Assembly: GCF_004765815.2 (NCBI RefSeq)
Contig: NZ_SBIS02000007.1
Coordinates: 372,001 to 436,000, forward strand
Direction: 5' to 3'
DNA length: 64,000 bases
From: Halorussus salinus
GTDB lineage: Archaea; Halobacteriota; Halobacteria; Halobacteriales; Haladaptataceae
The stretch's first letter is position 1, and each line of letters begins with the position of its first letter. A program made the translations under genes and the position numbers. Below are positions 1 through 64,000 of the stretch, in pieces. The notes under the pieces were generated by a model. The model saw nothing but the letters and a program-made list of their open reading frames with translations. It was not told where the DNA came from and made no database searches.

Positions 1-485
1 GTGTTGTCGAGTTCCGGCTGGCGGTAGAGCGCCACGCGGTGGTCCTCGCTGGCGGTCGTCGCCATCAGGTGCGCCGACACGCCCCGGTCGGCGTGTTCGA
101 TGGCCGTGACGCCAGCACCGCTCGCGGCGTCAGTCGGCACGAGGAGGTCCTCCTCGCGGACCTCGCCGAACTCGAACGCCGAGAGCGTCGCGGATTCGAG
201 GACGCCCTCGTCGGCGAGCGTCTGTAGAATCGGGTCGGCATCGTCGCGGAACGCCGCTTTCAGCGACTCGGCGTCGGCGTACCGCCCCACGAGTTCGGTC
301 CTCGTGGGGTCGTCCACGTCGGTCGAAACGTCCGCCGCGAAGTCGTGGAACGGGTCGGTCTCATCGGCGTCGGCGTCGCGTGCGGACGCCGCCGTGGCGG
401 TGCCGAAGAAACTGACGGACATCGCCGCGGTTCCCATGCCTCGAAGCACCGAACGTCGGTCGAATTTCTCGTTTTCGTCGGACAT
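1..485 (-). CDS. TAT-exported protein, 3' end cut by window edge
   Basis: Only the first 161 residues are present; the gene runs off the left edge. The N-terminus has a twin-arginine signal (DRRSVLRGMG at about residues 9-18) and an Ala-rich hydrophobic stretch ending near residue 33, so the protein is probably exported folded. The mature part is acidic and has no motif I recognise. The ATG at 485 is chosen because it sits directly before the RR motif and just downstream of an AT-rich promoter-like stretch. Function unknown. Confidence 0.75.
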   Translation of the reverse strand, partial: MSDENEKFDRRSVLRGMGTAAMSVSFFGTATAASARDADADETDPFHDFAADVSTDVDDPTRTELVGRYADAESLKAAFRDDADPILQTLADEGVLESATLSAFEFGEVREEDLLVPTDAASGAGVTAIEHADRGVSAHLMATTASEDHRVALYRQPELDN

Positions 486-490
486 CGCAT

Positions 491-504
491 CGTAATTTAT
501 TACG
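491..504. promoter_or_regulatory. Perfect palindrome before the exported-protein gene
   Basis: CGTAAT-TT-ATTACG is a perfect 6+2+6 inverted repeat starting 6 nt upstream of the start codon at 485. Transcripts here are likely leaderless, so it would overlap the transcription start and could be an operator. Its role is inferred from position only. Confidence 0.35.
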
Positions 505-647
505 AGTATGAAATAAGTAATTTTTGTACAGTATATCTAGAATAAATAGTCGGTGGCGTGGTCCGTCGCGATACAGACTGGCGAGTCGTCGCGTCGTCGA
601 GAGTCCCGTGCTGGGAAAGAAGGAGTCGCCGAGTGCCGAACGCGGAC

Positions 648-1208
648 TTACTCCAGCAGGCCGAGTTCTTCGAGGCGCGAGACGATCTTATCGACCGCCT
701 GCTCCGCGTCTTCGGGTTTCTTGCCGCCGGTGATGACGAGTTTGCCGGAGCCGAACAGGAGCGCGACCACTTCGGGTTCGTCGAGTCGGTAGACGAGACC
801 GGGGAACTGCTCGGGTTCGTACTCGATGTTCTCCAGTCCGAGACCGATAGCGATGGCGTTGAGGTTGAGATTTCGGCCGAGGTCCGCGGACGTGACGATG
901 TTCTGGACGACGATTTCGGGGTCCTCGTTCACGTCGATTTGGAGTTCTCGGAGCTTGTCGAAGACGATTTCGAGGCTTTCGTGTACGTCGGCCGTACTCT
1001 TCGCACCAGTACAGACGATTTTGCCAGACCGGAAGATGAGCGCCGCGGACTTGGGGTTCTGGGTCCGGTAGACGAGACCGGGGAACTGCTCCGGGTCGTA
1101 GTCGGCCCCCTCGAGGTCCATCGCCACGCTCTGCAGGTCGAGTTCCTGCCCGATACCGGTGGAGGCGACCACGTTTTCAATGTTGATGGTCTCCTTTGGG
1201 TCGGTCAT
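648..1208 (-). CDS. tbp: TATA-binding protein (TBP)
   Basis: General transcription factor that binds the TATA box and recruits TFB and RNA polymerase. The 186-residue protein is two tandem TBP repeats, roughly residues 8-90 and 98-180, each containing the signature PEQFPGLVYR. Length and the acidic haloarchaeal composition match the family. The ATG at 1208 lies about 30 nt downstream of a near-ideal TATA box, so the mRNA is probably leaderless. Haloarchaea often carry several TBP genes; this looks like a normal full-length copy. Confidence 0.97.
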   Translation of the reverse strand: MTDPKETINIENVVASTGIGQELDLQSVAMDLEGADYDPEQFPGLVYRTQNPKSAALIFRSGKIVCTGAKSTADVHESLEIVFDKLRELQIDVNEDPEIVVQNIVTSADLGRNLNLNAIAIGLGLENIEYEPEQFPGLVYRLDEPEVVALLFGSGKLVITGGKKPEDAEQAVDKIVSRLEELGLLE

Positions 1209-1234
1209 GTGCGACTTAAATGTCGTATTTAAGG

Positions 1235-1242
1235 TTTATAAA
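1235..1242 (-). promoter_or_regulatory. TATA box of tbp
   Basis: TTTATAAA on the minus strand, 27-34 nt upstream of the tbp start codon. A second TATA-like stretch (CTTAAATAC) lies closer to the gene. The spacing predicts a start site at or next to the ATG. Confidence 0.65.
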
Positions 1243-1357
1243 GGTTGGTACTCCCGGCTGACAAGTGACGAACGGGTTTTTATGCTTTCAGGGGTCCGGC
1301 GACGCGACTCGGCCCGCAGACGAAACCCAAAAGAGCCACCGACGAGTCCGGTACACC

Positions 1358-2392
1358 GTGTACGCGCTCGAACTCGGCGGGGAGGACGACCGATTCGCGG
1401 CCGCGGAAGCGGCGAGCGCCGCGACCGGCGTCGAAGTCGTCGCGCCCGGACTCGCCACCGCGACCGCGATTACCGACCGCGTGGAGACGCTGGCCTACAC
1501 CCACCGCGCCAGCGAACTGGTCGGGCGAACCGACGCGGGCGTCGCGTCCGCTCGGGCACTCCTCGACGCGGCCGGAATCGACCGCGAAGGGACCGTCGCG
1601 GTCCGCGCCCGCGACGTGCGCGAGACGGCCGAAATCGACACTCAGAGCGCCGAGCGAGTCCTCGGTGGCGTGCTGACCGACCGCGGGTTCGCGGTGGACT
1701 TGAACGACCCCGACCACGAGCTTCGGGCGCTGTTCGCCGACGACACCTGCTTGCTCGGCTGGCTCGAAACCGAGAGTATTCGGGACTTCGGCACCCGGAA
1801 GCCGACCGACAGACCCTTCTTCCAACCCGGCGGGATGGACCCCTTGCTGGCCCGCGCGCTGGTCAACCTCGCCGGTGCCCGGCCGGACGCGACCGTGTTG
1901 GACCCGATGTGTGGCACCGGCGGCGTCCTCATCGAAGCCGGACTGGTCGGCGCGTCGCTCCTCGGGGCGGACGCCCAGCGCAAGATGGCTCGCGGTGCGG
2001 CCGAGAATCTGCGCCACTGCTTTGCGGCCGACGAGCGAGCGACTGGCGACTGGGCGACCCTACAGGGCGACGCGACCCACCTGCCGCTCGCGGACGACTC
2101 GGTGGACGCCGTGGTCTTCGACGCGCCCTACGGCCGACAGTCGAAGATAGCCAACCTCGACTTGGACGACCTCGTGGCGGGCGCGCTCGCGGAGGCCCGG
2201 CGGGTCGCAAGCAGGGCGGTCGTCGTCGGCGACCGGTCGTGGGCCGAGGAGGCCCGCGCGGTCGGCTGGACGGTCGAAGACGAGTTCGACCGGCGAGTGC
2301 ATCGCTCGCTGGTCCGGCATATCGTGGTGCTGGCCGACGACGAGACGCCCGACGTGACGCCGGGCGAGGCCGACTCGTTCGGCGACGAATGA
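1358..2392 (+). CDS. THUMP-type tRNA (guanine-N2) methyltransferase, Trm-G10/Trm11-like
   Basis: SAM-dependent methyltransferase predicted to modify tRNA, probably guanosine 10. The N-terminal ~150 residues look like a THUMP RNA-binding region. The C-terminal Rossmann domain has the SAM motif DPMCGTGG at residues 182-189 and a motif-IV-like DAPYG at 255-259 (usually DPPY). The GTG at 1358 starts the conserved sequence VYALELGG; the longer in-frame extension back to 1265 is basic, unlike the rest of the protein. The exact target base is inferred from the family. Confidence 0.85.
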   Translation: MYALELGGEDDRFAAAEAASAATGVEVVAPGLATATAITDRVETLAYTHRASELVGRTDAGVASARALLDAAGIDREGTVAVRARDVRETAEIDTQSAERVLGGVLTDRGFAVDLNDPDHELRALFADDTCLLGWLETESIRDFGTRKPTDRPFFQPGGMDPLLARALVNLAGARPDATVLDPMCGTGGVLIEAGLVGASLLGADAQRKMARGAAENLRHCFAADERATGDWATLQGDATHLPLADDSVDAVVFDAPYGRQSKIANLDLDDLVAGALAEARRVASRAVVVGDRSWAEEARAVGWTVEDEFDRRVHRSLVRHIVVLADDETPDVTPGEADSFGDE

Positions 2393-2393
2393 G

Positions 2394-2831
2394 TCAGGTC
2401 TCGGCCTCGCGGGCCGCCTCGCGCAGGTCGCGTTCTTCGTCCGTCTCGACGGTGAGTTCGGGGACCGGGACCGGGGTGCCCTCCTCGCCGAGCGCGACGA
2501 AGGTGAACGACGAACCGGTCGTGCGCTCGGTGTCGCCGGTCCGGGGGTCCTCGCGCTGTGCCCGAATTCGGACCGTCACGCTGGTCGTCCCGGCGTCGTA
2601 GACGTACGCCTCCACGAGCGCGATGTCGCCGACCGGGACCGGCCGGTGAAACGAGATGTCCTCGACGCCCGCGGTGACGCAGGTCTCGCCAGCGAAGCGC
2701 ATCGCGGACATCGCCCCCAACTCGTCCATCCACTTCATCAACTCGCCGCCGTGGAGCGTCTCGTAGTTGTTCGCGTCGTTCGGTTGGACGCGGTAGCGGT
2801 TCCGGATGTGGGTCTCCGAGAGCGTGGGCAT
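2394..2831 (-). CDS. Acyl-CoA thioesterase, hotdog fold
   Basis: 145-residue single-hotdog protein of the BFIT/YciA-like acyl-CoA thioesterase group, which hydrolyses acyl-CoA to free acid and CoA. NYETLHGGELMKWMDE (about residues 21-36) matches the family's N-x-x-G-x-x-H/GG-x-L-M segment with an acidic residue at the helix, followed by the strand DISFHRPVPVGD. It is convergent with the methyltransferase gene, one base from its stop codon. Substrate chain length cannot be told. Confidence 0.85.
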   Translation of the reverse strand: MPTLSETHIRNRYRVQPNDANNYETLHGGELMKWMDELGAMSAMRFAGETCVTAGVEDISFHRPVPVGDIALVEAYVYDAGTTSVTVRIRAQREDPRTGDTERTTGSSFTFVALGEEGTPVPVPELTVETDEERDLREAAREAET

Positions 2832-2913
2832 GACAGTGACTTCGCGGGGAGCGCAGAAGAAACGTCGGTCGAAAATCTACGACGGGGTCGCCGAAAGTCG
2901 GTCGGCGCGGCGA

Positions 2914-3567
2914 TTAGAGCGACACGTCGATGCTCTCGTCGTCGCCGAGGCCCGAGACGTGCAGGGTCGCGCTCCCCGCACCGGTGGACTCGACCTCGAT
3001 GCTCGCCGAGAAGGAGGTCTTCATCCCGGCGACGAGGCTCTTGGTGTTCGTTCCAACATCGACGCTGGTGTCGAGCGCGCAGACGCCGATGGCCTCGTTG
3101 CGCCGGAGTTGGCTGAGGAGGTTCGAGTTGAGGAACCGGAACACCGACCGGGTGTCCTCTATCTCCCGGCAGATGCTCGAACAGAGCAGGATGCCAGCGC
3201 GGAGGCGGGGCGCGGTCGTCTGGGTCTCGGCGACCAGCGACGAGAACTGCATCCCGAGACCGGTTAGGTCGCCGATGTCGTCCACCGACGAGACGTTCTC
3301 GCCCGCGTCCGGTCCCTCGCAGGTCAGGACTGTCGCGCGGTCGCTCGCGCCGGGTGCGGCGTCGTCTAACGCGCGGTTGACCGCGCGGCCCTTCGAATCG
3401 GTCGCCAGCACGAGCGCGCTCTCGTCGGGCGTCGGACTCATCAGCCGGTAGAAGACGGTTTCGAGCGCGTCGGCGTCGTCGCCGGTCAGCAGGATGGAGG
3501 TTCCCTCCTCGATGGGGTCCATCGAGAGGTCGGGGACCTCGAAGTCGGGAGTCTCCGAGAGGCTCAT
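2914..3567 (-). CDS. DUF7504-like RecA-fold signalling protein
   Basis: 217 residues. The N-terminal segment GTSILLTGDDADALETVFYRLM resembles a RecA/KaiC-like core in which the Walker A lysine is missing, as in the haloarchaeal HTR-like/DUF7504 group (family name from memory). Its start overlaps the stop of the upstream receiver-GAF gene by ATGA, so the two are translationally coupled and probably work in one signalling pathway. No catalytic residues are visible; a regulatory or scaffold role is inferred. Confidence 0.7.
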   Translation of the reverse strand: MSLSETPDFEVPDLSMDPIEEGTSILLTGDDADALETVFYRLMSPTPDESALVLATDSKGRAVNRALDDAAPGASDRATVLTCEGPDAGENVSSVDDIGDLTGLGMQFSSLVAETQTTAPRLRAGILLCSSICREIEDTRSVFRFLNSNLLSQLRRNEAIGVCALDTSVDVGTNTKSLVAGMKTSFSASIEVESTGAGSATLHVSGLGDDESIDVSL

Positions 3568-4460
3568 GCTTCGACCTCCGTCTTCTGCGCGTCGAGGAGT
3601 GACTGGCGGAGTTCCAGAATCTCCATCGCGGTCTCGGCGAACTGCTGGAGTTCGGCGCGCTGGTCGGCGTCGTACTCGCGGCGCTCGTGGTCGATGAGAC
3701 AGACCTGTCCGATGGTCTCGCCCTCGGGGGTCGTCATGTTCGCTCCGGCGTAGGAGACGATGCCGAGGTCACGGAGCTGTTGGTTCTCCGCGAACCGCTT
3801 GTCTTCGTCGATGTCTTCGACTACCATAACGTCTTCTTGGAGCATGCTGTGGGTGCAAATCGTGTCTTCGCGAGTGAGCGAGTCCCAGTCGGCACCGGTG
3901 CAGGCGAGGAAGTTCTCCTCGTCGCGCTCGATGAGTCCGATGAACGCGACGGCAGCGTCGAAGTGACTGGCGATGAGGTCGGTCAGTCGGTCGAAACTCT
4001 CCTCGATTGGGAGTTCGTCCACGTCGTAGGCCTCCAGCGCGTCGAGTCGGGACTCCTCGTTGTCGGGGACGAGGAACCCGACCTGCGCGCTGTGGGCGAT
4101 AACGTCGTCCACGACGAAGCCGAGGCGGTCGGCGGCGTCGGGCAGGTCGCGGTTCAGATACTCCACGATGTCGTTTTCGAAGGAACTCGTGTCGATGTCG
4201 GCAGGACTCACGTCGGTAAAGAGAACGCAGGGCGTCTGGGGCGCTCGCTCTCGAATCGTCCCGACCACGTCCAGTCCGGTCCCGTCGGGCAGGTCGTACT
4301 CGGTCACGACGCAGGCGACCGACTCGGTTTCGAGGAACGCCGCGGCGTCGGCGACGGAGGTTCGCGTCACCGGGTCGAGGTCCGGGTCGTCTTCGAGGGC
4401 GTCGGCGAGTTCGCCGACTTCATCTTCGGTATCGACGCAAAGAACTGTATGTGCTACCAT
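3564..4460 (-). CDS. Response-regulator receiver plus GAF domain protein
   Basis: 298-residue cytoplasmic signalling protein. Residues ~1-115 form a receiver-like domain (VLCVDTEDE at the acidic pocket; likely phospho-acceptor Asp in VVTEYDLPDG). Residues ~135-285 form a GAF domain with the typical FDAAVAFIGLIERD and TICTHSML segments. There is no histidine kinase or DNA-binding domain, so output probably goes through a partner such as the overlapping DUF7504-like gene. An AT-rich region upstream (4461-4574) likely holds the promoter of this two-gene operon. Confidence 0.85.
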   Translation of the reverse strand: MVAHTVLCVDTEDEVGELADALEDDPDLDPVTRTSVADAAAFLETESVACVVTEYDLPDGTGLDVVGTIRERAPQTPCVLFTDVSPADIDTSSFENDIVEYLNRDLPDAADRLGFVVDDVIAHSAQVGFLVPDNEESRLDALEAYDVDELPIEESFDRLTDLIASHFDAAVAFIGLIERDEENFLACTGADWDSLTREDTICTHSMLQEDVMVVEDIDEDKRFAENQQLRDLGIVSYAGANMTTPEGETIGQVCLIDHERREYDADQRAELQQFAETAMEILELRQSLLDAQKTEVEA

Positions 4461-4574
4461 CCAAATACGTCTTGGCTTCGGCTACTGTAATTGTTTGGTC
4501 CGATTATCAGTCCCGATAGTTACAGTGAAAACAGCATGTTATTATAAATTAAATTTCATAAACCGGGGGCGTCG

Positions 4575-5591
4575 TTACGCCTCGCCAGCGCCGAGTTCGG
4601 CCAGCAAGTGGCCGATGTGGACCCGGTCGTTCGCGCCCTCGGCGAGGTCTGCGTCTATCTCGCCCGCGAGACGCGTCAACTCCGCGAGTTCGTCGCCGGA
4701 GTAGCGGCCCGAGTGAGCCACGTCGAGAATCTCTCCGAGGACCTCCTCGCCGCTGTACCCCTCGTCCACGAGGAGGTCGTCCAAGGTCTTGCGGGCGTCC
4801 GAAAAGTCGCCCGCCTCTGCGGCGTCCAACATCGACTCGATTTCGGCCGCGACGCCCACGTCGCCCAAGACCTCGTAGGCGGCGTTCATCGTCACCTCGC
4901 CCTCCTGCTGGGCGGTGGTCTGGGCGCTCAGGATGGCCTTTCGGAGGTCGCCGCTGGCGTAGCCCGCGACGTATTCCAGACCGTTCTCGTCGTACTCGAT
5001 GCCTTCGGCCTCCACGATGCTCTCCAGTACGGCCACGATTTCCGGGACGCTCGGCGCGCGCATGGCCACGGGGAAACAGCGGGACTTGATGGGCGGGATG
5101 AGTTTGGTCGGTTGGCGCGTCGTGACGACGAACTGGGTCGCCTCGTGGTGGCGCTCCATCACCCGGCGCAGGGCCTGCTGGAAGTCCTCGCGGATGGCCT
5201 CGGCGTTGTCCAGCACGACGGTCTTGTACGTCCCCGAGACCGGCGAGTAACTCGCCGACTCCTTGAGGACGTGGTTGATGAGGTCGGCCTTCGACGAGTT
5301 GCGGCGGCGCTTGCTGTCGATGAACGACGCGAACCGCGGGTCGTTGGCGATTTCCTTCTTCGTCATCCCGAAGAAGTCCGCGACGTTGATCTCCACGAGG
5401 TCGTTGTCCGGGTCGGCGTGGGCCTCGCGGGCCAGCGCCCGCACTGCCGCGGTCTTGCCCGCTCCGGCCGGGCCGTGGATGACGAGGTTGATGGGCTCCT
5501 CGACGGCCTTCTGGAGGTAGTCCCGAACCTCCGCTTGGGGAAGGTCGGCGAGGTCGGGGGCGTAGCGTTCGGTCCACAGCGGCGCGTCCAT
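4575..5591 (-). CDS. rfcC: Replication factor C small subunit paralogue (RfcC type)
   Basis: 338-residue AAA+ clamp-loader subunit that helps load PCNA on primed DNA. Walker A GPAGAGKT is at residues 40-47 and a Ser-Arg-Cys arginine-finger motif is present (IKSRCFP). The Walker B region reads VVLDNAEAI, so the canonical DEAD box of the main small subunit is altered; this suggests the second, non-canonical small subunit of haloarchaea. The ATG at 5591 starts the conserved MDAPLWTERYAP; 31 upstream in-frame residues are basic and not family-like. Confidence 0.85.
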   Translation of the reverse strand: MDAPLWTERYAPDLADLPQAEVRDYLQKAVEEPINLVIHGPAGAGKTAAVRALAREAHADPDNDLVEINVADFFGMTKKEIANDPRFASFIDSKRRRNSSKADLINHVLKESASYSPVSGTYKTVVLDNAEAIREDFQQALRRVMERHHEATQFVVTTRQPTKLIPPIKSRCFPVAMRAPSVPEIVAVLESIVEAEGIEYDENGLEYVAGYASGDLRKAILSAQTTAQQEGEVTMNAAYEVLGDVGVAAEIESMLDAAEAGDFSDARKTLDDLLVDEGYSGEEVLGEILDVAHSGRYSGDELAELTRLAGEIDADLAEGANDRVHIGHLLAELGAGEA

Positions 5592-5813
5592 TAACGGTCG
5601 GTAGGGCGCGGGTCGGTAAGAATCGGTCGGTCCCGAACGGTCGGACTGCGAACGAGTGCGGCGCGGAGGAGTGCGTCCGGACACCGACGCTCGTCGGGAT
5701 ATTCACAGATACGTCTCCCGTGTTTTCGTTTCTCTTGGAACGGCGCGTATTTCTCTACCGGAGAAGTGGCAGGTAAAAAGTGATTCATTCGGGCCGGAGC
5801 GTCGGGACCGAGA

Positions 5814-7697
5814 CTACGCGGCGGCGGTGGTCGTCTCGTTACCGGCGTCGGCGGCGGTGGTGGTCGTCTCGGCGCTCGGGTCCTCCAGCACGATGACTCC
5901 GAGTTCGCCGAAGTTGCGGGTGTACACGCCGTGGATGTACTGACCCGCGGGCACGCCTTCGGTGTCTATCTCGAACTCGGCGGTGGTCTGCTCACCCGCG
6001 TCGAGCGTGACGCTCTGGCGAGCGACGACCGTCCCCTCCAACCGGAACGCGACCTCTTGGGTCGCCTGCTGGTCGTTGGGGTTGCTGACCGTGGCGCTCA
6101 CCGTGATGGTGTCGCCGGTCGTCGCGCTATCGGGCGCGTCGAGTTCCGAGACCTCGAAGGAGTTGACCTCGGCCGCAGTGGTCTCTTCGGTGGTCGTAGT
6201 CTCTTCGACCTCTTCTTCAGTCGTCGTGGTTTCCTCGACTACTTCTTCGGTCGTGGTTTCCTCGACCTCTTCTTCGGTAGTCGTCTCTTCGACCACTTCT
6301 TCGGTCGTGGTCTCTTCGACTACTTCTTCGGTTGTCGTGGTCTCTTCGACCTCTTCTTCGGTAGTCGTCTCTTCGACTACCTCTTCGGTCGTGGTCTCCT
6401 CGACCACCTCACCGTCTTCTTCGGTGGTGGTGGTCTCTTCGACCTCTTCTTCGGTAGTCGTCTCTTCGACTACCTCTTCAGTCGTGGTCTCCTCGACTTC
6501 TTCTTCGGTAGTCGTCTCCTCGACCACTTCCTCGGTGGTCGTCTCCTCGGGTTCCGCCGTCGTGGTCGTCATCGGCGGTTCGGGCATCTCGATGTCCTCG
6601 GGAGCCGTGACGACGAACGTCACGTTCTCGACGTTGACGTTCTCGATGATGTAGCGGACGGTCTGGATGTCCTGCGAGAGGTTCTCCTCTATCATCTCCT
6701 CGGCCTGCTCGGGACTCACCGTCGTCACCTGACCGGCCTCCTGCTGGGCCATCGACCCCTGCCGGAGGAGTTCGCTCAGGTTGATGGTGACCCGGCGGTC
6801 GGAGATGGTGAGGTTGCCGACTCGCTCGGTCCGGTCGGGCGTCTCCTCGTCCCCGACGACGAAGGACCAGCGGTCGATGTTCATCTGCTCTATCTTGAAG
6901 ACGAACTGCTGCATGTCGGCGGGCGGCTCTTCGGCCACCGTCGTCGTCTCGCCGACTTCTGCACCGTCTTCCTCGGTCGTGGTCTCCTCGACCATCTCGG
7001 TCGTGGTCTCCTCGACCACTTCGTCTTCAGTTGTCGTCTCTTCGGCGTCTTCCGCTTCAGTCGTGGTCTCCTCGACCATCTCGGTCGTGGTCTCTTCGGC
7101 TTCCTCCTCGGTCGTCGTGGTCGTCTCCTCTGCGACCGTCACGTTGCCTTGGTCGATGAGAATCTCGTTGTCCACGGTGTACGGACCGTCAACCTCGCCG
7201 GTCGAGAGGACGAAGTCGTAGACCTCGTTGTCGTTCGTGTCGAAGTGCGGCATCGCGACGAGCGTCTGGCTCTCGGTGATGGGCCGGGCGAGCGTGATAG
7301 TCACGTCTTCGTGAGTGCCCGGTTCGAGGTACACCGAGTTGCCGAGGACGCTCGACAGCGGTGCCTCGGCGACCGACGAGTCGTGGATGGCGATAAACCC
7401 GCCTTCCGGCAGGGTCGCCGACTCGACGACGACCTGCTCGCCGTCGCTCTCCTGCTCGTCGAACGTCACGCTCGCTTCACCGTCGGCCGGTGCGTCGGCC
7501 TCACGGGTCGTCTGCTCGTCGTCTGCGACGGTCGTCTCCTCGCCGTCCGCGGCGGTAGTCGTCTCCTGAACCCCCACGGCGTTCGTCCCTGCATCTGTCG
7601 GACTCTCCGTCACGGCGAGCGATACGGCCGTCCCGCTCGCCAGTACCAGCAACACCGCCATGAAGACGGCGCTAAGTGTCTTTGTGTCACGTGTCAT
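5814..7697 (-). CDS. Thr/Glu-repeat surface protein with DUF7282-like domains
   Basis: 627 residues, starting with a Sec-type signal peptide (hydrophobic ~10-30). After a Thr/Glu linker come two DUF7282-like domains (about 73-185 and 265-375; name from memory), each followed by long runs of EETTTEE units. Near the C-terminus there is a CARDB-like beta-sandwich (about 525-600). The Thr-rich stretches are probably O-glycosylated stalks. No C-terminal TM or PGF-CTERM motif is seen, so how it is held at the surface is unclear. Confidence 0.85.
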   Translation of the reverse strand: MTRDTKTLSAVFMAVLLVLASGTAVSLAVTESPTDAGTNAVGVQETTTAADGEETTVADDEQTTREADAPADGEASVTFDEQESDGEQVVVESATLPEGGFIAIHDSSVAEAPLSSVLGNSVYLEPGTHEDVTITLARPITESQTLVAMPHFDTNDNEVYDFVLSTGEVDGPYTVDNEILIDQGNVTVAEETTTTTEEEAEETTTEMVEETTTEAEDAEETTTEDEVVEETTTEMVEETTTEEDGAEVGETTTVAEEPPADMQQFVFKIEQMNIDRWSFVVGDEETPDRTERVGNLTISDRRVTINLSELLRQGSMAQQEAGQVTTVSPEQAEEMIEENLSQDIQTVRYIIENVNVENVTFVVTAPEDIEMPEPPMTTTTAEPEETTTEEVVEETTTEEEVEETTTEEVVEETTTEEEVEETTTTEEDGEVVEETTTEEVVEETTTEEEVEETTTTEEVVEETTTEEVVEETTTEEEVEETTTEEVVEETTTTEEEVEETTTTEETTAAEVNSFEVSELDAPDSATTGDTITVSATVSNPNDQQATQEVAFRLEGTVVARQSVTLDAGEQTTAEFEIDTEGVPAGQYIHGVYTRNFGELGVIVLEDPSAETTTTAADAGNETTTAAA

Positions 7698-7921
7698 TTG
7701 TAACCCCCAATCGGCAGAATAAGCGACGGTGAGACCGCGAATAAACGGGCGCGACCGTTCACGGGCGTAACAGGTAGATACGGCGGTTTAGGCCCGGACT
7801 ATCCGCGCCTCGTCGGATTCCGTTTCGGGTCGTAACCCGCTGTTTCTCCGACGGTAACGGGGCGTACTTCTTTCGGGATTTCGAAGGCGCTTTCCCGGCC
7901 GCTCTCCGAGTGTCACCGAGG

Positions 7922-8848
7922 ATGTCGATGCGCGTGACCTTTCTCGGAACCGGCGGGGCAGTGCCGACGACAGAGCGAAACCCGAGTTCGGTGCTGGTCA
8001 ACCGGGAGGGCGACAGGCTGTTGTTCGACGCTGGCGAGGGGACCCAGCGCCAGATGATGCGCTACGGAACCGGATTCACTATTTCCGAAATCTTCGTTAC
8101 GCACCTCCACGGCGACCACGTGCTGGGGATTCCCGGCCTGATTCAGACGCTCGACTTCAACGACCGTGAGGAGGCCCTGACCATCTACGCGCCCGCCGGT
8201 ACCGAGAAGGAAATAGACCAACTCGTCCGCGCCGCCGACAACCGGCCGTCGTTCCCGGTCCACGTCTACGGCGTCGGTCCCGACGAGGCCGCGGTCCGGC
8301 GCGACGACTACGAGGTCCGGACGTTCCGGACCGACCACGACACCAACTCGCTGGGCTACGCGCTGATAGAGGACGACCGCAAGGGCCGGTTCGACCGCGG
8401 GAAGGCCGAGGAGTTGGGCGTCCCGGTCGGCCCGAAGTTCTCGCGACTCCACGAGGGCAACGCCGTCGAGTTGGACGACGGGACCACCGTCGAACCCGAC
8501 CAAGTGGTCGGCGACCCCCGGCCCGGCCGCCGGTTCGTCTACACGGGCGACACCCGGCCGAGCGCCACGGTCGCCGAAATCGCGGCCGACGCCGACCTGC
8601 TCGTCCACGACGCGACGTTCGCCGACGACCGGGCCGACCGCGCCGCCGACACCGCCCACTCGACCGCGCGACAGGCCGGAGAAATCGCAAGTCGAGCGAA
8701 CGCCGAGCGCCTCGCGCTGACCCACGTCTCCTCGCGCTACGCGGGCGACGTGTCCGCCCACCTCGCGGAGGCACGCGAGGTCTTCGACGGCGAGGCGTTC
8801 GTCCCCGACGACGGCGAGACGCTGGACGTGCCGTACCCCGACGAGTAG
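7922..8848 (+). CDS. rnz: Ribonuclease Z (tRNA 3' endonuclease)
   Basis: 308-residue metallo-beta-lactamase-fold endonuclease that removes the 3' trailer from pre-tRNA. It starts with the typical MRVTFLGTGGAVPT and carries the zinc motif HLHGDH at residues 61-66, a later FVYTGDTRPS (metal Asp) and LTHVSSRY near the C-terminus. An in-frame GTG at 7910 and ATG at 7928 are alternative starts. The neighbours are unrelated surface proteins. Confidence 0.95.
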   Translation: MSMRVTFLGTGGAVPTTERNPSSVLVNREGDRLLFDAGEGTQRQMMRYGTGFTISEIFVTHLHGDHVLGIPGLIQTLDFNDREEALTIYAPAGTEKEIDQLVRAADNRPSFPVHVYGVGPDEAAVRRDDYEVRTFRTDHDTNSLGYALIEDDRKGRFDRGKAEELGVPVGPKFSRLHEGNAVELDDGTTVEPDQVVGDPRPGRRFVYTGDTRPSATVAEIAADADLLVHDATFADDRADRAADTAHSTARQAGEIASRANAERLALTHVSSRYAGDVSAHLAEAREVFDGEAFVPDDGETLDVPYPDE

Positions 8849-9027
8849 GCGTTCTCCTCGGGCCACGCGACGCCGGTTTTGGTGTCCGATACCGTCAGTT
8901 GTCTTTTGCCACCCGATACCGTCGTTCGTTTCCATCATCGCGTTCCGTCGTTGTCTCTTGTCACCGACCCGCTAAACCGACGTGAATAGATAGAAATTTA
9001 ATACACCAGACTTCAGATTAAATTGCA

Positions 9028-9657
9028 ATGTCCGAAAGCTCGAACTTTACTCGGCGAAACGCGCTCCGACTGACCGGCGGCGTCATCGCGGGGTCGGCGA
9101 TGGCGGGCACCGCGGCGGCCGAGACCACCGTGGACATCGTGGCGAGCGACGAGACTCCGGCGACCGGGGATAACGTGACGTTCGAGGCCGCGAACTTCGA
9201 ACCCAACAGCGACTACGAGCAGTACAGTTGGGGGATTCAGGACTCCAACGGAAACTTCATCTCTAGCGACAAGTGGGGCGAGACCATCGACTTCACCTTC
9301 GAGGCGGCGGACACCTATACGATTTCGGTCATCGCGGCCAGCGACTACGACGCCGCGCGAACGACCGCCCAGACCGAGATTACGGTGGACGAGAAGGTGG
9401 AAATCGTCCCGAGCAACGAGAACCCCGACGAGGGCGAAGTCGTCACCTTCGAGGCCAAGGGCTACGACCCCAACAGCGATTACGAGCAGTACAGTTGGGG
9501 CATCCAAGACGCCGACGGGAACTTCGTCTCCAGCGACAAGTGGGGCCAGACCATCGAGTACCAGTTCTCCGAGCGCGGCGTCTACACCGTCTCCATCATC
9601 GCGGCCAGCGACTACGAGGACGACCGTGCGCTCGACGACGTGAAAATCGGCGTCTGA
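9028..9657 (+). CDS. TAT-exported protein with two PKD-like repeats
   Basis: 209 residues. A twin-arginine signal (TRRNALRLTGG, residues 8-18) ends near AAA at ~31. The mature part is two near-identical ~85-residue beta-sandwich repeats sharing SDYEQYSWGIQD and the segment VxxIAASDY, as in PKD/immunoglobulin-like domains. It ends right after the second repeat with no membrane anchor, so it is probably released or surface-associated. The close similarity of the two halves indicates a recent internal duplication. Ligand unknown. Confidence 0.8.
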   Translation: MSESSNFTRRNALRLTGGVIAGSAMAGTAAAETTVDIVASDETPATGDNVTFEAANFEPNSDYEQYSWGIQDSNGNFISSDKWGETIDFTFEAADTYTISVIAASDYDAARTTAQTEITVDEKVEIVPSNENPDEGEVVTFEAKGYDPNSDYEQYSWGIQDADGNFVSSDKWGQTIEYQFSERGVYTVSIIAASDYEDDRALDDVKIGV

Positions 9658-9790
9658 CGGGGTCTCCGAACTCGTCCGGTCAGGTATCCGGATTTCCTGT
9701 CCGAATCGTTCGGGAGGCAACCGTGAGACACTTTAACTAATAATCGAAAATAGCTAGTTTTATCTCTTATTTCCCCGACCAAACTCACGC

Positions 9791-11887
9791 ATGCGAACGT
9801 TCGTATCGCTGTTACTGATTCTCTGTCTCGTCGTCTCGGGCGCGGTGTCGCCCGTCGCGGCGAGTACGTCCGACTCGCACAGTCAAACCGGGTCCGCACC
9901 CGCACCGGCCGCGGCGCAGGCCCCGACGAACAACTCGTCTGCAACGACAGTGACTATCCTGTCGTACAACGACGTGCAGACCGCGGCGGCCGAGAACGCC
10001 ACCCTGCCGCGGATGGTCACGCTCCTGAACCAGCGCCGGGCCGCCCACGACAACCCGACGGTCGTGGTCGGCGGCGGTGACGAAGTGAGTCCCCACTCGC
10101 TCTCGCCGCTCAGTCAGTGGCGGACGCCGGTCGAGGTACTCAACGTCATCGACCCGGCCGCCGAGAGCATCGGAAACCACGACCTCGACTACGGGTTCGA
10201 CGCCGTGGGGAACTTCAGCAACGCCTCGGAGTTCCCGTGGCTGATGGCCAACGTCGTTGACTCGGAGACCGGCGAGCCGATTCCCGGCGCGACGCCCTAC
10301 ACGGTCGTCGAGCGACAGGGCGTGAAAGTCGGCATCGTCGGCGTGGCTGACGAGAAAATCAAGTCCAAGACCGCGGTTGACTTCGAGAAGCAAGGCTACG
10401 AACTCGAAAACTACTCCGAGACCGCGAGCGAGTACGCCACGATGCTCAAAGACGAGGAGAACGTGGACGTGGTCGTCGCCTCGGCGCACCTCGGCGTCCC
10501 CGTGGCCAAGACCCTCGCTAACACGACCGAGAACGTCGACGCCATCGTGGTCGGCGACGACGAACGGGAGTACCCGCCCGCAGAGACCGGCGGCGCGGTC
10601 ATCATGGAGGCCGAGGCCCGCGCGGAACACGTCGCGGAACTCAACCTGACCGTCGAGGACGGCGACGTGACCTCGTGGAACGGTCGGCTCCTCGACGTGA
10701 CCGAGAACGTCTCGAAGAACGAGACGGCCGCCTCCATCGTCACCGACGCGCGGAAAGACGAACTCTCGGAGGTCGCCGGGGAGACGGAGGTCGAACTCGA
10801 CGCGCGGTTCTCCTCGAACTACCACGACGAGACCGCCTTGGGCAACCTCGTCGGCGACTCCTTCCGCGCTCAGACCGGTGCAGAGGTCGCCATCACTAAC
10901 GCGGGCGGCATTCGCTCGAACAGCGTCTACGGTCCCGGTAATCTCACGGTCGGCGACGTGTACAACATGCTTCCGTTCCAGAACACGCTCGTCACCGTCG
11001 AACTGACCGGCGCGGAACTCGAAGAGGTCCTCGCCAGCCAGATAGTCACCCTCGAAAGCGACGAGGGCCAGCAGTACGGTGCCGAGGCCAAGCTACAGGT
11101 CAGCGGCGTCACCTACGAGTGGGTCGGCCACAACGACACCGACGACCAAATCCGTGACGCGTGGGTCGGCGGCGAACCGCTGGACGAGGAGACGACCTAC
11201 AACGTCACCGTCAACTCCTACATGGCGGGATGGGACGGCTCGCCGCTCCAGAACGCGACCGTGACCAGCGAGTCACACATGCTCTACGGCACGGCCCTGC
11301 TGGAGTACGTCCAGCAGAACGGTCCGGTATCGCCGACCGGCGAGAACCGCATCCGGCGCGTGGACGCCGAAGTCGAGACGGAGTCGGTGAGCGTGACCGA
11401 CGGGACCGCGACGGTCGAACTCGCCGCGCCCAACGGCATTCAGAACGTGAGCGACCTCTACGCGACCACTGGCGACGCGGGCGACCGTCTCGCCGCCGAC
11501 TCGGTGTCGCTGTCGAACGGCACCGTGACGGCCACGTTCGGCGTCGCCGACCTCCGGGAACTCTCGGCGGGCGACCCGGTCCACATCTACGGCGATTACA
11601 ACACCTCGGCCTACCAGCGCGTCTACTTCGAGAACTCGGTGCTGAACGCGCAGGTCGCGGCCAGCGAGGTCGGAGCCGAGACCACGACCGAGACCGCTAC
11701 TCGAACCGAGACGACGACCGGTGACGAGACCACCGAAACCACCGCGGAGACGACCGAGAAGGCGGTCGGCGACGAGACCGAGACGACGACCGCGGACGAA
11801 ACGTCCGGCGACATCCCCGGCTTCACTCCCGCCATCGCAGTCGTCGCGCTCGTCGCGGCCGCACTCCTCGCGCACCGCCGCGACTGA
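9791..11887 (+). CDS. Surface 5'-nucleotidase-like protein with PGF-CTERM anchor
   Basis: 698 residues: Sec signal peptide (1-27), metallophosphatase domain (~50-300), C-terminal 5'-nucleotidase domain (~310-525, with NAGGIRS and NMLPFQNTL), a small beta domain, a Thr-rich stalk, and a PGF-CTERM tail (IPGFTP, TM helix, HRRD), the archaeosortase A sorting signal. GNHD is kept, but the first metal motif reads NDVQT instead of the usual NDxHG, so one metal ligand looks changed. Expected role is extracellular nucleotide hydrolysis. Confidence 0.88.
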   Translation: MRTFVSLLLILCLVVSGAVSPVAASTSDSHSQTGSAPAPAAAQAPTNNSSATTVTILSYNDVQTAAAENATLPRMVTLLNQRRAAHDNPTVVVGGGDEVSPHSLSPLSQWRTPVEVLNVIDPAAESIGNHDLDYGFDAVGNFSNASEFPWLMANVVDSETGEPIPGATPYTVVERQGVKVGIVGVADEKIKSKTAVDFEKQGYELENYSETASEYATMLKDEENVDVVVASAHLGVPVAKTLANTTENVDAIVVGDDEREYPPAETGGAVIMEAEARAEHVAELNLTVEDGDVTSWNGRLLDVTENVSKNETAASIVTDARKDELSEVAGETEVELDARFSSNYHDETALGNLVGDSFRAQTGAEVAITNAGGIRSNSVYGPGNLTVGDVYNMLPFQNTLVTVELTGAELEEVLASQIVTLESDEGQQYGAEAKLQVSGVTYEWVGHNDTDDQIRDAWVGGEPLDEETTYNVTVNSYMAGWDGSPLQNATVTSESHMLYGTALLEYVQQNGPVSPTGENRIRRVDAEVETESVSVTDGTATVELAAPNGIQNVSDLYATTGDAGDRLAADSVSLSNGTVTATFGVADLRELSAGDPVHIYGDYNTSAYQRVYFENSVLNAQVAASEVGAETTTETATRTETTTGDETTETTAETTEKAVGDETETTTADETSGDIPGFTPAIAVVALVAAALLAHRRD

Positions 11888-11997
11888 CCCCCGACGACGG
11901 CGCACTCACAATCGAAGATTCGCTTTTTTCTCTTGCACGCGAGACGGCCAGAGCCACCCGCGTCGGATTTATATCCGCCCGACGCCTACGACTCGGC

Positions 11998-14007
11998 GTG
12001 AACGCCCGCACGAGTGCCCTCGACACGCTCGTCTTCGGCGTGGACATCCAGAGCGGGGATGTTCGCGGCGACGCACCTTCCTACGCACTCGTCGCGTTCG
12101 ATGGCGAGAACATCGACCGCGACGTGGTGTCACACCGCAAGCTCCGCCGCCTCGTGGACCGCGAGGAGCCCGCGTTCGTGGCGACCGACAACATGTACGA
12201 GTTGGCCGCCGACAAGGACGCACTGGTCCACTTCCTCCGGGAGTTGCCCGACGGGACCCGACTCGTGCAGGTGACGGGGGCCGAGCGCCCCGAACCCCTC
12301 TCCAGAGTCGCTTCGCGTCACGGCGTGCCGTACGGGAAGGAGCCGATGAAGGAGGCCGAGGCCGCCGCGCGACTCGCGGCCGGAAACGTCGGCTACGAGG
12401 TCTCTGCCTTCACCAACACCACCGAAATCAAGGTCTCTCGGGGGCGCTCGACCGGCAAGGGCGGCTGGAGCGAGGACCGATACACCCGGCGCATCCACGG
12501 CTCGGTCAAGACCAAGACGCGCGAAGTCGAGAGCGAGCTAGACGCCGCGGGCCTCGACTACGAGCGCGACGCGACCGAGAAGTACGGCGGGTTCTCGAAC
12601 GCCGTCTTCGAGGTCGAGGGCCGCCCCGAGGAGATACCGGTCTCGAACCAACGGTCCGGCGACGTGCGAGTCGAGGTCGAGCGCGTCCGCCGGGACGGCA
12701 TCGAGTTCGAACCGCTGGCCAAGCGCCGCGACCACGTGCTGGTCGGCATCGACCCCGGCACGACCACCGCCGTCGCGGTGGCGGACTTGGACGGGAACCT
12801 ACTGGACGTGCTGAGTACCCGGACCGCCGACACCGCCGAGGTCATCGAGTGGATAATCGAGCGCGGGCGACCGGTCGTAATCGCCGCCGACGTGGAACCG
12901 ATGCCCGAGACCGTCGAGAAGATTCGCCGGAGCTTCGACGCCGAGGGGTGGATTCCGAACTCGGACCTGCCGGTAGACGAGAAGCAACACCGGACCCGCG
13001 AGTTCGACTACGACAACGACCACGAGCGCGACGCGATGGCGGCCGCACTCTACGCCTTCGACGACCACGAGGACCAGTTCGACCGCATCGCCGAGAAGGT
13101 GCCTCCTCGGATGGACCGCGGCGAAGTCACCGCTCGCGTCGTCGCGGGCGAGGACTCGGTGGAGACCGCACTGGCCGCCCTCTCCGACGACGACGAACCC
13201 GACGACGAGGAGACCGAACACACCGAGCGCGAGTTGACCGACGACGAGAAGCGCATCAAGCAGTTGGAGTCGCAGGTCGAACGCCTCGAAGCCCACGTCG
13301 AGGAGCTAAACGACACCATCGAGAGCAAGGAGGGCCGAATCGGGCAACTGAAAGGCGACCTCGAAGCCGCTAGAAGCGAGGAGCGAAAGGAGGTCCGCGA
13401 GCGCCGGGAGGTCTCCCGACTCGAACGCGAGAACAGCAGGCTGGAGCGACAACTCGACGAGCGAGACGACCGCATCGACGAGTTGGAGGGCAAACTCGCG
13501 CGACTCAAGGAACTCTGGAAGCTCGACCACTCGAACTTCAGCGACGTGTCCGAAAAGAAAGCGGGGCTGACGCCCGTCAAACCCGTCTCGAAGTTCACCA
13601 AAGACGCCATCGCCGACGCTCACGACCGGTTCGGGTTGGCCACGGGCGACGTGGTGTATCTCCGGGACTCCTCGGGCGCAGGGCGCTCGACCGCCGAGCG
13701 ACTCGCCGAGGTAGAGCCGAAAGTCGTCCTGACCGGCGAGGGCGGCCTCTCGGACGTGGCCGACCGAGTCCTCTTCGAGAACGAGATTCCGGTCGGCCCG
13801 GCCGACGACGTGACCATTCAGGAGGTAGACGAACTGGCCGTCACCCGCGAGAGCGAGGTCGAAACTGTCATCGAGGACTGGGAGGAGCGCGCCGAAGACC
13901 GCCGCAAGGAGCAGAAGGCCGAGCAGTTGGACCGCCTCATCAGCGAACACCGCGCGGATAGGAAGTACGACGCCGGGTCGTCGGAAGCCAGCGGGCAGAG
14001 TCCGTGA
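11998..14007 (+). CDS. DUF460 RNase H-like coiled-coil protein
   Basis: 669-residue cytoplasmic protein of the archaeal DUF460 family. An RNase H/RuvC-like core lies around residues 240-345 (VLVGIDPGTTTAVAVADLDG, later HERDAMAAALYA with an acidic residue). A long charged coiled coil follows (~400-500), then a conserved C-terminal domain. The GTG at 11998 is the only start near an upstream AT-rich TTTATATCC box. Family function is not established; a nucleic-acid-processing role is inferred from the fold. Confidence 0.85.
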   Translation: MNARTSALDTLVFGVDIQSGDVRGDAPSYALVAFDGENIDRDVVSHRKLRRLVDREEPAFVATDNMYELAADKDALVHFLRELPDGTRLVQVTGAERPEPLSRVASRHGVPYGKEPMKEAEAAARLAAGNVGYEVSAFTNTTEIKVSRGRSTGKGGWSEDRYTRRIHGSVKTKTREVESELDAAGLDYERDATEKYGGFSNAVFEVEGRPEEIPVSNQRSGDVRVEVERVRRDGIEFEPLAKRRDHVLVGIDPGTTTAVAVADLDGNLLDVLSTRTADTAEVIEWIIERGRPVVIAADVEPMPETVEKIRRSFDAEGWIPNSDLPVDEKQHRTREFDYDNDHERDAMAAALYAFDDHEDQFDRIAEKVPPRMDRGEVTARVVAGEDSVETALAALSDDDEPDDEETEHTERELTDDEKRIKQLESQVERLEAHVEELNDTIESKEGRIGQLKGDLEAARSEERKEVRERREVSRLERENSRLERQLDERDDRIDELEGKLARLKELWKLDHSNFSDVSEKKAGLTPVKPVSKFTKDAIADAHDRFGLATGDVVYLRDSSGAGRSTAERLAEVEPKVVLTGEGGLSDVADRVLFENEIPVGPADDVTIQEVDELAVTRESEVETVIEDWEERAEDRRKEQKAEQLDRLISEHRADRKYDAGSSEASGQSP

Positions 14008-14120
14008 CACAAATTTCGAGTTTTTCTATGTAGATAAATACCGCGAGAACCGCCGACGTACGCCCGAGCCGTTGGCACGGTCCCGGAACGCTAAAGCACC
14101 GCGCGGAACACTGACCGCGT

Positions 14121-15101
14121 ATGGACGCCTACGAGTTGATTTCGCGGAACGTCGAGGAGGTCGTGACCGACGAGGAGGTCGAAGCGCTCGCCGAGGACCC
14201 CGAAGGCAAGCGCGTCTACGTCGGCTACGAGCCGTCGGGAGTCCTCCACATCGGGCACATGCTCACGGCGAACAAGCTCATCGACCTGCAGGACGCGGGC
14301 ATGGAGGTCGTCATCCTGCTGGCGGACGTTCACGCCTACCTCAACGGGAAGGGGAGCTTCGAGGAGATCGAAGCGACCGCCGAGAAGATGCGCAAGCAGT
14401 TCCTCGCGTACGGACTGGACGACGAGCAGACCGAGTTCGTCTACGGCTCGGAGTACCAGTTGGACGACGACTACGTTCTCGACCTGCACAAACTGGAGTT
14501 GGACACGACGCTGAACCGCGCCCAGCGCGCGATGGCCGAGATTCAGGGCGACGAGACCGCGAAGGTCAGCCACGTCGTCTACCCGCTGATGCAGGCGCTG
14601 GACATCGAGTATCTCGACTTGGACCTCGCGGTGGGTGGACTCGACCAGCGCAAGGTCCACATGCTGATGCGCGAGGAGCTACCCGAAATCGGCTACGAGG
14701 CCCGGCCCTGCCTGCACACGCCCATCCTCGCGGACCTCGGCTCCGGCGAGGGCAAGATGTCCAGCAGTTCGGGCGTCACCATCTCGATGGAGGACTCCAC
14801 CGAGGACATCGAGGAGAAGGTCAACTCGGCGTTCTGCCCGCCGACCCGCGACCCCGAGGGCGACCTCGAAAATCCGGTGCTGGAAATCTTCCAGTACCAC
14901 GTCTTCCCGCGCTTCGAGACGGTCGTCGTGGAGCGTCCGGACGAGTACGGCGGGAATTTGGAGTACGACGACTACGAGACGCTGGCCGACGACCTCGAAA
15001 GCGGCGAACTCCACCCCGCCGACGCCAAGGGCGCGCTGGCGAAGTACTTGGACGAGTTGGTCGCGCCGGGCCGCGAGAAGTTGCGGGAGTTAGCGGAGTA
15101 A
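14121..15101 (+). CDS. tyrS: Tyrosine-tRNA ligase
   Basis: 326-residue class I aminoacyl-tRNA synthetase that charges tRNA-Tyr. The HIGH motif (PSGVLHIGHML, ~39-49) and KMSSS (K at residue 212) are both intact. Length fits the compact archaeal/eukaryotic-type TyrRS without the bacterial S4 domain. It stands alone between DUF460 and a convergent small zinc protein. Confidence 0.96.
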   Translation: MDAYELISRNVEEVVTDEEVEALAEDPEGKRVYVGYEPSGVLHIGHMLTANKLIDLQDAGMEVVILLADVHAYLNGKGSFEEIEATAEKMRKQFLAYGLDDEQTEFVYGSEYQLDDDYVLDLHKLELDTTLNRAQRAMAEIQGDETAKVSHVVYPLMQALDIEYLDLDLAVGGLDQRKVHMLMREELPEIGYEARPCLHTPILADLGSGEGKMSSSSGVTISMEDSTEDIEEKVNSAFCPPTRDPEGDLENPVLEIFQYHVFPRFETVVVERPDEYGGNLEYDDYETLADDLESGELHPADAKGALAKYLDELVAPGREKLRELAE

Positions 15102-15224
15102 GCGTCGGTCGTCGTGAGAAACGTCGTCCGCACCCGGTCGGAACCGCCGCGTCGGACGTTGCGGTCGGTCGGCACCGGGCGGACTGGCCAGTCGAGGAGT
15201 CGGCCGGTCGAGGGAGCTGACCGG

Positions 15225-15494
15225 TCAGGGTGACACCGTATCGCGATGCCAACCGGGGTCGCGGCCGGTGCGCTCGATGATGTCGGCTCGACACGCCGGG
15301 CAGTAGTCTGGAACGTCGGAGTCGGTTTTGGGGACGTACACCGCGCCGTCGCACTTCACGCACGCATCCGCAACGATGGTCACACAGTCCGCACAGACGT
15401 TGAAGTCGTCTACTGTGAGGTCGCGCAGGGGTTCGAGTTGTTTGTCCAAGATGTACTCGTCGATGACCGCCTGACAGCGTTGGCACGGTTTCAT
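15225..15494 (-). CDS. Small zinc-ribbon protein
   Basis: 89 residues with four CxxC knuckles: CQRC near the start, CADC, CVKC and CPAC, enough to bind two zinc ions. The ATG at 15494 is chosen because it starts directly at MKPCQRC; the longer reading adds 11 unrelated residues. Small proteins of this kind are common in haloarchaea and usually have no assigned function. DNA, RNA or protein binding are all possible. Confidence 0.75.
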   Translation of the reverse strand: MKPCQRCQAVIDEYILDKQLEPLRDLTVDDFNVCADCVTIVADACVKCDGAVYVPKTDSDVPDYCPACRADIIERTGRDPGWHRDTVSP

Positions 15495-15640
15495 AGCGAT
15501 GCGTGTTGGTCCATGAGACCACCCCACAAATAGTTACCGCCGAGAGCGTGACGGACGGAGTACATTTCTGTCCGCTGTCGGTGATTTTCATCCGTCCAAA
15601 GAGCGTCGAAAGAACGGTCCAGTTCGATTCCGCTTCGAGT

Positions 15641-15856
15641 CTACTGGAAGCCGCCGCCACCGCCGCCGCCCATCATCCCGCCGAGACCGAAACTCGCCAT
15701 GAGGCCGGAGACGAGACCCCACGCCGTCAGGACGAACCCGAGGACGACGAGACCGATTCCGGCCGCGATGACGAGATTCTGGAGGGCGATGACCGCGATA
15801 CCCCCGAGGAGAAGCAACACCCCGACGATGCCTTTCGCTCCGAGTTTGTCGAGCAT
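15641..15856 (-). CDS. Small two-TM membrane protein with Gly-rich tail
   Basis: 71 residues. Two hydrophobic helices (~8-25 and ~30-53) are followed by a Gly/Met-rich C-terminus with seven consecutive glycines. The ATG at 15856 begins MLDKLGAKG. It resembles a conserved haloarchaeal membrane family (DUF7470, from memory). It diverges from eif1A, with short upstream regions for both. Function unknown. Confidence 0.7.
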   Translation of the reverse strand: MLDKLGAKGIVGVLLLLGGIAVIALQNLVIAAGIGLVVLGFVLTAWGLVSGLMASFGLGGMMGGGGGGGFQ

Positions 15857-15954
15857 ACGACGGGGTGAGTCCGGGCGGGACTTAAACACCCTTGCTCCGG
15901 CGACGGACGAGCGACGACGGCGGATTTAAACCTCCCCGCCTCCAAATCGAAAAT

Positions 15955-16245
15955 ATGAGCGATAACGACGGCGGACGGCGGAAGAACCTCCGCATGCCCG
16001 ACGACGACGAGGTCTTCGCCACCGTCACGAACATGCTCGGAGCGAACCGCGTGAAAGTACGATGCGCCGACGGGACCGAGCGCACCGCTCGGATTCCGGG
16101 CAAGATGCAGAAACGCATCTGGATTCGAGAGGACGACGTGGTGCTGGTCGAGCCGTGGGACTGGCAGGACGAGAAGGCCGACATCAAGTGGCGCTACGAC
16201 AAGCAGGAAGCCGACCAGCTCCGCGAAGAAGGCCACATCCAGTAG
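15955..16245 (+). CDS. eif1A: Translation initiation factor eIF1A
   Basis: 96-residue OB-fold factor that acts with the small ribosomal subunit during start-codon selection. The sequence follows the family through [24 protein letters not shown] and DWQDEKADI. The ATG at 15955 is preceded by an AT-rich promoter region and the longer upstream reading is not family-like. In many archaea this gene is near RIO1 and the Dim2-type KH gene, both found within 4 kb here. Confidence 0.96.
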
Positions 16246-16547
16246 CGACGACCGTTTTCAGAGTCGTCGCGCGCGAGTTGAGGATTCGGGCGGCTCCTCG
16301 CTTGCAGACTCTCGGCTAAAACACTTCGTCACTCCCTCCCGTCGTTCACCCGCGGTAGATAGCTATCACGGGGTAGCTCCGACTGGCGTCTTCGACCGCG
16401 TCACTCTACGACAGAAAAAGTTGTATTTTTTGACCACCAAGTAACACGGACTTCGGGTGGTTACGTCTGCACAAGCACACCAGACCCCAATAGGCAAGAA
16501 CGCGGGCTTGCGAGTGTGCAATAAATACGTATCCCGTATCGTTCGAC
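16246..16547. other. Intergenic region before the nitroreductase gene
   Basis: No convincing coding sequence. A box reading AATAAATACG at about 16520-16530, some 20-28 nt before the GTG at 16548, is the likely promoter of the next gene. The middle part has AT-rich runs (GTTGTATTTTTTG near 16420). No RNA gene recognised. Confidence 0.5.
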
Positions 16548-17213
16548 GTGTCCTCTCAGCAAGCAACCGACGAACTAGAGGTAGCGCACGACGAGGAGCT
16601 TCCGGCCGCCATCGAGGCCATCCGGTCCCGGCGGTCGGGTCACAACTTCGACGCCGACGAGCAACTGGACGACGAGACGCTCGAAGCGGTGATTCGAGAC
16701 GCCGCGCTCGCGCCCTCGTCGTACAACCTCCAGCCGTGGGAGTTCGTCGCCGTGCAGGACGACGAGACGCTGGACGAGATAGTCGAACTGGCCTACGGGC
16801 AGGAACACATCAAGGAGGCCGGGACCGCGATTCTGGTCCTCGGCCACACCGAACCCGAGACGGCCGACGAGGTGTTCCAGCAGTGGGCCGACGCCGGTCG
16901 GATGGACGAGGAGGCCGCCGACGAGACCAAGGCGACGGCCGTGGGCATGTACGACGACGAGCGCATGGGCCGGGACTACGGCATCCGGAACGCCAGTCTG
17001 GCCGCGGAGAACATTCTCCTCTCCGCGCACGCGCGGGGGCTGACCGCGACGCCGATGATCGGCTTCGACCACGCGGGAGTAAGCGACCTCCTCGACGCGC
17101 CCGAGGACAAGGTGCCCGTGATGCTGATCGCTATCGGACCGAGCGGCGGCGACGAACCCGAGCGACTCCCGCGACGAGACGTAGACGAGATTCTCCACCG
17201 CGAGAGCTACTGA
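16548..17213 (+). CDS. Nitroreductase-family FMN oxidoreductase
   Basis: 221 residues. RRSGHNFD (about 29-36), APSSYNLQPWEFV (FMN-binding region) and the later segment ASLAAENILLSAHARG are typical of the FMN-dependent nitroreductase fold, which forms dimers and uses NAD(P)H. The natural substrate cannot be deduced. The start is the GTG at 16548, leaderless with respect to the AT-rich box upstream. It lies between eif1A and rio1, which are adjacent in some other archaea. Confidence 0.85.
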   Translation: MSSQQATDELEVAHDEELPAAIEAIRSRRSGHNFDADEQLDDETLEAVIRDAALAPSSYNLQPWEFVAVQDDETLDEIVELAYGQEHIKEAGTAILVLGHTEPETADEVFQQWADAGRMDEEAADETKATAVGMYDDERMGRDYGIRNASLAAENILLSAHARGLTATPMIGFDHAGVSDLLDAPEDKVPVMLIAIGPSGGDEPERLPRRDVDEILHRESY

Positions 17214-17290
17214 AGCCGCCGACGAGGGGCGAACCCGGAGACTCCCCGAAAACCCACCCTTTTACCGCTGGACGCGCTAGGACGGTGTAG

Positions 17291-18160
17291 ATGTCCGAGG
17301 AGTACAGCCTGCTCGAACCCGACAACGTGGAAGGCGTCGGCGACGAGTGGGAAGAGATAGACGTATCCGACACCGAAGCCGACGAAATCGCTCGCCGACG
17401 TGACCGGGAGTTCAACGAGTTCCGCGAGCGATTGAAGAACACCGAGCAGTTCAAAGTCGAGCAGTCGGTGTTCGACGATGCCACGCTGGCCGCCCTCTAC
17501 AAGCTGGTCCAAGACGGCTACGTGCAGGCGTTCGGCGGTCCCATCTCGTCGGGAAAGGAGGCGAACGTCTACTCGGCGCTCGGCGGCGAGAAGGCCGACG
17601 GAAAGGAAGTCGCGGTGAAGGTTTACCGCATCAACGCCTCGGACTTCCGGGACATGCGCGACTACCTCGTGGGCGACCCGCGGTTCGAGGAGCTATCGGG
17701 TAACAAAAAGCGGGTCGTCCTCGCGTGGACGCGCAAGGAGTTCGCCAACCTCAAGCGCGCCCAGAAGGCGGGGGTTCGCGTCCCCGACCCCATCGCGGTC
17801 CAGCGCAACGTCCTCGTCATGGAGTTTCTGGGGAGCGACGGCGAGCGCGCGCCGACGCTCGACGACGCCCACCTCGAAAACCCCGAGACAGCCTTCGAGG
17901 TCGTCCGCGAGTACATGCGACGGCTCTACGACGTGGGACTCGTCCACGGCGATTTGAGCGAGTACAACATCATCGTCCACGACGGCGAACTCGTCATCAT
18001 CGACCTCGGGCAAGCAGTCACGATTCACCACCCCAACAGCGGCGAGTTCCTGACGCGGGACTGCGCCAACGTCGCCTCGTTCTTCCAGCGACAGGGGATG
18101 GACGTTCGCGGCGACGAGTTGGAAGACTGGATTCACGAGAATTCGGACCCCGACAAGTGA
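17291..18160 (+). CDS. rio1: RIO1-type serine protein kinase
   Basis: 289-residue atypical protein kinase/ATPase that acts in late maturation of the small ribosomal subunit. The ATP loop reads ISSGKEANVY, the catalytic loop LVHGDLSEYNIIV and the metal-binding motif IIDLGQAV, all intact. It begins 9 nt after a small upstream gap with no TATA element as clear as those nearby. Proximity to eif1A and the KH-domain protein supports the ribosome-assembly role. Confidence 0.93.
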   Translation: MSEEYSLLEPDNVEGVGDEWEEIDVSDTEADEIARRRDREFNEFRERLKNTEQFKVEQSVFDDATLAALYKLVQDGYVQAFGGPISSGKEANVYSALGGEKADGKEVAVKVYRINASDFRDMRDYLVGDPRFEELSGNKKRVVLAWTRKEFANLKRAQKAGVRVPDPIAVQRNVLVMEFLGSDGERAPTLDDAHLENPETAFEVVREYMRRLYDVGLVHGDLSEYNIIVHDGELVIIDLGQAVTIHHPNSGEFLTRDCANVASFFQRQGMDVRGDELEDWIHENSDPDK

Positions 18161-18358
18161 CGGCGAAACGCTAATACGACGGGCCTCGCTACGTGGACGT
18201 GATGAGGTCCGCTCTCTCGACTTGGCGCTGGCAGTCGCCCGGAGAGCGGACAGTGTCGTAACCGAGGACGCACCGGCCTTCACCGGGCGTCGGAGGTGGC
18301 GGCGCTCACTCGCTTTTTCGCGCATCGACTTCCGAGCGCCAGCCACCGATTCAGACAC

Positions 18359-19537
18359 ATGCCAACAGATTCGACAGATCAGCAGTCCGACTTCACCGTC
18401 ACGCCCGATTCAGTCGAGGGCGACATCGACTACCGAGAACTCTGCGACCGCTTCGGCGCGGACGAACTGACCGACGAGCAAATCGACCGGTTCCCCGACC
18501 CGCACCCGATGGTCCGCCGGAAGGTGTTCTACGCGGGCCGGGACGTAGACCGGTTCCTCACGGCGGCCGAGTCGGGCGAGACCGTCTCGCTCGTGACCGG
18601 CGTCGGTCCCTCGGGACCGATGCACATCGGCCACGCGATGCACTTCTACCACGCCAAACACCTCCAAGAGCAGACGGGTGCGCACGTCTATATTCCGCTG
18701 TCGGACGACGAGAAGTACTTCGGGAAGGACCTCTCGCTGGCCGAAATCGGCGAGTACGCCCGCGAGAACCTGCGGGACCTACTGGCGGTCGGGTTCGACC
18801 CCGAGCGCACTCGCATCGTCGTGGACACCGCGGACGCGGACGTGGTCTATCCGCTCGCGGTTCAGTTCGGCAAGCACCTCACCCAGTCCACGATGGAGGC
18901 GACCTACGGCCGACCCGACAACGTGGGCCAGTCGTTCTACCCCACGGTCCAGATTGCGCACTTGCTCTTGCCCCAACTGGTCCACGGGCGACACGCCAGC
19001 CTCGTCCCCATCGCGGCCGACCAAGACCCGCACGTCCGCCTCGCGCGAGACGTTGCCGGGAAAGCGGAGTTCGACGTGGACAAGCCCGCGGCCCTCCTGA
19101 GCAAGTTCCTACCGACGCTCGACGGGCCGGGCAAGATGAGCAGTTCGGACGACGCCCCGGCCATCTACCTCACCGACGACCGCGAGACGGTCGCGGAGAA
19201 GGTCCGGACTCACGCCTACTCGGGCGGGCGGTCGAGCCTCGACGCCCACCGCGAACACGGCGGCGACCCCGACGAGGACGTTGCCTACCAACTACTAGCG
19301 TTCTTTTTCGAGGAGGACGACGCCACCCTCGACCGACTCGCTCGGGACTATCGGGCGGGCGACCTCCTCAGCGGCGACCTCAAGAGCTACGCCGCCGAGA
19401 AAATCGCGGCCCTCCTCGACGCACATCGAGAGCGCCGCGAGCGAATCGGGGACCTCGACGCCGAGTTGACGAAGTACCGACTGACCGACGACGAGCGCGA
19501 GCGCGCACTACCGGCGGGCGTCGGGCAGTTCGGCTGA
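18359..19537 (+). CDS. trpS: Tryptophan-tRNA ligase
   Basis: 392-residue class I synthetase charging tRNA-Trp. It has the HIGH motif in GPSGPMHIGHAMHF and an intact KMSSS in PGKMSSSDDAPAIYL. The ATG at 18359 starts the acidic N-terminus; 21 upstream in-frame residues are basic and unlike haloarchaeal proteins. It sits between rio1 and the KH gene, two genes that are often adjacent in archaea. Confidence 0.93.
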   Translation: MPTDSTDQQSDFTVTPDSVEGDIDYRELCDRFGADELTDEQIDRFPDPHPMVRRKVFYAGRDVDRFLTAAESGETVSLVTGVGPSGPMHIGHAMHFYHAKHLQEQTGAHVYIPLSDDEKYFGKDLSLAEIGEYARENLRDLLAVGFDPERTRIVVDTADADVVYPLAVQFGKHLTQSTMEATYGRPDNVGQSFYPTVQIAHLLLPQLVHGRHASLVPIAADQDPHVRLARDVAGKAEFDVDKPAALLSKFLPTLDGPGKMSSSDDAPAIYLTDDRETVAEKVRTHAYSGGRSSLDAHREHGGDPDEDVAYQLLAFFFEEDDATLDRLARDYRAGDLLSGDLKSYAAEKIAALLDAHRERRERIGDLDAELTKYRLTDDERERALPAGVGQFG

Positions 19538-19619
19538 CCGCCGACTCGTCTCGCGGCGACCGAGGGCTTTCGGGGACGGCATCGGAATCGTCGCTACGGC
19601 GGTGCATCCATCCCGACCG

Positions 19620-19651
19620 GAATCGCGGAATCGCAGAATCGCGGAATCGCT
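19620..19651 (+). repeat. Four tandem 8-bp units before the KH-protein gene
   Basis: Units GAATCGCG, GAATCGCA, GAATCGCG and GAATCGCT lie directly upstream of an AT-rich CTTAAAAC box (about 19668) that probably is the promoter of the KH gene at 19699. Confidence 0.6.
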
Positions 19652-19698
19652 GACACAGGGACGAAGACTTAAAACACCCGGAGCGAGTACGTATTCGC

Positions 19699-20247
19699 AT
19701 GCAACACGTGAAGATTCCGCAGGACCGAATCGGTGTTCTCATCGGCGAAGGAGGTGAGACGATGCGCGAAATCGAGAGTCGCGCGGAGGTGCGACTCGAC
19801 ATCGACTCCGAGAACGGGAAGGTCGAAGTCGAGAAGACCGGCGACCCGATTCGCGGTCTCAAAGGCCCGGAAATCGTGAAGGCCATCGGTCGCGGCTTCG
19901 CGCCCGAGGAGGCGCTCACCCTGCTCGACGACGACATGATGATGTTCGACATCATCGACATCGACGCCGCCGCCCGGAACAAGAACGACCTCGAACGCCA
20001 GAAGGGTCGGCTCATCGGCGAGAACGGCCGGACTCGCGAACTCATGGAGGAGTTGACCGGCGCGAGCGTCGTCATCTACGGCACCACGATGGGCGTCATC
20101 GGCAGTCCCAAACAGGTCGACGTGGTTCGGAGCGCCGCCGAGATGATTCTCGACGGTGCGCCCCACGGGTCGGTTTACTCGTTCCTCGAACGCAAGCGCA
20201 ACGAGATGAAGCGCGAGGGGATGGAGTTCCACCAGTTCCCCGGCTAA
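19699..20247 (+). CDS. KH-domain protein, Dim2/Pno1 type
   Basis: 182 residues with two KH domains: the first at ~1-70 with the RNA loop GEGG, the second at ~85-165 with GENG. Archaeal Dim2/Pno1 homologues bind the 3' end region of 16S rRNA and work with RIO kinases in 30S maturation. This agrees with rio1 lying 1.5 kb upstream. The ATG at 19699 gives the expected N-terminus MQHVKIPQDRIG. Confidence 0.92.
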   Translation: MQHVKIPQDRIGVLIGEGGETMREIESRAEVRLDIDSENGKVEVEKTGDPIRGLKGPEIVKAIGRGFAPEEALTLLDDDMMMFDIIDIDAAARNKNDLERQKGRLIGENGRTRELMEELTGASVVIYGTTMGVIGSPKQVDVVRSAAEMILDGAPHGSVYSFLERKRNEMKREGMEFHQFPG

Positions 20248-20275
20248 TTAATCTCAACATCTTAAAAATCCGAAT

Positions 20276-20515
20276 TCACGTTCGATGTTGGCTCTGGTGT
20301 CGGGCTAAAAACATAAAGGAAATCAAAAAGAAAATTATCGAAGTGTAGAATCCTATTTGGACTATCGATTTCAACGCTTTTGAAGTTGGATACCCTAAGA
20401 ATGTGTGAGGGACTGAATCCCCCATCAAGACAGTAAACATTGCGGTAGTAAACATCCCGACCCCTAATTTCATCCAATTTCTCCAGTCTTTTATATAGTT
20501 AGATGTTAGGTCCAT
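20276..20515 (-). CDS. Small two-TM membrane protein in AT-rich islet
   Basis: 79 residues with two hydrophobic segments, about 18-33 and 50-70, and a charged C-terminus (ARHQSQHRT). It is AT-rich, unlike its chromosomal neighbours. Its ATG is preceded by a TTAATAAA box 21-28 nt upstream. It is divergent from the Cys-rich TAT protein and shares a ~105-bp AT-rich control region with it. Two-TM proteins next to secreted peptides are often immunity or export factors, but that is inference. An overlapping frame (20262-20477) is less convincing. Confidence 0.5.
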   Translation of the reverse strand: MDLTSNYIKDWRNWMKLGVGMFTTAMFTVLMGDSVPHTFLGYPTSKALKSIVQIGFYTSIIFFLISFMFLARHQSQHRT

Positions 20516-20621
20516 AGTAACAACTAAATGTATTCTTTATTAACACTTTCGATTCTAATTCTAATTAATTTTATATAAATAGAAAAATTTAATGCTTCTA
20601 AGAATATATCTATATGTGTAG
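20516..20621. promoter_or_regulatory. Divergent AT-rich promoter region
   Basis: Very AT-rich. On the minus strand TTAATAAA (20536-20543) with an upstream CGAAAG-like BRE faces the small membrane protein. On the plus strand TTTAATG (20588-20594) after a run of A lies about 30 nt before the ATG at 20622. Both point to leaderless divergent transcripts. Confidence 0.5.
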
Positions 20622-21299
20622 ATGACAGGAAATTCAGATAGCACCGAGAAACTCGCACAGTCATCACCAAAGCGTCGAAGTGTCCTACAAAGCGTAGGAG
20701 TTGGACTCAGCACTGCAGTTGGCTTCGGGGGCATAGCATCGGCAGAAGATGCTACAAAAAACGAACGGAGTACTACTACGGTCGAGACTATGGACGTTGA
20801 CGTTGATGACGCTCTTCAAAAACTAGACGACGTAATTGGTTCCCCACTGTTTAAGAAGCTGGTTTCCAAAGGACATCTCAGTGAGCAATCAATCGATGAG
20901 TTTCCTGCTCAGCGGTTAGCGGACGATTCTAGTCGAGGTGGAGTCACCAAGCTACGAGTAAACGGAGAACTTGAACAGTTGAACTTTCACAAGGAAGTTA
21001 ACGGCGATAGACTAGAAATCAACCTTCCCCTCTCCGATTACGAACCCAAAGCTACTCTTTACCAGCAGGATGGCAGTACTAAGACGTTCCATTACGGAAA
21101 TCAATTCGAGGGCGAAGAGATCAAGAACGTCAGCACTAACAGTGCAGTAAATCCGACCGAAGAGTGTTCAGGATTCCGTTGGTGTACGACTTGCGTAGCC
21201 TGTTGTGGATACGACAATTGGTCCAGAGACGAAGAGAAAGTGGACTGTCCAAACTGTTGGGTGAGTGACTGTCAGTGGGTCAAACTCGGCTGTTGTTAA
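20622..21299 (+). CDS. TAT-exported protein with ten-cysteine C-terminus (halocin-like architecture)
   Basis: 225 residues. A twin-arginine signal ([10 protein letters not shown]) with an Ala end near residue 41 is followed by a ~140-residue acidic, Cys-free middle part. All ten cysteines lie in the last 44 residues (182, 188, 191, 194, 195, 209, 212, 217, 224, 225), with paired Cys at 194-195 and at the very end. This layout of TAT leader, long pro-region and short Cys-rich tail recalls the halocin C8 precursor, but I see no clear sequence match. AT-rich codon use (AGA, AAT, TTA) suggests transfer. A metal-binding role (CTTC, CPNC) is the main alternative. Confidence 0.75.
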
Positions 21300-21461
21300 T
21301 TTATTCTATTCTACGGTAGTTTATTATATTTTAGTAGTTTGCGAGCTAACGAATTATGGACCAATCCTAACGGGTTCTTCCTCAAGTGGTATAAAAATGC
21401 CCATGGCAAAGGCACACAATGTCATATCAAACGCCACAATACCCCCATCTCACACGCTTCA

Positions 21462-21475
21462 GGGAAAGCTTTATG
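21462..21475 (+). promoter_or_regulatory. BRE/TATA box of the thermosome gene
   Basis: GGGAAAG followed by CTTTATG lies 30-43 nt upstream of the thermosome ATG at 21505. The purine-rich BRE and TATA spacing fit a strong archaeal promoter. Heat induction is known for haloarchaeal thermosome genes. Confidence 0.55.
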
Positions 21476-21504
21476 TAGAATGGCAATCAATCATTGCAAC
21501 GAAC

Positions 21505-23202
<1,698 letters not shown>

Positions 23203-23204
23203 GA

Positions 23205-23273
23205 CAACCTTTTGCCGCGCTCGGCTCGCGCGAACGCCGCTGGCGTTCGCACGGCCTCGCTGGCAAAAGGTTG
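23205..23273 (+). terminator. Nested inverted repeat after the thermosome gene
   Basis: Outer arms CAACCTTTTGCC (23205-23216) and GGCAAAAGGTTG (23262-23273) are perfectly complementary. An inner perfect hairpin GCGAACGCC-GCT-GGCGTTCGC sits at 23230-23250, and an A-run follows. It lies 3 nt after the stop codon and probably forms a 3'-UTR structure or terminator. A homologous structure follows the gene ending at 57548. Confidence 0.65.
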
Positions 23274-23577
23274 ATCAAAAACACGGCGTCACCCTCTCCG
23301 TCGGAGTCGAAGCGGCGGAACCGCTTCGTTCCTCCGTCGAGGGTTCCTTGGTCCGCTCGCTCACTCCGTTCGCTCGCGGTGAGCGTCCGAGTGGGCGACC
23401 GCACCGCCACCGCACCGGCCGACCGACCATCCGATTCGAGTTGCGCTGTCGTCTGACACCGCGTCTCGACTCCCGTTTTTTCTTTCGCGTCCGACCGCGT
23501 AGCCCGACGTTCGCGGCGGAGAGACATCTCTCCTGTGCGTAGACTATGCAGCGTGTTCGTTTCGAGGAGAATCCCTC
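23274..23577 (+). repeat. Conserved tail of the 3' repeat element plus intergenic DNA
   Basis: Contains ACACGGCGTCACC (23281-23293) and TTCCTTGGTCCGCTCGCTC (23344-23362), both present in the same order relative to the upstream gene in the copy at 57384-57547. The rest, to the HTH-10 stop codon at 23578, is GC-rich with no coding signal. Confidence 0.6.
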
Positions 23578-24231
23578 TCAGAAGTCGCTGAGGAGCGTGT
23601 TCGAGACGAGTTTCGAGACGCCCCGGCGGATGCGCTCGGAGGCTGACTGGCCGCTGATTCCTAGCTCCTCGCCCAGTTCTTCGAGCGGGACCGCTCGCGG
23701 CACGTCGAAGTAGCCCACGCGCTCGGCGGTCGTCAGCGCGTCGCGCTGTTCGGCGCTCAGGCCGAACTCGTCTTCTAACTCCGAGTCGCCCGGCGTGTAG
23801 AGGCGTCGGAGTCGAAACGACACGTCCCGGTCGGCACAGCGCCGTCGCATCTCGACCACCGCGTCGCGGTCCGGGAAGCGGACGCGTCGTTCCCACCCGT
23901 CTGCCGAACCGGTGGCGGCCATCGGCGACGCGCCGAGTTGCTGGTAGAGCGGATAGATACCACAGACGTTCTCGGTCGCGAGACGCGTCCGGTAGAGTCT
24001 CCGCTCGCCCAGTTCCTCGATGACGGCGTGTTCGCGCACCGACTCGTCGGCGTCGAGTTCGGCTTCGAATCGGTCGAGGTCGCCGCCGAACGCCCAGAGG
24101 AGCATCACGGGTGCGCCGAACTCGGTGGCCATCTGTTGTTCGAGTTCGACTGTCACGTCGGGGACCTCGCGGAGGGCGGCCGAGAGCACGAGTTCCGACG
24201 AGCGAAGCGAGAACTCGGCGATAAGGCTCAT
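23578..24231 (-). CDS. HTH-10 (Bat-like) transcription regulator
   Basis: 217 residues. The N-terminal ~150 residues form the sensor-like part seen in bacterio-opsin-activator-type proteins. The C-terminus carries the HTH-10 domain (LSAEQRDALTTAERVGYFDVPR through LGEELGISGQSASERIRRG, about 155-210). There is no PAS or GAF domain. It faces away from the thermosome gene and towards lrp on the same strand, with a 72-bp gap. Targets unknown. Confidence 0.88.
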   Translation of the reverse strand: MSLIAEFSLRSSELVLSAALREVPDVTVELEQQMATEFGAPVMLLWAFGGDLDRFEAELDADESVREHAVIEELGERRLYRTRLATENVCGIYPLYQQLGASPMAATGSADGWERRVRFPDRDAVVEMRRRCADRDVSFRLRRLYTPGDSELEDEFGLSAEQRDALTTAERVGYFDVPRAVPLEELGEELGISGQSASERIRRGVSKLVSNTLLSDF

Positions 24232-24303
24232 TAGGGACCACTACTCTCGGTTGCTTGAAAGCCTGTCGGTACTAATTCAACTGCGAGGAGAACCGTGGCG
24301 AAT

Positions 24304-24765
24304 CTACTCGTCGTCGATGTCGAGTTCGAACTGCTGGTGTTCGCTGGCCGCGTTCAGGACGACGCTGGTGTTGCTCTCCTTGATATCGGGGTCGTTGAGC
24401 AGCGTCTTGATGCCGCGGTTCATCCCGTCGGTGTCGGCGAACTTGCCGACAGCGATGATGTCGTAGTCGCCCGTGACCTCGTAGACGCTTATCATCTGGT
24501 CGTGGCTCCGGAGGTTGTCGGTCACGTCGGCCAAGGCGTTGCCCTCGACTTTGAGTTGGATGATGGCGGTCACGTCGTAGCCGAGCGCGTCGTAGTCCAC
24601 CTTCGGCGTGTAGCCGTCGATGATACCCTGTTCCTCGAGGTCGTTGAGGTGGTTCGAGACGGTCGTGACCGACACGTCGAGGTCTTCGGCGAGGCTTCGG
24701 AGACTCGCTCGGCCGTCGCCCAATAGCGCATTCACCAACTTCGCGTCGAGGTTTTCGTACGTCAT
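24304..24765 (-). CDS. lrp: Lrp/AsnC-family transcription regulator
   Basis: 153 residues: N-terminal winged helix-turn-helix ([28 protein letters not shown], ~20-50) and a C-terminal RAM/AsnC ligand domain (~65-140). It is divergent from glnA across a 126-bp gap; in other haloarchaea an Lrp homologue lies next to glnA and affects its expression. The ATG at 24765 is preferred to one three codons earlier because it begins the conserved TYENLDAKL. Confidence 0.92.
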
Positions 24766-24792
24766 TACGTCCAACGACGGTAGCCACCCTTT

Positions 24793-24816
24793 AGAATTTT
24801 ACGAATATCCAATTCT
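24793..24816. promoter_or_regulatory. Inverted repeat between lrp and glnA
   Basis: AGAATT, 12 nt, AATTCT: perfect 6-bp arms centred in the divergent lrp/glnA control region. The size and AT-rich spacer suit a dimeric Lrp-type regulator, so it is a candidate operator; binding is inferred. Confidence 0.4.
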
Positions 24817-24891
24817 TCGGGGTGAAACTCAGACTTGCGCGGACCAATAACGTTTTAGTAATCCACGTAGTGGTAGATAACGACGACAAAG

Positions 24892-26262
24892 ATGACGGAT
24901 GGACAAATCGCCACCAGTAAGGAATCCGAGTTGACCGAGGCCGAGCAGGACGTACTCGACAAGATAGACGAGGAGAACGTCGATTTCGTTCGCCTCCAGT
25001 TTACCGACATCACCGGAACCGTCAAGAACGTCAGCGTGCCCGCCTCGCAGGTCGAGAAGGCCTTCGACGAGGGTATCTGGTTCGACGGTTCTTCTATCGA
25101 GGGCTTCGTACGCATCCAAGAGAGCGACATGCGTCTCGAACCCGACCCCGAGACGTTCGCCGTCCTCCCGTGGCGCTCGGACGGCGACACGGCGAGCGCG
25201 CGCCTCATCTGTGACGTGGTGAACACCGACGGCACGCCGTTCGAGGGCGGCCCCCGCCAAGTCCTCAAGAGTGTCCTCGCCGACGCCGAGGAGATGGGCT
25301 ACACGGTCAGCATCGGACCCGAACCCGAGTTCTTCCTCTTCGAGAAAGACGAGAAGGGGAAGGCGACGACCATCCCCCACGACTCGGGCGGCTACTTCGA
25401 CCTCGCGCCCAAGGACCTCGCCTCCGACGTGCGCCGTGAGATCATCTTCACGCTCGAACAGATGGGCTTCGAAATAGAGGCCAGCCACCACGAGGTCGCC
25501 GACGGCCAGCACGAGATCAACTTCAAGTACGACGACGCGCTCTCGGCCGCGGACAACATCTCCACCTTCCGCGCCGTGGTCCGGGCGGTCGCCGAGCAGA
25601 ACGACATGCACGCGACGTTCATGCCCAAGCCCATCAGCGAAATCAACGGCTCGGGCATGCACAGCCACATCAGCCTCTTCGACGAGGACGGCAACGCCTT
25701 CGCCGACGAGGACGACGAGTTCAACCTGAGCGAGACCGCCTACAAGTTCATGGGCGGCGTTCTGAACCACGCACAGGCGTTCACCGCGGTCACGAACCCG
25801 ACGGTCAACTCCTACAAGCGGCTGGTCCCCGGCTACGAGGCCCCCGTCTACGTCGCGTGGTCCGACGTGAACCGCTCGGCGCTCATCCGCGTGCCCGACG
25901 CCGCGGGCGCGAGTTCCCGGTTCGAGATTCGCAGTCCCGACCCGTCGTGTAACCCCTACCTCGCGCTCGCCTCCGTCATCGCGGCCGGTCTCGACGGCAT
26001 CGAGAACGACGCCGACCCCGGCGACCCCGTCCGCGAGGACATCTACGAGTTCGACGACGAGAAGCGCGAGGAGTACGGCATCACCACGCTCCCGCCGAAC
26101 CTCGGTGCGGCCGTCGATGCCCTCGAAGAGGACGAGGTGATTCAGGAGGCCCTCGGCGAACACGTCAGCGACAAGTTCGCCGAAGCCAAGCGCGCCGACT
26201 ACGCCGACTACAAGACCCACGTCTCGTCGTGGGAAGAGGAGAAGTACCTCGAAAAGTTCTGA
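24892..26262 (+). CDS. glnA: Glutamine synthetase, type I
   Basis: 456-residue dodecameric enzyme making glutamine from glutamate, ammonia and ATP. Core motifs are intact: [10 protein letters not shown] (~63-72), [10 protein letters not shown] (metal/ATP site) and [24 protein letters not shown] box about 30-39 nt upstream is the likely promoter, next to the lrp-side inverted repeat. The divergent Lrp gene suggests nitrogen or amino-acid control. Confidence 0.97.
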
Positions 26263-26309
26263 GGTCCGAGCGGGACACGCGGTTCGGGTCCGCGACGCGG
26301 CATTCCTTC

Positions 26310-27137
26310 TCAGGTCGGCGACGCCGACCGAGCTTCTTTCGCGCGCTCGACCGCCAGCGGGAGGAGCAAGATTCCCGCGGGGATTACCAGATTCAGCGCG
26401 AACACCATCGGGAGTGCCAGCGAGAGCCGGTGGCCCGCGTAGCCGACCGCGCCGAAGACCGCCAGTCCGACGAGGGCGGCGGGCAGGTGAACCGACCCGT
26501 TCGGCCGCGCGTCCAGCATCGACCACGTGACGCCAGCCCCGGTGACGCCCGCGACCGCGGCGACCGAATCGGGAGTGAGTCCGTTCGTGGCGACCGCCGC
26601 CAGCGCGAGTCCGGCGGCGGCGACGAACCCGCGGGTCGGACTCCACCGAGTCACGTACAACAGCACCGCGAGGTACGCCAGCCCAATACCGATACCGATT
26701 GCTACGTCGGCGACGTAGTGGACGCCGATGACGAGCCGTGAGGTCGCGACGACGGCGACGACTGCCCCGGCGCCGACGGCGCGCCAGCGGTGCGAGCCGC
26801 GTTCGAGGACGAGCGCCAGCAGTCCCCACAGGACCGTCGCGCCGATGGCGTGACCGCTCGGGAAGCCGTAGCCGCTGGCGTGGCCGACCTGTAACTCGAC
26901 CGGCGGGCGCGGGAGCGCGAACAGTCCCTTGAGTGCGAGCGTCAGCGCCAGCGCGCCGAGAATCGCCGACAACGCGAACGCCCCGCGCCGCCGGTCGCCG
27001 AACCAGTAGACGAACGCGACGGCCGCGAAGAGGAACCACGCGTCTCCGAGTTGCGTAATCAGCGTGAACAGCTCGCGCATCCACGGCGTGAGCAGTCGTT
27101 CGAGTGCCTCCGTGACGCCGACTCCTCGTCCGGGCAT
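26310..27137 (-). CDS. PAP2-superfamily membrane phosphatase
   Basis: 275 residues with about seven TM helices. The three PAP2 signature motifs are present: K-x6-RP in KGLFALPRPP, PSGH in GYGFPSGHAIG, and SR-x5-H-x3-D in SRLVIGVHYVADV. Such enzymes dephosphorylate lipid phosphates or prenyl diphosphates at the membrane. It is last in a same-strand run after the Trm1 and YihY genes and convergent with glnA. Confidence 0.88.
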   Translation of the reverse strand: MPGRGVGVTEALERLLTPWMRELFTLITQLGDAWFLFAAVAFVYWFGDRRRGAFALSAILGALALTLALKGLFALPRPPVELQVGHASGYGFPSGHAIGATVLWGLLALVLERGSHRWRAVGAGAVVAVVATSRLVIGVHYVADVAIGIGIGLAYLAVLLYVTRWSPTRGFVAAAGLALAAVATNGLTPDSVAAVAGVTGAGVTWSMLDARPNGSVHLPAALVGLAVFGAVGYAGHRLSLALPMVFALNLVIPAGILLLPLAVERAKEARSASPT

Positions 27138-27179
27138 GGCCCGGTGATAGACGCGGGAGAAAGATATACGCTACGCCCG

Positions 27180-27262
27180 ATGAATCGGAACGACCGGACG
27201 ACCGAGACGACCGAACGGCCGGGACGACCGGACCGCCGAGACGACCGAACCGACGACAGGGC
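27180..27262. repeat. Short degenerate tandem repeats of GACGACCG type
   Basis: The spacer between the PAP2 and YihY genes is built of degenerate units such as CGACCGAGACGACCGAACGG. No coding signal. Such simple GC-rich repeats probably arise by slippage. Confidence 0.5.
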
Positions 27263-27271
27263 GACCCCGCG

Positions 27272-28537
27272 CTACGACCGGAAGTTACCGATGCGGTCGC
27301 TGATGCGGCCGGGGAGACTCAGCACGCCGACGCCGAACCCGAGCATCACCATCAGGGCGTACAGGCCGAGCGTCGAGAGCCAGATGACGGTCATGGCGAA
27401 GATGGCCCATCCGCCGCGGAGCCAGAAGAACGCCGCGACGGTCATGGCGGTCCCGTACAGCAACACGAGGTACGGACCCCAACCGCGGGCGTGGCCGCGA
27501 CGCATCCGCTTGCGGACGTACTGCTTGAGTTCCGACTCGACCTCGGGTTTCTCGACGGTCCGGGTCTCGATGTCCTCTTCGAACGATTCGACATCTGCTC
27601 GCAGCTCCCGCAACTCGTCGCGGAGTTCCACGATGTCGGGAGCGGATTCGTCGTCGGTCATGTATCGGGAGAGTAGTTGTCGTTTCCGTTCGATACGTTC
27701 GGTCTCGGACTCTTTTGTTCGTTCCGCATAACTTCCGCGATTGGCGAGGACGACGTTCACGACGCCGCCGAGCAGGACGAGGATGCTGGCGAAGTACAGC
27801 CACGTCACCAACAGAAGCGCAGTGCCGAGAAACTGCGTGGGACTGGTCGAGGAGACCCCCGCGTAGACGCGAAACAGCACTTGGAGGACCGTCCAGCCGA
27901 CGGTCACGACCACGGCACCGGGAAGCGCCTCCCGGAGCGAGACGCCAGCGTCGGGGAAGACGACGTACAGCGGAAGGAAGACCGGGACGAGCGCGACCAA
28001 CTGAACCAGCGTCGTGAGGAGGCCGACGAACGGGAACTGGGGGAAGAGCGCGGTCGCCGCACCGGTCAGCACGACGACGACGACGCCCGCGCCGATGGCG
28101 GCCAACACGAGCAGCGCGTCTTTCACTTGGTCGGCGAGTCCGGTCTTGGCGTCGGTCGCGTAGATGGCCGAGAAGGCCTCGTCGAACCCTCGGAACACCT
28201 TTATCGCGCTCCACGCCAACACGACCAGTCCGATGACCGTCGTTCCGCCGGTCCCCTGCGGGTTCGTGATGAACTCGAACAACTGCTCTTGGCCGGTCGC
28301 CGTCAACAGCCCCGAGGCCTGTTCGACCACGTCCCGCGCGAACTGTTCGCCAGCCACGAACGAGACGACGACGAAGGCCAGCAGGAGCAGCGGGATGAGC
28401 GAGACGAACGCGTAGTAGGCCGTACTCGCCGCGAGAAACGTAATCTCCTGTTCTCGGGCCTCGTCGGCGACCGAGCGGGCGACGTTCACGGCGGTTCCGA
28501 GACTGGGCACGCGACTTGTTTCGCCAACGAGATACAA
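27272..28537 (-). CDS. YihY/BrkB-family membrane protein
   Basis: 421 residues. The N-terminal ~290 residues hold six TM helices with the family's early segment FLAASTAYYAFVSLIPLLLL. A charged linker with predicted coiled-coil character (~290-350) precedes two further C-terminal TM helices, an extension not in the core family. Often mis-called ribonuclease BN; the real function of YihY proteins is unknown, with transport suggested. Downstream of trm1 by 45 bp on the same strand. Confidence 0.85.
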   Translation of the reverse strand: MYLVGETSRVPSLGTAVNVARSVADEAREQEITFLAASTAYYAFVSLIPLLLLAFVVVSFVAGEQFARDVVEQASGLLTATGQEQLFEFITNPQGTGGTTVIGLVVLAWSAIKVFRGFDEAFSAIYATDAKTGLADQVKDALLVLAAIGAGVVVVVLTGAATALFPQFPFVGLLTTLVQLVALVPVFLPLYVVFPDAGVSLREALPGAVVVTVGWTVLQVLFRVYAGVSSTSPTQFLGTALLLVTWLYFASILVLLGGVVNVVLANRGSYAERTKESETERIERKRQLLSRYMTDDESAPDIVELRDELRELRADVESFEEDIETRTVEKPEVESELKQYVRKRMRRGHARGWGPYLVLLYGTAMTVAAFFWLRGGWAIFAMTVIWLSTLGLYALMVMLGFGVGVLSLPGRISDRIGNFRS

Positions 28538-28582
28538 ATATTCACTGGCACGAGCCGGGGTATCCGGTTTTGAACGCCGGAG

Positions 28583-29692
28583 TTAGGAGTCTCGTGTCGC
28601 TTCGCGGATAGCTTCGACGGTCGCTCGCGTCTTGAAGGTCGTGCCGCCGTAGTGGGTACGAGACGCCTCGTAGCCAGCGTCTCGGAGGTTCTCGAGGAAC
28701 TCGTCCATCCCCGAGGCCGCCCGGCCCCACTCCTTGCAGAGGCGGTGCTGGTCGTAGTGGGTCGGCAGGTGGAGTTCGCCTTCGAGGGTGTCGAGCAGTC
28801 GCTCGATTTTGCTCGCGGTGCCCATCTCGTCGTCTATCTCGTCGCGGACCGCCGCCACGAACTCGGCGTCGTGGGCCGGGCCGAGCCAGAGCGGTCCGGC
28901 GGTCAGCATCCGCTCGCTTTCGCACTCGGGGCAGGTGTCGAGAGGGTCGGCGATGAGGCCCTCGTCGTGTTCGCGATGGAGACAGTCCTCGCAGTGGTAG
29001 ACGTGGCCCAACTGGTCGATGGCGGCGTTGGCGTCGCTCGCGCTATGGTCGAGTTCGAGGTAAGTCCGGACGTAGTGGTTCGTCGCGTGGGTCAGAATCG
29101 GCGTCACGCCAGCGTCGTAGCGCGCCGCCGTGCGGGCCATCGCCGACAGCAGGACGCGGACGCCCATCTCGGCGTGGTAGTCGGTGTTGCGCGGCACCGC
29201 GCCGTACTTCCGAACGCCGCTGTGGAAGTGCGCGCCACAGAGGGGTGCGGTGTCGGTCGCGGTGACACAGACCAAATCGCGGGTGTTGGCGAATGCGGCG
29301 TCCGCGAACGGAATCGGCGTCCCGAAGGGGTCGATGTCCACCACGTCGAAGACCTCCTCGTGCATGAGGGCGTTGGCGTCGCGCTGGACGACCTCGCCGT
29401 CGAGGTCGTTGTGAGCGAGGTTCTCCCGGCAGAGTTCGACGGCCTGCTCGTCGATGTCCGCGAGCGTCGCGTTCCAGCCCTCGGCCGCGGCGCGGACTCC
29501 TCGGACGCCGCTGGCGGCCATCGCGTCGAGGTAGTACTCCGCGCGCGGCTCTCGGTCCCGGTAGGCCCGGAGCGTCGCCACGGTCAGGTCGCGGTTCAAC
29601 TCCTGTACCGGGTTGAAAAACACCTCGTCGCCGATGCCCTCCTCGGCCTGTTCGGGGACTTCGACCTCGACCCCGCCTTCGCTGACGCGCAT
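28583..29692 (-). CDS. trm1: tRNA (guanine-26 N2)-dimethyltransferase Trm1
   Basis: 369 residues. It contains the catalytic [11 protein letters not shown] motif and the upstream SAM-binding [14 protein letters not shown] segment, with a C-terminal zinc knuckle (CEDCLHRE, then CPEC). It makes N2,N2-dimethylguanosine at tRNA position 26 using SAM. It starts [15 protein letters not shown] at 29692. It leads a likely run of three genes on the minus strand. Confidence 0.95.
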
Positions 29693-30094
29693 ACCCGTAG
29701 TCGTCGCTCACCGGCGAAAAGCGAACCGATGCGCGCCCGATTCGTAGCTCGGCCGTTTCCAGTTAGTGTGGTTCGACCGTTTCCGGTCGTGGGTGGCTCA
29801 GCCGTTTCCGGTTAGTCGGACTGGGAGTCACGAGGTGGGCAGTGCCACCGCGGCGGGGCGGCACCGCAGCGCGACAGTGCTGACCGACTCGCCAGCTATC
29901 TGCTCGCAACTCCGCGAAGCGTCCGGGCAGGACTGGTTCCGTCTTCCGATATAAACGTCAGGTCGGGGTTACAGGTCGTGCGAACGCCGGACACCGGAAC
30001 CTGTTTAGGTCCACCGTCCGAACGCGTCTGTCGTGTTCCCGGCCGACGCTACAGTGCCCGACAGTCTCCAGCGCGCGCTCCGGAGGAGGTCCCC
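29693..30094. other. Intergenic region with three 25-bp repeats
   Basis: No believable gene. Between about 29746 and 29820 three imperfect units of 24-25 bp share the core CCGTTTCC (29753, 29777, 29802). The right part leads to the SWIM protein and ends in a strong Shine-Dalgarno sequence, GGAGGAGGT at 30082-30090. Confidence 0.55.
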
Positions 30095-30442
30095 GTGAAC
30101 GCTGTCGAGGAGTGGCAGGCCGACCTCGACGCGGCGGGCGAACTCACCCCGACGGTCACGAACGCCATCCTGTCGGTCCACGACGACCGCGGCGCGCAGG
30201 CAATCGAGGCCGTCTCGGAGGGGCGAGTCAAGGAGTATCGGGACTTCACGGTCGTCGTGGGCCACGACGACGAGTACGTCGTGGAGGGACGGGGCTGTGG
30301 CTGTCGGGACAGCGAGTACAACTTGGACCCCGAGGACCCGACCGACCTCTGTTGGCACGTCATCGCCGTCGCCATCGCGCGCCGGGTGGGCGCGGTGGAC
30401 GACCACGACATGTGGTACTCGGACGTACGCGACTTTCTGTGA
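30095..30442 (+). CDS. Small SWIM zinc-finger protein
   Basis: 115 residues. The SWIM signature C-x-C-x(n)-C-x-H appears as GCGC near residue 69 and LCWH about 16 residues later, inside the usual strand-helix context (YVVEGRGCGC, CWHVIAVAIA). SWIM domains bind DNA or proteins; function is not known for these short haloarchaeal forms. The GTG at 30095 is fixed by GGAGGAGGT ending 4 nt upstream, unlike the leaderless genes nearby. Confidence 0.8.
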   Translation: MNAVEEWQADLDAAGELTPTVTNAILSVHDDRGAQAIEAVSEGRVKEYRDFTVVVGHDDEYVVEGRGCGCRDSEYNLDPEDPTDLCWHVIAVAIARRVGAVDDHDMWYSDVRDFL

Positions 30443-30546
30443 GAGGGATGCCATCGACCGAGCGGTCGTGCGTGAGAAGCGAGTCCGGAACGGGGCCGGA
30501 CCTCGGATTTCGTTTCGAGAGTCGATTCAGGACCGAAGCGGAGTCC

Positions 30547-30930
30547 CTACCTCGCGTCGGCGCGGAGGTCGGACAGCCGGTTCAGCGACGGCTTGAACCG
30601 CCACTCACAGCAACAACAACCCGTAAACGCGGTCGTCTCCAGCGATTCGGTAGGCTTCGGTTCCGCGTCGGTTCGGAGACTCGACAGTCGGTCCAGCGAC
30701 GGCTTGAACCGCCACTCACAACAGCAACATCCCGCGAGCGGGGCGGCTTCTAGCGAGTTCGTCGGCGTCGCGGTCGGTTCCGAGAGCGTGGTGGGGGCGT
30801 CGGTCGCCGAGACGGCGTCGCCGAGAACTGCGGTGTTCTGAGTCGAGTCCTGTGTAGCGGCCGCACCGCCAGTGAACGCGATTCCGAGTACGACGAGTCC
30901 GAGCAAGAGTCCAAGTGTGTTCGTGTTCAT
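30547..30930 (-). CDS. Small secreted peptide with duplicated CCCC motif
   Basis: 127 residues. A Sec signal peptide (about 1-25, ending AAA) is followed by a Ser/Thr-rich linker and then two copies of a 37-residue unit containing GCCCCEWRFKPSL. The only cysteines are the two runs of four. The runs use different Cys codons in the two copies, while the EWRFKPSL part is nearly identical at DNA level. The leader resembles that of the PIT-repeat gene upstream on the same strand. No family recognised; metal binding, thiol crosslinking or a bioactive peptide are possible. Confidence 0.7.
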   Translation of the reverse strand: MNTNTLGLLLGLVVLGIAFTGGAAATQDSTQNTAVLGDAVSATDAPTTLSEPTATPTNSLEAAPLAGCCCCEWRFKPSLDRLSSLRTDAEPKPTESLETTAFTGCCCCEWRFKPSLNRLSDLRADAR

Positions 30931-30940
30931 GATTGGTCTT

Positions 30941-30955
30941 GTGGAACGGTACCAC
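30941..30955 (-). promoter_or_regulatory. 5'-UTR hairpin of the CCCC-peptide gene
   Basis: On the coding strand GTGG-TACCGTT-CCAC followed by AAGA, 10 nt before the ATG at 30930. The same arrangement is found before the PIT-repeat gene, which supports a conserved leader element. Confidence 0.45.
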
Positions 30956-31132
30956 ATAACTCCCAACCGAATCCCCCTACTAAATATTTTTGATATTATA
31001 TCTAAATTAGTTCTATAAATAATGAAATTTGTGTATGAGTCGGTAGACGCGAGCGTCGAGGCACGGTCGGTACTCGCAGTCCGAGCGGCGACTGGTCGCG
31101 CAACCTCTCGAAAAATCGACTTCGGCCGAAAG

Positions 31133-31465
31133 TTACCGCGTAATCGGGGCGCTCGCGGTGGTGGGCGACTCCGTAATCGGCCCGGTGATCGGCGACTGGG
31201 TTATCGGCTGAGTCGCCGTAATCGGGGCGTCGGCCGTGATGGGCGACTCTGTGATGGGACCCGTGATCGGCGACTGAGTTATCGGTACGTCCTGCGTAAT
31301 CGGCGCGTCCGCTGTAATCGGCGATTGGGTAATCGGCGACTGAGTTATCGGCTGAGTCGCCGTAATCGGCCCATCGGCCGTAATCGGCGCGGCGGCCGCA
31401 CTACCGGTGAGCGCGATTCCGAGCATGGTGAATCCGACGAGGATTCCGAGTGTGCGTGTATTCAT
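31133..31465 (-). CDS. Small secreted PIT-repeat protein
   Basis: 110 residues. The signal peptide (about 1-25) matches the CCCC-peptide's leader at 17 of 25 positions. The mature ~85 residues are almost wholly 4-6-residue units starting with Pro-Ile-Thr: 15 PIT and one PTT (PITAD, PITATQ, PITQS, PITES and so on). It has no Cys or aromatic residues after the leader. Codons vary between units (ATT/ATC), so it is not just fresh slippage. It could form a regular extended or beta-solenoid-like structure. Function unknown. Confidence 0.65.
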   Translation of the reverse strand: MNTRTLGILVGFTMLGIALTGSAAAAPITADGPITATQPITQSPITQSPITADAPITQDVPITQSPITGPITESPITADAPITATQPITQSPITGPITESPTTASAPITR

Positions 31466-31473
31466 AGTAATCT

Positions 31474-31488
31474 TGGCGCAGTGCCAAC
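31474..31488 (-). promoter_or_regulatory. 5'-UTR hairpin of the PIT-repeat gene
   Basis: On the coding strand TTGGC-ACTGC-GCCAA then AGA, 8 nt before the ATG at 31465. It aligns with the hairpin before the CCCC-peptide gene over both stem and spacing. Confidence 0.45.
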
Positions 31489-31887
31489 TTCTATTAAACT
31501 CTTCACGCCCTAAAACTTTTTCTCTATATTGCGTGGGGACATAAGAAATTCATTCTGTTCGGGCGATTTTACAAAATCTGGTAATTACTCTATATTGATA
31601 CGGGGGAATACCGCTAGCAGGTGGTCGGCGAAATACCTCTCGTCGAATCGACGGAACAGTTCCGGAGAGTGGAAGTCCGACCGCTCGTCGGCGTCGAGTG
31701 AGCGAAGGCCGACGAAGACGAAACTCGAAAGACGGGACCCCGGTTTCCGAAATGCGGGTAGGGGTATCGAAAGCCAGAGTCGCGAACTCTCACGGGTATC
31801 TTCCGTGTATGCCAAGAGATACCACATCATAAAAGGGGCCCTTCTCGCTTAATATTTCCTTTTAAAGCTAGAAATCGCCGGGGTCGG
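31489..31887. other. Low-GC spacer before hisH
   Basis: About 400 bp of lower GC content than the flanks, with AT-rich ends (31500-31520 and 31840-31870). One possible short gene lies inside it (31585-31830, listed separately). It should hold the promoter of the PIT-repeat gene at its left side. No RNA gene recognised. Confidence 0.45.
31585..31830 (-). CDS. Possible small hypothetical protein
   Basis: 81 codons starting MMWYLLAYTEDTRESS. Composition is aromatic-rich and not strongly acidic, which is unusual here, and no motif or signal peptide is seen. It may be a decayed fragment or chance reading frame in a lower-GC spacer. Confidence 0.22.
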   Translation of the reverse strand: MMWYLLAYTEDTRESSRLWLSIPLPAFRKPGSRLSSFVFVGLRSLDADERSDFHSPELFRRFDERYFADHLLAVFPRINIE

Positions 31888-32643
31888 TCACGCCGTGCAG
31901 ATATCTACGAAGTTCCGGAGGAGTCGGAGGCCGGTCTCGCCGCTCTTCTCGGGGTGGAACTGCGTTCCGAAGACGGTTCCCTCGTCGTTGGCGACGACCG
32001 CCGGGAACGCCGTTCCGTAGTCGCTCGTGGCGACGACGGCCTCCGGGTCGTCGGGGACCGCGTAGTAGGAGTGGACGAAGTAGGCGTACTCGCCATCGAC
32101 GCCGTCCACGAGAGGGTGGTCGCGCTTCACGTCGAGTTCGTTCCACCCCATGTGCGGGACTTTCTGGCCGTCCGCGAATCGGACGTTAGTTCCCGGAATC
32201 AGGTCGAGTCCGCGCACGTCGCCCGCGTGCCCACCGGCACGTTCGCCTGCGTGTCCGCCAGCACCGTCACTCGCGCTCTCGCTCGCGTCGGCGTCACTCG
32301 CGTGCCCGTCCGAGGAGTCCGCCGTGCGCTCGGCCTCCTCGCTGGTCGTCAGAAGCATCTGCATCCCGAGACAGATGCCGAAGACGGGCGTCCCACGGTC
32401 GGCGGCGTCGAGGAGCGCCGCCCGGTAGGGACCCGCGTTCTCGACGCCCTCGCGGAACGCGCCGACGCCCGGCAGGACGACCCCGTCGGCCGACGCGAAC
32501 GTCTCGGGGTCGTCGCTGACCGTGACGGTCGCACCCGCCCGTTCCAACCCTCGCGTGACGCTCCGGAGGTTTCCCAGTCCGTAATCGACCACGACGACCG
32601 ACGCTCCGGTCTCCTCGGGGTCGCGCGCTTCGGTGGCGTTCAT
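31888..32643 (-). CDS. hisH: Imidazole glycerol phosphate synthase, glutaminase subunit HisH
   Basis: 251 residues. Class I glutamine amidotransferase that supplies ammonia to HisF in histidine synthesis. The catalytic Cys is in GICLGMQML and the His/Glu pair in FHPEKSGETG. A ~40-residue Ser/Asp/Gly/Ala-rich insertion follows the Cys motif, absent from the compact family core. The ATG at 32643 is chosen because the 38-residue upstream extension is not family-like. No other his gene is in the window. Confidence 0.93.
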   Translation of the reverse strand: MNATEARDPEETGASVVVVDYGLGNLRSVTRGLERAGATVTVSDDPETFASADGVVLPGVGAFREGVENAGPYRAALLDAADRGTPVFGICLGMQMLLTTSEEAERTADSSDGHASDADASESASDGAGGHAGERAGGHAGDVRGLDLIPGTNVRFADGQKVPHMGWNELDVKRDHPLVDGVDGEYAYFVHSYYAVPDDPEAVVATSDYGTAFPAVVANDEGTVFGTQFHPEKSGETGLRLLRNFVDICTA

Positions 32644-33075
32644 GCCCGAGAGTACCTGTGGCACGGCAAAGTCCCTTTCCTTCCCGGCGTCGAGTCGCCG
32701 AAAGACCTGACTGATTTCGAAAGTATTCGTGGACGCATTTCGGGAAGAAGGGTCCAACGAGTAGTTCGTTTACACTCGCCGCGTCCGCCGGGGGAGGGCC
32801 GCAGTCGGAGGCACGGGCATCGAGTCTTCGACACCGCGCGTGTGGCAGTCGCGCCAGTGGGCGGAGTCCGTTCGGTCCGGCTTCAGTCAGTATTCTAATA
32901 ATTTTTCTCCGGGGTCGCGCTCGACTGCGACCGGTGGTCGGCACCTTTTGCGTGTTAACTTTTCACGCGCTATTCGGCCGCGAAGACGAGTATTACGGTC
33001 TGAGTGCCGTGATATTATATAGGAAAAATAGGAAGACTTAACCGGCGCGTGTCTGACCGTTAAGATGATTCGGTC
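32644..33075. other. Intergenic region upstream of phnD
   Basis: About 430 bp between divergent hisH and phnD with no credible gene. It becomes AT-rich towards phnD; TATTATATA at about 33011-33019 is the likely TATA box and implies a ~30-nt leader. Confidence 0.45.
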
Positions 33076-34110
33076 ATGGCAAACCGGCGAAAATTCCTCA
33101 AAACGACTGGCGTAATCGGCACGGTCGGACTCGCAGGCTGCATGGGTGGCGGCAGTTCCGACGACGAGACGACCACGACCTCCTCGGACACCACGTCCGG
33201 GATGGACGACAGCGAAACGACTACCGAAGCGACGGAAGCGACCACGACGGAAGAGACGATGGACTTCCAGAACGGCGAGATCAACTTCAACGTCTCGCCG
33301 TCCGTCGCACAGGAGAAGCTTCAGGCGCAGTACCAGCCCATCAAGGAGTACTTGCAGAACGAATTCGACACGTCCGCCAGCCTCAAGCTGGCGAACAACT
33401 ACAGCGCCGTCATTCAGGCGCTCGGCGCTGGTACGTCCGACATGGCGGAGACCGGTCCGTTCGCTGCTGCACTGGGTTCCGAAGCTGGGAAGTCCGAAAT
33501 CGCCCTCCAGCGGAAGGGATACGGTAGCTGGGAGTACAAGAGCATCATCGTCGCGGCCGACGAGGTTGATGTCTCGAACTTCGACGAGATGAAGACGTAC
33601 GTCCAGAACAACGACACCACCATCGCGTTCGCCGACCGACTCTCGGCGAGTGGATGTCTATTCCCACTGTACGACCTCAAGCAGGCCGGTATCGGGGTCG
33701 GCAGCCTTCCCGAGGGCGGCGGCGGCGACGCGTCGTTCACACCGAACTTCTCCAGTCACACGGGCGCGTACGAGACGCTCAAGAACGGACAGGCCGACTT
33801 CGCTGGCTTCGGCGGCTTCGTCCCCGGTCTACAGGACGACTTCGACAAGCACGCGACCATAATCAACGAACACACGGGCCTGCCCCGCGCACCAATCGTG
33901 GTCAGCCCGCAGCTCACGGAAGAGGAGAAAGAAGCACTCACGCAGGCGTTCATCGACGCCCCGAACAAGATCTACCTCGGCAAGAACGGCGAGGAGGGCG
34001 GCGGCGACGACCTCTGGTTCAACGACGTTCGCAAAGTCGATGTCGAGAAGTACCAGCCCGTCATCGACGCCGCAAAAGATCTTGGCGTCGGCACGGACTA
34101 CTTCAAGTAA
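33076..34110 (+). CDS. phnD: Phosphonate/phosphite/phosphate ABC transporter binding lipoprotein (PhnD-like)
   Basis: 344 residues. A TAT lipoprotein signal (RRKFLKTTG, then LAGC at about residue 22) and a Thr/Asp-rich linker precede a periplasmic-binding-type domain (INFNVSPSVAQEKLQAQYQPI to the end), as in PhnD proteins. It would capture an oxyanion of phosphorus outside the membrane for the PhnE/PhnC pair encoded next. No C-P lyase genes are in the window, so the true ligand is open. Confidence 0.88.
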   Translation: MANRRKFLKTTGVIGTVGLAGCMGGGSSDDETTTTSSDTTSGMDDSETTTEATEATTTEETMDFQNGEINFNVSPSVAQEKLQAQYQPIKEYLQNEFDTSASLKLANNYSAVIQALGAGTSDMAETGPFAAALGSEAGKSEIALQRKGYGSWEYKSIIVAADEVDVSNFDEMKTYVQNNDTTIAFADRLSASGCLFPLYDLKQAGIGVGSLPEGGGGDASFTPNFSSHTGAYETLKNGQADFAGFGGFVPGLQDDFDKHATIINEHTGLPRAPIVVSPQLTEEEKEALTQAFIDAPNKIYLGKNGEEGGGDDLWFNDVRKVDVEKYQPVIDAAKDLGVGTDYFK

Positions 34111-34159
34111 CGCGGCAGAATAAGTAGATAAATAAACCGTTACAATTGTCTTTTTACCG

Positions 34160-34948
34160 ATGCCAGCAGTCTCACTCGAAAACGTAACCAAGATCTACGG
34201 GGGAGACACGGTCGCCCTAGACGACGTGAGCTTCGAGATTCCCGAGGGCGAGTTCGTGGTTCTCCTCGGGCCGTCCGGCGCGGGAAAATCGACCATGCTC
34301 CGCGTCCTCAACGGGTTGACACAGCCCACCGAAGGCGAGGTTATCATCAACGAGAGGCCCGTGCGCGGCGAGCGCAGCGAGGTCGGGATGGTCTTCCAGA
34401 TGCACTACCTCATCGAGAGCATGAGCGCGTTCAAGAACGCGCTCACCGGTGGCCTCTCTCGGTCGAACTTCGCCGAGAGCGCGCTCACCATGAACGACGA
34501 GGAGGACAAGCACGCGGCGCTGGACGCCCTCGATACGGTCGGTCTCTTGGACGAGGCGGGCCAGCGTGCCGGGTCGATGAGCGGCGGTCAGAAACAGCGC
34601 GTCGGCATCGCTCGCGCGCTCGTCCAGCAACCCGACCTGTTGCTGGCCGACGAACCGGTGTCGAGTCTCGACCCGAAGGCCGCCAAGGACGTGATGGGCT
34701 ACATGAAGGACGCCGCAAAAGAGCGCAACCTAACGACGATTGCGAGCCTCCATCAGGTGAACATCGCCCGCGAGTTCGGCGACCGGTTCCTCGGTGTCAG
34801 GGACGGCGAACTCATCTTCGACGGCGACCGCGAGGACCTCACGATGGACGTAGTGGACCAAATATACTACGGCGAAGACGCGGAAGGCAGAGAACAGGCG
34901 GAGAATCTCGCGACCACGACGCCCGAGCGAGGTGACGACGATGAGTAA
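34160..34948 (+). CDS. phnC: Phosphonate-type ABC transporter ATPase (PhnC-like)
   Basis: 262 residues with Walker A GPSGAGKST, the ABC signature MSGGQKQRVGIARAL and Walker B LLLADEPVSSLD, all intact. It powers import by the PhnD/PhnE system. It begins 50 nt after phnD and its 3' end overlaps phnE by 8 bp (ATGAGTAA), showing translational coupling. Confidence 0.92.
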   Translation: MPAVSLENVTKIYGGDTVALDDVSFEIPEGEFVVLLGPSGAGKSTMLRVLNGLTQPTEGEVIINERPVRGERSEVGMVFQMHYLIESMSAFKNALTGGLSRSNFAESALTMNDEEDKHAALDALDTVGLLDEAGQRAGSMSGGQKQRVGIARALVQQPDLLLADEPVSSLDPKAAKDVMGYMKDAAKERNLTTIASLHQVNIAREFGDRFLGVRDGELIFDGDREDLTMDVVDQIYYGEDAEGREQAENLATTTPERGDDDE

Positions 34949-35936
34949 CTCCCGAATCGACGAGACGCTGCGCGCGCTGGAGCGCCGTCGTCGGATTCGC
35001 CAACTGTTCGGCGTCGGACTCGTGGCGCTCGTCCTCGCGGCGACGTACTTCGGGCTGAACTTCATCGGCTTCGAGCCGAAGGAACTCTGGGCGCAGGTGC
35101 CCCAAGAGATAGAGTTCGTCAAGAGCTTCGTGCCGCCGAACTTCGTGGACTTCACCATCTACACCTCGCAAAACGAGATTACGGGTCTACAGGCGATTCC
35201 GGCGAGCTTCCGGAACTTCGGCCAGCCCATCATCGAGAGCCTGACCAGCGACAGCGCATCGCTGGTGCGACTCAGCATGGTGACCATCATCCTCGGGTTC
35301 ACCGGCACAGTCCTCGGATTCCCGCTCGCGCTGTTCTTCGGCGTGATGGGCTCCGAGCAGGTCACGCCGTTCCCGTTCAACTTCATCTTCCGCGGCGCGA
35401 TGAGCGCGATTCGGGCCATCCCGGCGCTGGTCTGGATTCTCATCTACGTGCCGCTGGCGGGCATCAACGAGGTCAGCGCGGTGCTGGCCATCGCCACCGA
35501 CACCATCGGGAACCTCGGCCGCCTGTTCACCGACGAACTCGAGGAGATCGAAGACGGTCCCATCGAGGCCATCCGCTCGACCGGTGCCTCCCGGCCGCAG
35601 GTCATCGGCTTCGGGATGCTGAGTCAGGTCTCGACCTCCTACGTCGCGTGGACGCTCTACATCCTCGAAATCAACACCCGCATCGCTATCAGCCTCGGTG
35701 TCGTCGGCGCGGGCGGTATCGGTCGGTACATCCGCCTGCGACAGGACCTGTTCAAGTACCAGAAGGCCGCGGCGGGCATCATCATGGTGTTCGTCATCGT
35801 CATCTCGGTCGAACTGCTCTCGTCGCGCATCCGCGCGCGACTCCGCCCGGACGAACACGAGAGCAAGTCGCTCTTGGACGCCATCAAGGACCTCACCGAC
35901 GGCAGTAAGTGGCTCGGTACCGGTAGCAACCGCTGA
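34941..35936 (+). CDS. phnE: Phosphonate-type ABC transporter permease (PhnE-like)
   Basis: 331 residues with about six TM helices and the cytoplasmic EAA-type loop (EEIEDGPIEAIRSTGASRPQVIGFGML, ~207-233). The ATG at 34941 overlaps the phnC stop; an in-frame GTG 9 nt earlier is possible. Third gene of the phnDCE operon, followed by a strong hairpin at 36056-36089. Confidence 0.92.
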   Translation: MSNSRIDETLRALERRRRIRQLFGVGLVALVLAATYFGLNFIGFEPKELWAQVPQEIEFVKSFVPPNFVDFTIYTSQNEITGLQAIPASFRNFGQPIIESLTSDSASLVRLSMVTIILGFTGTVLGFPLALFFGVMGSEQVTPFPFNFIFRGAMSAIRAIPALVWILIYVPLAGINEVSAVLAIATDTIGNLGRLFTDELEEIEDGPIEAIRSTGASRPQVIGFGMLSQVSTSYVAWTLYILEINTRIAISLGVVGAGGIGRYIRLRQDLFKYQKAAAGIIMVFVIVISVELLSSRIRARLRPDEHESKSLLDAIKDLTDGSKWLGTGSNR

Positions 35937-36055
35937 CCGGTCCGACCGTTCCGGGGTTTCTCGTCGGTCGAATACGAGTCGGTCGCTCTTCAGACAAAGC
36001 TTTGGAATCTTTTGGTATATATCTGTGATTGTTAGAGACAACTATAGTCAGGTTA

Positions 36056-36089
36056 CCGCCGCGAGTCGGCAAACACCGACTCGCGGCGG
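36056..36089. terminator. 14-bp perfect hairpin downstream of phnE
   Basis: CCGCCGCGAGTCGG, loop CAAACA, CCGACTCGCGGCGG: perfect 14-bp stem, 120 bp after the phnE stop and ~100 bp before the next gene. It is preceded by AT-rich DNA but no T-run follows, so it may be a terminator, an mRNA-stability element or a protein site. Confidence 0.45.
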
Positions 36090-36191
36090 CATCGAGACCG
36101 CATCGAAGCGAACCCGAACGGGCCGTCTCGGCCTTCCGTCGCCGAACAGGTCAGCCCCCAAACCTTTACCCGAAAGCGTCGAAGCAGGGGT

Positions 36192-37844
36192 ATGCGCCGC
36201 TCGATAGTCCTCGCGGTCGGTCTCCTTGTCCTCCTCTCGGGGTGTAACGCCGTCCCCGGCGGCGACGCGGGGCCGACGACGCAGGCCACGACGAACGACG
36301 GGACGACGGACGACCCGACGGAGGAAACCGCCGACGACCGGTCCGGTACCGGAACCGACACGACCGGAGACGATTCGACCGGGACCGGAGGGAACGCCGA
36401 CGCCGCACTCCCGCCCGGCCTCTCGACTGACGGGGTGGCCGACGCCGCCGCGCTCGCGGCCGCCCACGAGCGACTGCTCGAAGGCCAGACCTACACCTAC
36501 GACCGCGAGGTCAGCCTCGTCGCCGCGAACGGCACCGACCTCGGCCGCTGGAGCCAGCACACGCAGGTCGGGGCCGACCGACTGCGGTTCAACCACACCC
36601 AGACCGGCGAGGGCGTCAGCGTCGCGGGCATCACCATCGAGGACAGTCGCGTCTACACGAACGGGTCGGTCACGTACACGAACGCCAGCGCCTACCGCGA
36701 CGGCTACAGCGTGGCGTCCGGTAGAGGGTTCGCCGCGACCACGTTCAGCAGCGAGCAGTTGCTCGCCGACGCGCTGAACGCCTCGAAAACGAGCGTCGCG
36801 GCGGTCGCTCCGCCCGACGACGCCGGGGGCGTCTCCGCCGACGGGCAGTGGTACCGCGTCCGGGCGGACGCCGAGAACCGGACGTTCACCTACCGGACGC
36901 TGAACGATACGAGCGTCGAGGTCCGCGCGAGCAACGTCACCGCCACCGCGCTTGTCGCACCCTCCGGGTTCGTCCGGAACCTGACCTACGAGTACGACTT
37001 CGAGCGCGGGACCGTCTCGGGTCGCCGGACGATGACGGTTGGGTACTCCGGGGTCGGCGAGACGACCGTCGAGGTCCCTGCGTGGGTCGCCGAGGCGAAG
37101 GCGGTCCACGCCAACCGGACGAGCGACACCACCGAGCAGGCGCTCGCGGACGAACTCGCGCCCGGTCTGAACGAGTCGGGCGTAACCGACGCGTGGACAC
37201 TCGCCGAAGCCCACGCCGACGCGCTCCGGAACCGGTCGTACACCGTCGTCTCGAACTTGACCGCCAGCGGCCTCGGTGACGACCGCGAGGCGACCGCCGA
37301 CGCGACGACGAAAGTCACTCGCGACCCCACGCGACTCGTCCGCCGGTCGAACGTCAGCGGCGACGCCCGGTCCATCGGGCTGTTCGGGCAAGACGTGGAC
37401 ATCTGGGCCACCGAGAACGGGACGTGGTACGCCGTCGAGCGCGCGAACGGGACCAACTACCGGAGGGTCGCCGAGGTGGTCCGGCCCGTCCACGGCTCGC
37501 GGACCGACCGCGACAGCCTGTTCGTCCTGTTCAGCGCACTGGACACCGAACTCGCTGGTACCGAGACGGCGAACGGCACGACGCTCTATCGCGTGAACGC
37601 GACGGGCGTTCGCAACTCCGAGACACTGGCGAGCCAACTCAACGCCGACTCGGTGCGGAACGTCTCGCTGACCGCGCTGGTGGACGAGCGCGGAGTGGTC
37701 CACGAGTACCGAGTCGCGTACACGGCCACGCACGGCAACCGGACGACGCGAATCGAACGGGCCGTCCGGTTCACCGCGCTCGGCGGGACCTCCGTCGAGC
37801 GCCCGGCGTGGGTCGCCGAGGAGACCAACGCGACGGCGGCGTAG
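36192..37844 (+). CDS. Large surface lipoprotein with duplicated domain
   Basis: 550 residues. A lipobox (LLSGC, Cys at ~18) predicts lipid anchoring. After a Thr/Asp-rich linker come two homologous halves (~75-300 and ~320-545), each starting with an A-A-H/E-A-H helix segment followed by YTY or YTVV strands and ending in V(E/)xPAWVAE. This resembles the haloarchaeal DUF7537 lipoprotein group (from memory), related in layout to LolA/LppX-like sandwich proteins. Function unknown. Confidence 0.75.
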   Translation: MRRSIVLAVGLLVLLSGCNAVPGGDAGPTTQATTNDGTTDDPTEETADDRSGTGTDTTGDDSTGTGGNADAALPPGLSTDGVADAAALAAAHERLLEGQTYTYDREVSLVAANGTDLGRWSQHTQVGADRLRFNHTQTGEGVSVAGITIEDSRVYTNGSVTYTNASAYRDGYSVASGRGFAATTFSSEQLLADALNASKTSVAAVAPPDDAGGVSADGQWYRVRADAENRTFTYRTLNDTSVEVRASNVTATALVAPSGFVRNLTYEYDFERGTVSGRRTMTVGYSGVGETTVEVPAWVAEAKAVHANRTSDTTEQALADELAPGLNESGVTDAWTLAEAHADALRNRSYTVVSNLTASGLGDDREATADATTKVTRDPTRLVRRSNVSGDARSIGLFGQDVDIWATENGTWYAVERANGTNYRRVAEVVRPVHGSRTDRDSLFVLFSALDTELAGTETANGTTLYRVNATGVRNSETLASQLNADSVRNVSLTALVDERGVVHEYRVAYTATHGNRTTRIERAVRFTALGGTSVERPAWVAEETNATAA

Positions 37845-37849
37845 GCTCA

Positions 37850-37957
37850 TAGGGATTATCGTAGCAAGTCATAGATTCTCGTTACGGATTTCAGCGTAAT
37901 CGAGAGACAACACCTGCATTCTGGCCGATAAACTCCGCAGTTCTACGATAATCCCTA
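37850..37957. mobile_element. 108-bp MITE-like element
   Basis: Perfect 15-bp terminal inverted repeats TAGGGATTATCGTAG (37850-37864) and CTACGATAATCCCTA (37943-37957) flanked on both sides by TCA (37847-37849, 37958-37960), consistent with a 3-bp target duplication. The interior is lower in GC and non-coding. The right TCA is also the HPP gene's stop codon. It looks like a non-autonomous relic of an insertion sequence; parent IS not present in the window. Confidence 0.7.
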
Positions 37958-38521
37958 TCAGTTCGGCTCCTCGACGACGGTCGGCGCGGGCGCGACCCTC
38001 GCGCTCACCAGCGCGCGGTGGGTCGCCAACAGGACGCAGATGGCGACGCCGACGAGGAGGGCGTCGGCGAGCGACGACAGCAAGCCGAGCGAGACGATGA
38101 GCGTCGTCGCGCAGGCGGGGGCGTGGCGGAGGTCGGCCACGACCATCCCCGCGGTCGTCAGCACGACCGAGACGACGCCGCTGGCCGCGAGCGCGACGCT
38201 GGACGCGGTGAGCGCGGGCGGCGGCGCGACCAGCGTCGGTGCTGGCGCAGTGAGCGCCGGTGCTGACGCGGCGAGTAGCGGACCCGACGCGATACCGTGG
38301 TAGGCCGCCAACCCCGCCAGAATCCCGACCGCGTGGCCGCCAGCGACTCGTCGCGGACTGCTCGCGGGGGCTGCGGGCCGAGTCGCCAGCAGGAACGCCG
38401 AAGGCCCGAGGCTCGGAAACAGGAAACTCCGACCGGTCAGCACCGCGAGCGCCGCGACGACGACTAACAGCGCACCCGCCGTCGCGCTCTCGCGTATCGA
38501 CTCGGCGACCTCCTCGCGCAT
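37958..38521 (-). CDS. HPP-family membrane protein
   Basis: 187 residues with about five TM helices. It matches HPP-type proteins at LFPSLGPSAFLLATRP (H/S-P-P region) and the closing segments. An Ala/Pro/Thr-rich tandem stretch (about 83-115, SAPALTAPAPTLVAPPP) replaces the usual second membrane region and looks like an expanded low-complexity insert. HPP proteins have been linked to nitrite transport in plastids; the role here is unknown. Start at the ATG at 38521. Confidence 0.7.
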   Translation of the reverse strand: MREEVAESIRESATAGALLVVVAALAVLTGRSFLFPSLGPSAFLLATRPAAPASSPRRVAGGHAVGILAGLAAYHGIASGPLLAASAPALTAPAPTLVAPPPALTASSVALAASGVVSVVLTTAGMVVADLRHAPACATTLIVSLGLLSSLADALLVGVAICVLLATHRALVSARVAPAPTVVEEPN

Positions 38522-38730
38522 ATGCAGTTCGGTCGGTGAGCGAGTCGGAAAAGTCCTGCCGAACGGTCGCGTCGCGGGAGTCGGCAAATCAGTCGTCGGA
38601 TGGAGAACCGAACCGGCGGCCCGGCGGCGCGAAGTCGCTGCTCTCGGTTGGTTTCCCTCCCCGAACCCTGATAAACACCATTACCTGTGAACCAGTAGAG
38701 CCACCCCGGTTCGGTGTCTATCATAGGAAA

Positions 38731-39147
38731 ATGAGAGACGACCTAGCCGAGGGTAACGAAACTCCCGCGTCGCCGACACCCTCCCCGCGCGAGCCGAGCT
38801 TCGAGGCACCGCCGCTCTCGCAGGACAACATCTTCGACGCGTTGGCCTCCAAGCGGAGCCGGTACGTCCTCGTCGCGCTCCGGGAAGCCGACGACTCCCT
38901 CGACCTGCGCGAACTGGTCGATACGGTCGCCGCGTGGGAGACGAACAAGCCCATCGACCTCGTCTCCGAGGAGCACTGCAATCGGGTGTTCACCTCGCTT
39001 CGCCACTCCCAACTACCGAAGCTATCGATGATGGGACTGGTCGAGTACGACGAGGAGGACGGCGTGGTCGAGCGCGGCCCCTACGCCGAGCAGGCCGACG
39101 CCTACCTCGACATCGCGGCGAGTCGGGACGAGAACGTCGAACTCTGA
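38731..39147 (+). CDS. Winged-helix DUF7344-type regulator-like protein
   Basis: 138 residues. After a Pro-rich N-terminus, the segment DNIFDALASKRSRYVLVALRE and the later SLRHSQLPKLSMMGLVEYDEEDGVV match the winged-helix arrangement of haloarchaeal DUF7344 proteins (name from memory). A cytoplasmic DNA- or protein-binding role is inferred. The ATG at 38731 follows an AT-rich TCATAGGAAAA stretch. Confidence 0.7.
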   Translation: MRDDLAEGNETPASPTPSPREPSFEAPPLSQDNIFDALASKRSRYVLVALREADDSLDLRELVDTVAAWETNKPIDLVSEEHCNRVFTSLRHSQLPKLSMMGLVEYDEEDGVVERGPYAEQADAYLDIAASRDENVEL

Positions 39148-39261
39148 GCCGAGAGTAGTCTGCGAGCCGACACGACTTCGCGGTCTCGGCCCCGCCTCGT
39201 TTTCGGCAACACTTGCGAGCGAGTAGGAGCGTTTTTCACGGTTCCCCACTCAGTAGTCGTC

Positions 39262-40425
39262 ATGCTCGATTACGTCTCGCTAGAAGACGACCTCACCGAA
39301 GAAGAGCAGATGATTCGGGACACCGCCCGTCAGTTCGTCGAGGAGAACGTGAAACCCGACATCGGCGACCACTTCGAGGAGGGCACCTTCCCCACCGAAC
39401 TCATCCCCGAGATGGGCGAACTCGGCTTCTACGCCCCGAACTTGGAGGGCTACGGCTCGCCGAACGTCAGCGAGACGGCCTACGGACTCCTCATGCAGGA
39501 ACTGGAGGCCTGCGACTCGGGCCTGCGCTCGATGGCCAGCGTGCAGGGCGCGCTCGTGATGTACCCCATCCACGCCTTCGGGTCCGACGAGCAGAAAGAC
39601 GAGTGGCTCCCCGACCTCGGCATGGGCGAGGCGGTCGGCTGTTTCGGCCTGACCGAACCCCAGCACGGCTCGAACCCCTCCGGAATGGAGACCCGCGCGG
39701 AAGCCGCCGACGGCGGCTACGTCCTCAACGGCTCGAAGACGTGGATTACGAACTCGCCCATCGCCGACGTGGCGGTCGTCTGGGCGCGGGACAAGACCAG
39801 CGACGGCAACCCCGTCCGCGGATTCCTCGTGGAGACCGAGCGCGACGGCGTGACGACCAACAAGATTACCGAGAAGCTCTCGCTGCGCGCGTCCATCACG
39901 GGCGAAATCGGGCTGAACGACGCGTTCGTCCCCGAGGAGAACGTCCTGCCCGGCGTCTCGGGCATGAAGGGACCGCTGTCGTGTCTCACGCAGGCGCGGT
40001 TCGGCATCGCGTGGGGCGCGGTCGGCGCGGCCCGCGACTGCTTCGAGACGGCCCGCGACTACGCCACCGAGCGCGACCAGTTCGGCGGCCCCATCGCGCG
40101 CTTCCAGATGCAACAGCAGAAGCTCGCGGAGATGGCGACCCAGATTACGACGAGTCAACTCCTCGCGCACCGCCTCGCGGAGTTGAAGGAGCGCGGCGAC
40201 CTTCGCCCCCAGCACGTCTCGATGGCCAAGCGCAACAACGTCCGGATGGCCCGCGACCAGTCGCGGGTGGCTCGGGAGATACTGGGCGGCAACGGTATCA
40301 CGACCGACTACTCGCCGATGCGCCACATGGCGAACATGGAGACGGTCTACACCTACGAGGGCACCCACGACATCCACACCCTGATTCTGGGAGAGGATTT
40401 GACGGGGATTGCCGCCTACGAGTGA
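39262..40425 (+). CDS. Acyl-CoA dehydrogenase (glutaryl-CoA dehydrogenase-like)
   Basis: 387-residue FAD enzyme oxidising acyl-CoA to enoyl-CoA. It has the FAD/substrate loop GCFGLTEPQHGSNPSGM and the catalytic Glu in VYTYEGTHDIH near the C-terminus; both, and the overall length, are closest to glutaryl-CoA dehydrogenase types. The electrons would go to an ETF. No other beta-oxidation genes are adjacent, so the substrate is uncertain. Confidence 0.9.
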   Translation: MLDYVSLEDDLTEEEQMIRDTARQFVEENVKPDIGDHFEEGTFPTELIPEMGELGFYAPNLEGYGSPNVSETAYGLLMQELEACDSGLRSMASVQGALVMYPIHAFGSDEQKDEWLPDLGMGEAVGCFGLTEPQHGSNPSGMETRAEAADGGYVLNGSKTWITNSPIADVAVVWARDKTSDGNPVRGFLVETERDGVTTNKITEKLSLRASITGEIGLNDAFVPEENVLPGVSGMKGPLSCLTQARFGIAWGAVGAARDCFETARDYATERDQFGGPIARFQMQQQKLAEMATQITTSQLLAHRLAELKERGDLRPQHVSMAKRNNVRMARDQSRVAREILGGNGITTDYSPMRHMANMETVYTYEGTHDIHTLILGEDLTGIAAYE

Positions 40426-40813
40426 CTTGACGAAGCTGTCGGTTCGGCGTTTTCAGGTCTGTCACTGAAGGTACCGAAGTGAACGGTGTCGAGGAGCGGA
40501 CTACTGCCGACGAAAAGGAGTCTTCCGCACAGCACCGCGACAGGACAGCATCTCGACCGCACAGCACCGCAACCGCACAGCAATCTATCGCCGATACAAA
40601 GGAGTCTCCCGCACAGCACCGCGACAGCGACCGCGGACCTCATACCTCCCCAACCGACTGCGGTCCTCGGCTTCGCCTGCGGTCCTCATCCGTCGCGCGG
40701 AGATGGCGCGGCGCACCTGCGCCGCGCCAGCGCGCGCCGGGTAGAACAGTCAACCGAGCGATGGCGGACTGACCGAACCACCGAGCGAACGCTGACCGAC
40801 CAGACCACCGTCG
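40426..40813. repeat. Intergenic low-complexity repeats
   Basis: A 29-bp unit starting AAGGAGTCTTCCGCAC at 40515 recurs at 40599 with one or two changes (84-bp period). Between and after them lie shorter CAGCACCGCGAC/CCGCACAGCACCG units. No coding signal; related GCACCGCGAC repeats occur at 57284-57361 and 58930-59030. Confidence 0.6.
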
Positions 40814-40932
40814 GGTGGGGTAAAGGGGCCGGTCGCTCGCGTTTACGTGGTCGTCTCCGCGGGCAACTATTCGGCGCGCGGTTTGCGCCGAATATCCCGT
40901 GGAGCGACCGCGAGCGACCGGGGGCTTTCTGA
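40814..40932. repeat. Structured intergenic repeat, copy A
   Basis: Starts GGGTGGGGTAAAGGGG and ends GGGCTTTCT. Arms CCGGTCGCTCGCG (40829-40841) and CGCGAGCGACCGG (40909-40921) are perfectly complementary, and an inner hairpin ATTCGGCGC/GCGCCGAAT sits at 40869-40893. The same ends and layout recur at 45200-45352. Confidence 0.65.
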
Positions 40933-41019
40933 GACATTTCGTCGATTGTCGCTGTTCCCTCTCGCCGCAGTCTCGACTCTCCGAGTGACTTTTCACTACC
41001 TCTTTCCTACCTCTATTCG

Positions 41020-41544
41020 GTGAACCTTCACGTCCGCTACGAGGGCGACGACGACCCGAAGAAGTGTACAGCGCGGAAGCTCGCGCGCTTCGACCTCGCC
41101 GAGCTTCACCGGAGCGCGTCGGCGACGCCCTACGGCATCGTGCTGAATCCCCACGCCGAGCAGGCACTGTCCCCGGCCGACCGCGCCGAGACCGACCGAC
41201 TTGTCGCGCTCGACTGCTCGTGGGAGACCGCCGAGCAGGCGCTGTTCGAGATGCCCGGCGTCCACCGCGCGCTCCCGTTCCTCGTGGCGGCCAACCCCGT
41301 CAGTTACGGCAAGCCCTTCCGACTGAACACCGTCGAGGCGTTCGCCGCCGCGCTCACGATTCTGGGCGAGCGCGAGGAGGCCGAACGAATCCTGAGCAAG
41401 TTCACGTGGGGCGAGACGTTCCTCGAACTCAACGCCGAACCCCTCCGCCGGTACGCCGACTGCGAGGACTCGACCGAAGTGGTCGCGGTCCAACAGGAGT
41501 ACCTCGACGCCGGAGAGGCGCGAGCGGACGCCGAATCGAACTGA
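41020..41544 (+). CDS. tsr3: Tsr3/DUF367 rRNA aminocarboxypropyltransferase
   Basis: 174 residues. Archaeal Tsr3 homologue that transfers the aminocarboxypropyl group of SAM to a small-subunit rRNA base. Conserved stretches are [11 protein letters not shown] near the start, [13 protein letters not shown] and LVAANPVNYG-like [10 protein letters not shown], then WGETFLELN near the end. The GTG at 41020 is the start. It is separated from the preceding gene by ~600 bp of repeats. Confidence 0.9.
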
Positions 41545-41569
41545 TTACCTCGCGACCCTCTACTTTTGA

Positions 41570-42880
41570 CTACCCCGCGAGCGTCCGATTTCGGGCTTCT
41601 GCGGTCCGTTCTCCCCGTTCTGCCAGTCCCTCGCCGACGAGCGCGACGACCGTCCCGTTCCGGCTCGGGTTGCGGAACTCCGCCGACGCGACGTTTCGCG
41701 CTGGCGCGAGCGTCGTCTCGACCCTGCTCCACCCCTCGCCAGCGTCGAAGCGCCACAGCGACAGGAACTCCTCTGTGGTCCGGGCGCGCTCGACCGCGGC
41801 GTCGTCGTAGCCGACCGACAGCGAGAGCCGCGAGTCGGTGGCCTCCGCTCCGGTCGGGAGCGCGAACAGCGCCTCCCCGACGACCTGTCGGTCCGTTATC
41901 GGCAGGGGCGGCACGTCGGCGCTCGCGTCGAGCGCCACATCGCTGGCCGTCAAGGAGTCGAGGAGGGTCACCCCGAGGCGGACCTCCTCGCCGACCGCGG
42001 TCGAGTTCCGGGCGGCGTAGACCTCCCACCCGGACGAGTTCGCTACCGAGACCGAGACGAGTCGGGCGGCCGACGAGCGCGCGAGCGCGATTTCGGCGAA
42101 GCCGTCGTCCCGGAACGTCGAGTTCGCCACGATTGCGCCCGTCGACCGGACGAGCGCGACGCCGAACTGCGAGTGGTCCGCGACCGAGAGGTTCCGGAGC
42201 GTCGCCTCGTCCGAGCGCCGGACCGAGACGCCAGCGAGGTTGTTCGCGACGGCGAGGCCCGCGAGCGTGGCGTTTGGCGAGCGCCGGAGGAAGACACCCG
42301 TGTTGCTCCCGCGGATTTCCCCGCCGCGGACGCGCAGGTCGGGCGCGTTCTCCACGAAGAAGCCGTCGCCGAGGTTGTTCACCGCCGAGACGTTCCGTAG
42401 CGCCACCCCGGTCGCGCCCCGGACCGCCACGCCAGCGCCCCACCGCGTCGTCGTGAGGTCGCGGACCGTGACGTTCGAGCGCGGGTCGGCCCCGCCGACG
42501 AGTACGCCGGGGAACGAAGCTCCCCGAGCCCTCGTTCGGGGGCTCACGAGGACGCCGACGACGCCGGGACTTCCGCCGGGTCCGGCCGCGACGGTGTGGT
42601 TCCCACCCCTCAATGTCACGTCGTCGGTCCGAATCTCGATACAGGCTCCGAGCCCGGTCCGCGGCCGGGTCGGGGACGCGTTCTCCACGTCGGCGGCGAG
42701 GACGTACTCGCCGGGTTGGGTGATGGTAGTGCAACTCGAAATTCGGGTCGGGGCGGTCGCGCTTGGGGTGGTCTCGGCTCCGGTGGTCTCGACGGCCGAG
42801 GAGGTCGCCACCGCACCGGCTGGCGCGACCGCGAGGAGACCCGCCAGCGCGACGAGCGCCATCGTGCGTCGGTTTAGCAC
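41570..42880 (-). CDS. Secreted NosD-like beta-helix protein
   Basis: 436 residues. A signal peptide ([15 protein letters not shown], ~5-22) precedes a right-handed parallel beta-helix region (~60-330) with repeated short turns such as [20 protein letters not shown] and [15 protein letters not shown], as in NosD/CASH domains. The C-terminal ~120 residues form a separate beta domain. It ends without a membrane anchor. GTG at 42880 is preferred as start; ATG at 42862 is the alternative. Divergent from rpl40e. Ligand unknown. Confidence 0.78.
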
Positions 42881-42988
42881 GACGAAGGAATCGGTGGACG
42901 GACAGTTAGTCGTTGTCGCCGTCCGCGAGGAGGGACCGGCGCGCTCGACTCTGTAACCTTTAAATGCCGTGACGGCCAACCGGTCGGT

Positions 42989-43138
42989 ATGGCCAGCTTC
43001 GACAAAGCGGAAGCGCGAATCCTCGACAAGATGATTTGCATGCGGTGCAACGCTCGCAACCCCCACGAGGCCGACAACTGCCGCAAGTGCGGCTACGGCA
43101 AGCTCCGACCCAAGAGCAAGGAACCGCGCAACGCCTGA
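42989..43138 (+). CDS. rpl40e: Ribosomal protein L40e (eL40)
   Basis: 49-residue large-subunit protein with one zinc finger: CMRC and CRKC separated by ten residues, and the tail [14 protein letters not shown]. It is short but complete, from the ATG at 42989 to TGA at 43138, and overlaps no other real gene. A TTTAAATG box about 28 nt upstream is the promoter. Confidence 0.95.
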
Positions 43139-43234
43139 CGCGGCCTCGCGGCTCCAATTCTGCTTCGGTCCTCGCCGCCGGACAGCGACTGCTCTCTCGT
43201 TCTCTTACTTTCTTCTCTCGTTCTCTCTGACGTG

Positions 43235-43540
43235 CTACTCGCCCGAGCCGGGATCGCCGGTCTCCTCGATTCGTGCTTCGTACTTGACCAGCGCCTCGTT
43301 CAGGGCCTCCTCGGCGTCCACGTCCAGCGACTCGGCGACCGAGAGGAGGGCGAACAGCGCGTCGCCGAGTTCGTCCGGGTTCACGTCCAGTCGCTCGGGA
43401 TTGGCTCCGTAGTCGGTCGAGTCGTTGGCGTCCTTGGCCAGTTCGCCGACTTCCGAGGCGAGGTCTAAGATTCGGTAGGCCGGGTCGGCGTCCATGTCGT
43501 GTTCCGCGAGGAACTCCGCGACGTTCTGTTGGGCCTTCAT
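43235..43540 (-). CDS. MazG-like nucleotide pyrophosphohydrolase
   Basis: 101 residues. The all-alpha NTP-PPase motif is present: SEVGELAKD (E-x-x-E region) and DELGDALFALLSVAE (E-x-x-D region), giving the acidic Mg site. Such enzymes clear non-canonical NTPs. Its small size fits the single-domain MazG/dCTPase-like group. Upstream on the same strand is an MBL hydrolase gene. Confidence 0.88.
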   Translation of the reverse strand: MKAQQNVAEFLAEHDMDADPAYRILDLASEVGELAKDANDSTDYGANPERLDVNPDELGDALFALLSVAESLDVDAEEALNEALVKYEARIEETGDPGSGE

Positions 43541-43585
43541 GTTCGGAGTCGAGAGAGGAAGCGCGAGCGAGAAAAGCGTTGTCGA

Positions 43586-44197
43586 TTACTCGTCGGGATA
43601 CTTCGGCTCGCGGCGCTCGGCGCGTTCGAGCGCGCGCTCGACGACTTCGCGCACGTCGCCGTGGAACTCGTCGCCGTGTCCGGCGTACATCGACTCGACG
43701 CCCTCGGGCATCCGGTCTAAAATCTCGCGGATGCTCTCGATTTCTCGCTCGCGGGACTGGCCCGCCATGTCGGTCCGGCCGAAACTGCCGTCCTCGAACG
43801 CGCCGTCGTTGTACACCACCACGTCGCCGCTGAAGATGGTCGTCTCGGAGACGAACGCGAGGTGGTCGTCGGCGTGACCCGGCGAGTAAACCGCCTCGAA
43901 CTCCTCGTCGCCGATTCGGAGGCTGTCGCCGTCGGAAATCCGGCGCGTCCGGCGGGGGTGGTCGTCGTAACAGAGGAGTTCCGGGTCGTAGGCGTCCAGC
44001 ACGGTGTCGAGTTCCGCGACGTGGTCGCCGTGCTGGTGGGTCAGGACCACGGCGTCTACCTCCTCGGCGTGGTCGGCGATTGCGTCCACGACGCCGGGCA
44101 TGCTCCCGGCGTCTACCAGCACCGTCCTGTCGCCCTCGGCGAGATAGGCGTTACAGGTGAACGTCTCCGCGTCGGCGGTGACGTTGTGTACTTGCAT
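43586..44197 (-). CDS. MBL-fold metallo-hydrolase (glyoxalase II-like)
   Basis: 203 residues. Zinc motif HQHGDH with upstream VLTH, later YSPGHADDHLAF and IFSGDVV (bridging Asp), and a C-terminal YAGHGDEF, all as in glyoxalase II-type hydrolases. The substrate is not deducible. The ATG at 44197 starts MQVHNVTADAETF, the family's usual first strand. Confidence 0.9.
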   Translation of the reverse strand: MQVHNVTADAETFTCNAYLAEGDRTVLVDAGSMPGVVDAIADHAEEVDAVVLTHQHGDHVAELDTVLDAYDPELLCYDDHPRRTRRISDGDSLRIGDEEFEAVYSPGHADDHLAFVSETTIFSGDVVVYNDGAFEDGSFGRTDMAGQSREREIESIREILDRMPEGVESMYAGHGDEFHGDVREVVERALERAERREPKYPDE

Positions 44198-44280
44198 GCC
44201 GGGCTGTTCGACCGCACCCCTCAAAACCTTGACGGGCGGCAGGAGACTTTAGTGGTCCAAGCACCTACATTCATTTACAC

Positions 44281-44472
44281 ATGGGATTTGGGAGCTACGA
44301 CGAGTCCGAACAGGAGAATCAGGACTACGATACCGACCTCGACGACGATAACGGCGTGAACACCGAGGAGAACTCCCACGAAGGCAGTGTCGACTTCGAA
44401 ATCGGAGCCTCGAACGACGAACTCCTCGACCGGCTAGAGGACATCAAGGACGACGACCAGAGCGAGACGTAA
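44281..44472 (+). CDS. Small acidic DUF5786-family protein
   Basis: 63 residues, starting MGFGSYDESEQE, very acidic, and ending in a short conserved helix NDELLDRLEDIKD. A paralogue with the same plan is at 55914-56084 (family name from memory). No catalytic motif; perhaps a protein-interaction module. It begins at the ATG at 44281 after a likely TATA-like TTCATTTACAC stretch. Confidence 0.8.
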   Translation: MGFGSYDESEQENQDYDTDLDDDNGVNTEENSHEGSVDFEIGASNDELLDRLEDIKDDDQSET

Positions 44473-44548
44473 CCCCCGAGGAGAGGCCCGTGAGACTCGA
44501 CGGCTCGCGACCCGAGGGCGTGCGACACGACGGGGCGGGATTCCACCC

Positions 44549-45115
44549 GTGAAGTCCGGCGTCCGCGCGCTGGGTATCGCCGAGTCCTACCGACAGCGTC
44601 GGAGTACGCTCGCGGGCGTCGTCACCCGAGCGAGTCGCGTCGCCGACGGATTCGCCTACCGGACCTGTACGGTCGGCGGCAGCGACGCGACGGACGCCAT
44701 CATCGACGTATTTTCCGCACTGGACCGCGAGGACGTGAGATACGTCTTCGTCGCGGGCATCGCGCTGGCGTGGTACAACGTCGTGGACCTGCGCCGAGTC
44801 GGCGACGCCATCGACCGCCCCGTCATCTCGGTCACGTTCGAGGAGAGTCCCGGTCTCGTCGCGGCCCTCGAAGCCGAGTTCGACGGCGACGCGCTCGAAG
44901 AACGCAAGGAAGTCTTCGAGCGTCAGCCACCCAGAGAGCGACTGAGCGTCAACGACCAGACGGTCTTCGTGCGCTCGGTCGGTGTCGGGGCGAACGAGGC
45001 CCGCGACGCGGTGCGGGCGTTCACGCCGGAGGGCGGTCGGCCCGAACCGCTCCGCGTCGCCCGACTGGCCGCGCGCGCTGGCGACGACCTGCGCCGGAAG
45101 ACCGAGCAAGAGTGA
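44549..45115 (+). CDS. DUF99-family protein
   Basis: 188 residues matching archaeal DUF99 proteins: VRALGIAES at the start, then ITDAIIDVF-like DATDAIIDVFSAL and GIALAWYNVVDL, and VISVTFEES. An RNase H/endonuclease V-like fold has been proposed for the family; no function is established. GTG start at 44549. Confidence 0.88.
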   Translation: MKSGVRALGIAESYRQRRSTLAGVVTRASRVADGFAYRTCTVGGSDATDAIIDVFSALDREDVRYVFVAGIALAWYNVVDLRRVGDAIDRPVISVTFEESPGLVAALEAEFDGDALEERKEVFERQPPRERLSVNDQTVFVRSVGVGANEARDAVRAFTPEGGRPEPLRVARLAARAGDDLRRKTEQE

Positions 45116-45199
45116 CGACCGTACGAGAGCGGACCGAGCCTCGACGCGCTCGTTGACACGTTCAACACAGCGAGCGCTCGGTGAAACGGACTCTCGTTT
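45116..45199. other. Spacer before structured repeat
   Basis: Short GC-rich sequence after DUF99 with no coding or RNA signal. It leads into the structured repeat at 45200. Confidence 0.4.
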
Positions 45200-45352
45200 G
45201 GGTGGACTGAAAGGGGTCGCCCGGTCGCGGGTCGGAGACCCGTGGTCGCCTGACCGTCCCCCATCCGGAGCGAGCGGTTGCGCGGCGCTTCGCGCCGCGA
45301 GCAAGCGAGCGGAGGATATGTCGGTCAGCGACCGCGACCGGACGAGGGCTTT
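45200..45352. repeat. Structured intergenic repeat, copy B
   Basis: Starts GGGTGGACTGAAAGGGG and ends AGGGCTTTCTGA. Outer arms CCGGTCGCGG (45221-45230) and CCGCGACCGG (45332-45341) pair; an inner hairpin CGCGGCGC/GCGCCGCG is at 45281-45299. Same orientation and ends as the copy at 40814-40932; the middle differs in sequence but keeps pairing. Confidence 0.65.
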
Positions 45353-45487
45353 CTGAACGTTCCTCGGGATGGCTTTCTCTGCGACTAGTCGTCCAAACCC
45401 CGAAACGGCGACTTCAGCAGTATCTCGAAAACAGGCTCCGATTCCGATGCCACCGACTCTTAGTACCCGACCCCCGAACGCATCGCT

Positions 45488-46078
45488 ATGGGAGAAATGG
45501 ACGGCCTCGACGTGACCGACTGCACGCGCTGTCCCGAACTCGTGGACTGCCGGAGTCGAATCGTCAACGGCACCGGACCCGCGGACGCGGACCTGCTGTT
45601 CGTCGGCGAGGGACCCGGCGAGCAGGAAGACCAGCAGGGCGAACCGTTCGTCGGGCGGAGCGGCACGATTCTTGACGACAAACTGCGCGACCGGGGACTC
45701 GCCCGCGAGGACGTGCGCATCACCAACTGCGTCCGGTGCCGACCGCCGGAGAACCGCGACCCGACCGCCGACGAGTTGGACAACTGCTGGCCCTACCTCG
45801 AAAGCGAAATCGAGCAGATAGACCCCGAGGTGATAATCACGCTCGGGAAGGTGCCGAGCGAACACCTGCTCGGTGACGACGTGGCGGTCACGAAGGAGGC
45901 CGGGTCGGTCCGGACCGCCGAACTCGGCGGTGCAGTCCGAGACGTGTTGATTTGCGTCCATCCCGCGGCGACGCTGTACGACCGGAGCCAAGACGAGACT
46001 TTGGACGCCGCACTCGACAAGGCGGCCGCGATGGCTGGCGAGGAGTCGGGCGGCCAGTCGCAACTCGGCGACTTCTGA
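45488..46078 (+). CDS. Uracil-DNA glycosylase, family 4 (Fe-S)
   Basis: 196 residues. GEGPGEQEDQQGEPFVGRSG (about 41-60) is the family-4 active-site motif and VHPAATLY the second. Cysteines near the N-terminus (TRCPELVDC) and in NCVRCRPPENR fit the 4Fe-4S site. It removes uracil from DNA in base-excision repair. A start at the second Met (45497) is possible. Confidence 0.92.
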   Translation: MGEMDGLDVTDCTRCPELVDCRSRIVNGTGPADADLLFVGEGPGEQEDQQGEPFVGRSGTILDDKLRDRGLAREDVRITNCVRCRPPENRDPTADELDNCWPYLESEIEQIDPEVIITLGKVPSEHLLGDDVAVTKEAGSVRTAELGGAVRDVLICVHPAATLYDRSQDETLDAALDKAAAMAGEESGGQSQLGDF

Positions 46079-46246
46079 CCCGCGAGGAACGGCCGACGGC
46101 CGACCGCGGACGGCAGACTGAGGAGCGAAACCCGGACTGCGGACCGAAGGCCCAAACCGTGGACGAAGGCCCCGGACCGCGGACGCCGGTTTCGGCCGGA
46201 GTAACGAGTGAATAACAATGGGGTCGCCGTCGGAAGAAAGCGGTCC

Positions 46247-46501
46247 ATGCCCCTACCCCATCCCTCGCTCTCGCTCGAAATCGAGACGCTCGCGTTCGCC
46301 GCCGCGGCCGTCCTCGTCCCGCTCGTCGTCGCGGCGCTGGTGTACGCCGACGCGCGACGCCGACGAGCGGACGCGCGACGGGCCGACGCGCGTTCGCGGG
46401 GCGCGTCGCTGGCACCCCTCGCGTGGGGCGCGGCGACGTTCTTCTCGGGCGTCGGTTGCGCCGTCGTCGCGGCGTGTTATCTCGTCGTGCGGAGCCGGTG
46501 A
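46247..46501 (+). CDS. Small two-TM membrane protein
   Basis: 84 residues: TM 1 at ~12-32, a very Arg/Ala-rich loop (ADARRRRADARRADARSRG), then TM 2 at ~58-78. The basic loop should be cytoplasmic. The ATG at 46247 is chosen; an in-frame GTG at 46208 would add 13 residues. No family recognised. Confidence 0.6.
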   Translation: MPLPHPSLSLEIETLAFAAAAVLVPLVVAALVYADARRRRADARRADARSRGASLAPLAWGAATFFSGVGCAVVAACYLVVRSR

Positions 46502-46542
46502 GGAGCCAGCACACGGTCGCGTAGCGACACCTCGCCCCGCCG

Positions 46543-48765
46543 CTACCTATCCAGCGCGGCCCACCGGAACGCGTCGTCGAACGCCAGCGCCGACTCGTAG
46601 CGGTCCGCGGGGTCGGCCGCGAGCGCCCGGTCGAGGACCGCACCGAGTCGCCCCGAGAGCGAGTCCGTCGCCGTCGAGCCGAGCGGCGGCTCTCCGGCGG
46701 TTCGAGTCGGGGGGCCGCCACCGAGGAGGTCGCTCGCCAGCGCGCCGACGCGGTACACGTCGGCGGCCACGTCACTCGAATTCTCTGGCGGCGCGTAGGG
46801 GTCCGGCTCTCGGACCGGATTAGAGGGGTCCGTGTCGTCGCGGACCGGGGCGAGCGCGTCGGCGAGGAACCACCCGCCGACCGCGACCTCCGGGGCGGAA
46901 GCGGGGTCGTCGGAGTCGGGGGCGACTCGCCCGCGGAGGACGTGCCGGGGCGCGAGGCGGCCGTGGACGACCTCCCGTCGGTGGGCGGCGTGGAGCGCGC
47001 GCGCCGCCCCAGAGACGACCTCGACGCGCTCGCGCCGGGCGAGGGGCCACGAGTCGGCCAGCGACCCGCCAGCGAGATACGGCGTCTCGAACCACGGCAT
47101 CGCGTCGCCCTCGCGGGCGTCCCCCGCGCCGTACTCCCGAATCGGGAGGACGCCCTCGGCGTCCACGTCGCTCCAGCGTTCGACCGCTCGCGCGAACTCC
47201 TCGCGGTGGCGCGCGTCGGTCAGGCGCGTCTCGGCGACCAGCGTCGGGCCGTCGGGCGTCCGGACGCGCTTGAGGTGCGTCTCGGTGACGGGACCGCCGC
47301 CGAGTCGGGCGAGACGACCCAACTCCGCGTCGGCGTCGGGGTGCGGAGCGGTCGCCGTGGAGTCGCGGGTCGCTCGCCGGTAGCCCGCGGCCAGCAACCC
47401 CGCGCCGACGAGTCCGAGGAGGCCGACTCCGGGCGCGGAGGTGGCGAACTCCGCGGCGGTGGCGAGCGGGGCCGAGAGCGGTCTGGCGGGCGGGTCGATG
47501 GCGTAGAAGCGACCGCTCCGGGTGCCGACGACCACGAGGTCGCCAGCCGACCGAATCCAGAGCGTGCGCTCGGCGTCGGCGTCGAGCGACCACTCCTCGC
47601 GGCCGGTGTCGGCCGCGAGCGCCCGGACGGTCCGGTCGTCCGCGACGTAGACGTGGCCGTGGGCGACCCGGCCCCAGTAGCCGAAGTAGCGCGACCGCAC
47701 CTCGTACTGCCAGCGTTCGCGGCCAGTGTCGGCGTCCAGCGCGACGACGGCGTCCTGCGTGGACGTGTACACCCGACCGCCCGAGACGACGGGCATGAAC
47801 CCGCCGATGTCGGGGTTTTCGACGGTCTCAGCGTCGCTCTCGTCGGGGTCGTAGACCCAGCGTCGCTTTCCGGTCCGAAAGTCCACCGCGACGAGTCGGT
47901 CGGTCCAGACGTAGGCAGAATCGTCGTCTACCGCGCCGCCGATGGTGTGGGGACGGACCGGGCCGACGCGGGTCCGGAACCGACGCGCGCCGTCCGCGAG
48001 CGCGACCCCGTAGACCGCCGACTCCGACCACCCGACGAGGAGGTCCCCACGAATCGCGGCGGGCCACGCCGCGCCCTCTTCCACCGGTTCGTGCCAGCGT
48101 CGTCGCCCGTCCGAGCGCCGGAGGGCGGCGAAGCCGTCTCTGCCGCCGAAGATCACGCTGTCGTCGGTGAGGAGCAGACCGCGGACCAACTCGGCCGACG
48201 CGGCGGTTCGCCAGCGCAACCTCCCGTCGGCCGCGTCGAGCGCCAACAGGTCGCCGTCGGCGACCGCGAAGACGCTCCCGTCGTCTACCTTGAGTTGGCG
48301 CGTCCGGGTCGCCTCCTCGCGGTGGGTCCACGTGACGCTCCCGTCGGCCGCGTCGAGCGCGGCGACGCCACCGTCGTCGCCGACGTAGACGCGCTCGTTC
48401 GGCCCGGACGCGACCGCGGGGAGACTCTCGGCCTCGTGTGACCAGCGAACGTCGCCGGTCCGGCGGTCGAACGCGCGGACCTCGCTCAGCGGGTCGCCCT
48501 CCTCGCGCTCGGCGTAGACGAACGCGAACGCCGCGCCGTGACCAGCGCCGAGGGGGTAGCAGACCGTCTCGTCACCATCGGCCTCGTACTGCCAGCGGAG
48601 TTCATGGCTGGTCTGGACGCCCGGAATCCCGGCCGCCGACCCACCGGCGGCCGGGGCGACTCCGGCGGTGGACTGGGCGAATCCAGTGTGGGCCTCGGCG
48701 ACGCTCGCGCCGACGCCGCCCGCGCCGACGAGGAGCGCGCGGCGACTCGTCTCTCTGGGGGCCAT
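46543..48765 (-). CDS. Membrane PQQ-propeller / pseudokinase fusion
   Basis: 740 residues. A TAT-like N-terminus (ETSRRALLVGAG) leads to a PQQ-type beta-propeller (~55-430) with repeated blades of the type VAALDAADGSVTWTH. One TM helix (~440-460) is followed by a protein-kinase-like domain (~485-735). The expected catalytic loop reads HGRLAPRHVL near residue 600 instead of HRDLxxxN, and YAPPE stands for the APE motif, so it is probably a pseudokinase. The plan suggests an outside sensor coupled to an inside module. The C-terminal ~60 residues resemble kinase helices (DRALAADPADRY). Confidence 0.82.
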   Translation of the reverse strand: MAPRETSRRALLVGAGGVGASVAEAHTGFAQSTAGVAPAAGGSAAGIPGVQTSHELRWQYEADGDETVCYPLGAGHGAAFAFVYAEREEGDPLSEVRAFDRRTGDVRWSHEAESLPAVASGPNERVYVGDDGGVAALDAADGSVTWTHREEATRTRQLKVDDGSVFAVADGDLLALDAADGRLRWRTAASAELVRGLLLTDDSVIFGGRDGFAALRRSDGRRRWHEPVEEGAAWPAAIRGDLLVGWSESAVYGVALADGARRFRTRVGPVRPHTIGGAVDDDSAYVWTDRLVAVDFRTGKRRWVYDPDESDAETVENPDIGGFMPVVSGGRVYTSTQDAVVALDADTGRERWQYEVRSRYFGYWGRVAHGHVYVADDRTVRALAADTGREEWSLDADAERTLWIRSAGDLVVVGTRSGRFYAIDPPARPLSAPLATAAEFATSAPGVGLLGLVGAGLLAAGYRRATRDSTATAPHPDADAELGRLARLGGGPVTETHLKRVRTPDGPTLVAETRLTDARHREEFARAVERWSDVDAEGVLPIREYGAGDAREGDAMPWFETPYLAGGSLADSWPLARRERVEVVSGAARALHAAHRREVVHGRLAPRHVLRGRVAPDSDDPASAPEVAVGGWFLADALAPVRDDTDPSNPVREPDPYAPPENSSDVAADVYRVGALASDLLGGGPPTRTAGEPPLGSTATDSLSGRLGAVLDRALAADPADRYESALAFDDAFRWAALDR

Positions 48766-48879
48766 ATCGGGTGGGGACGCGCGGCGCTCTTGAGCGTTGG
48801 GGTCGGGGCGATTCCGGGAGTCCGCCTCGTCGCCGTCCCGTGCGGTAGCGTTAAGTGCGCGCTGTCGGAGAGTCCGCGT

Positions 48880-49059
48880 ATGCCTACGTGTCCCTCCTGC
48901 GGGCGCGACGCCGACGACCCGAGCTACAGCCAGAAGCGAATCGAGCCGAAGGCCGACCGCGACGGCGTGACCGTCACCGCGACGACGAGCCAACGCTACT
49001 GGATGGTGCTGTGTCCCCACTGCGACGCGGTGCTGGGGACCGTCGAGGACCGGCGGTAG
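48880..49059 (+). CDS. Small zinc-ribbon protein
   Basis: 59 residues with CPSC at 4-7 and CPHC at 45-48, forming one zinc ribbon around a beta core (TVTATTSQRYWMVLCPHC). Such one-domain proteins are widespread in haloarchaea and without known role. The ATG at 48880 is leaderless relative to the AT-poor upstream. Its last codons are duplicated just after the stop. Confidence 0.75.
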   Translation: MPTCPSCGRDADDPSYSQKRIEPKADRDGVTVTATTSQRYWMVLCPHCDAVLGTVEDRR

Positions 49060-49092
49060 GGAACGTCGGGGACCGTCGATGACCGGCGGTAG
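49035..49092 (+). repeat. 25-bp direct repeat at a gene's 3' end
   Basis: GGGGACCGTCGA(G/T)GACCGGCGGTAG occurs at 49035-49059 and 49068-49092 (24 of 25 identical, 33-bp period). The first copy contains the last codons and stop of the zinc-ribbon gene; the second lies in the spacer. Confidence 0.7.
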
Positions 49093-49152
49093 AAAAGCGT
49101 CGCGCGCGCCGGGACCCAAAGCGTTATTTCGTATCCGTCGCTTCCGTGGAGT

Positions 49153-49245
49153 ATGGACGACGACACGAGACAGAAGATAATCTCGGTGTTCTTCGTGCTG
49201 CTGATGCTCAGTTCGGGCATCGCATACACGATTTCGCTTATCTGA
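49153..49245 (+). CDS. 30-residue single-TM microprotein
   Basis: Short but complete: an acidic start (MDDDTRQK) followed by one hydrophobic helix (residues ~9-28) and stop TGA at 49243. It has an ATG after an AT-rich TTATTTCG promoter-like stretch about 30 nt upstream. The charge layout predicts N-in. Micro-membrane proteins of this type appear in haloarchaea; function unknown. Confidence 0.55.
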   Translation: MDDDTRQKIISVFFVLLMLSSGIAYTISLI

Positions 49246-49275
49246 GCCGAGCAGTGCAACTCGACCGGACGACGC

Positions 49276-49686
49276 TCAGTACGAGAGTAGCTGGTCGAGG
49301 ACCATCGCTCGAATCGCGTACCGGGCGTCCTCGGTGCGGAAGTAGACCGTCGTGAGGTCCGCCTCCGAGCGGCGTTGCTGTCGGTCTCGGTGGTCTCCAA
49401 TCCTCCCGAGGAGCGACTCGAAGCCCTCGGACTCGGGCGAACACTCGGCGTACGACCCCGAGTCGATGGCTTCGCGGGCGACCTCTCGCTCGGCGGACGG
49501 CAGGTCCGCGACCCGAATCGGCGCGAGCGCGTCGCGGGCCTCCTCGGGCGGGGTCTCGCGCTCGACCTCGATTCTGCTCTCGTGCATCGCGTCGCACCCG
49601 ACCAACGGGAGCGACGAACAGCCCGCGAGGCCGCCGCCGACGAGCGCCGCCCCGCCAGCCAGCAGTTCGCGTCGCGTCGCGTTCAC
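49276..49686 (-). CDS. TAT lipoprotein, small
   Basis: 136 residues. TRRELLAGGAALVGGGLAGC is a twin-arginine lipoprotein signal with the lipid-bearing Cys at about residue 23. The mature part is acidic with Cys residues at ~31 and ~80 that might pair. No domain recognised. The GTG at 49686 is the start just before the RR motif; upstream extension is basic. Same strand as the cupredoxin gene, ~100 bp downstream of it. Confidence 0.72.
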   Translation of the reverse strand: MNATRRELLAGGAALVGGGLAGCSSLPLVGCDAMHESRIEVERETPPEEARDALAPIRVADLPSAEREVAREAIDSGSYAECSPESEGFESLLGRIGDHRDRQQRRSEADLTTVYFRTEDARYAIRAMVLDQLLSY

Positions 49687-49783
49687 GTCGCGCAATCGAC
49701 CGGACGCCGGAATGAGTTTTGTGGTCCGGCGACTGCGACGCCCCTCGGGTCGGTGGCGCGGTACGGTGGCGCAGTGCGGTGAG

Positions 49784-50692
49784 TCAACACGGCGGGAAGC
49801 CCCGAATCTGGACGAACAACTGCTTGCTCTCGGGCGCGAGGTCGTCCCACGACACCCGACGCTCGTCCACGATGGTCTCGGGGTCGAGCGCGGGGTCAGT
49901 GAGGACGGTGTAGGCCGTAACTCGCGGCGGGTCGAGTTCCGGTTCACCGCCCTCTTGGCCGCCTTCGGTACCGTCCCCGCCGCCGGTCTCGGTCGCCGTC
50001 GTCGTCTCTCCACCCATTCCCGTCGTCTCCGCTCCACCGGCACAGAGGTCCGGCAGTGGGTCGGCGGCCGGACCGCTCGGCGACCCGACGACGACGCGCA
50101 TCGCGTGGCCGAATATCTCGTGGGGCGCGCAGTGGAGGTCGTAGACGCCCGACTGCTCGAACGTGTAGAGCCAGTAGCCGCCCTGCGGGAGCGCCGGGGC
50201 CGAGAACGGCGGCACCTCGTCGGGCACGCGCTGGAGGTAGCCGAACGCCGGGTGGTACGCCGTCACGGTGTGATGCGGAGACGCGTAGCTGAACCGCACC
50301 GTGTCGCCCGGTTCGACGTAGAGGCCGGTCGGTTCGAAGACGAACTCCGGAATCGGCGCGTCGCGGGGCCGAATCTGAACCTCAACCTCGTGGTCGGCGC
50401 TGGTCGGCGGGTCGGTCTCGTCGGACAGCGCCGGGAAGCCCCACACCGGGTCTATTTCGTCGTCCTGTCGCGCTCGCTCGCGGGCTTCCGCGGGACTGCG
50501 CGCGTCCGTCGCCTCCTCGGCGGACGCGACGGACGCCGCGCGCTCGCTGGCCGCGCTCGTTCCTGCGAACGCCGTCAGCGCGCCAGCACCGCCGAGCGCG
50601 CGCAGGACGCTCCGGCGGTTCGCGCTCGGGTCCGAAGTCGTTCGGTCGGTCGATTCGTCGGTCGTCGGTGTCTCGCGTCCGGAATCCCCCAT
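49784..50692 (-). CDS. TAT-exported plastocyanin-like copper protein
   Basis: 302 residues. TAT signal (NRRSVLRALGGAG, ~24-36). A cupredoxin domain (~100-215) has copper ligands in SPHHTVTAYHP and in the Cys loop VYDLHCAPHEIFGHAM, the pattern C-x2-H-x4-H/M of blue copper proteins. A Gly/Thr-rich linker and a short C-terminal domain follow. It could act as an extracytoplasmic electron carrier. Start at ATG 50692. Confidence 0.85.
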   Translation of the reverse strand: MGDSGRETPTTDESTDRTTSDPSANRRSVLRALGGAGALTAFAGTSAASERAASVASAEEATDARSPAEARERARQDDEIDPVWGFPALSDETDPPTSADHEVEVQIRPRDAPIPEFVFEPTGLYVEPGDTVRFSYASPHHTVTAYHPAFGYLQRVPDEVPPFSAPALPQGGYWLYTFEQSGVYDLHCAPHEIFGHAMRVVVGSPSGPAADPLPDLCAGGAETTGMGGETTTATETGGGDGTEGGQEGGEPELDPPRVTAYTVLTDPALDPETIVDERRVSWDDLAPESKQLFVQIRGFPPC

Positions 50693-50807
50693 GATTCGAC
50701 TGGGGTTCACCACGAGTTTGGATAAAGTTACCCTACGATAGTCAACAGTTTCGGAGCGTCGGCCGTTCGGTCGAGTCTCCGTCGGGAGTCCGAGTCGCCG
50801 ACCGGGG

Positions 50808-52667
50808 CTACACGCTGTCGTCCCACACGTCCGCCATCGGACTCTTGCGGCCGGTCGAGGAGTCCGACTTCCTCCCCGACGAGTCCCCGCTCGCGGACCG
50901 GCCGGGAGACGACGAGTCGCCCGACGAGCGCCCGCCCGACGCCGACCCGCCGCCGGACCCCGAGCGACCGCGGGAGCGCGAGCGGTCCCGAGTTCTGCTG
51001 GCCGCGCCCGCCCCGGCCGCCGACTGGCTGGCGCTCCGGGGGTCGAACTCCGGCAGGTCCGGCGTCGTCATGCGCTCGACCTGTTCGCGGAACCAGTCGG
51101 GCGTGTCGGTCTCCGCGCGGTCGAAGACTTGCAGGAGGCTCTGGTCGGCGAGGTAGGTCGCGCCGTAGTCGTCGGGTGCCCGGACCACCCGGCCGCAGGC
51201 CTGAATCACGGTCCGGAGCGCGGCCCGGTAGTACCACGCCCACTGGCCCTCTTGGAGGCGGTGGGCGACTCTGGAGTCGTTGGTGTTGAGGAACGGCGCT
51301 TTGCAGACGACCTGCCAGCGCGCGAGGTCGCCTTTGAGGTCGAGGGCCTCCTCCATCTTCACCGAGAGGAAGACCTCCTCGCCGTCGGTGGCCTTCCACG
51401 ATTCGAGTTGGGCGTCCCGACTCTCCTTGTCGTGGGTCCGGACGCGGTCGCCGACGCCGAAGTCGTCGAGGAGGTCCGCGAGGCGCTCCTGAATCGCGTA
51501 GGAGTGGGCGTGAATGATGCCCTTCTCTCCTCGGTGTTCCTGCATGACCCGGACCACCGTACGGGCGATTTTCGGGAGAGTCTCGTCGCGGTGTTCGTAG
51601 GTCATCTTCCCTCGGGTCACGTCGTAGAGCGGCCGGTTCTCGACGGGGAAGGTGTGGCCCACGTCCACCAGCGCGACGTTCGCGGGGTCGAGACCGACCT
51701 GCCGACAGAACGCCTGCTTGTTCAGGATGGTCGCCGAGAGGAGCGCGAACTTGTTGCCCCGCTCCCAGACCGTGTGGCTCAGGTACCGCTCGGGGTTCAT
51801 CGGCTTTATCGTAATCCCGCTTCCCCCGCCGTCCGGTTGGTCCACGACCCACGTCGTTGCGCTCTCCGAATCGCGGTAGTCCTCCACGAACCAGTCCAGT
51901 TCGCCGATGAGTTCCTGTAGTCGGTCGCGCTCGGCGGCCTCGTGGGGGTCGAGTTCCTGCCGCGCGAGCAGTTCGTCTTTCTCCCTGCGACACCGATTCC
52001 CGAGTCGGTCGGCGTACTCGACGGCGCGGTCCACGCCGGCGCTCTCTAGGTCGGGCACGTTCAGGTCGTCCCAGATGGGCACCGTCCGGGGGTTCAGGTC
52101 GATGGCGGCGTACATCTCGGCCCACTCCGCGAGGCCGTGGGCCTCGTCTATCACCACGCAGTCGCGCTTGCGGAACACCTCCGACCCGGCGGTCCGCATG
52201 AAGTACGCCAGCGTCATCGCCGCTATCTCTCGGTTGCTGGCGATAGCTCGATCCGAGAAGTATGGACAGCGGTGCTTGACCGAGCAGTCGTACCCCTTCT
52301 CGCGGGCGCAGGGTGCCCTATCGACAGGCGTGTCGGTCTCGCCCGGCAGGATACAGGAGTAGTTGCGCTTGCCCCGAATTATCTTGAGGTCGTCCAGCAA
52401 GTCGTCCTCGGCCACGTCGTCCAGTTGGGAGACCTGCGGCGTGGTGTAGTAGGCCCCGGTCGCGTCGCTCGGCGCGGCGTCGTCGGGCGTCCGGGCGCAT
52501 CCAGCGATGGCCCGCGCCAGCAGGGACTTGCCGCTCCCGGTCGGCGCGCGCACCAGCACCACGTCGTTGCCGTCGGCGAAGGCGTCCCGGATGTCGGTCA
52601 GGGCCTCGCGCTGAGTGCCCCGATAGGAGGGCGCGGGGAACGCGTCGAAAATCCGGTCGGGGTTCAC
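50808..52667 (-). CDS. XPD/DinG-like Fe-S DNA helicase
   Basis: 619 residues. Walker A APTGSGKSLL (~40-49) and DEAH in CVVIDEAHGLAEW. Between them four cysteines in NYSCILPG, APC, GYDC and HRCPYF fit the 4Fe-4S domain of the XPD/Rad3/DinG group. Motif VI appears as IQACGRVVRAPDDYG. The last ~85 residues are Ser/Gly/Arg-rich and probably disordered. GTG start at 52667. Role: unwinding in repair or replication-fork maintenance (family inference). Confidence 0.9.
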   Translation of the reverse strand: MNPDRIFDAFPAPSYRGTQREALTDIRDAFADGNDVVLVRAPTGSGKSLLARAIAGCARTPDDAAPSDATGAYYTTPQVSQLDDVAEDDLLDDLKIIRGKRNYSCILPGETDTPVDRAPCAREKGYDCSVKHRCPYFSDRAIASNREIAAMTLAYFMRTAGSEVFRKRDCVVIDEAHGLAEWAEMYAAIDLNPRTVPIWDDLNVPDLESAGVDRAVEYADRLGNRCRREKDELLARQELDPHEAAERDRLQELIGELDWFVEDYRDSESATTWVVDQPDGGGSGITIKPMNPERYLSHTVWERGNKFALLSATILNKQAFCRQVGLDPANVALVDVGHTFPVENRPLYDVTRGKMTYEHRDETLPKIARTVVRVMQEHRGEKGIIHAHSYAIQERLADLLDDFGVGDRVRTHDKESRDAQLESWKATDGEEVFLSVKMEEALDLKGDLARWQVVCKAPFLNTNDSRVAHRLQEGQWAWYYRAALRTVIQACGRVVRAPDDYGATYLADQSLLQVFDRAETDTPDWFREQVERMTTPDLPEFDPRSASQSAAGAGAASRTRDRSRSRGRSGSGGGSASGGRSSGDSSSPGRSASGDSSGRKSDSSTGRKSPMADVWDDSV

Positions 52668-52781
52668 TGTTCGAAGTCACGGCGGTATCGGAAATAAAGG
52701 CTGTCGGTCGCGCCGGTTCGATTGTCGCTCGGAAGACGAACAACTAAAGTTGACGTGTCGGCTCAGTGTGTGGTATCCGGA

Positions 52782-53675
52782 ATGTCATCTCCGCTTCGTC
52801 CGGTTTGCGTTACGAACGCAGACCATCACGTCCGGGCAAAGCATCTCGTGGGCGTAGACGAGTCCGGGAACGAAGTTTCGGCCGACGGTCGCTGCGTCAC
52901 CGTGGCAGTTAGAACGCGCCGAGCTAACGACGCAGAATTGGTTCGTGCGATGGTAGATAGCGGTCTCGAACCGTTCAGACACAAATCCTCGACCGTGGTC
53001 CGGCACGGTTCGTTGAATCAGACCGAACGACAGCAGAGAGTGGAAGAGTTCATCGAATCCCTTTCTTCGACGCCCATCACGTGGACCGCAATCGTCTGTG
53101 AGGACGGGTTCGACCAACGTGACCGTGCAGCGGCGGTGAGCGTCGCAACCAAGAAAGCCATCACGGGCGCTCTCGACCAAGAAATATTCGACGGTGAAGA
53201 CGACCCGGCAGTGCTGCTTCACGACGGCAAGCGAGACGGATACAGCGACTACAGCGAGTACCTGCGGAAACAGCTCGCAATGAAGTTCGACACGAGTTTC
53301 CAGCGGAATATCTGCCCGGTCCATCTCACGTTCCTTCAGGACGCCGACCGGACGTATCCACAGTCGAACGCGGCAGATTACATCGCGGGCTATCTCCGAA
53401 ACGCGATGGCCGATCGAACGACGGTCGAAGATTTCGAGACGCTTCACGTTCTAGATTCGTCTTGGCTCCAGAGCGGCGGGACACCTGCACCGGTTTACGA
53501 ACTCGAAGCACTCCGCCCGGTCGAGGAGAAAGAGATGCGGTCCAGAATCCTCTGTTGGTTGATGGGGCGAGGTATTCCCCCGGAGCCGAATCCGAGCGGT
53601 TACGATCCGTTTCGAGAACAAGTCGAACAGCTCTCGAACCCTGTCGTACGTGAGTATCTCCTCGGCGAGTTCTGA
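52782..53675 (+). CDS. DUF3800-like protein (RNase H-fold)
   Basis: 297 residues. GVDESGNEVS near residue 24 and NAADYIAGYLRNAM near 205 are like the acidic motifs of DUF3800 proteins, with a third acidic stretch (HDGKRDGYSDYSEYL) between. The gene has visibly lower GC and more mixed codon use than its neighbours and is followed by an AT-rich spacer. DUF3800 genes are often found in mobile or defence regions. ATG at 52782 is chosen at MSSPLRPVCVT; an earlier Met adds 20 residues. Confidence 0.65.
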   Translation: MSSPLRPVCVTNADHHVRAKHLVGVDESGNEVSADGRCVTVAVRTRRANDAELVRAMVDSGLEPFRHKSSTVVRHGSLNQTERQQRVEEFIESLSSTPITWTAIVCEDGFDQRDRAAAVSVATKKAITGALDQEIFDGEDDPAVLLHDGKRDGYSDYSEYLRKQLAMKFDTSFQRNICPVHLTFLQDADRTYPQSNAADYIAGYLRNAMADRTTVEDFETLHVLDSSWLQSGGTPAPVYELEALRPVEEKEMRSRILCWLMGRGIPPEPNPSGYDPFREQVEQLSNPVVREYLLGEF

Positions 53676-53847
53676 AAACCGGATGTCATCGGGCCGTGAG
53701 CTACTACCTCACTGCCCTCACCGACGCGGCGGCGCGTTACGCTAACCGCCAACGTCGCATCCTCAGTGTAGAGTAAGTGTTCAGGTAACAAAAATGTTTT
53801 CAAACTTTTAGTTTTCCATACAATTGCTGGCGCTACACTATCGTCTA

Positions 53848-54048
53848 CTAGAGCGCCGCCACGTCCTCGGCGCGAGGGTCGTCGGGGAGTCGGTCGATGC
53901 AGTCGAAACAGAGGAAGTGTTCGGTCCCGTCGGAGTCGAACTCCAAGGTCATCCCGCCGGTCGCGTCGTGTTCCAGCGTCCAGAGGTTGGCGATGCCGCC
54001 CGCGATTTTGACCTGCTCGCCGCATCCGTCGCAGGTTTGCTTGGCCAT
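53848..54048 (-). CDS. Small zinc-finger protein
   Basis: 66 residues with CDGC (6-9) and CFDC (47-50) as a single zinc site, and the conserved middle LWTLEHDATGGMTLEFDSDGTEHF. Similar proteins are widespread in haloarchaea (DUF7561, from memory). Cytoplasmic; no known role. It faces the AT-rich spacer after the DUF3800-like gene. Confidence 0.8.
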   Translation of the reverse strand: MAKQTCDGCGEQVKIAGGIANLWTLEHDATGGMTLEFDSDGTEHFLCFDCIDRLPDDPRAEDVAAL

Positions 54049-54162
54049 GTCGGAGACAGCGGCCCCACCGACAAAGCCCTGCCGACGGAATCGAATCGTA
54101 TATAACCGAGTTCGTCGTGAGAGTGAGTATCAAAGTCGGCTTCGGCCGACGTGGGTGGACAC

Positions 54163-54486
54163 ATGCACGAACCAGATTCCTTCACAGCGACTGCCGTAGA
54201 CCCCGGCGATCACTCCCAGACCGTTCACAGCGCGTTCAACGACCCGGAGGACGACGAACCGTTTGTTCAGACGGTTCTCGACGCACTGGCCGAAGCGTCG
54301 GACCGTCCGGTGGACGAACTGAGCGTTCGCCTCTACGACGTGGTGGACCCGGACGCGCTGAACGACCTCTTCCGACCGACTCGGCGGGGTTCGGTCCGCG
54401 ACGGCGGCCGGGTCGCGTTCGCCCTCGGCGAGTTCGCCGTGGAACTTCACGCCAGCGGCCACGTCTTCGTTCGGAAGACCCACTGA
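54163..54486 (+). CDS. HalOD1 output-domain protein
   Basis: 107 residues. VVDPDALNDLF in the centre and the paired strands RVAFALGEFAVELHASGHVFV match the haloarchaeal HalOD1 output domain, usually found as an effector of response regulators or alone. No receiver is attached here. ATG at 54163 is chosen over a GTG four codons earlier. Confidence 0.8.
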   Translation: MHEPDSFTATAVDPGDHSQTVHSAFNDPEDDEPFVQTVLDALAEASDRPVDELSVRLYDVVDPDALNDLFRPTRRGSVRDGGRVAFALGEFAVELHASGHVFVRKTH

Positions 54487-54502
54487 CTTCCCCCGGCGGA
54501 CG

Positions 54503-54784
54503 CTACACCTCGTCGTCGGGGTCGCGCCTGTCGGCCATCCGGGCGGCCTCGTCGGCGTATCGCTTCCGGCGCTCGGTCTTCTCGACCGCTTCGAGGCGGT
54601 CGGGAGCCACGTCGAGCGCGGCGGTCACCGGGTCGAGGAGAACCCGTTTGTTCCGGTGTTCGCGGACGAACCGCTCGCCGTCGGGCGTGGCGTACGTGAC
54701 GACGATGGTGTGTTCGTCCTGCGCGTAGGTTCGTTCGACCATCCAGACGCGAACCGGCTCGTCTTCGAGCGTCTCGGTCGGCAT
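54503..54784 (-). CDS. Conserved hypothetical basic protein
   Basis: 93 residues with three predicted strands (VRVWMVERTY, HTIVVTYATPDG) and a charged C-terminal helix rich in Arg/Glu. No motif or TM. It is convergent with the HalOD1 gene, 16 bp apart. It may be a haloarchaeal-specific family. Confidence 0.65.
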   Translation of the reverse strand: MPTETLEDEPVRVWMVERTYAQDEHTIVVTYATPDGERFVREHRNKRVLLDPVTAALDVAPDRLEAVEKTERRKRYADEAARMADRRDPDDEV

Positions 54785-54926
54785 GTTCCGTGTCGGTGGT
54801 TCTCGGTCGGCGAGGTTAGGTTCGGTCCCGAACCTGTGCGGGCGGGCGATTCGGGTCCGCTCTCGCGACGCCCGACGAAACTGCCCGACGCCTTATGCTA
54901 CTGCGTCACGTAGTCCGCCGAGACCG

Positions 54927-55823
54927 ATGGACGTGAACTGCGAGGAGTGCGCCGGGTGTTGCATCGACTGGCGAGCAATCGCGCCCGTCGCGAGCGACCA
55001 CGAGCGACGCGGCCCGCGCGAACCGCTGGACGACGCTTACAACCTCGTCCCGCTGACCCGCGACGATACGCGGGCACTCCTCGACGCCGGACTCGCCGAC
55101 GCGCTGACGCCGCGGCTCTGGCGCGACGAGTCGGGCGTCGAAATCGACGGCGTGTCCGTCTCGGCCATCGACGGCAGGCCCGCCTTCTTCCTCGGGTTGC
55201 GCAAGCCGCCGAAACCGGTCGGGCCGTTCGGAACCGACCCGACGTGGCTCCCGACCTGCGTCTTCCTCGACCCGACGACGCTCCAGTGTCGGATTCACGG
55301 CGACGAGACCTACCCCGAGGAGTGCGCCGACTACCCCGGCCACAACCTGCAACTGGACCGCGAGACCGAGTGCGAGCGCGTCGAGGAGGCCTTCGGCGGC
55401 GACCGACTGGTGGACGACGACCCGCCCGAGGACTTACCGGGGTTCCTGTTGGGACCCCAAGCCGTCGGCCAGAAGGTGTTCGTCTTCCCCGACCCGGAGC
55501 GGCTCTCGGGCGTCGTTGGGCGAATCACCGACGACGAGTTGACCGACGACGACCGCGCGCTGTTCGTCGCGGCCGCAGTCGCGTCCGCGCCCGGCACGAC
55601 CGCGGTCAACCGCGAGCGATTCGAGAGCGCGCTCGCGACGGCCCGCGAAGCCGACTCGTGGGCGGGACGGGCTATCGCCGACTGGGAACGCCGCGCCGGA
55701 GGCGACGAGTCGGCGGCCGAAGACCGGGCGACGGGAGACAGCACTCCGGCCGCCGACCCGCGAGTCGCCGAGGAGGTCGAACTCGCGCGCGGCGCTCCCG
55801 AGACGCCGGGTTGGAACGAGTGA
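54927..55823 (+). CDS. YkgJ-family cysteine-cluster protein
   Basis: 298 residues. The N-terminal half has the zinc/iron-chelating pattern C-x2-C-x2-CC (CEECAGCC, 5-12), then CVFLD and CRIHGDETYPEECADYP, as in YkgJ/flagellin-methylase-like proteins. The C-terminal third is acidic and low in conservation. The ATG at 54927 starts MDVNCEECAGCC. A metal- or Fe-S-binding role is expected; exact function unknown. Confidence 0.85.
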   Translation: MDVNCEECAGCCIDWRAIAPVASDHERRGPREPLDDAYNLVPLTRDDTRALLDAGLADALTPRLWRDESGVEIDGVSVSAIDGRPAFFLGLRKPPKPVGPFGTDPTWLPTCVFLDPTTLQCRIHGDETYPEECADYPGHNLQLDRETECERVEEAFGGDRLVDDDPPEDLPGFLLGPQAVGQKVFVFPDPERLSGVVGRITDDELTDDDRALFVAAAVASAPGTTAVNRERFESALATAREADSWAGRAIADWERRAGGDESAAEDRATGDSTPAADPRVAEEVELARGAPETPGWNE

Positions 55824-55913
55824 GACGAAGCGTTAGGAAGATAGGCCGACCGTGACGGCCACGGTCGGTGCTACGCGACGCGAATACCGCGATACAGGAA
55901 TACTCACGAACCG

Positions 55914-56084
55914 CTACGTACCGGACTTTATCTCCTCGAACTTGTCGAGGAGGGCCTCCGCGGAGTCACCCGAATCGTATTCTACCGAACCGTGATAGGT
56001 CGTTCTGTCGTCGTCTTCGCTCACATCGACGGTGTTGTTCTTGCGTTCACGGCGCTCGTGTTCGTCTTCGTCATAGGCACCCAT
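55914..56084 (-). CDS. Small acidic DUF5786-family protein (paralogue)
   Basis: 56 residues, starting MGAYDEDEHERRERK and ending AEALLDKFEEIK, the same plan as the gene at 44281-44472: acidic N-part, then a short amphipathic helix. The presence of two copies in one window suggests a dispersed haloarchaeal family. MSMGAYDE (start 56090) is the alternative. Confidence 0.78.
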   Translation of the reverse strand: MGAYDEDEHERRERKNNTVDVSEDDDRTTYHGSVEYDSGDSAEALLDKFEEIKSGT

Positions 56085-56248
56085 TGACATGACAACCACA
56101 CTCATGGGTAAGCCTCGGCCGGTAATGAATGTAACGGATAATCACATTCTTTTCGCTCCTTGGAAGCAGGTCGAAATATATCGAGCGAGGGACGCGGAAC
56201 GCCAGTCGTGACACAAAACGTAAATCCCTCGCCGGGCTAGGACCGCTC

Positions 56249-57262
56249 GTGGCAAGTCCGCTCCGCTTTCGCCGCTCTACGGAGCGGTGGACCGACGAGA
56301 AGGTCGAACGCGACCTGTACGCTCCCCTAGACGAGAAGTTCGGTGCCGAGATGCCGACACCCCATTACCGTGGACCGTCGGGCTACGAGACCCGGCGCAT
56401 CGAGATGGACAACGGCGACCTCGCGCTGTTCTGCTGGAACGACGACGAGGCGTTCTGGCTCGGCAACACCGAGACGCCCTCCGCCCTCTGGCGCACCGAG
56501 AAGTACACCTTCGAGGAGATACCCTATTCGGTCGCGCGGTGGGCCCAGCGCGAACTGCTGGGCGACCTCCGAACCGAGGCCCCGTGGCTGGCCGACTACG
56601 ACCACCTCGCGTGGTTCTTCCTCCCGGTGCTGTTCTCGAAGGACGGCCGCGAGTCGTCCCGGACCTTCTTCCGGGACCACGCCGCAGGGTTCCCCGACGC
56701 GACCCGCGACGACGCGCTGGCGTTCTACGACGAGTTTCTGACCACCGGCGCGTTGGACGACCACCGCTACGAGATGGCGTCGAAACTCGGCACGAGTCCG
56801 CAGGTAGACCCCGTGCGGATGGCCTCGGCGATGAGCGAGTTCACCGCCGCGAAGCTGTTGACCGATGCCGGGTACGACGTGACGCCCGAGATAGAGGTCA
56901 CGACCGGCCACTCGCTGGACTTCCGGGCCGAATCGCCCGGAAACGGCCACGAGTCGCCGCTGGTCGAGGTCACGCGTCCCCGACCGCCGACGCGCCGCCA
57001 CGCCGACACGCCCGTCGCCGCGGTGCGCGAGACGGCCGAGACCAAGACCTCCGGGCAACTCCAGAAGCACGGCGGCGGCGCGGTGCTGTTCGTGGACTGC
57101 TCGGGGTTCCGCGACGACGAGTGGAACGCCGTCCGCGGCGAGCGACCCGCAGTGCGCCACCGCCCCGCGGTGGTCTTCCGGGCGCGACCCTCCGGTGAGG
57201 TCGAAGCCTATCGGAAGGGGTCGGTGCCGCTGGACCTCGGCGATGCCGTCGAGTGGGTGTAG
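56249..57262 (+). CDS. DUF5784-family protein, possible nuclease fold
   Basis: 337 residues. The C-terminal ~140 residues read FTAAKLLTDAGYDVTPEIEVTTG, DFRA and PLVEVTRP, an arrangement like the helix, D and E-x-K core of PD-(D/E)xK enzymes, with the lysine replaced by threonine. The N-terminal part is family-specific. GTG start at 56249. If nuclease-like, activity is doubtful because of the missing Lys. Family name from memory. Confidence 0.72.
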   Translation: MASPLRFRRSTERWTDEKVERDLYAPLDEKFGAEMPTPHYRGPSGYETRRIEMDNGDLALFCWNDDEAFWLGNTETPSALWRTEKYTFEEIPYSVARWAQRELLGDLRTEAPWLADYDHLAWFFLPVLFSKDGRESSRTFFRDHAAGFPDATRDDALAFYDEFLTTGALDDHRYEMASKLGTSPQVDPVRMASAMSEFTAAKLLTDAGYDVTPEIEVTTGHSLDFRAESPGNGHESPLVEVTRPRPPTRRHADTPVAAVRETAETKTSGQLQKHGGGAVLFVDCSGFRDDEWNAVRGERPAVRHRPAVVFRARPSGEVEAYRKGSVPLDLGDAVEWV

Positions 57263-57383
57263 CGAATCCCCAAAAACCTCGAAGCGGTTGCGGTCGCCGA
57301 CGCGCCGCGGTTGCGGTCGCCGTGCCGTTACGGTGCGTCACGGTGCTGTGCGGTTGCGGTGCGGAAGTCCGCCAGCAATTCTA
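57263..57383. repeat. Low-complexity GCGGTTGCGGT repeats
   Basis: Repeated units such as GGTTGCGGTCGCCG and CGGTGCTGTGCGG in the spacer (about 57284-57361). They are the complement-type of the GCACCGCGAC repeats at 40515-40627 and 58930-59030. No gene. Confidence 0.5.
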
Positions 57384-57547
57384 CCGCGAGCGAGGGAACG
57401 ACGTGACCGAGCGAGCGGACCAAGGAATCCCTCGAAGCCTCGCCGAGCGAAGCGAGGCGTGGCTGAGGGGGTGACGCCGTGTTTTTCATGAAAGTTTTGC
57501 AAGGGAGAAATCGCGGCGAAGCCGCGATTTCGACCGCAGGAAAAGTT
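57384..57547 (-). repeat. 3' structured repeat element, second copy
   Basis: Directly after the DUF5789 stop codon. A perfect 11-bp hairpin GAAATCGCGGC-GAA-GCCGCGATTTC (57507-57531) is flanked by imperfect complementary arms (GAAACTTTT / AAAACTTTC on the minus strand). Further on are GGTGACGCCGTGT (57470-57482) and GAGCGAGCGGACCAAGGAA (57409-57427), shared with the element after the thermosome gene, in the same orientation to the upstream gene. Confidence 0.65.
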
Positions 57548-57832
57548 TCAGAAGGAGACCTGCTCGGGACCGGTCGTGCCGAGCGTGGTCGGGTCGCGGT
57601 CGCTGTACCCCTTCCGGCCGATAGCCTTCGCGCTGACCGCCGAGTAGAGAAGCTCCTCGGCCTCGCTGGACGTGCCGAACGTCTCGGACTCGACGCGGCC
57701 GAACACGTCTGCCAGCGTCTCGGAGCCGTTCGGGAAGTCGAGTTCGTAGTCGCCGTAGGAGTCGGCGAGTTGGTCGGTCGTCGCGGGGTAGTCGTGGTCG
57801 CGGAGCAGTTCGGTCGCCTGTTGCAGTGGCAT
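57548..57832 (-). CDS. DUF5789-family small protein
   Basis: 94 residues. The N-terminal half (LQQATELLRDHDYPATTDQLADSYGD) is a small winged-helix-like or helical bundle motif of haloarchaeal DUF5789 (name from memory). No enzyme motif. ATG at 57832 is preferred; a GTG two codons earlier is possible. A conserved structured element lies at its 3' end. Confidence 0.75.
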   Translation of the reverse strand: MPLQQATELLRDHDYPATTDQLADSYGDYELDFPNGSETLADVFGRVESETFGTSSEAEELLYSAVSAKAIGRKGYSDRDPTTLGTTGPEQVSF

Positions 57833-57979
57833 CGGCACATTCTACATCAAAGTTAATGATAAAGCTTCCTGCGGAATGGCATTGAGGAATTTAAGGTGTC
57901 TAAGGACGTTGGGAGAGCGCGGGGCTCCTCGGCGGGGCGTAGCGAAGCGCTTTCGGGCACCCCGCTCGTTCTGCGGGGT

Positions 57980-58789
57980 ATGAGCGTCTTCGCGGACCTA
58001 CACGTCCACACGACCAACTCCGACGGCGAGATGCGCCTGTCGGAGGTGCCCGAGGCCGCCCGCGACGCGGGCGTCTCGGTCGTGGCGATTACCGACCACG
58101 ACCGCCTCCACCCCGAACTGCCGACGCCGGTCACGGCCTTCGAGGGCGTCACCGTCGTCCACGGCATCGAGTTGCGCGTCGAACCCCGAGGAGACGAGTA
58201 CGGCGGCGTCGGCGAGCGCGTGGACTTGCTGGGCTACGGCGTCACGCAGACCGACGCCCTCACCGACGAACTCGACCGCATTCAGGCCGACCGGAAGGAA
58301 CGCGGCCGGAAACTCATCGAGAACGTCGAGGAGTCCCTCGACATCGACCTCGACCTCGAACCCCGTGAGGGACTGGGGCGGCCCCACGTCGCCCGCGCCG
58401 TCGTGGACCACCCCGACAGCGGCTACGACGAGCCGAGCGCGGTGTTCGACGACCTCATCGGCAACGACGGCCCCTGCTTCGTCGCGCGCGATGTGACCTC
58501 GTTCGAGCGCGGCGTCGAACTGCTGGACGACGCCTGCGGACTCGTCGGCCTCGCACACCCGTATCGCTACGACGACCCCGAGGCGGCGCTCGAACTGACC
58601 CGCGAGTTGGACGCCGTGGAACGGTACTACCCCTACGACGAGGAGGTAGACCCGCGACCGGTCGAGCGCGCCATCGCCGAACACGACCTGATTCCGACCG
58701 GCGGGACCGACGCCCACGGCCGCGAACTCGGAACGGCCGGGTTGTCGAAACCCGAGTACCGTCACTTTCGCTCCTCGGTCAACCTGTAG
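57980..58789 (+). CDS. PHP-domain phosphoesterase
   Basis: 269 residues. The PHP metal motifs are present: DLHVHTTNSDGEM (6-18), AITDHDRLHPE, HGIELRV and, near the end, GGTDAHG. Such enzymes hydrolyse phosphate esters, for example of nucleotides or histidinol phosphate; the short single-domain type matches the YciV/RNase AM-like group, but the substrate is open. ATG at 57980 starts MSVFADLHVH. Confidence 0.9.
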   Translation: MSVFADLHVHTTNSDGEMRLSEVPEAARDAGVSVVAITDHDRLHPELPTPVTAFEGVTVVHGIELRVEPRGDEYGGVGERVDLLGYGVTQTDALTDELDRIQADRKERGRKLIENVEESLDIDLDLEPREGLGRPHVARAVVDHPDSGYDEPSAVFDDLIGNDGPCFVARDVTSFERGVELLDDACGLVGLAHPYRYDDPEAALELTRELDAVERYYPYDEEVDPRPVERAIAEHDLIPTGGTDAHGRELGTAGLSKPEYRHFRSSVNL

Positions 58790-59255
58790 ACGGGGCTCGA
58801 AACGGGAGAAGCACTTCTAAGCCGTGTTTTTGTTGCTTTGAGTTATTTACGTCCGTGTCTGTGCCCGCGTCCGTGTCTTCGCCGAACGAGCGTCGTCCCG
58901 GACGAGAGGGCGGACTTCGGGCTGGAGCGGCGGAGTTACCGCGACCGGACGGCACTGCGACGACGACCGCACCGCGACGGCGATCGCACCGCGACAAACT
59001 GCACCGCGACGGCGACCGCACCGCGCCCCGAACCTCCCCGCTTGCGCGCTCGGCCGCGCAGAACCGCGAGCGCGGCCGAGCGCACGGCGCATCCTATCGT
59101 CGGTCGAGAGGCGCGAACTCCGGTGGCTGGTGCGGTTCTCGAACACGGGACGGGACCGCTGGCGCGGCGCGAAGAACCGCGGACGCTCTCGCCGATTCGA
59201 CAGGTTCGATGGCCCGAACGCAGACGTTAAATTCCGTCAGCGACTACACCGTGAT
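58790..59255. repeat. Intergenic region with GCACCGCGAC repeats
   Basis: About 466 bp without a gene. From about 58930 to 59030 it is built of GCACCGCGAC, GGCGACCGCACC and related units. The right side carries ACGTTAAATTCC (59224-59235), a TATA-like element about 25 nt before the next gene. Confidence 0.55.
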
Positions 59256-59420
59256 ATGCGGTGTCACTACTGCGACCGGGACGCGGCGTTCGCGCCCGAG
59301 TTGAACGGCGTCCAAGTCGGCCTCTGCGACGCGCACTTCCGCGAGCAGTTCGAGTACCTCGCGGAGACCGACGCGCTGGCCTACCTGCGACAGGAGTTAG
59401 ACGTAGACCGGCCGGAGTAG
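59256..59420 (+). CDS. Small zinc-binding protein
   Basis: 54 residues with CHYC (3-6) and a C-x2-H in LCDAHF, a zinc finger of C2/CH type, then a helical tail (EQFEYLAETDALAYLRQEL). It resembles the haloarchaeal DUF6757 group (from memory). The ATG at 59256 is leaderless relative to the TATA-like box upstream. Confidence 0.75.
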   Translation: MRCHYCDRDAAFAPELNGVQVGLCDAHFREQFEYLAETDALAYLRQELDVDRPE

Positions 59421-59456
59421 CGACTCGCGGTCGTCGGGCGTCGGAAAGATTTTGAA

Positions 59457-59849
<393 letters not shown>

Positions 59850-59948
59850 TTAGGCCGGGCTAAAACCGAGGTACGAGGAGGGGATGGTCTGATACGAAAA
59901 GTTTGCCGACACGATACTTTAAATACTACCGGCCAGCGATAGCCAGCC

Positions 59949-60419
59949 ATGGAGAAGGTTCGAGTCGAAGATGTCGAGTCGCGCATCGGTCCCGCCGACG
60001 TGAAACGACCGCTGACGCGCGCGCTCGGCGCGACCGGCCTCGCGGTGAACTACTACGAACTCGCGCCGGGCGACAGTTTCGCGTTCGGCTACCACGCCCA
60101 CGGCGGCCAAGAGGAGGTCTTCTACGTCGAGTCGGGCACCGTCACCTTCGAGACCGAGGAGGGACCGGTCGCGGTCGGTCCCGGCGAACTCGTCCGGTTC
60201 GCGCCCGGCGAGTTCCAGCGCGGCGTCAACGAGGGCGACGAGCGGGTCGTCGCGCTCGCGCTGGGCGCGCCCAAGGAGAGCGGCGACCTCGACCTGCGCC
60301 GGGAGTGTCCCGACTGCGGCGAACGGACGCCCAACCGTATCGAGCGCGCCGACGACGAGGAGGGCGCGCTCGTCACGGTCTGCGAGGAGTGTGGCGCGGA
60401 GACCGGACGGTTCTCGTAG
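59949..60419 (+). CDS. Cupin with C-terminal zinc ribbon
   Basis: 156 residues. The cupin barrel (~30-110) has GYHAHGGQEEVFYVESG (metal ligands H-x-H, E) and GELVRFAPGEFQRGV. A C-terminal zinc ribbon follows with CPDC (~120) and CEEC (~146). The activity cannot be assigned; cupins may bind sugars or act as dioxygenases. TTTAAATAC box about 30 nt upstream suits a leaderless start. Confidence 0.85.
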   Translation: MEKVRVEDVESRIGPADVKRPLTRALGATGLAVNYYELAPGDSFAFGYHAHGGQEEVFYVESGTVTFETEEGPVAVGPGELVRFAPGEFQRGVNEGDERVVALALGAPKESGDLDLRRECPDCGERTPNRIERADDEEGALVTVCEECGAETGRFS

Positions 60420-60441
60420 GTGTCGCTCTCGCCGAAAACAG

Positions 60442-60666
60442 CTACTCGCGCTCGCACTTCGGGTCGGGACCGAACTGCGTCCACGCCAGTCCCAGCAGTC
60501 CGACCGTCAGCACCGTCACTAGCACCTGCGCGACGTTCGCCCCGAGTCCGCCCGCGACCGCACCGGTCGCCAGCGCGGCCCCGCCGACAGCCGACGTGCC
60601 GACACAGCAGAGGCTCGCCAGTCCGCCGATTCCGAGGAGTCGCCACGGAACGTCGCCGTCGGTCAT
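60442..60666 (-). CDS. Small two-TM membrane protein
   Basis: 74 residues. TM helices at ~8-38 and ~44-62 and a Cys pair LASLCCVGTSAV in the first, followed by a charged end (GPDPKCERE). Paired Cys within a small MerF/mercuric-transport-like fold is one possibility, but evidence is weak. Divergent from the aldo/keto reductase gene. Confidence 0.65.
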   Translation of the reverse strand: MTDGDVPWRLLGIGGLASLCCVGTSAVGGAALATGAVAGGLGANVAQVLVTVLTVGLLGLAWTQFGPDPKCERE

Positions 60667-60747
60667 GCCCGAGCCTTCGCGGGCGACCCCTTTCGCTCTT
60701 TTGCCGACGCGCGTAGCTTTTTCCGCCCGGCCGGACACGGAACGACC

Positions 60748-61539
60748 GTGACGACTATCCCCAGTCCCGGTCTCGGAACCTCGGGCAACGACGACCCCGA
60801 ACAGTGCGCCGAGACGGTCCGGCAGGCCCTCGACGTGGGCTACCGGCACGTCGATACGGCCCAGATGTACGACAACGAGGAGGCCGTCGGCGACGGCATC
60901 GCCGACAGCGACCTCCCGCGCGAGGAGGTCTTCCTCGCCACGAAGGTCCTGCCCGCGAACCTCGCGCCCGAAGACGTCCGCGAGACGACCGACGCGAGCC
61001 TCGACAGGCTCGGCACCGACTACGTGGACCTGCTGTACGTCCACTGGCCGATGAAGGCGTACGACGCCGACGAGACCCTGCCGGTGTTCGACGAGTTGTA
61101 CGACGAGGGCAAAGCCGAGAACGTCGCGGTCAGCAACTTCACGCCCGACCTGCTGGACGAGGCCCGCGAGATTCTGGACGCTCCCGTCGTGGCGAATCAG
61201 GTCGAGATGCACCCCCTGCTCCCCCAAGACGACCTGCTGGCGCACTGCCGGGAACGAGATGTCACCGTCGTCGCGTACTGCCCGCTGATGCAGGGCGAGG
61301 CGGGCGACGTGGACGTGTTGGCCGACATCGCGGACGAGCGCGACACGACGCCCGAGGCCGTCAGCCTCGCGTGGCTGAACCAGCGCGACGGCGTGGTCCC
61401 GATTCCGAAGGCGACCGGCGTCGAACACCTCCGGGCGAACTTCGACCCGCCCGAACTCTCCGAGGACGAGGTGGCGCGTATCGACGCGATAGAGGAGCGC
61501 GAGCGACTCGTGGACCCCGACGACGCGGCGTGGAACTGA
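60748..61539 (+). CDS. Aldo/keto reductase
   Basis: 263-residue NADPH-dependent (beta/alpha)8 barrel. Catalytic tetrad residues are visible: Asp and Tyr in DTAQMYDNE, Lys in LATKV, His in YVHWP. PIPKATGVEHLRAN is the cofactor-binding end. It begins with GTG at 60748. The real carbonyl substrate is unknown. Confidence 0.92.
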   Translation: MTTIPSPGLGTSGNDDPEQCAETVRQALDVGYRHVDTAQMYDNEEAVGDGIADSDLPREEVFLATKVLPANLAPEDVRETTDASLDRLGTDYVDLLYVHWPMKAYDADETLPVFDELYDEGKAENVAVSNFTPDLLDEAREILDAPVVANQVEMHPLLPQDDLLAHCRERDVTVVAYCPLMQGEAGDVDVLADIADERDTTPEAVSLAWLNQRDGVVPIPKATGVEHLRANFDPPELSEDEVARIDAIEERERLVDPDDAAWN

Positions 61540-61620
61540 CCCCGCGAGCAGAGCCAGCCGACGACGTTCTCCAGCCGTTCTGCCGTCCGACTTAATCGGT
61601 TCCGTCCCCATCACTGTCCT

Positions 61621-62670
61621 ATGACCGGTGGGGAGCCAGAGTCACAGGACGAGGTGGCCGAGACGTTACCGATGATAACCGAAGGGGCGGAGGTGGTGCT
61701 GGCCGAACCGATGGACGAGGACCGGAGCGACGAGATAGCGACGGAGGTTCGACAAACGCTCCGGAACCTCGGCGAGGAGGAACTGCTCGCCGAGGCGGGC
61801 GGGGACGGGAGTATCCAGTGGGACCGACTCCGGGAGGCGTGGGACGGCCACGACCCCTCCGACGCGCTGACGAACAAGCTCTCGACGCTCCGCCAGCGCG
61901 GCCAGCGCACCCACCCGTCGCTGATGCAGGTCCGGTTTCGGGAGGACGAGACCGACATCGACTTCGCGCCCGGCCAGTACGTCACGTTGCGCTACGACGA
62001 CACGCCCCGGCCCTACTCGGTCGCCTGCTCGCCCAACGAGAGCTACCTCGAAATGGCCATCCGGCGGGTCCCCGGCGGGACGCTGACCGGCGACCTCTGC
62101 GACGACGTGGATGCCGGGAAGGACGTGACTTTGCGCGGACCGAACGGCGACTTCACGCTACAGGAACCCTCCGAGCGCGACATGGTGTTTCTCTGCACGG
62201 GCACGGGGGTCGCGCCGTTCCGGAGCATGATAGACTACACCTTCGAGGAGGGCCGCGACGAACACGCGGGCACCGAGCGGGACCTCTGGCTCTTCCTCGG
62301 CACGGGGTGGAGAGACGACGTGGCCTACCGCGACCACCTCCAGCGACTGGACGACGAGCGCGACAACTTCCACTTCGTGCCGACCCTCTCGCGCGAGGAG
62401 TACCTCAGCGACTGGGACGGCGAGACTGCCTACGTCCAACAGACGCTCCTGAAGTACGTCGAGAGCGAGGCCGTCGAGGACGCCGACCTCCCGCCCGCGA
62501 TGGCCCGAGTCGCCGACGAATCGCCCAACTACGACATCGACGCGCGCATCGACCCCGAGAACGCCGAGGTGTACGCCTGCGGGACCAACGTCATGGTCGA
62601 GGGACTGCTCGACGCGGTCCGGAGCATCGGCGTGCCCGAAGAGTGGGTCGAGAGCGAAGGCTACGGATAG
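61621..62670 (+). CDS. Ferredoxin/flavodoxin reductase-like FAD protein
   Basis: 349 residues. After an acidic, unrelated ~90-residue extension comes a ferredoxin-NADP+ reductase module: FAD motif RPYSVACSP, then LCTGTGVAPFRSMI and the C-terminal CGTNVMVEGLLDAV for the nicotinamide. It transfers electrons between NAD(P)H and ferredoxin or similar carriers. The ferredoxin gene 2 kb upstream is a possible partner, on the opposite strand. Confidence 0.85.
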   Translation: MTGGEPESQDEVAETLPMITEGAEVVLAEPMDEDRSDEIATEVRQTLRNLGEEELLAEAGGDGSIQWDRLREAWDGHDPSDALTNKLSTLRQRGQRTHPSLMQVRFREDETDIDFAPGQYVTLRYDDTPRPYSVACSPNESYLEMAIRRVPGGTLTGDLCDDVDAGKDVTLRGPNGDFTLQEPSERDMVFLCTGTGVAPFRSMIDYTFEEGRDEHAGTERDLWLFLGTGWRDDVAYRDHLQRLDDERDNFHFVPTLSREEYLSDWDGETAYVQQTLLKYVESEAVEDADLPPAMARVADESPNYDIDARIDPENAEVYACGTNVMVEGLLDAVRSIGVPEEWVESEGYG

Positions 62671-62699
62671 GGAAATCGGAGAGGGACGGGACCACCGGT

Positions 62700-63137
62700 T
62701 CAGAGCGGTTCTACCTCGTCGCCGACCGAAATCTCGCCAGACTCGATTACGTCGGCTTCGAGACCGCCGCGGTGTAGTAGCGCGGAGACCGCGCCCTCCT
62801 CGGTCAGCGATTCGAGGTGGCCGCAGGGTTCACAGAGGTCGGTCCCCTCGCACACCACCTCGCCGACGCGGAATCGCTCGCCGACGAGGTGGTTCAGCGC
62901 GGCGTCGCTCGTGGTGACGTTGCGCCGATGCTCGCCGTCGTCCAAGTCGATGCCCTCCTCGGCGGCGGCGGCGAGTGCTTCGCGCTCGATGAGCGTGATG
63001 TCGGCCTTGTCTTTCCCGAAGTGGCGGTCCCCGCGCACGCCCTCGCCCGCGACGGCCTCGACCTCGTCGGTCGGTTCGGTCTCCTCGCCCGACTCGGGCG
63101 CGAGGTGGATGGCCTCGACGCGTCCAGTTCCGTCCAT
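62700..63137 (-). CDS. MOSC-domain protein
   Basis: 145 residues. VRGDRHFGKDKADITLIEREAL and NVTTSDAALNHLVGERFRVG, with the Cys in EGTDLCEPC, match the MOSC domain found in molybdenum-cofactor sulfurtransferases and small stand-alone proteins. The conserved Cys may carry persulfide. ATG at 63137 is chosen; the upstream extension of 8 residues is not family-like. Confidence 0.88.
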   Translation of the reverse strand: MDGTGRVEAIHLAPESGEETEPTDEVEAVAGEGVRGDRHFGKDKADITLIEREALAAAAEEGIDLDDGEHRRNVTTSDAALNHLVGERFRVGEVVCEGTDLCEPCGHLESLTEEGAVSALLHRGGLEADVIESGEISVGDEVEPL

Positions 63138-63161
63138 ACTCGGGACTCTGGCCGGAGCCAC

Positions 63162-64000
63162 TTAACTCTCGCTCGTCGCTCGCAACTCCTCGACGGTCTC
63201 GCGGACCGACTCGCAAACGCGCACCGCGAACCGCGCTTTCGCCTGCCCGGTTCGCTGGCGCTGGAGGTGGAGCGACTTCAGGTACGAGACCGCGTTTACG
63301 AGTCGGAAGCACTCGCTCCGACGGTCGGAGCCGGTGGGGAGCGGTCGGACCGACTCGTAGCCTGCGTTGAAGGCGGCGAATTCGTCGCCCTCTCGGGTGA
63401 CACCGGACCTGCCGAGGAGTGGCATCGCGGTCCGCCAGTAGTCGTACTCGGCGGGCGCGACCAATGCGTGTTCCCAGTCTACGACGCAGGTTGGGTCGCT
63501 GTCGGCGACCGCGACGTGCGCCGGGAGGTAGTTGCCGTGGGCCAGCACGGGGTCGTCGGACCCCGCCAGCAGGTCGGGGCGTGCTTCGAGGAAGGTTCGG
63601 GCCTCCTCGGCCACCTCGGCGTACCCGAAGTCGGCGAGGTAGTCGCGCAGGTCCGCGAGGAAGTCGAGCGTCGTCTCGGTCCACGAGTCTCGGGTCTCGA
63701 CTGCGAGCGGTCCGGTCTCACCGCCCGTGGCGCGCGGGAAGCCGGTCTCCTCGAACGCGCCAGCGGTCTGGTCGTGGAGCGTCGCCAGTCCCGCCCCGAG
63801 CGTCCGCGCCCGAGAGGCGTCGAGCGTCGGCTCCTCGTCGGGCAGTCCGTCGCACCACTCGGCGACGAACCAGTCGTCGCCCGCGCCGAGTATCTCGGGG
63901 ACGGGGACCCCGGTCTCCCGGCCGACGAACTCCATCACGCGAGCCTCGGTCGCGGGGTCGGCGCGCGCTCCTCGGGCCACTTTGCAGACCGCGCGGGTGC
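63162..64000 (-). CDS. Aminoglycoside phosphotransferase-family kinase, 5' end cut by window edge
   Basis: About 279 residues are visible; the reading frame continues past the right edge through TRAVCKVARG. The catalytic loop reads LAHGNYLPAHVAV (Asp of the usual HGDxxxxN replaced by Asn), and the metal site CVVDWEHAL is kept. The family phosphorylates small molecules. The HGN change may reduce activity. It starts beyond position 64000; the GTG at 63980 is not accepted as start because the frame is open and family-like before it. Confidence 0.85.
   Translation of the reverse strand, partial: TRAVCKVARGARADPATEARVMEFVGRETGVPVPEILGAGDDWFVAEWCDGLPDEEPTLDASRARTLGAGLATLHDQTAGAFEETGFPRATGGETGPLAVETRDSWTETTLDFLADLRDYLADFGYAEVAEEARTFLEARPDLLAGSDDPVLAHGNYLPAHVAVADSDPTCVVDWEHALVAPAEYDYWRTAMPLLGRSGVTREGDEFAAFNAGYESVRPLPTGSDRRSECFRLVNAVSYLKSLHLQRQRTGQAKARFAVRVCESVRETVEELRATSES

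Follow-up and report, generated by a model that had tools for sequence, protein, structure and literature searches.

The small-protein genes at 30547..30930 and 31133..31465 of the window (the whole 64,000-nucleotide stretch analysed here, part of a 4.75-Mb Halorussus genome labelled G000 in comparisons) are probably paralogues, members of a family of small Sec-secreted proteins confined to the genus, shaped by duplication within one chromosomal slot, by gain of a CCCC unit and decay of PIT repeats, and by retention of the leader and of a hairpin at the predicted transcription start. Homology, synteny, a hybrid gene in a second genome, the leader family and hairpin statistics carry this reading. 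We refer to the two genes as the C4 gene and the PIT gene, respectively; a preliminary description of this DNA had placed both on the minus strand at the same coordinates, and we agree. The features of the slot are as follows.

30094..30441, plus strand: SWIM-type CxCxnCxH protein, downstream border of the slot (18/18 genomes)
30547..30930, minus strand: C4 gene, 127 aa, predicted secreted; leader, degenerate PIT stretch and two CCCCEWRFKPSL units
30553-30761, minus strand: span of the C4 tandem duplication (111 bp, 37 aa)
30601..30618, minus strand: second CCCCEW motif of C4, part of the tandem duplication
30712..30729, minus strand: first CCCCEW motif of C4
30730..30801, minus strand: degenerate PIT stretch of C4, DAPTTLSEPTATPTNSLEAAPLAG, from alignment with the hybrid G015 protein
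30856..30930, minus strand: C4 type-1 leader, MNTNTLGLLLGLVVLGIAFTGGAAA, from leader comparison and profile scans
30940..30956, minus strand: C4 hairpin, TGTGGTACCGTTCCACA, -26 to -10 from the ATG
30981..30987, minus strand: C4 TATA-like element, ATATTTA
31133..31465, minus strand: PIT gene, 110 aa, predicted Sec-type secreted; leader and 16 PIT-type units
31391..31465, minus strand: PIT gene type-1 leader, MNTRTLGILVGFTMLGIALTGSAAA, from leader comparison and profile scans
31473..31487, minus strand: PIT gene hairpin, TTGGCACTGCGCCAA, -22 to -8 from the ATG, at the predicted transcription start
31510..31515, minus strand: PIT gene TATA-like element, TTTTAG, within the A/T-rich promoter stretch AGAAAAAGTTTTAG
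31888..32757, minus strand: class-I glutamine amidotransferase, which we take to be hisH-type, upstream border of the slot

The SWIM-type name is our reading of the CxCxnCxH pattern, which comes with no Pfam match. The PIT gene contains DNA repeats of 78 bp and shorter, and its promoter stretch resembles that of the slot orthologues. An 81-aa ORF (MMWYLLAYTEDTRESS..., 31585-31830, minus strand) also lies in the interval from the hisH-type to the PIT gene; we found no match to it in the slot of other genomes, nor in Pfam or NCBIfam.

The type-1 leader

The leaders of the PIT and C4 proteins are identical at 17/25 positions, a count taken from the preliminary description that we recounted and confirm, and their BLOSUM score is 86. 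Likeness between random Sec-like signals, the yardstick named in advance, lies far below this: when 71 other signal-like N-termini, taken from 464 kb of the window genome, are compared with one another (2,485 pairs, each at its best of 9 offsets), the highest values reached are 11 identities and a score of 43. The leader DNA of the two genes matches at 56/75 bases. A profile trained solely on the eight slot PIT leaders (eight species) gives 48 bits to C4, 43 bits to the hybrid protein of genome G015 and 14-20 bits to three PEYxxC proteins, while the best of the 71 other N-termini reaches 5.6 bits. With a pair background that stops at 11 identities and a PIT-leader profile that picks out C4, convergent or chance likeness of Sec signals is ruled out. 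The PIT and C4 proteins belong to one homologous leader family (type 1), and their leaders are more alike than the genome's other signal peptides.

Across 18 Halorussus genomes the type-1 leader heads 13 genes, whose mature parts are of the PIT, CCCC/hybrid or PEYxxC type. The genus-wide scan that delimits this set used a model built from 12 of its 13 hits, whose matches are thus by construction; the gap that follows, from E 1.8e-9 to 0.015, shows that there are no further clear type-1 members in the 18 genomes. Three of the genes are in the window genome, namely the PIT gene, the C4 gene and a PEYxxC gene (G000:C1:861957). Since the PEYxxC type, a third mature type, has the type-1 leader, this leader is indeed reused ahead of other mature parts. 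The preliminary picture of a reusable leader cassette therefore survives for the family, but the window pair itself appears to have arisen by duplication and not by joining the leader to an unrelated effector.

The three PEYxxC proteins (G000:C1:861957, L107; G004, L108; G003, L109) each combine a type-1 leader and repeated PEYxxC units with a start-site hairpin. At the G000 and G003 loci an antisense frame reads a similar protein (SDADALDRRLSAVERALTDDDSDLTDL / SRPDGFDQRLRAVERALTDGDSDLTDL), which hints at a conserved neighbour.

The leaders end in AAAAPIT and AAATQDS, without the lipobox cysteine that would directly follow the h-region in a haloarchaeal lipoprotein, and the only LAGC in C4 is internal (residues 65-68). 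Scores against TIGR04207, the haloarchaeal surface-glycoprotein signal peptide, are 11.3 bits for C4 and 12.5 for the hybrid, short of the curated cut-off of 24.6. In the slot PIT genes of G013, G003, G012 and G015 another potential start, an ATG or GTG in frame, precedes the assigned ATG by 9 nt, and the G001 gene has its usable ATG displaced 9 nt upstream; the start codons assigned to these slot PIT genes are uncertain.

Mature parts and their distribution in Halorussus

It had been claimed that the mature parts of the two proteins differ completely, and this does not hold. In G015, the slot between the hisH-type and SWIM-type genes contains two genes, a PIT gene and a hybrid that consists of the leader, PIT repeats and CCCCEWRYNPAL; its four PIT units are followed by PLSGCCCCEWRYNPALDVMSEL. 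The hybrid matches C4 with 43% identity over 117 aligned positions, and the stretch DAPTTLSEPTATPTNSLEAAPLAG, which precedes the first CCCC unit of C4, aligns with the hybrid's PIT repeats plus TPLSG. Because of this match and this alignment, we place PIT and C4 in one family, with mature parts that are not unrelated. PIT-type units number 16 in the window PIT gene and 4 in the hybrid, and the window C4 has only the degenerate stretch. We accordingly read the C4 gene, from these alignments, as a PIT paralogue that has diverged and has duplicated 111 bp internally. The order of the genes differs: relative to the PIT gene, the G015 hybrid is hisH-proximal and the window C4 hisH-distal; therefore rearrangement or an independent origin of the slot copies is possible and must be allowed for. 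The 15 exact PIT units of the window PIT gene use 9 codon strings, and this synonymous variety suggests that the protein is being kept.

The slot PIT gene is present in eight genomes counting the window, that is, with orthologues in 7 further Halorussus genomes; the slots of G010 and G017 hold decayed PIT remnants, and several other Halorussus slots gave no PIT match. In the remnants (G010, L043; G017, L042) PIT units persist behind an unrecognisable leader, and they are probably decaying copies. PIT proteins occur in 10/18 Halorussus genomes and in 0/374 other genomes sampled from the order. A search for CCCCEW in 392 genomes of the order found it twice in G000, once in G015 and once in G282, the last at a locus without a similar secreted ORF. 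A viral or plasmid origin was rejected, as viral contigs yielded no relatives and plasmids two chance matches only; a contig search with C4 as the query returned no match.

Four genomes (G003, G006, G008 and G012) also have PIT repeats at further loci, where they follow a different leader (leader 2). A scan with leader 2 added proteins at G000:C3:241758 (L167), G012:C7:15193 (L173) and G013:C1:449988 (L163), which have CxC (CxCLD) and long Gly/Asp runs, and one at G002:C1:2765064 with degenerate PIT units and cysteines; the marginal members from G002 (E 0.03) and G000 (E 0.14) were accepted on size, composition and hairpin. The three CxC proteins carry an EFKPSL/ELEPSL/ELKRSL motif that recalls the FKPSL of C4, which is suggestive only. 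Outside Halorussus, the leader-2 profile gave just four marginal matches, all in long reading frames, which we take to be chance signal peptides. Since PIT repeats sit behind both leaders, and leader 2 also heads Cys- and Gly/Asp-rich proteins, leader and mature part appear from these sequences to be combined in more than one way across Halorussus.

Each of the three CxC genes (G000:C3:241758, G012 L173, G013 L163) has a strong bulged hairpin at the predicted start, with a UUCG loop in G000. In G008 (L067, near 1465-1840) a leader-2 PIT protein stops shortly before an in-frame NCDDLTQPFCK, which resembles the tails TQDDCGLTDPVCEE and TQDCNELTDPACLE of G012 and G002 and is possibly a truncated tail.

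Neither window protein has a family match above cut-off in Pfam or NCBIfam; the match to Extensin-like PF02095 (23.7 bits, gathering cut-off 105 bits) is one of low complexity, and we take matches to uncharacterised PHROGs families, the best of which (E 4e-4) falls on the PIT repeats, to be of the same kind. The single-sequence AlphaFold2 model of the PIT protein has short strands at most PIT units, with pLDDT mostly 54-74 in the mature part and a pTM of 0.44. Its fold found no Foldseek match at E < 0.001 and nothing reliable by VIA-align (best Z 4.1), the weak matches including an ice-binding protein and LpxD. At this moderate to low confidence, the model is compatible with a rod or solenoid and does not prove one. 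The C4 model (pLDDT mostly < 50) is uninformative, and a search for solved-structure relatives of C4 turned up none that is convincing.

Hairpins at the predicted transcription start

A hairpin precedes the ATG of each window gene, as had been described, though the details given for it need correction. In the PIT gene, TTGGC-ACTGC-GCCAA forms 5 bp around a loop of 5 nt and stops 7 nt short of the ATG; in the C4 gene, TGTGG-TACCGTT-CCACA forms 5 bp around a loop of 7 nt and stops 9 nt short of it. At the level of sequence their common part is TGGYACYGYKCCA. The observed scores are reached by 10% and 31% of dinucleotide shuffles, and a stem just as strong occurs within 45 nt upstream of 24% of called genes; taken singly, the window hairpins are unremarkable and within chance. 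In the PIT gene another fold wins once upstream DNA is included. A search of Rfam for a known RNA family gave only nematode snoRNAs below threshold.

Conservation in relatives is mixed: the hairpin is intact in both window genes, in G004, G013 and G008 and in the G015 hybrid, but eroded or replaced in G001, G003, G012 and the PIT gene of G015, so that the stem is absent from four of the eight slot PIT orthologues. When the ten slot genes are aligned, 79% of cells pair, as against 32-52% for slid versions of the alignment, and 3/6 pairs show two-sided changes; the covariation score is reached by 42/500 shuffles. Pairing and covariation in the slot give moderate support for the stem.

More distant family members have strong hairpins (-13 to -19.5 kcal/mol) about 23-30 nt after the TATA box. 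Given the usual archaeal distance from TATA element to transcription start, such a hairpin would sit at the 5' end of the mRNA. Once hairpins had been placed without regard to the promoter, a TATA-like element preceded them by 23-30 nt in 11/21 members; permutations give 5.5 +/- 1.8, and 20/5000 are as high. The predicted 5'UTR energy has a median of -8.3 kcal/mol in the 21 family members and -4.0 kcal/mol in 69 leadered-type genes, and it is at or below -12 kcal/mol in 8/21 and 2/69, respectively. The nominal p of 1.6e-5 for this comparison is too small, because the family members are not independent, and the background depends on rough gene calls and an equally rough TATA pattern, with the lowest-energy TATA picked for family and background alike. 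In most family members the 22 nt preceding the ATG lack any Shine-Dalgarno-like motif. A scan of 1.26 Mb for a TATA element, a strong perfect hairpin and an ATG found 4 hits, as against 2-5 in shifted controls, with a pattern that misses bulged stems, including that of the family's own G000:C3 gene; 5'-terminal strong perfect hairpins are not a general feature of the window genome. The position and pairing of the hairpin are supported statistically for the family and weakly for the window genes, and its regulatory role is a prediction.

Might the leader and hairpin be alike merely because the genes are tandem paralogues, the hairpin having no function? The weakness of the window hairpins, the loss of the stem in G001, G003, G012 and the G015 PIT gene, and leader DNA that is still similar at three quarters of its bases all fit such a plain duplication, which we regard as a serious contender, if on the less likely side. 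It does not explain why distant members, including leader-2 genes without recognisable upstream similarity, have strong hairpins at the equivalent place relative to the promoter, nor why stems change letters and keep their pairing (GCGTGCGA/TCGCACGC versus GCGTGCTA/TAGCACGC; CTCGG/CCGAG versus CTCGAAT/ATTCGAG).

The same variation bears on a second alternative, in which the inverted repeat is a DNA operator for a dimeric repressor and not an RNA structure. The repeat lies at or just after the predicted start, a usual place for archaeal repressor sites, and TGG..CCA is common to several slot genes. A sequence-specific operator should keep its letters, however, while these stems vary widely (TTGGC, TGTGG, GCGTGCGA, GGTGTTCGG, CCCATGCTCGGC) with pairing kept; we therefore hold an operator to be distinctly improbable.

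For the C4 gene, the hairpin would fall inside the coding region if the transcript were leaderless and began at the in-frame ATG 27 nt upstream (MWYRSTRPI-MNTNTLG...), which is the predicted start position. By dRNA-seq, structured leaders are not typical in haloarchaea, and 72% of Haloferax protein-coding transcripts are leaderless (PMC4983044). But no in-frame start codon separates hairpin from ATG in the G015 hybrid, which is the closest relative, or in the window PIT gene; a leaderless C4 transcript thus seems unlikely to us.

A hairpin in a short 5'UTR has a counterpart in Haloferax, where a 5'UTR stem-loop sets translation efficiency: stabilising it abolishes translation, and destabilising it makes translation constitutively high (PMC2636863). 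That stem-loop, in the hp transcript, is comparable in strength to those of the window (-7.4 versus -5.6 to -5.8 kcal/mol) and likewise lies in a short haloarchaeal 5'UTR. It concerns one mRNA whose translation effect was tested, whereas in Halorussus a gene family shares the element, of putative effect, at its predicted 5' end.

Proposed history and function

In the history that we favour, an ancestral PIT-repeat gene would have been tandemly duplicated between the hisH-type and SWIM-type genes, and one slot copy would have gained a CCCCEWR-FKPSL unit, a stage at which G015 would still be a hybrid. In the window species, the PIT repeats of the CCCC-bearing copy would then have decayed and the CCCC unit been duplicated. 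Promoter, start-site hairpin and leader may have been retained as serving expression and export, leaving the repeat-built mature part free to change.

The predicted transcription start, some 25 nt downstream of the TATA element, coincides with the hairpin, and the mRNA would thus carry a 5'-terminal stem-loop and a short spacer to the AUG, mostly without a Shine-Dalgarno-like motif. A 5'-terminal stem can protect an mRNA from 5' exonucleases. This protection, together with the Haloferax stem-loop effect (PMC2636863), is why we propose that the stem would slow decay from the 5' end, throttle initiation, or both. The proteins would be exported via Sec, with cleavage just behind the AAA/ATA motif. 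Once outside, the PIT part may take the shape of a rod, extended or beta-solenoid-like, and the C4 part may be a segment rich in thiols, probably disulfide- or metal-linked. From secretion, patchiness, change in repeat number and decay of copies, a lineage-specific role in cell-surface or intercellular interaction seems to us the likeliest, a suggestion that we make tentatively.

Cone-snail toxins and class II bacteriocins are likewise secreted peptide families in which the leader is conserved and the mature part variable. They have in common with the Halorussus family a conserved leader, a fast-changing mature part and tandem duplicates; unlike them, this family is archaeal, with a Sec-type leader, low-complexity repeats, no known activity, and modules partly shared between leaders. 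Lanthipeptide precursors, for their part, are modified by Lan enzymes encoded nearby. Archalan lanthipeptides are known from Halorussus salinus, as cited in PMC12893001, and are, like the window proteins, of this genus, small, and Ser/Thr- and Cys-containing; the window pair differs from them in its Sec-type leader and housekeeping neighbours. Within the slot, no lanthionine synthetase is adjacent to the pair, the slot ORFs and their neighbours being housekeeping genes.

Could antagonistic peptides be derived from the proteins, whether in the manner of halocins or through activation by extracellular proteases? The proteins are small, secreted by prediction, patchy, repeat-built and Cys-rich, and the release of antagonistic fragments from secreted precursors is known in haloarchaea (PMC12893001). 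HapP (HFX_0892) and the halocins resemble the pair as secreted haloarchaeal proteins without an obvious partner gene (PMC12893001). HapP is larger, however, and its activity resides in N-terminal alpha-helices, while neither mature part is predicted to be helical, at low confidence for C4; no immunity, modification or transport gene is recognised beside the genes in the slot, and the lack of any family match noted above also speaks against it. An antagonistic function is thus, in our judgement, unlikely.

A broader reading than the paralogue history is that Halorussus has a modular secreted-peptide system, in which two export leaders, both accompanied by an mRNA hairpin at the start site, recombine with a limited set of mature modules (the PIT rod, CCCCEWR-FKPSL, CxC plus Gly/Asp runs, PEYxxC and a C..LTDP.C tail) into an extracellular repertoire that diversifies rapidly under common control by 5'-terminal hairpins; we offer it as speculation that may well prove too broad. 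Our literature search found no description of the Halorussus leader/PIT family, most subscription journals lying outside its reach.

With a hairpin at the predicted start in most members, the family would be a natural test case for the role of 5'-terminal stem-loops in archaeal mRNA. Its proteins are a small, tractable archaeal example of leader reuse and rapid turnover of secreted mature parts, and the hybrids and decayed copies show steps of that turnover.
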